A DNA stretch of 10,006 nt from an uncultured Bacillota bacterium (GTDB taxonomy: Bacteria > Bacillota > Clostridia > Peptostreptococcales > Anaerovoracaceae): the NCBI GenBank assembly GCA_946541435.1, contig CAMNJK010000042.1, positions 1-10,006 of the forward strand. The letters are read 5' to 3'. How positions within the stretch are numbered: position 1 is the first letter of the stretch; each line of letters begins with the position of its first letter. Positions 1 through 10,006 of the stretch are shown here, in pieces. A program made the translations under genes and the position numbers. The notes beneath the pieces were generated by a model. That model had not been told where the DNA came from and did no database searches. It saw only the letters and a program-made list of their open reading frames with translations.

Positions 1-258
1 CTCTCTCAGGCCGCCCGGATAACCGGTGTGTCTCTTGTAGATCTTCTCGGATCTCTTCTTGCCGGTCACTGCGACCTTGTCGGCGTTGATCACGATGACG
101 TAATCTCCGCAGTCGACGTGCGGTGTGTAGATCGGCTTGTTCTTGCCTCTGAGGATGCTGGCGATCTGTGATGCCATTCTGCCCAGATTCTGTCCCTCTG
201 CGTCGATAACGTACCACTTGCGCTCGACTTCATGGGGTTTTGCGATAAATGAACTCAT
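1..258 (-). CDS. rplM: 50S ribosomal protein L13 (partial, N-terminal 86 residues)
   Basis: L13 is an early-assembling protein of the large ribosomal subunit. The minus strand encodes [20 protein letters not shown] and continues through the family signatures GQNLGRMAS, the [16 protein letters not shown] block (residues about 46-60) and [17 protein letters not shown]. These match the N-terminal half of bacterial L13, which is normally about 142-150 residues; the rest, and probably rpsI after it, lie off the left edge. The start is the ATG at 258-256, preceded by a good ribosome binding site (AAAGGA, read on the minus strand). Five of its six Arg codons are AGA, a bias shared in this window only with patA. 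Identification is from conserved sequence seen directly; the presence of rpsI is inference from usual gene order. Confidence 0.96.
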
Positions 259-576
259 CTTGGTTCCTTTCTACCTACTCGGATCTCGGAGCCTCTGCAA
301 AGGCAGGCGGGATCTGTTTCGGTGCTGCCTACTGGATTGCCTGTTTCGCCCCGCGTGATCGGTGAGAAAACGGCAACGTGTTCGGCATTCCTATAACTTA
401 GGTCGTGTTTGTTCCGGTGTCTCCTGACGGATTCCCTATATATGGTAGTGCAGCAGGGTCCGACCCGGTCTGCTCCATATAGTTGGTCTCTCCGGCAGGG
501 TCCGCGCCATCCCACAAGATGTGGTATTTCGGCGGAAAACCTGCGCCCACGATAACTGTACCGCATGTTGCGACAC
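259..576 (-). promoter_or_regulatory. Long structured 5' leader of rplM
   Basis: About 320 bases separate the predicted rplM transcription start (near 576) from its start codon, with no convincing small gene. The leader contains an extended stem-loop at 439-481: the outer arms TATATGG/CCATATA (439-445 and 475-481) enclose a GC-rich inner stem made from AGCAG/CTGCT and GGGT/ACCC. The motif GGACCCTGC occurs twice in the transcript. Leaders that let L13 repress its own mRNA are known in Bacillota, but I cannot confirm that this one matches that family. The structure is seen; the regulatory role is inference. Confidence 0.5.
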
Positions 577-582
577 GAAGAT

Positions 583-611
583 ATTTTACTCTTTGAGAGG
601 GGCTGTGTCAA
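583..611 (-). promoter_or_regulatory. Sigma-A-type promoter for rplM
   Basis: On the minus strand the -35 box is a perfect TTGACA (611-606), followed by exactly 17 bases and then TAAAAT (588-583) as the -10 box. Transcription should start near 576 and run left into rplM. It is among the best promoters in the window, as expected for a ribosomal protein operon. Confidence 0.85.
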
Positions 612-642
612 TTGATTTTTCAACGTTTTCGAAGTTTTTCGC

Positions 643-672
643 TTGTAATAGCCAGTTCCTTCCATGTATAAT
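643..672 (+). promoter_or_regulatory. Promoter for the secreted FnIII protein
   Basis: TTGTAA (643-648), an 18-base spacer and a perfect TATAAT (667-672) point right toward the gene at 704. The predicted start near 679 leaves a short leader of about 25 bases. It lies back to back with the rplM promoter, the two -35 boxes being 31 bases apart, so a shared regulator is possible. Confidence 0.7.
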
Positions 673-703
673 ATTGGAGCATGAAAGGGGAAAGGGACAG
701 GAC

Positions 704-1999
704 ATGAAAAACAGGACGATGATAAGGGAAAGATCAGGCTACAGAACGGAAGAGAATAACAGGATCCGGAGGACGGGCAGGACTGCGAAGGCGGCCCGGT
801 CCGCTGCGGTATGCCTGCTTTTGCTGGCCCTCCTGCTGGGGATCGGCCAGGTTTTGCAGATTGAAACAGCTGCGGCGGCCACAGCGCCCGATGCGGTCAC
901 CATCAAAAGCGTGAAGCATATCAACGAAACGCTGACCATCAAATGGAAGAGCGTGGAGGACTGCACCGGATATCAGGTCCAGTACGCCCAGGACCGGCTG
1001 TTCATGGCGAAGAAGTCAAAGCGGATCACTGATCCGACAGCGGTTTCGGCCACCATCAACGGGGTCTCCAAGGGTGTGACCTATTATGTCCGGATCCGGG
1101 CCTACCAGACGGATGAGTACGGGACGGAATTCTCCTCCTGGACCCTGTCGGCCAACGCGCGGCAGGGCAAGGAGATCACCCGCACGCCTGTGCGGAAGTT
1201 CCTGCGGAAGTTCGAACTGCGCCGGGCCATCAAGGAAAAGGTCCAGGGCTATGACACCGTCCAGGGTTCCTGCTACGGCAAGGGCTACGCCTATTTTGTC
1301 ATGGAGAACCGGAACAAGCACCTGTGCAAGATCGCCAAGGTCAATCTGAAGGCCAAGAAGGTGGTGAAGGTCTCCGCGGCCATGTACGTGGGCCACGGCA
1401 ATGACATGACCTACGACACCAAGCGGAACCGGCTGGTGGTGGCCTACTCCACGCCCTATCCCAAGATGCTGGCGGTGGTGGATCCGGTCAGCCTGGAAAA
1501 GCTGGAGTCCAGGACCGTCAAGCTTCCCAAGACCATCGAGGGCATCTCCAAGGAGACCCTGAAGACCTATAGAAAGAACAACTATTACACCGGCTTCGGC
1601 GCCATCGCCTACAACGCGGCCCACGATCAGTACGTGGTCACCCTGCGGGGCGAGACCTTCCATCATCTGATGGTGCTGGACAGCGACTTCAAGCCCGTGC
1701 GGTTCATCTGGCTGGACAAGAAAACGGAAATGCTGAAGCAGATGCTGCAGAGCATGGATTCCGTCGGCGACTATATCATGGTGGCCCAGAGCTACGGCTA
1801 CGGCTACCGGGGGAACAAGATCCTCATCTACGACTGGCAGTACGGCGACCTCCTGTCCACCCTGGACCTGGGGACAACTTACGAGCTGGAGTCCATCTTC
1901 CACGCCGACGGCAACATGTACGCCGTTTATTACACGTCCTTCTACCGGTTCAAGAAACTGCAGCGGGACAATTTCATCTATCTGCTGTCGGATCTTTGA
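704..1999 (+). CDS. Secreted FnIII-domain protein with C-terminal propeller-like region
   Basis: A 431-residue protein of unknown function, probably extracellular. It opens with a long Arg-rich N region (residues 1-33), a hydrophobic core (about 34-51, with a run of Leu) and an Ala-rich likely cleavage zone (56-61), i.e. a Sec signal peptide. Residues about 62-152 read as a fibronectin type III domain (TIKWKSV, GYQVQYA, YYVRIRAY, SSW). Residues about 175-431 show repeated short beta-strand blocks such as YFVMENRNKH, DMTYDTKRNRLVVAY, AIAYNAAHDQYVVTL and MYAVYYTSF, as in beta-propeller proteins; no catalytic motif is recognised and no sortase signal is seen. I chose ATG 704 because it follows GGAAAGGG at a suitable distance and lies just downstream of the promoter; the frame is open upstream to 521 but crosses the promoter. 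The gene is monocistronic. FnIII plus propeller proteins occur on Clostridia surfaces, so a cell-envelope or substrate-binding role is an inference only. Confidence 0.85.
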   Translation: MKNRTMIRERSGYRTEENNRIRRTGRTAKAARSAAVCLLLLALLLGIGQVLQIETAAAATAPDAVTIKSVKHINETLTIKWKSVEDCTGYQVQYAQDRLFMAKKSKRITDPTAVSATINGVSKGVTYYVRIRAYQTDEYGTEFSSWTLSANARQGKEITRTPVRKFLRKFELRRAIKEKVQGYDTVQGSCYGKGYAYFVMENRNKHLCKIAKVNLKAKKVVKVSAAMYVGHGNDMTYDTKRNRLVVAYSTPYPKMLAVVDPVSLEKLESRTVKLPKTIEGISKETLKTYRKNNYYTGFGAIAYNAAHDQYVVTLRGETFHHLMVLDSDFKPVRFIWLDKKTEMLKQMLQSMDSVGDYIMVAQSYGYGYRGNKILIYDWQYGDLLSTLDLGTTYELESIFHADGNMYAVYYTSFYRFKKLQRDNFIYLLSDL

Positions 2000-2020
2000 T
2001 CCCGGCAGGATGCAAAGGCT

Positions 2021-2062
2021 GGGAGCACTGCCCGTATCTCTGATACGGCGCCGCAGTGCCCC
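2021..2062. other. Long GC-rich hairpin after the FnIII gene
   Basis: GCACTGC (2025-2031) pairs with GCAGTGC (2053-2059), and CCGTATC (2032-2038) pairs with GATACGG (2042-2048) around a TCT loop. GGG/CCC extend the base. There is a one-sided bulge at 2049-2052. No T tract follows, so it is not a typical intrinsic terminator; it may stabilise the mRNA 3' end. Confidence 0.6.
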
Positions 2063-2068
2063 TACAGG

Positions 2069-2097
2069 AATCGCAGCAGCTATGCTGCGTGGCGATT
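2069..2097. other. Second hairpin in the convergent intergenic region
   Basis: AATCGC (2069-2074) pairs with GCGATT (2092-2097) and GCAGC (2076-2080) with GCTGC (2084-2088) around a TAT loop. No run of T follows. It sits between the first hairpin and the terminator at 2137-2170. Confidence 0.5.
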
Positions 2098-2136
2098 CTT
2101 CAGTTGGCCCGGGCAGGGCCGCGAAAACCGGCAGTC

Positions 2137-2170
2137 AAAAGGGGCAGCGCGATGCGCGTGCCCCTCTTTT
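2137..2170. terminator. Bidirectional intrinsic terminator
   Basis: GGGGCA (2141-2146) pairs with TGCCCC (2159-2164), continued by CGCG/CGCG around an ATG loop. AAAA before and CTTTT after give a T run on either strand, so it can end both the FnIII transcript and the converging phzF transcript. Confidence 0.8.
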
Positions 2171-2185
2171 GATGGATTGATTCTT

Positions 2186-2233
2186 TAGAGATCGATCCGG
2201 CCTTTGACCTAGAGATCGATCCGGCCTTTGACC
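2186..2233. repeat. Perfect 24-bp tandem duplication across the phzF stop codon
   Basis: Bases 2186-2209 and 2210-2233 are identical. On the minus strand each copy contributes VKGRIDL plus a stop. Because 24 is a multiple of three, the second copy stays in frame: phzF ends in TAG (2211-2209) and is followed by a second VKGRIDL and TAA (2187-2185). Readthrough of TAG would add eight residues. Confidence 0.97.
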
Positions 2234-3210
2234 AGGATGGCGGCGGATCCCCCCACCCGGATCTGGATCCCGTTGCCGTCCCGGCGGATGACGGACCGGA
2301 TCTCCGAGGGCCGGCCCATGGCCTCGCCCTGAATGAAGCGGCATCTGTCGCCCCGCACCAGCCCGCTGCGGACCAGGTAATAGGTCAGGGCGCCGCTGGC
2401 AGTGCCGGTGGCAGCTTCTTCGTCAATGTCATAGAGGGGAGCGAAGTTGCGGCAGTATGCCGTGATCTTTTCGCCTTCATGGCCCAGGGCGAAGGCGTGG
2501 ACACCGGTGACGCCATATCGCTCTGACAGGGCGGACAGGGCCGGAAAATCCGGATCGATGGCGGCCAGAACTTCCCGGGAGGCCACCGGCAGAATGATGT
2601 CCGGAAGTCCCGTGGAGATCAGCCGGGGCACCAGGTCCAGATCACAGTAATCGATGCCGAGAACGGCGTACAGCTCCTGCAGCTCTTCCGGAGACCGGAT
2701 ATCCCCGATCTGCCGGGGCGCTGCCATGTCCATCAGGATCTGATCCCCTGCCACATCGATGAGCAGATCGCCAGCCTTTGCACGGTTCAGATAGGTCCCG
2801 CCGGTGTCGCAGAGACCGGCGTCCTTCAGGCAGTAATAGGAGGCGATGGTGGCGTGCCCGCAGAGATCCACCTCCGCGGCGGGGGTGAAATAGCGGACCT
2901 CGAAGCCGCCGTCGATGTCCTGGGGACGGAGCCCGGCGGGCGGGCGAAGGGTCCCGGTGTCGGCATCGGGCGGATTGGCGCCGGCGCTCCCGGCATCCGA
3001 TGGGTTGAAAATGCTTTCCAGGACCTGTTCCAGTTCCTCTGCGGGCATGGGACGGATGAAGGCCGTCTCCGAATACCTCAGCTCCGCGGCAGTCTTCCGC
3101 ATCAGCTCAGCGTCCGGAAAGTCCTCTCCCTGCCGCAGGATGACCACACCGGCGGGATTGCCGCCGAATTTCTCAGATGTGAACGCATCCGCGATATAGA
3201 TCTGTTTCAT
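2209..3210 (-). CDS. PhzF-family isomerase/epimerase-like protein
   Basis: A 333-residue member of the PhzF family (diaminopimelate epimerase fold), cytosolic enzymes named after the phenazine isomerase; most members, including this one, have no assigned substrate. Motifs seen: DAFTSEKFGGNPAGVV (residues 8-23), SETAF (47-51) with Glu48 at the position of the PhzF catalytic acid, YFTPAAEVDLCGHAT (107-121), and the C-terminal EEAATGTASGAL of the second half-domain. Residues about 57-101, rich in Gly, Pro, Ala and Asp, lie where most family members have only a short link between SETAF and the YFTP strand, so an insertion is likely. The ATG at 3210-3208 follows a strong GGAGG site; an upstream in-frame start lies inside that region and is unlikely. 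The gene stands alone, diverging from the ATPase gene; no other phenazine genes are present, so phenazine synthesis is not implied. Confidence 0.9.
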   Translation of the reverse strand: MKQIYIADAFTSEKFGGNPAGVVILRQGEDFPDAELMRKTAAELRYSETAFIRPMPAEELEQVLESIFNPSDAGSAGANPPDADTGTLRPPAGLRPQDIDGGFEVRYFTPAAEVDLCGHATIASYYCLKDAGLCDTGGTYLNRAKAGDLLIDVAGDQILMDMAAPRQIGDIRSPEELQELYAVLGIDYCDLDLVPRLISTGLPDIILPVASREVLAAIDPDFPALSALSERYGVTGVHAFALGHEGEKITAYCRNFAPLYDIDEEAATGTASGALTYYLVRSGLVRGDRCRFIQGEAMGRPSEIRSVIRRDGNGIQIRVGGSAAILVKGRIDL

Positions 3211-3241
3211 AATAACCTCCAATTCACATGACTCCAACAAG

Positions 3242-3250
3242 AGTATACCA
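3242..3250 (-). promoter_or_regulatory. Extended -10 promoter for phzF
   Basis: Read on the minus strand, TGG followed by TATACT forms an extended -10 element, with a start expected near 3235 and a leader of about 25 bases. No good -35 box is visible, which is tolerated by extended -10 promoters. Confidence 0.55.
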
Positions 3251-3271
3251 TAAAGAGGACACTACAGTACA

Positions 3272-3301
3272 TTGAACTGGTGACGTCAGATATGGTAAAA
3301 T
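3272..3301 (+). promoter_or_regulatory. Promoter for the P-type ATPase homologue
   Basis: TTGAAC (3272-3277), an 18-base spacer and TAAAAT (3296-3301). Predicted transcription starts about 18 bases before the start codon, leaving almost no leader. The divergent phzF promoter is only about 25 bases away, so one regulator could act on both. Confidence 0.65.
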
Positions 3302-3325
3302 ACAACAACGAAAGGCGAAAGTAGC

Positions 3326-5329
3326 ATGCAGGAGCGGAAGACCGAGATCCAGCAGTTTGGAAACAAAATCAGGGACAGCATCCGGGAGGGAGTCCTGGAT
3401 GCGGTGAAGAACGACCGGGAGGAGCGGGCGCTGGAAGACCTGAAGCGCCGACTGACGCTGTCTCTCTGTTTTGTGGTGCCGCTGTTTCTGATCGACTGGC
3501 TGGTGGCCGGCAGCCTGGGCGCCATGATGGTGGAGATCCTGCTGACAGCCCTGCTGGTGGCGGTGAACCGCAGCTGTTTTACAGACGGATTCGAGTCCAT
3601 CCGGGCCAGAAGGCCGGAGAAGAATACCCTGGCGGCCATCGGCTCCATCGTGGCGCTCCTGATGTTCCAGTTCGCTACGGCCGGCCTGTTCCTGACCACC
3701 ATGGCCCTGTGCCGCTGCTGTGAAGCGTATGTCAGATACAAGCTGGATGAGCATCTGAAGAGACTGATCGAAGCGGAGCCGGAGGACCCCGGTCTGGAGA
3801 CGGGCGCCGTCATCACCGTCGAGATCGGTGAAGTGGTTCCGGCGGACGGGACCATCACTGCCGGAGAGACGGTGATCGAAGAGGAGCTCATCACAGGAGA
3901 ACGGGTCCCGGCGGACAAGTCTGCGGGCATGCAGGTCTACGCGGGATCGAAGAATCTGGCTTCCGGATTCGAAATGCGGGTGACCAGCACCGGCCAGGAT
4001 ACGGTGATCTCCAGGATCATTGAACATATCACCGCATCCATCGCCACCGAGGCTCCCATTGCCAGAAGGGCAGAGCGGGCGGCCCGTATCTTCGTGGTGG
4101 CAGTGATCCTGCTGGCGCTTTTCATGGCTTTTTTGTGGGCGGCTTCCGGGATCGGCTGGGACGACGGTATCATGACCGCCGTCACCATTCTGATCATCGC
4201 CAGCCCCTATATGTTTTCTGTGGGAGTGCCCATGTCTGTGCTGGCGGCCACTGTGCGGGGGGCAAAAAACGGGATCCTGATCCGTTCCGCGGACATCCTG
4301 GAGCTGGCCCGGGACATCAATACCATCGCCTTGAACAAGACCGGCACCGTGACGGAAGGCATTCCGGAAATCAGCGATGTGATCTCCATCGCAGAGGGCT
4401 TCAACCTGCGCTTCGCCGGCGGTCTGGAGCGGGGTTCCAGGCACCCCTTCGGACAGCTGATCTTCCAGACGGCCCTGGAACAGTACGGTGATCTGCCGGA
4501 GGTGGCGCGCAGGGAGGCGTTCCCGGGACGGGGCGTCCGCGGAGAGATCGACGGAAAGGTGTATTTCTGCGGCAACGCGGCCCTGATGCGGGAGCAGGGC
4601 ATCTCCCTGGACCTGCCGGAGGTGGACCCCTTGTTCCGCCAGGGGAAGAGCGTCGTGTTCTTCGCCAGCCAGCAGCGGGTCATCGGTGTGGTGGCCATGC
4701 GGGACGCGCCCAATCCCGTCAGTCTCAAGGCCATTTCCCGGATCGAAGGCATGGGGATCGATACCGTCATGCTGACGGGTGACAGTTTCCTGACGGCGGA
4801 GGCCATCCGGAATGAAGTGGGCATCGACCAGATCGTGGCAGAGATCCGGCCCTCGGAAAAGGCGGAGGCCATCCGGGTCCTGCGGGCCCATGAACAGAAG
4901 GTGGTGGCCATGGTGGGCAACGGCAGGGACGATGCGGAAGCCATTGCGGCAGCGGACATCGGCATCGCCATCGGATCCGGCCCGGAGATCCGCAGCATGA
5001 ATGCGCCGGACGAAGGCGGGCCAGCCTTTGCGCAGACCGCGCCGGACGGGAGCCCGGAAGATAACCGGACCCCGGACGTGATCCTGATCGCCAACGACAT
5101 GATGGATGTGGTGCGGGCCATCTCGCTGAGCCGGAAGACCATCCGGATCATCAAGCAAAACCTGGTGTTTGCCTACTGCTACAACATCATTGCCATCGCT
5201 GCTGCTGCAAGCATCCTGGTCCCCCTGGCGGGCCCGGCCCTGGCGCCGGTCATCGCATCCCTCTGTATGTGCGCCAGCCAGATCGGCGTGGTGGTCAGCA
5301 CCATGCGGATCAAGACCACCAGGCTTTGA
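3326..5329 (+). CDS. P1B-type ATPase homologue with substituted catalytic Asp (probable pseudoenzyme)
   Basis: A 667-residue membrane protein with the full heavy-metal P-type ATPase layout but no N-terminal metal-binding domain. Helices lie near residues 43-62, 64-84, 101-120 and 119-136, then the actuator domain with TGER (190-193; Glu192 kept), helices near 253-273 and 281-302, the P/N domains, and two last helices near 613-633 and 639-659. Kept motifs: HP (His373), GRGVRG (401-406) of the nucleotide-binding domain, and TGD (484-486). Changed motifs: the phosphorylated Asp of DKTGT is Asn337 (NKTGT); GDGxND reads GNGRDD (531-536), so the Mg-binding Asp is Asn532; the metal-site CPC reads SPY (293-295). 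The actuator domain appears to lack about 20 residues after residue 153, and about 25 extra residues follow residue 555. The ORF is uninterrupted with its own promoter, so it looks maintained, not decaying. Known P-type ATPases cannot form the phosphoenzyme without this Asp; a sensing or regulatory role is inference. The binding site before ATG 3326 is only moderate. Confidence 0.9.
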   Translation: MQERKTEIQQFGNKIRDSIREGVLDAVKNDREERALEDLKRRLTLSLCFVVPLFLIDWLVAGSLGAMMVEILLTALLVAVNRSCFTDGFESIRARRPEKNTLAAIGSIVALLMFQFATAGLFLTTMALCRCCEAYVRYKLDEHLKRLIEAEPEDPGLETGAVITVEIGEVVPADGTITAGETVIEEELITGERVPADKSAGMQVYAGSKNLASGFEMRVTSTGQDTVISRIIEHITASIATEAPIARRAERAARIFVVAVILLALFMAFLWAASGIGWDDGIMTAVTILIIASPYMFSVGVPMSVLAATVRGAKNGILIRSADILELARDINTIALNKTGTVTEGIPEISDVISIAEGFNLRFAGGLERGSRHPFGQLIFQTALEQYGDLPEVARREAFPGRGVRGEIDGKVYFCGNAALMREQGISLDLPEVDPLFRQGKSVVFFASQQRVIGVVAMRDAPNPVSLKAISRIEGMGIDTVMLTGDSFLTAEAIRNEVGIDQIVAEIRPSEKAEAIRVLRAHEQKVVAMVGNGRDDAEAIAAADIGIAIGSGPEIRSMNAPDEGGPAFAQTAPDGSPEDNRTPDVILIANDMMDVVRAISLSRKTIRIIKQNLVFAYCYNIIAIAAAASILVPLAGPALAPVIASLCMCASQIGVVVSTMRIKTTRL

Positions 5330-5340
5330 GGCAGAGGCGC

Positions 5341-5380
5341 TGGGGATGCGGCAGAGATGTTGGGGATGCGGCAGAGATGT
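5341..5380. repeat. Perfect 20-bp tandem duplication just after the ATPase stop codon
   Basis: TGGGGATGCGGCAGAGATGT occurs twice without a gap (5341-5360, 5361-5380), starting 11 bases after the TGA at 5327-5329. The preceding 20 bases (5321-5340), which include the stop, show weak similarity and may be a third, decayed copy. No clear terminator is visible between this gene and the patA promoter. Confidence 0.95.
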
Positions 5381-5445
5381 TAAAGATCCGGAAGGGTTGC
5401 CGGCGCTCAAAAGGAGGCAGAAAACGTTGGCAGTCAAACAGGGCA

Positions 5446-5475
5446 TTGACAAGTTTGCTGAAAGAGAAGTATAAT
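5446..5475 (+). promoter_or_regulatory. Consensus promoter for patA
   Basis: Perfect TTGACA (5446-5451), an 18-base spacer and perfect TATAAT (5470-5475). Transcription should start near 5482, giving a leader of about 180 bases. It is the only promoter in the window with both hexamers perfect. Confidence 0.88.
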
Positions 5476-5481
5476 TAAGAA

Positions 5482-5661
5482 AGTTCAAATAATGACACGG
5501 AACTGTGTCAAAATCAACAGATGGGAGTTGCCGGGCGGCGGCCTGAGGGCCGGCACCAAAGACGTTGCATCGGGCCGGAATCATCACACCGGAACGGTTT
5601 GCGGCGTCAGGCAGCCATCATAATACACTGCAATTTTGCAGCTAAAAAGGGAGGCCTTAGT
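5482..5661 (+). promoter_or_regulatory. 180-base 5' leader of patA with operator-like palindrome
   Basis: Starting about 11 bases into the transcript is the inverted repeat TGACAC-6-GTGTCA (5493-5510), usable as a repressor site or as an RNA hairpin. GC-rich pairing elements follow, including GGCC-TGAG-GGCC (near 5540-5551) and CCGG arms near 5575-5592. A small hairpin, CTGCAA-TT-TTGCAG (5628-5641), ends three bases before the ribosome binding site, AAAAAGGGAGG (5644-5654). No known riboswitch core that I could recall matches. The frame of patA is open back to 5521, but nothing suggests translation there. Confidence 0.5.
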
Positions 5662-7053
5662 ATGACAGAAAGAAACATGCAGAAAGCTTTGGAAGAAGCG
5701 AAGAGAGTTGTGTCTCTGATCGAATCAGATGCGCTGACAGAAGATCAGAAAAAAGCGATCCAGACTGATTCCATTGCGAACTTCAATGAAAACGTTAACC
5801 CGGGTTGGCTCGAGTACAGAAAGTCTGTATCCACAGACGCTGCATTCGTAGAGTGGGAAGACGAAGGTGATGTATTCAGAGATCTGAATGGCGTAGAATT
5901 CATTGACTGTCTTGGCGGATTCGGAATCTTTGCCTGCGGCCACGGCAATCCGGAAATCAAGAAGACTGTTATGGCTCAGCTGAACAGATATTCCCTGCAT
6001 TCACAGGAACTGGTTGACCCGCTGAGAGGTTATCTGGCAAACCTGCTGGGAATGATCACACCGGGAGATCTGCAGTATTGTTTCTTCACCAACGGCGGCG
6101 CAGAAGCTGTTGAAATGGCTCTGAAACTGGCAAGACTGGCAACAGGCGGCAGATGGTATATCTCCACAGTCGGCGCGTTCCACGGCAAATCCATGGGCGC
6201 CATCTCCATGGGCGGCAAGGGCGCTTACAGAGAAGACTATATTCCGATGATCCAGCAGGTACAGCATGTCAAGTTCGGCGACGCTGAAGCGGCAAGAGTT
6301 GCGATCGAGAACCTGGAAGCTGTCGGCGAAAAGGTTGCGGGCCTGATCGTTGAGCCGATCCAGGGCGAAGCTGGTGTACAGATTCCGCCGGATGGCTACC
6401 TCAAGGCACTGAGAGAGATCTGCGATGAGCACGGCGTTGCTCTGATCTTCGATGAGATCCAGACAGGTCTGGGACGTACCGGTACCATGTGGAGATGCGA
6501 TCACGAAGGCGTTTGCCCGGACATCATGACATACGGCAAGGCTTCCTCCGGTGGTCTGGTTCCGATCACAGGTATCATCGCTCGTCCGTGGACATATGAG
6601 AAGTCCGGCGTCGGCACAGGCGTAGAAGGCAAGATGTTCGACAATCCGTGGATCCTGGGATCCCCGACATTCGGCGGCAACCCGCTGGCTTGCGCGGCGT
6701 TCATCTCCACCATCCGCTACATGCTGGAAAACGACCTGCCGGGTCTGTCCAAGCAGAAGGGCGAAAGATACATGGCTGGACTGGCCAAGCTGCATGAGAA
6801 GTATCCGAAGGTCCTGACCACATACAGAGGCGCCGGTATGCTGATGTGCATGGAATTCCCGACAGACGAAGTCGGCCACGAAGTCACAAAGGCACTGTTC
6901 GCACGGAACGTCATGACAGCTGGTACACTGGTCAATGCGCAGACCGTTCGTATCGAGCCGCCTCTCGTACAGGCTGACGAGACCATCGATAAGGTTCTGG
7001 TCGCTCTGGACGAAGCTCTGGCAGAAGTCGGCGAGAAGTACGGCCTGCTCTAA
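5662..7053 (+). CDS. patA: Putrescine aminotransferase (PLP-dependent class III)
   Basis: A 463-residue cytosolic class III aminotransferase that probably moves the amino group of putrescine to 2-oxoglutarate, giving 4-aminobutanal (which cyclises to 1-pyrroline) and glutamate, the first step of putrescine breakdown. It follows E. coli PatA/YgjG along its length: NVNPGWLEYRKSV, EFIDCLGGFGIF, LHSQELVDPLR, GAFHGKS, EPIQGE, FDEIQTGLGRTG (Asp264 to the pyridine nitrogen of PLP), Lys293 in GKASSGG as Schiff-base lysine, TFGGNPLACAA and the C-terminal RIEPPL. Length is typical. Start ATG 5662 has a strong AGGGAGG site seven bases upstream. Codon use differs from neighbouring genes: 14 of 19 Arg codons are AGA and Pro is nearly always CCG, as in rplM, which points to high expression. 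It is a single-gene unit with consensus promoter and strong terminator. Other diamine or omega-amino acid substrates cannot be ruled out. Confidence 0.88.
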   Translation: MTERNMQKALEEAKRVVSLIESDALTEDQKKAIQTDSIANFNENVNPGWLEYRKSVSTDAAFVEWEDEGDVFRDLNGVEFIDCLGGFGIFACGHGNPEIKKTVMAQLNRYSLHSQELVDPLRGYLANLLGMITPGDLQYCFFTNGGAEAVEMALKLARLATGGRWYISTVGAFHGKSMGAISMGGKGAYREDYIPMIQQVQHVKFGDAEAARVAIENLEAVGEKVAGLIVEPIQGEAGVQIPPDGYLKALREICDEHGVALIFDEIQTGLGRTGTMWRCDHEGVCPDIMTYGKASSGGLVPITGIIARPWTYEKSGVGTGVEGKMFDNPWILGSPTFGGNPLACAAFISTIRYMLENDLPGLSKQKGERYMAGLAKLHEKYPKVLTTYRGAGMLMCMEFPTDEVGHEVTKALFARNVMTAGTLVNAQTVRIEPPLVQADETIDKVLVALDEALAEVGEKYGLL

Positions 7054-7110
7054 ACCGGGAGATGAGATCTGCGGAAGATTCCAATGAAGATCCATAAATA
7101 AAGACATCAG

Positions 7111-7140
7111 GGCCCCGCGCGTGCGCGGGGCCTTTTGTTG
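7111..7140 (+). terminator. Intrinsic terminator of patA
   Basis: GGCCCCGCG (7111-7119) pairs perfectly with CGCGGGGCC (7124-7132) around a CGTG loop and is followed at once by TTTTGTTG. A classic strong Rho-independent terminator that insulates scpA from patA. Confidence 0.93.
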
Positions 7141-7163
7141 TGGGTCCGGGCGCGCTGCCGTGC

Positions 7164-7192
7164 TTGTCCAGCTTTTGCATCTGTGGTAGAAT
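7164..7192 (+). promoter_or_regulatory. Promoter for scpA-scpB
   Basis: TTGTCC (7164-7169), a 17-base spacer and TAGAAT (7187-7192) preceded by TGG, an extended -10 element. It lies between the patA terminator and scpA, leaving a leader of about 20 bases. Confidence 0.65.
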
Positions 7193-7220
7193 ACCTCTGC
7201 GGACAGCGCAGGAGGAAGCA

Positions 7221-7973
7221 ATGAGCTATCGGGTCAGACTGAATGTGTTCGAGGGGCCGTTTGATCTTCTGGTCTATCTGATCGAGCACGCGCAGATGAG
7301 CATTTACGACATCCGGATCTCGGAGATCACGGACCAGTACGTGCAGTATATTACGCAGATGCAGGAGGCGGACATCAATGTGTCCACCGAATTTATGGTG
7401 CTGGCCGCAGAGCTTCTGGAGATCAAATCGAAGATGCTGCTGCCCCGGTCCGCGCCGGAAGCGGACGCGGAGGGCACCTTCGAGGACCCGCGGACCGAGC
7501 TGGTGGCCAAGCTGCGGGAGTACAAGCTGTTCAAGGAGCTGTCCGGCATGCTGGAAGAGCGCTGGGAAGCAGCGTCAGCCCGGTTGGAGAAACCCCAGGA
7601 AGACCTGGCCCGGTTCACCGGAGAGCCGGACGAATATCTGAACCTGGACATGGATCAGTTCCGGTCGGCGTTTGAGGCTTTTCTGCAGCGGAAGAAAAAC
7701 CTGGAGGAGATCCGGGCCCACCACATCCGTACGGAAAAGCAGCGGATCACCACGGAGCTGCGCATGCGGGAGATCCGGGATTTCTTCCGGGGACGGGAAG
7801 AACGGAGCGCGGACTTCCGGGATCTGGTGCCCCGCAGGGACGACCGGTATGACATTTCCGTGACCTTTTCGTCCATGCTGGAAATGGTCCGGGAGCACCG
7901 GCTGGAAGCGGAACAGAAGAAACTGTTCGGAAACATCACCGTCACAGCGACGGATCAGATATTTGAGGATTGA
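7221..7973 (+). CDS. scpA: Segregation and condensation protein A (kleisin)
   Basis: A 250-residue kleisin that bridges the two heads of the SMC dimer and, with ScpB, forms the bacterial condensin that organises and separates chromosomes. Seen: the N-terminal signature YRVRLNVFEGPFDLLVYLIE (residues 3-22), an SMC-neck-binding helical part with AAELLEIKSKMLLP (about 63-76), a charged middle region, and a C-terminal winged-helix part (ISVTFSSMLEMVREHRLEAE then FGNITV). Length fits the family. ATG 7221 follows a perfect AGGAGG five bases away. It leads the scpA-scpB pair; its TGA falls inside a short duplicated sequence. Confidence 0.96.
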   Translation: MSYRVRLNVFEGPFDLLVYLIEHAQMSIYDIRISEITDQYVQYITQMQEADINVSTEFMVLAAELLEIKSKMLLPRSAPEADAEGTFEDPRTELVAKLREYKLFKELSGMLEERWEAASARLEKPQEDLARFTGEPDEYLNLDMDQFRSAFEAFLQRKKNLEEIRAHHIRTEKQRITTELRMREIRDFFRGREERSADFRDLVPRRDDRYDISVTFSSMLEMVREHRLEAEQKKLFGNITVTATDQIFED

Positions 7974-8001
7974 GACCGGAAGAATTGAGGATTGAGACCG
8001 G
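7963..8001. repeat. 17-bp direct repeat (22-bp period) spanning the scpA stop codon
   Basis: TTGAGGATTGAGACCGG is found at 7963-7979 and 7985-8001. The scpA TGA (7971-7973) lies inside the first copy and a sterile copy of it inside the second. It makes up much of the 63-base scpA-scpB gap. Confidence 0.93.
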
Positions 8002-8036
8002 CTGAGCTGGAGCAGCAGCCGGAGAAAGAGAAACAC

Positions 8037-8681
8037 ATGTCAAGCAGGAAGACCATCAAGTCAGCGATCGAATCCATGATGTTCATCTGGGGAGAACCCC
8101 TGAGCATCAAGGACATCGCGGACGTGTTCGGGATCGAAAAAAAAGAAGTATATGAGTGCTGCAGGGAGCTGATGGAGGAGTACGAGCAGGAAGGCCGCGG
8201 CATCGTGATCCGGGAGGTCAACAAGGCGTTCCAGTTCACCACCCGGGAAGAGAACCTGCCCTATATCGAGCGGCTTTGCACCCCGGTGCGCCACCGCCGT
8301 CTGTCCCAGTCCGCTCTGGAGACCCTTGCCATCGTGGCCTATCGTCAGCCGGTGACAAAAGGCGAGATCGAATCCATCCGCGGCATCCGCTGCGACCGGG
8401 TCATGGAAGGTCTGGTCCGCAAAGGGCTGGTCAGGGACATGGGCCGGTCTGAGTCAGTAGGCCGCCCCATCCTCTATGGGACCACCGATGAATTCCTGCG
8501 CCAGTTCGGCTTCGAGACCATCAAGGACCTGCCCGACATCAAGGACATCGAGGGCATTCTGGAGGATGAGGCTTCTGAGGAATTCCGGGACAGCCTGGAC
8601 CTGCAGCAGATCTCGCTGGCAGACCTTGCGGACGTGGCCGGGGACGAGGGCCCGGCGAAGGAATCAATACCCGAAGAATAG
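8037..8681 (+). CDS. scpB: Segregation and condensation protein B
   Basis: A 214-residue dimeric double winged-helix protein that binds the middle of ScpA and regulates the SMC complex. Seen: IKSAIESMMFIWGEPLSIKD at the N terminus (first winged helix), the family hallmark LSQSALETLAIVAYRQPVTK with GEIESIRG (near residues 88-117), GLVRDMGRSESVGRPILYGT, and TDEFLRQFGFETIKDLP. The acidic tail (about 176-214) is poorly conserved in the family. ATG 8037 has GGAGAAAGAG upstream; an in-frame TTG at 7992 has no good binding site and lies inside the duplicated sequence. It is very likely cotranscribed with scpA. Its last 18 bases overlap the 3' end of the converging nuclease-like gene. Confidence 0.95.
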   Translation: MSSRKTIKSAIESMMFIWGEPLSIKDIADVFGIEKKEVYECCRELMEEYEQEGRGIVIREVNKAFQFTTREENLPYIERLCTPVRHRRLSQSALETLAIVAYRQPVTKGEIESIRGIRCDRVMEGLVRKGLVRDMGRSESVGRPILYGTTDEFLRQFGFETIKDLPDIKDIEGILEDEASEEFRDSLDLQQISLADLADVAGDEGPAKESIPEE

Positions 8682-9512
8682 ACACGCGACCTGCTGCGCC
8701 TGCGCCTCGATCATCCGACTGTCGGTCCCGCCGTTTAAGTCATCGCTGGTCACGAAGAAGCTTTTGCCGAGGATGAAACCCTCGTGCAGGTACCAGTAGC
8801 ACTTCTCACCGTAGTCGATGGCATATCCCTTATCATGCAGCCGGCCCAGGTGCTCAATGATGATGAACGATCCGTCAAAGCACTGGATCAGAAAGTCCGG
8901 ACTGACGGTCTTCTTATTCCCGAAGCGGTCGGTGATGGTGATGACACAGTCATACCAGAACAGGACGCCCAGATCCAGCAGCGAATCATACCAGATCGTT
9001 TCCCCTTTGGAACGGGTGCGAGTGCCGTCCTTCGCGTAGTTTTCGGCTTTCGGGAAGGGCGCAGTGTTCCGCGGGTAGTCGGCAGAGGCCCACTGCTTCA
9101 GCTCTTCATAGCGCTGACCGAACTCGTCGCCGGCAGGATTGGCTTCGCAAGCCATCCGATATGATCTGGGCAGGTCAGAAAGGATCGCTTCGTGGCTGTA
9201 ATCCTGATAGCTGCGCGTCAGCCGATCAAGCAAAACCTGGTCATGCCTGAGCCTGGCCAGCCTTTCCATATTCAGCCGGGCGCAAATATGGGCGCGGACC
9301 GACGCAGTGTCCGGCTTGCCCAGGTATCGCTTGTGCGCGTGCCGGCCTTTCTTATCCTTCGTATAGGTAAGTTCATAGCAATAGAGCCCGTTTCCCCTGC
9401 GCTCGACACGCAGGCGGCAGGGCGGCGCAGCTTTGTCATCATTGCCCGTCAGATCGATGAGCTTCTGAATCCGCTTCTGCTCGACTTTTATCAGGTTTAT
9501 TAAGGTATTCAT
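8664..9512 (-). CDS. PD-(D/E)XK nuclease-like protein, orphan
   Basis: A 282-residue protein of unknown role. The C-terminal half carries a PD-(D/E)XK-type pattern: Glu171 in SKGETIWYDSLL with LGVLFWYD after it, SPDF (Asp206) and IIIEHLG (Glu220) after a beta hairpin, then KGYAIDY and a K-Y-Y pattern. The E-x-K lysine is replaced (Glu220-His221-Leu222). I recall EH-x-G at this position in other clostridial PD-(D/E)XK-like proteins, so another residue may take its place. The N-terminal part is basic: a short helix (IKVEQKRIQKLIDL), a YCYELTY...KRYLGK beta-rich section and a helical stretch. ATG 9512 follows AAGGAAGG; the frame is open further upstream but there runs through the palindrome array. 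No partner methylase, helicase or transposase is present. It may be a small mobile or defence-type gene; that is inference. No clear promoter is seen. Confidence 0.7.
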   Translation of the reverse strand: MNTLINLIKVEQKRIQKLIDLTGNDDKAAPPCRLRVERRGNGLYCYELTYTKDKKGRHAHKRYLGKPDTASVRAHICARLNMERLARLRHDQVLLDRLTRSYQDYSHEAILSDLPRSYRMACEANPAGDEFGQRYEELKQWASADYPRNTAPFPKAENYAKDGTRTRSKGETIWYDSLLDLGVLFWYDCVITITDRFGNKKTVSPDFLIQCFDGSFIIIEHLGRLHDKGYAIDYGEKCYWYLHEGFILGKSFFVTSDDLNGGTDSRMIEAQAQQVACLFFGY

Positions 9513-9550
9513 CCTGTTCAGCCTTCCTTTCTTAAATCGGCGATTTTTCA

Positions 9551-9702
9551 CTTGGGCAGATATACGGAAATTCTTGGGTATCAATACCCAAGGGATAGGT
9601 GATATATGCCCAAGAAACCCTGCTTTTTGATGCAAAAGTTGCGGATGATTTTTGCAAATGCTTGGGTATCAATACCCAAGAAATATAGAAATCGTGCCCA
9701 AG
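9551..9702. repeat. 22-bp-phased palindromic half-site array
   Basis: Seven copies of the 8-mer CTTGGGYA lie in two groups. Forward copies start at 9551, 9573 and 9661; reverse copies (TRCCCAAG) occupy 9585-9592, 9607-9614, 9673-9680 and 9695-9702. The inner pairs form two identical 20-bp palindromes (9573-9592 and 9661-9680; 9-bp arms, CA centre) set 88 bp apart. The outer copies lie exactly 22 bp from the inner ones, 88 being four times 22. The first group is fully symmetric over 64 bp: outer, 14 bases, palindrome, 14 bases, outer. The second lacks a good left outer copy. The pattern fits an operator array, a folded RNA leader or a REP-like element. Confidence 0.9.
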
Positions 9703-9877
9703 GAGCATAGCATGGGACGCGGACGGGGGTGGGAATATCCTTCTTACGACATATATGGTAACATTTGGAACACACATTTTCAACCACGAATTGAAAAAAA
9801 TGTAAAATATAAACAAATAGTTGCGTCATGCGGCACCATTGGATAGAAATCAAGGGCAACATCCTTTTCGGCCGGTG

Positions 9878-9906
9878 TTGTCAGCGGATGGCCCGAAGTG
9901 TAAAAT
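9878..9906 (+). promoter_or_regulatory. Promoter for the gene starting at 9990
   Basis: TTGTCA (9878-9883), a 17-base spacer and TAAAAT (9901-9906). A start near 9913 leaves a purine-rich leader of about 77 bases. The -35 box overlaps one arm (TGTTG) of a small inverted repeat with CAACA at 9857-9861. Confidence 0.65.
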
Positions 9907-9989
9907 AGGAGCGGCAATAAAGAAACAGAACACTGAGATCAGAAAAGCAGAAAAATAAAGCAGAAAAATAATGATACGGAGAAAAAACT

Positions 9990-10006
9990 ATGCTGTTTGA
10001 TTCCCA
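9990..10006 (+). CDS. tatD: Start of a probable TatD-family metal-dependent hydrolase (partial)
   Basis: Only MLFDS plus the first two bases of the sixth codon (CA, His or Gln) are in the window. A start of M-L-F-D-S-H is characteristic of TatD-family DNases, whose first metal-binding motif is the H-x-H that would follow. GGAG (9978-9981) lies eight bases upstream and a good promoter is present. The assignment rests on five residues, so it is a suggestion only. Confidence 0.45.

Follow-up and report, generated by a model that had tools for sequence, protein, structure and literature searches.

P-type ATPases are defined by a phosphorylated aspartate, carried in the DKTGT motif, and the accessible part of PMC13322241 reports that its replacement with asparagine blocks phosphoenzyme formation in SERCA, the Na,K-ATPase and the H,K-ATPase. 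For the copper-exporting P1B-1 pumps CopA and ATP7B (e.g. 7r0g, 3rfu), the role of the ATP7B N-domain glycines is treated in PMC3203118, in the available sections of which a direct ATP-binding role of the N-domain histidine is described as disputed. The closest analogue of the present protein that we met is TMEM94/ERMA, a eukaryotic P-type-like protein which, in those published descriptions that were accessible, combines a P-type architecture with altered DKTGT, TGES and GDGxND motifs, as does our query, but keeps the aspartate (DKQGI) and belongs to a different, eukaryotic family. The activity of ERMA is disputed: the accessible part of PMC12134183 gives micromolar AMPPCP binding, structures without nucleotide and no ATPase activity, whereas that of PMC13322241, from another group, gives ATP-dependent Mg uptake that is abolished by the Asp-to-Asn substitution.

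In the open-access literature, we found no paper that treats P-type ATPases or P-type pumps together with pseudoenzymes, and none on NKTGT with ATPase; the accessible part of PMC10654040 makes no mention of a pseudo-ATPase. The window, by which we mean the whole stretch of 10,006 nucleotides analyzed, carries a gene (Table 1) whose product belongs to a clade, from uncultured gut bacteria, that keeps the whole P-type machine and yet fixes asparagine in place of the defining aspartate.

Table 1. Coordinates of the pseudo-ATPase gene, its motifs and its neighbors in the window (counts refer to the 41 clade rows and 79 canonical rows defined in the text).
Feature	Positions	Strand	Basis or remark
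PhzF-family isomerase, divergent neighbor	2209..3207	-	profile match
P1B-type pseudo-ATPase gene, 667 aa, without HMA domain	3326..5329	+	ORF, Pfam
Cys129, canonical Gly (78/79, one gap) to Cys (41/41)	3710..3712	+	alignment
TGER in place of A-domain TGES	3893..3904	+	T, G 41/41; E 36/41; Ser lost 41/41
SPY in place of the intramembrane CPC metal motif	4202..4210	+	S 25, N 15, D 1; P-Y 41/41
NKTGT, Asn337 in place of the phosphorylated Asp	4334..4348	+	Asn 41/41 clade, Asp 79/79 canonical
E368 ... H373-P374, kept N-domain motif, 41/41 each	4427..4447	+	alignment
GRG of the N-domain glycine loop; G401 40/41, G403 41/41	4526..4534	+	alignment
G416-N417, N-domain nucleotide contacts; 41/41 and 39/41	4571..4576	+	alignment
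TGD 484-486; T 41/41, G 39/41, D 39/41	4775..4783	+	alignment
GNGRDD in place of GDGxND; D532N only in query and P0026; D536 41/41	4916..4933	+	alignment
22-residue insertion, residues 559-580	5000..5065	+	query against 32 other rows of alignment A1
Y619-N620 of M5, 41/41	5180..5185	+	alignment
MCASQ of M6; M648 41/41, canonical Ser to Gln652 (41/41)	5267..5281	+	alignment
Perfect sigma-70-like site TTGACA-18-TATAAT	5446..5475	+	between pseudo-ATPase and aminotransferase
Class III aminotransferase, PF00202	5662..7053	+	downstream of pseudo-ATPase

Fold and motifs of the protein

The reading frame is open end to end over its 667 codons, as the original prediction had stated. Its translation scores 394.3 bits with the NCBIfam heavy-metal P-type model TIGR01525, above the cut-off of 346.25, but 353 bits with the copper-translocating subfamily model TIGR01511, below its curated cut-off of 397. 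The Pfam matches are an E1-E2 ATPase domain and a HAD hydrolase domain; a metal-binding HMA domain was not found in the query. The predicted structure has the A, P, N and membrane domains of a P1B ATPase and matches P1B ATPases over the whole chain; model confidence is low at the insertion, which sits between the GNGRDD loop and M5 and is missing in the other A1 rows. The query thus shares with CopA and ATP7B the complete fold, the domain order, the N-domain ATP residues and most of the P domain, and canonical members of that group occur at its own chromosomal locus; unlike them, it is without the acceptor aspartate, CPC, the serine of TGES, GDGxND and the HMA domain.

A search of about 5.8 billion proteins, of which the best 120 of 8000 scored candidates were taken, returned at least 41 clade relatives at 46–99% identity to the query, followed by a gap down to ordinary pumps at about 34%. 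We counted 41 clade rows, a lower bound on the size of the clade: the query and 40 relatives at 46–77% identity (P0002–P0041, where P denotes a protein row, G a genome and L a locus). P0001 (99% identity) is the protein of the window itself and was excluded. The canonical reference set consists of the 79 relatives P0042–P0120 among the matches listed. Alignment A1 comprises the query and 32 of the 40 other members, P0004–P0007, P0009 and P0011–P0013 having been left out as near-duplicates.

Re-reading the window placed the acceptor-site asparagine codon (AAC, 4334–4336), the GNGRDD loop (residues 531–536) and the HP (373–374), GRGVRG (401–406) and TGD motifs where they had been reported. Asparagine occupies position 337 in every distinct clade row, and aspartate in every canonical one. 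The codon is AAC in all seven clade nucleotide sequences and GAC, a single G-to-A step apart, in their sisters; a reversion to aspartate would be one base away, and is seen in 0/41 rows. In the loop for Mg and phosphate, the canonical set has D532 in 79/79 and N535 in 78/79 rows (one gap), and the clade has lost N535 throughout (Asp 25, Lys 4, Tyr 3, Gln 3, Thr 2, Arg 2, Glu 1, His 1 of 41) while retaining D532 in 39 rows and the last aspartate in all. The original prediction proposed an altered Mg site and, as a test, a search for a clade with both NKTGT and GNGxDD fixed. Of the two, only NKTGT is fixed; the D532N change is nearly private to the query, and, with GNG in 2/41 rows, could itself be a recent mutation or an error. 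By alignment, the D337N swap is what defines the clade, and D532N does not.

Changes that the original prediction had not named are the replacement of CPC by (S/N/D)PY, the absence of HMA and the loss of the TGES serine, whose place is taken by arginine in 37 rows. Of the features expected of an active enzyme, the phosphorylated aspartate of DKTGT, the GDGxND Mg/phosphate loop, the TGES dephosphorylation motif and the CPx metal motif of M4 are accordingly all broken. The N-domain nucleotide residues E, H, P, G, G, G and N are all present in the query and kept in 39–41 of the 41 rows at each position. They are complete also in 4/4 actuator-less homologues from the same locus, and these homologues and the query have catalytic or metal motifs broken in differing ways. 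In the P domain, 36 of 49 canonical-invariant positions are kept in 90% or more of the clade. The mean number of such positions kept is 13.4/20 in N, 39.0/49 in P, 13.0/22 in A and 16.8/28 in M5–M6, so that retention in the N domain is below that of the P domain and only modestly above that of A and M5–M6.

At 21 canonical-invariant positions, including G129C, C295Y, A647C and S652Q, the clade has switched to another fixed residue, several of these switches being conservative swaps. The fixed intramembrane set of C129, Y295, Y619, N620, M648 and Q652 suggests that a ligand is still bound in the membrane.

Distribution, ancestry and selection

A scan of an 84,980-species collection with two peptide patterns, in which matches were required to be similar to the query, gave 15 related loci: seven clade genes reading NKTGT or NKRGT (two of them in one genome), one 3' piece of a clade gene, six other NKTGT proteins and one DKTGT pump. 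Within these limits of pattern and similarity, asparagine at the acceptor site appears rare. Three Acrocarpospora P1B proteins (L044, L046, L049) resemble the query in NKTGT and an altered CPC (CPA or SPR), but have a CxxC-type N-terminal motif, TGES and GDGVND and form a separate lineage, whose loss of the acceptor aspartate was apparently independent. Proteins of Oscillospiraceae/Ruminococcaceae (L047, L048) and Butyrivibrio (UBA3740; L045) likewise combine an acceptor asparagine with a broken metal motif; unlike members of the query clade, they are 27–29% identical to the query and have different neighbors. The NKTGT proteins of Acrocarpospora, Butyrivibrio and Oscillospiraceae/Ruminococcaceae all look independent in origin. 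Downstream of L048, translations read as ferredoxin-like and oxidoreductase-like genes.

Among 49 incomplete genomes of the query's genus, seven carry the NKTGT gene (G000, G002, G010, G011, G024, G034, G065), with two clade copies in G065 and an NKRGT reading in G024. G024 holds an additional 140-residue N-terminal piece (43% identity) at a contig end; in G005, a 3' piece of a clade gene lies at a contig end and the motif region is absent. A survey of 393 genomes drawn evenly from the larger order, with few candidates scored per genome, yielded three matches at E <= 1e-180, all in the query's genus and one of them (G067) canonical. Across these incomplete genomes, members of the clade turned up in a single genus. 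Its named metagenome-assembled genomes include some from roe deer jejunum, goat jejunum and RUG-coded isolates, a code that we take to denote rumen.

In 8/8 clade loci whose contig extends far enough, a class III aminotransferase follows the ATPase at 148–336 bp; the ninth contig (G011) ends inside the ATPase. Congeners that have an ATPase directly upstream of the same aminotransferase place it at 239–504 bp, and the forms found there vary. The ATPase is canonical (CPC, DKTGT, GDGIND) in G031, G032 and G067, partial at a contig end in G016, N-domain-less in G025, and actuator-less in G012 (SPC, GDGISD, with a TAG near the gene end), G017 (CPG, GDSVND), G029 (DKRGT, GDQVRD) and G026 (NKLGT, GYDDSD). 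A canonical ATPase lies farther upstream in G063 (2.4 kb) and G008 (5.6 kb), and no same-strand ATPase ORF was found upstream of the aminotransferase in 13 congeners in which 5.6–8.6 kb were read.

In the main tree, the NKTGT clade (the query and 12 of the 40 other members) is monophyletic (100/100) on a long stem of 1.33 changes per column; it stands next to G012/G017 and is nested within canonical G031/G032 (bootstrap 94). This tree left out the long-branch G026 and G029, the N-domain-less rows, Acrocarpospora, Butyrivibrio and the partial G016. A quick tree of all forms (the query and 22 of 40, with Acrocarpospora as outgroup) gives the same arrangement, except that the long rows G026 and G029 are joined. 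Synteny and tree together show that the pseudo-ATPase descends from a copper exporter of the P-type that occupied this chromosomal locus. The picture is of one locus at which the metal domain and the CPC site of a copper pump disappeared, and at which one branch was stabilized as a full-length pseudo-ATPase.

The clade gene is under purifying selection despite its lost catalytic residues. The original prediction had proposed a test for constraint over the clade, and the Nei-Gojobori method with bootstrap, applied to the seven clade genes with nucleotide sequence, gave dN/dS of 0.105 (0.08–0.14) for the closest pair, L035–L037, and 0.25 (0.19–0.32) for query–L037, compared to 0.091 for a canonical sister pair. 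Values for clade pairs with finite dS span 0.105 to 0.445 and are approximate, dS being about 1 or more and thus near saturation. None of the seven genes has an internal stop. Synonymous codons are exchanged at the constant residues Y295, K338, G340 and T341; no synonymous variation was seen at N337, C129 or Q652 in the same seven sequences. Over four clade pairs, the P domain has dN/dS of 0.10 to 0.21. M5–M6 is the lowest domain in query–L037 (0.15) and query–L035 (0.12) and second lowest in L035–L037 (0.06), but neither of these in L040–L053 (0.32). The N domain is the fastest in query–L035 (0.50) and second highest in two of the four pairs, and the kept ATP residues therefore belong to a domain in which other positions are readily replaced. 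Because its dN/dS ranks so high in three of four pairs, these residues may be kept partly for folding.

Neighboring genes

The nearest model for the aminotransferase is putrescine aminotransferase, with a score (607.5 bits) below the cut-off of 612. A scan of the plus strand of the window gap found no terminator after the pseudo-ATPase. The promoter-like site in this gap has counterparts reading TTTACA-17/18-TATAAT in the same gap of the 6/6 other loci read (L035, L037, L039, L040, L053, L059), each preceded by a TTGTTA or TTGTCA stretch just before TTTACA; TTGACA or TTTACA, 17–18 bases and TATAAT thus recur in 7/7 gaps. An operon with the aminotransferase, which appears to have a promoter of its own, is not shown. 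Given these sites and the 13 congeners without an ATPase at this position, we rejected a functional link between the two genes, and the synteny is therefore taken as evidence of orthology rather than of partnership. Farther along the window, an ORF at 8664–9635 on the minus strand (323 residues) has no Pfam or NCBIfam match.

A proposed role and its alternatives

Fixation of NKTGT in a clade that has 100/100 support in the tree, is under purifying selection and keeps the ATP residues speaks for the original call of a pseudoenzyme, a status that is, judged by sequence, well supported. Because the ATP pocket is kept and the changed membrane residues are fixed, we favor, with a probability of roughly 60%, a nucleotide-binding, non-pumping P1B pseudo-ATPase that would act as an ATP- and ligand-gated membrane regulator and that stems from the copper pump of the same locus. 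Such a protein would probably be a membrane sensor or regulator instead of a pump. The roles of sensor, scaffold or partner that the original prediction had offered are conjectural.

We propose the following model. The pseudo-ATPase is predicted to fold as a complete P1B pump, and from the kept pocket it would be expected to bind Mg-nucleotide between the N and P domains. With asparagine at the acceptor position, the protein should be incapable of forming the aspartyl-phosphate by which pumping is driven, and the CPC copper site would be unusable. A membrane ligand, other than copper held by CPC, would occupy the rebuilt site, its occupancy setting the state of the membrane domain, while ATP binding would close the cytosolic head without phosphoryl transfer. 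The protein would then be a switch, either a nucleotide/ligand sensor or a regulatory subunit.

A sequencing or assembly error, or a recent point mutation in the query, would fit the observation that a single base separates each change from its canonical codon, but the same asparagine stands in all 41 distinct rows; error and recent mutation are therefore ruled out at N337, and with only GNG (2/41) left as a candidate we give this explanation negligible weight. Very improbable, too, is a decaying relic: a copper pump that had become redundant and is being lost by drift, at a locus with repeated degeneration of ATPases. The actuator-less versions in four congeners, with the TAG of G012, are what this account draws on. 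For the NKTGT clade, however, drift to loss is largely contradicted: 7/7 clade genes are free of stops, no clade pair with finite dS reaches a dN/dS of 0.45, the new residues are fixed in 41/41 rows, and codons such as those of Y295 and K338 change synonymously only.

The constraint on M5–M6, strongest or second strongest in three of the four pairs with L040–L053 as the exception, would also suit an active transporter in which Asn337 is deamidated to aspartate, or which draws on ATP binding alone, with no phosphoenzyme, and which moves a new substrate via SPY, YN and MCASQ. TGE is largely kept (E192 in 36/41) and Y619, N620 and M648 are constant; furthermore, ERMA is claimed, in the accessible part of PMC13322241, to transport with non-canonical motifs. 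ERMA retains its aspartate, however, and the same text has its D-to-N mutant without Mg uptake, while in the clade the needed aspartate (GAC) is never found and N535 and the TGES serine are lost as well, which makes active transport unlikely. We also consider it unlikely that the pseudo-ATPase is specifically a regulatory subunit that assembles with, and tunes, an active CopA-like or other metal ATPase of the genome. Six of eight clade genomes (G000, G002, G010, G011, G024, G065) also have an ORF of 773–915 aa whose A domain matches strongly, in G000 (L002) with CPC, DKTGT and GDGIND, so that a partnership with an active copper pump is possible in these six. Against it, a CopA-like paralogue was not found in G034 and G005 (both incomplete, with only the 3' piece of the clade gene in G005), and the active gene of G000 is on a different contig from the pseudo-ATPase.

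The favored regulator may be part of a broader change, which we put forward tentatively and would not bet on: at one locus of this genus, a copper pump may have become a dedicated membrane ATP receptor, possibly the first class of bacterial P-type pseudo-pump regulators. Pumping chemistry would have been removed by Asp-to-Asn and CPC loss in the NKTGT clade and by loss of the actuator domain and broken motifs in four other species; the ATP-binding head would have persisted, and the clade would in addition have remodeled its intramembrane site to suit a new ligand. Pseudokinases are now a research field of their own. The clade is natural material with which to separate ATP binding from ATP hydrolysis in P-type pumps, and the persistence of the canonical type at the same locus in sister species makes the step from pump to pseudo-pump directly comparable.

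The same genus has P-type ATPases without a nucleotide-binding domain, of copper and Zn type, in seven genomes, a form for which no relevant paper was found in the open-access literature. Trans-complementation, in which a pseudo-ATPase with an N domain and no aspartate would pair with such an ATPase, is not supported for the clade: among these incomplete genomes, those of the clade (G000, G002, G005, G010, G011, G024, G034, G065) do not overlap with those of the N-domain-less genes (G006, G016, G019, G020, G025, G026, G028; likely also G029, G032, G067, G070). G026 holds both an N-domain-less Zn-type gene and its NKLGT actuator-less protein. The eight N-domain-less genes read (L106:313-2223 in G025, L060 and L067 in G028, L147 in G020, L143 in G016, L144 in G019, L145 in G006 and L146 in G026, the last with a TAA within the match) have 31–53 residues between DKTGTxT and TGD, and all have CPC, DKTGT and GDGxND. 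Likely further members of the Zn type occur in G067, G032, G029 (with stops) and G070 (split).
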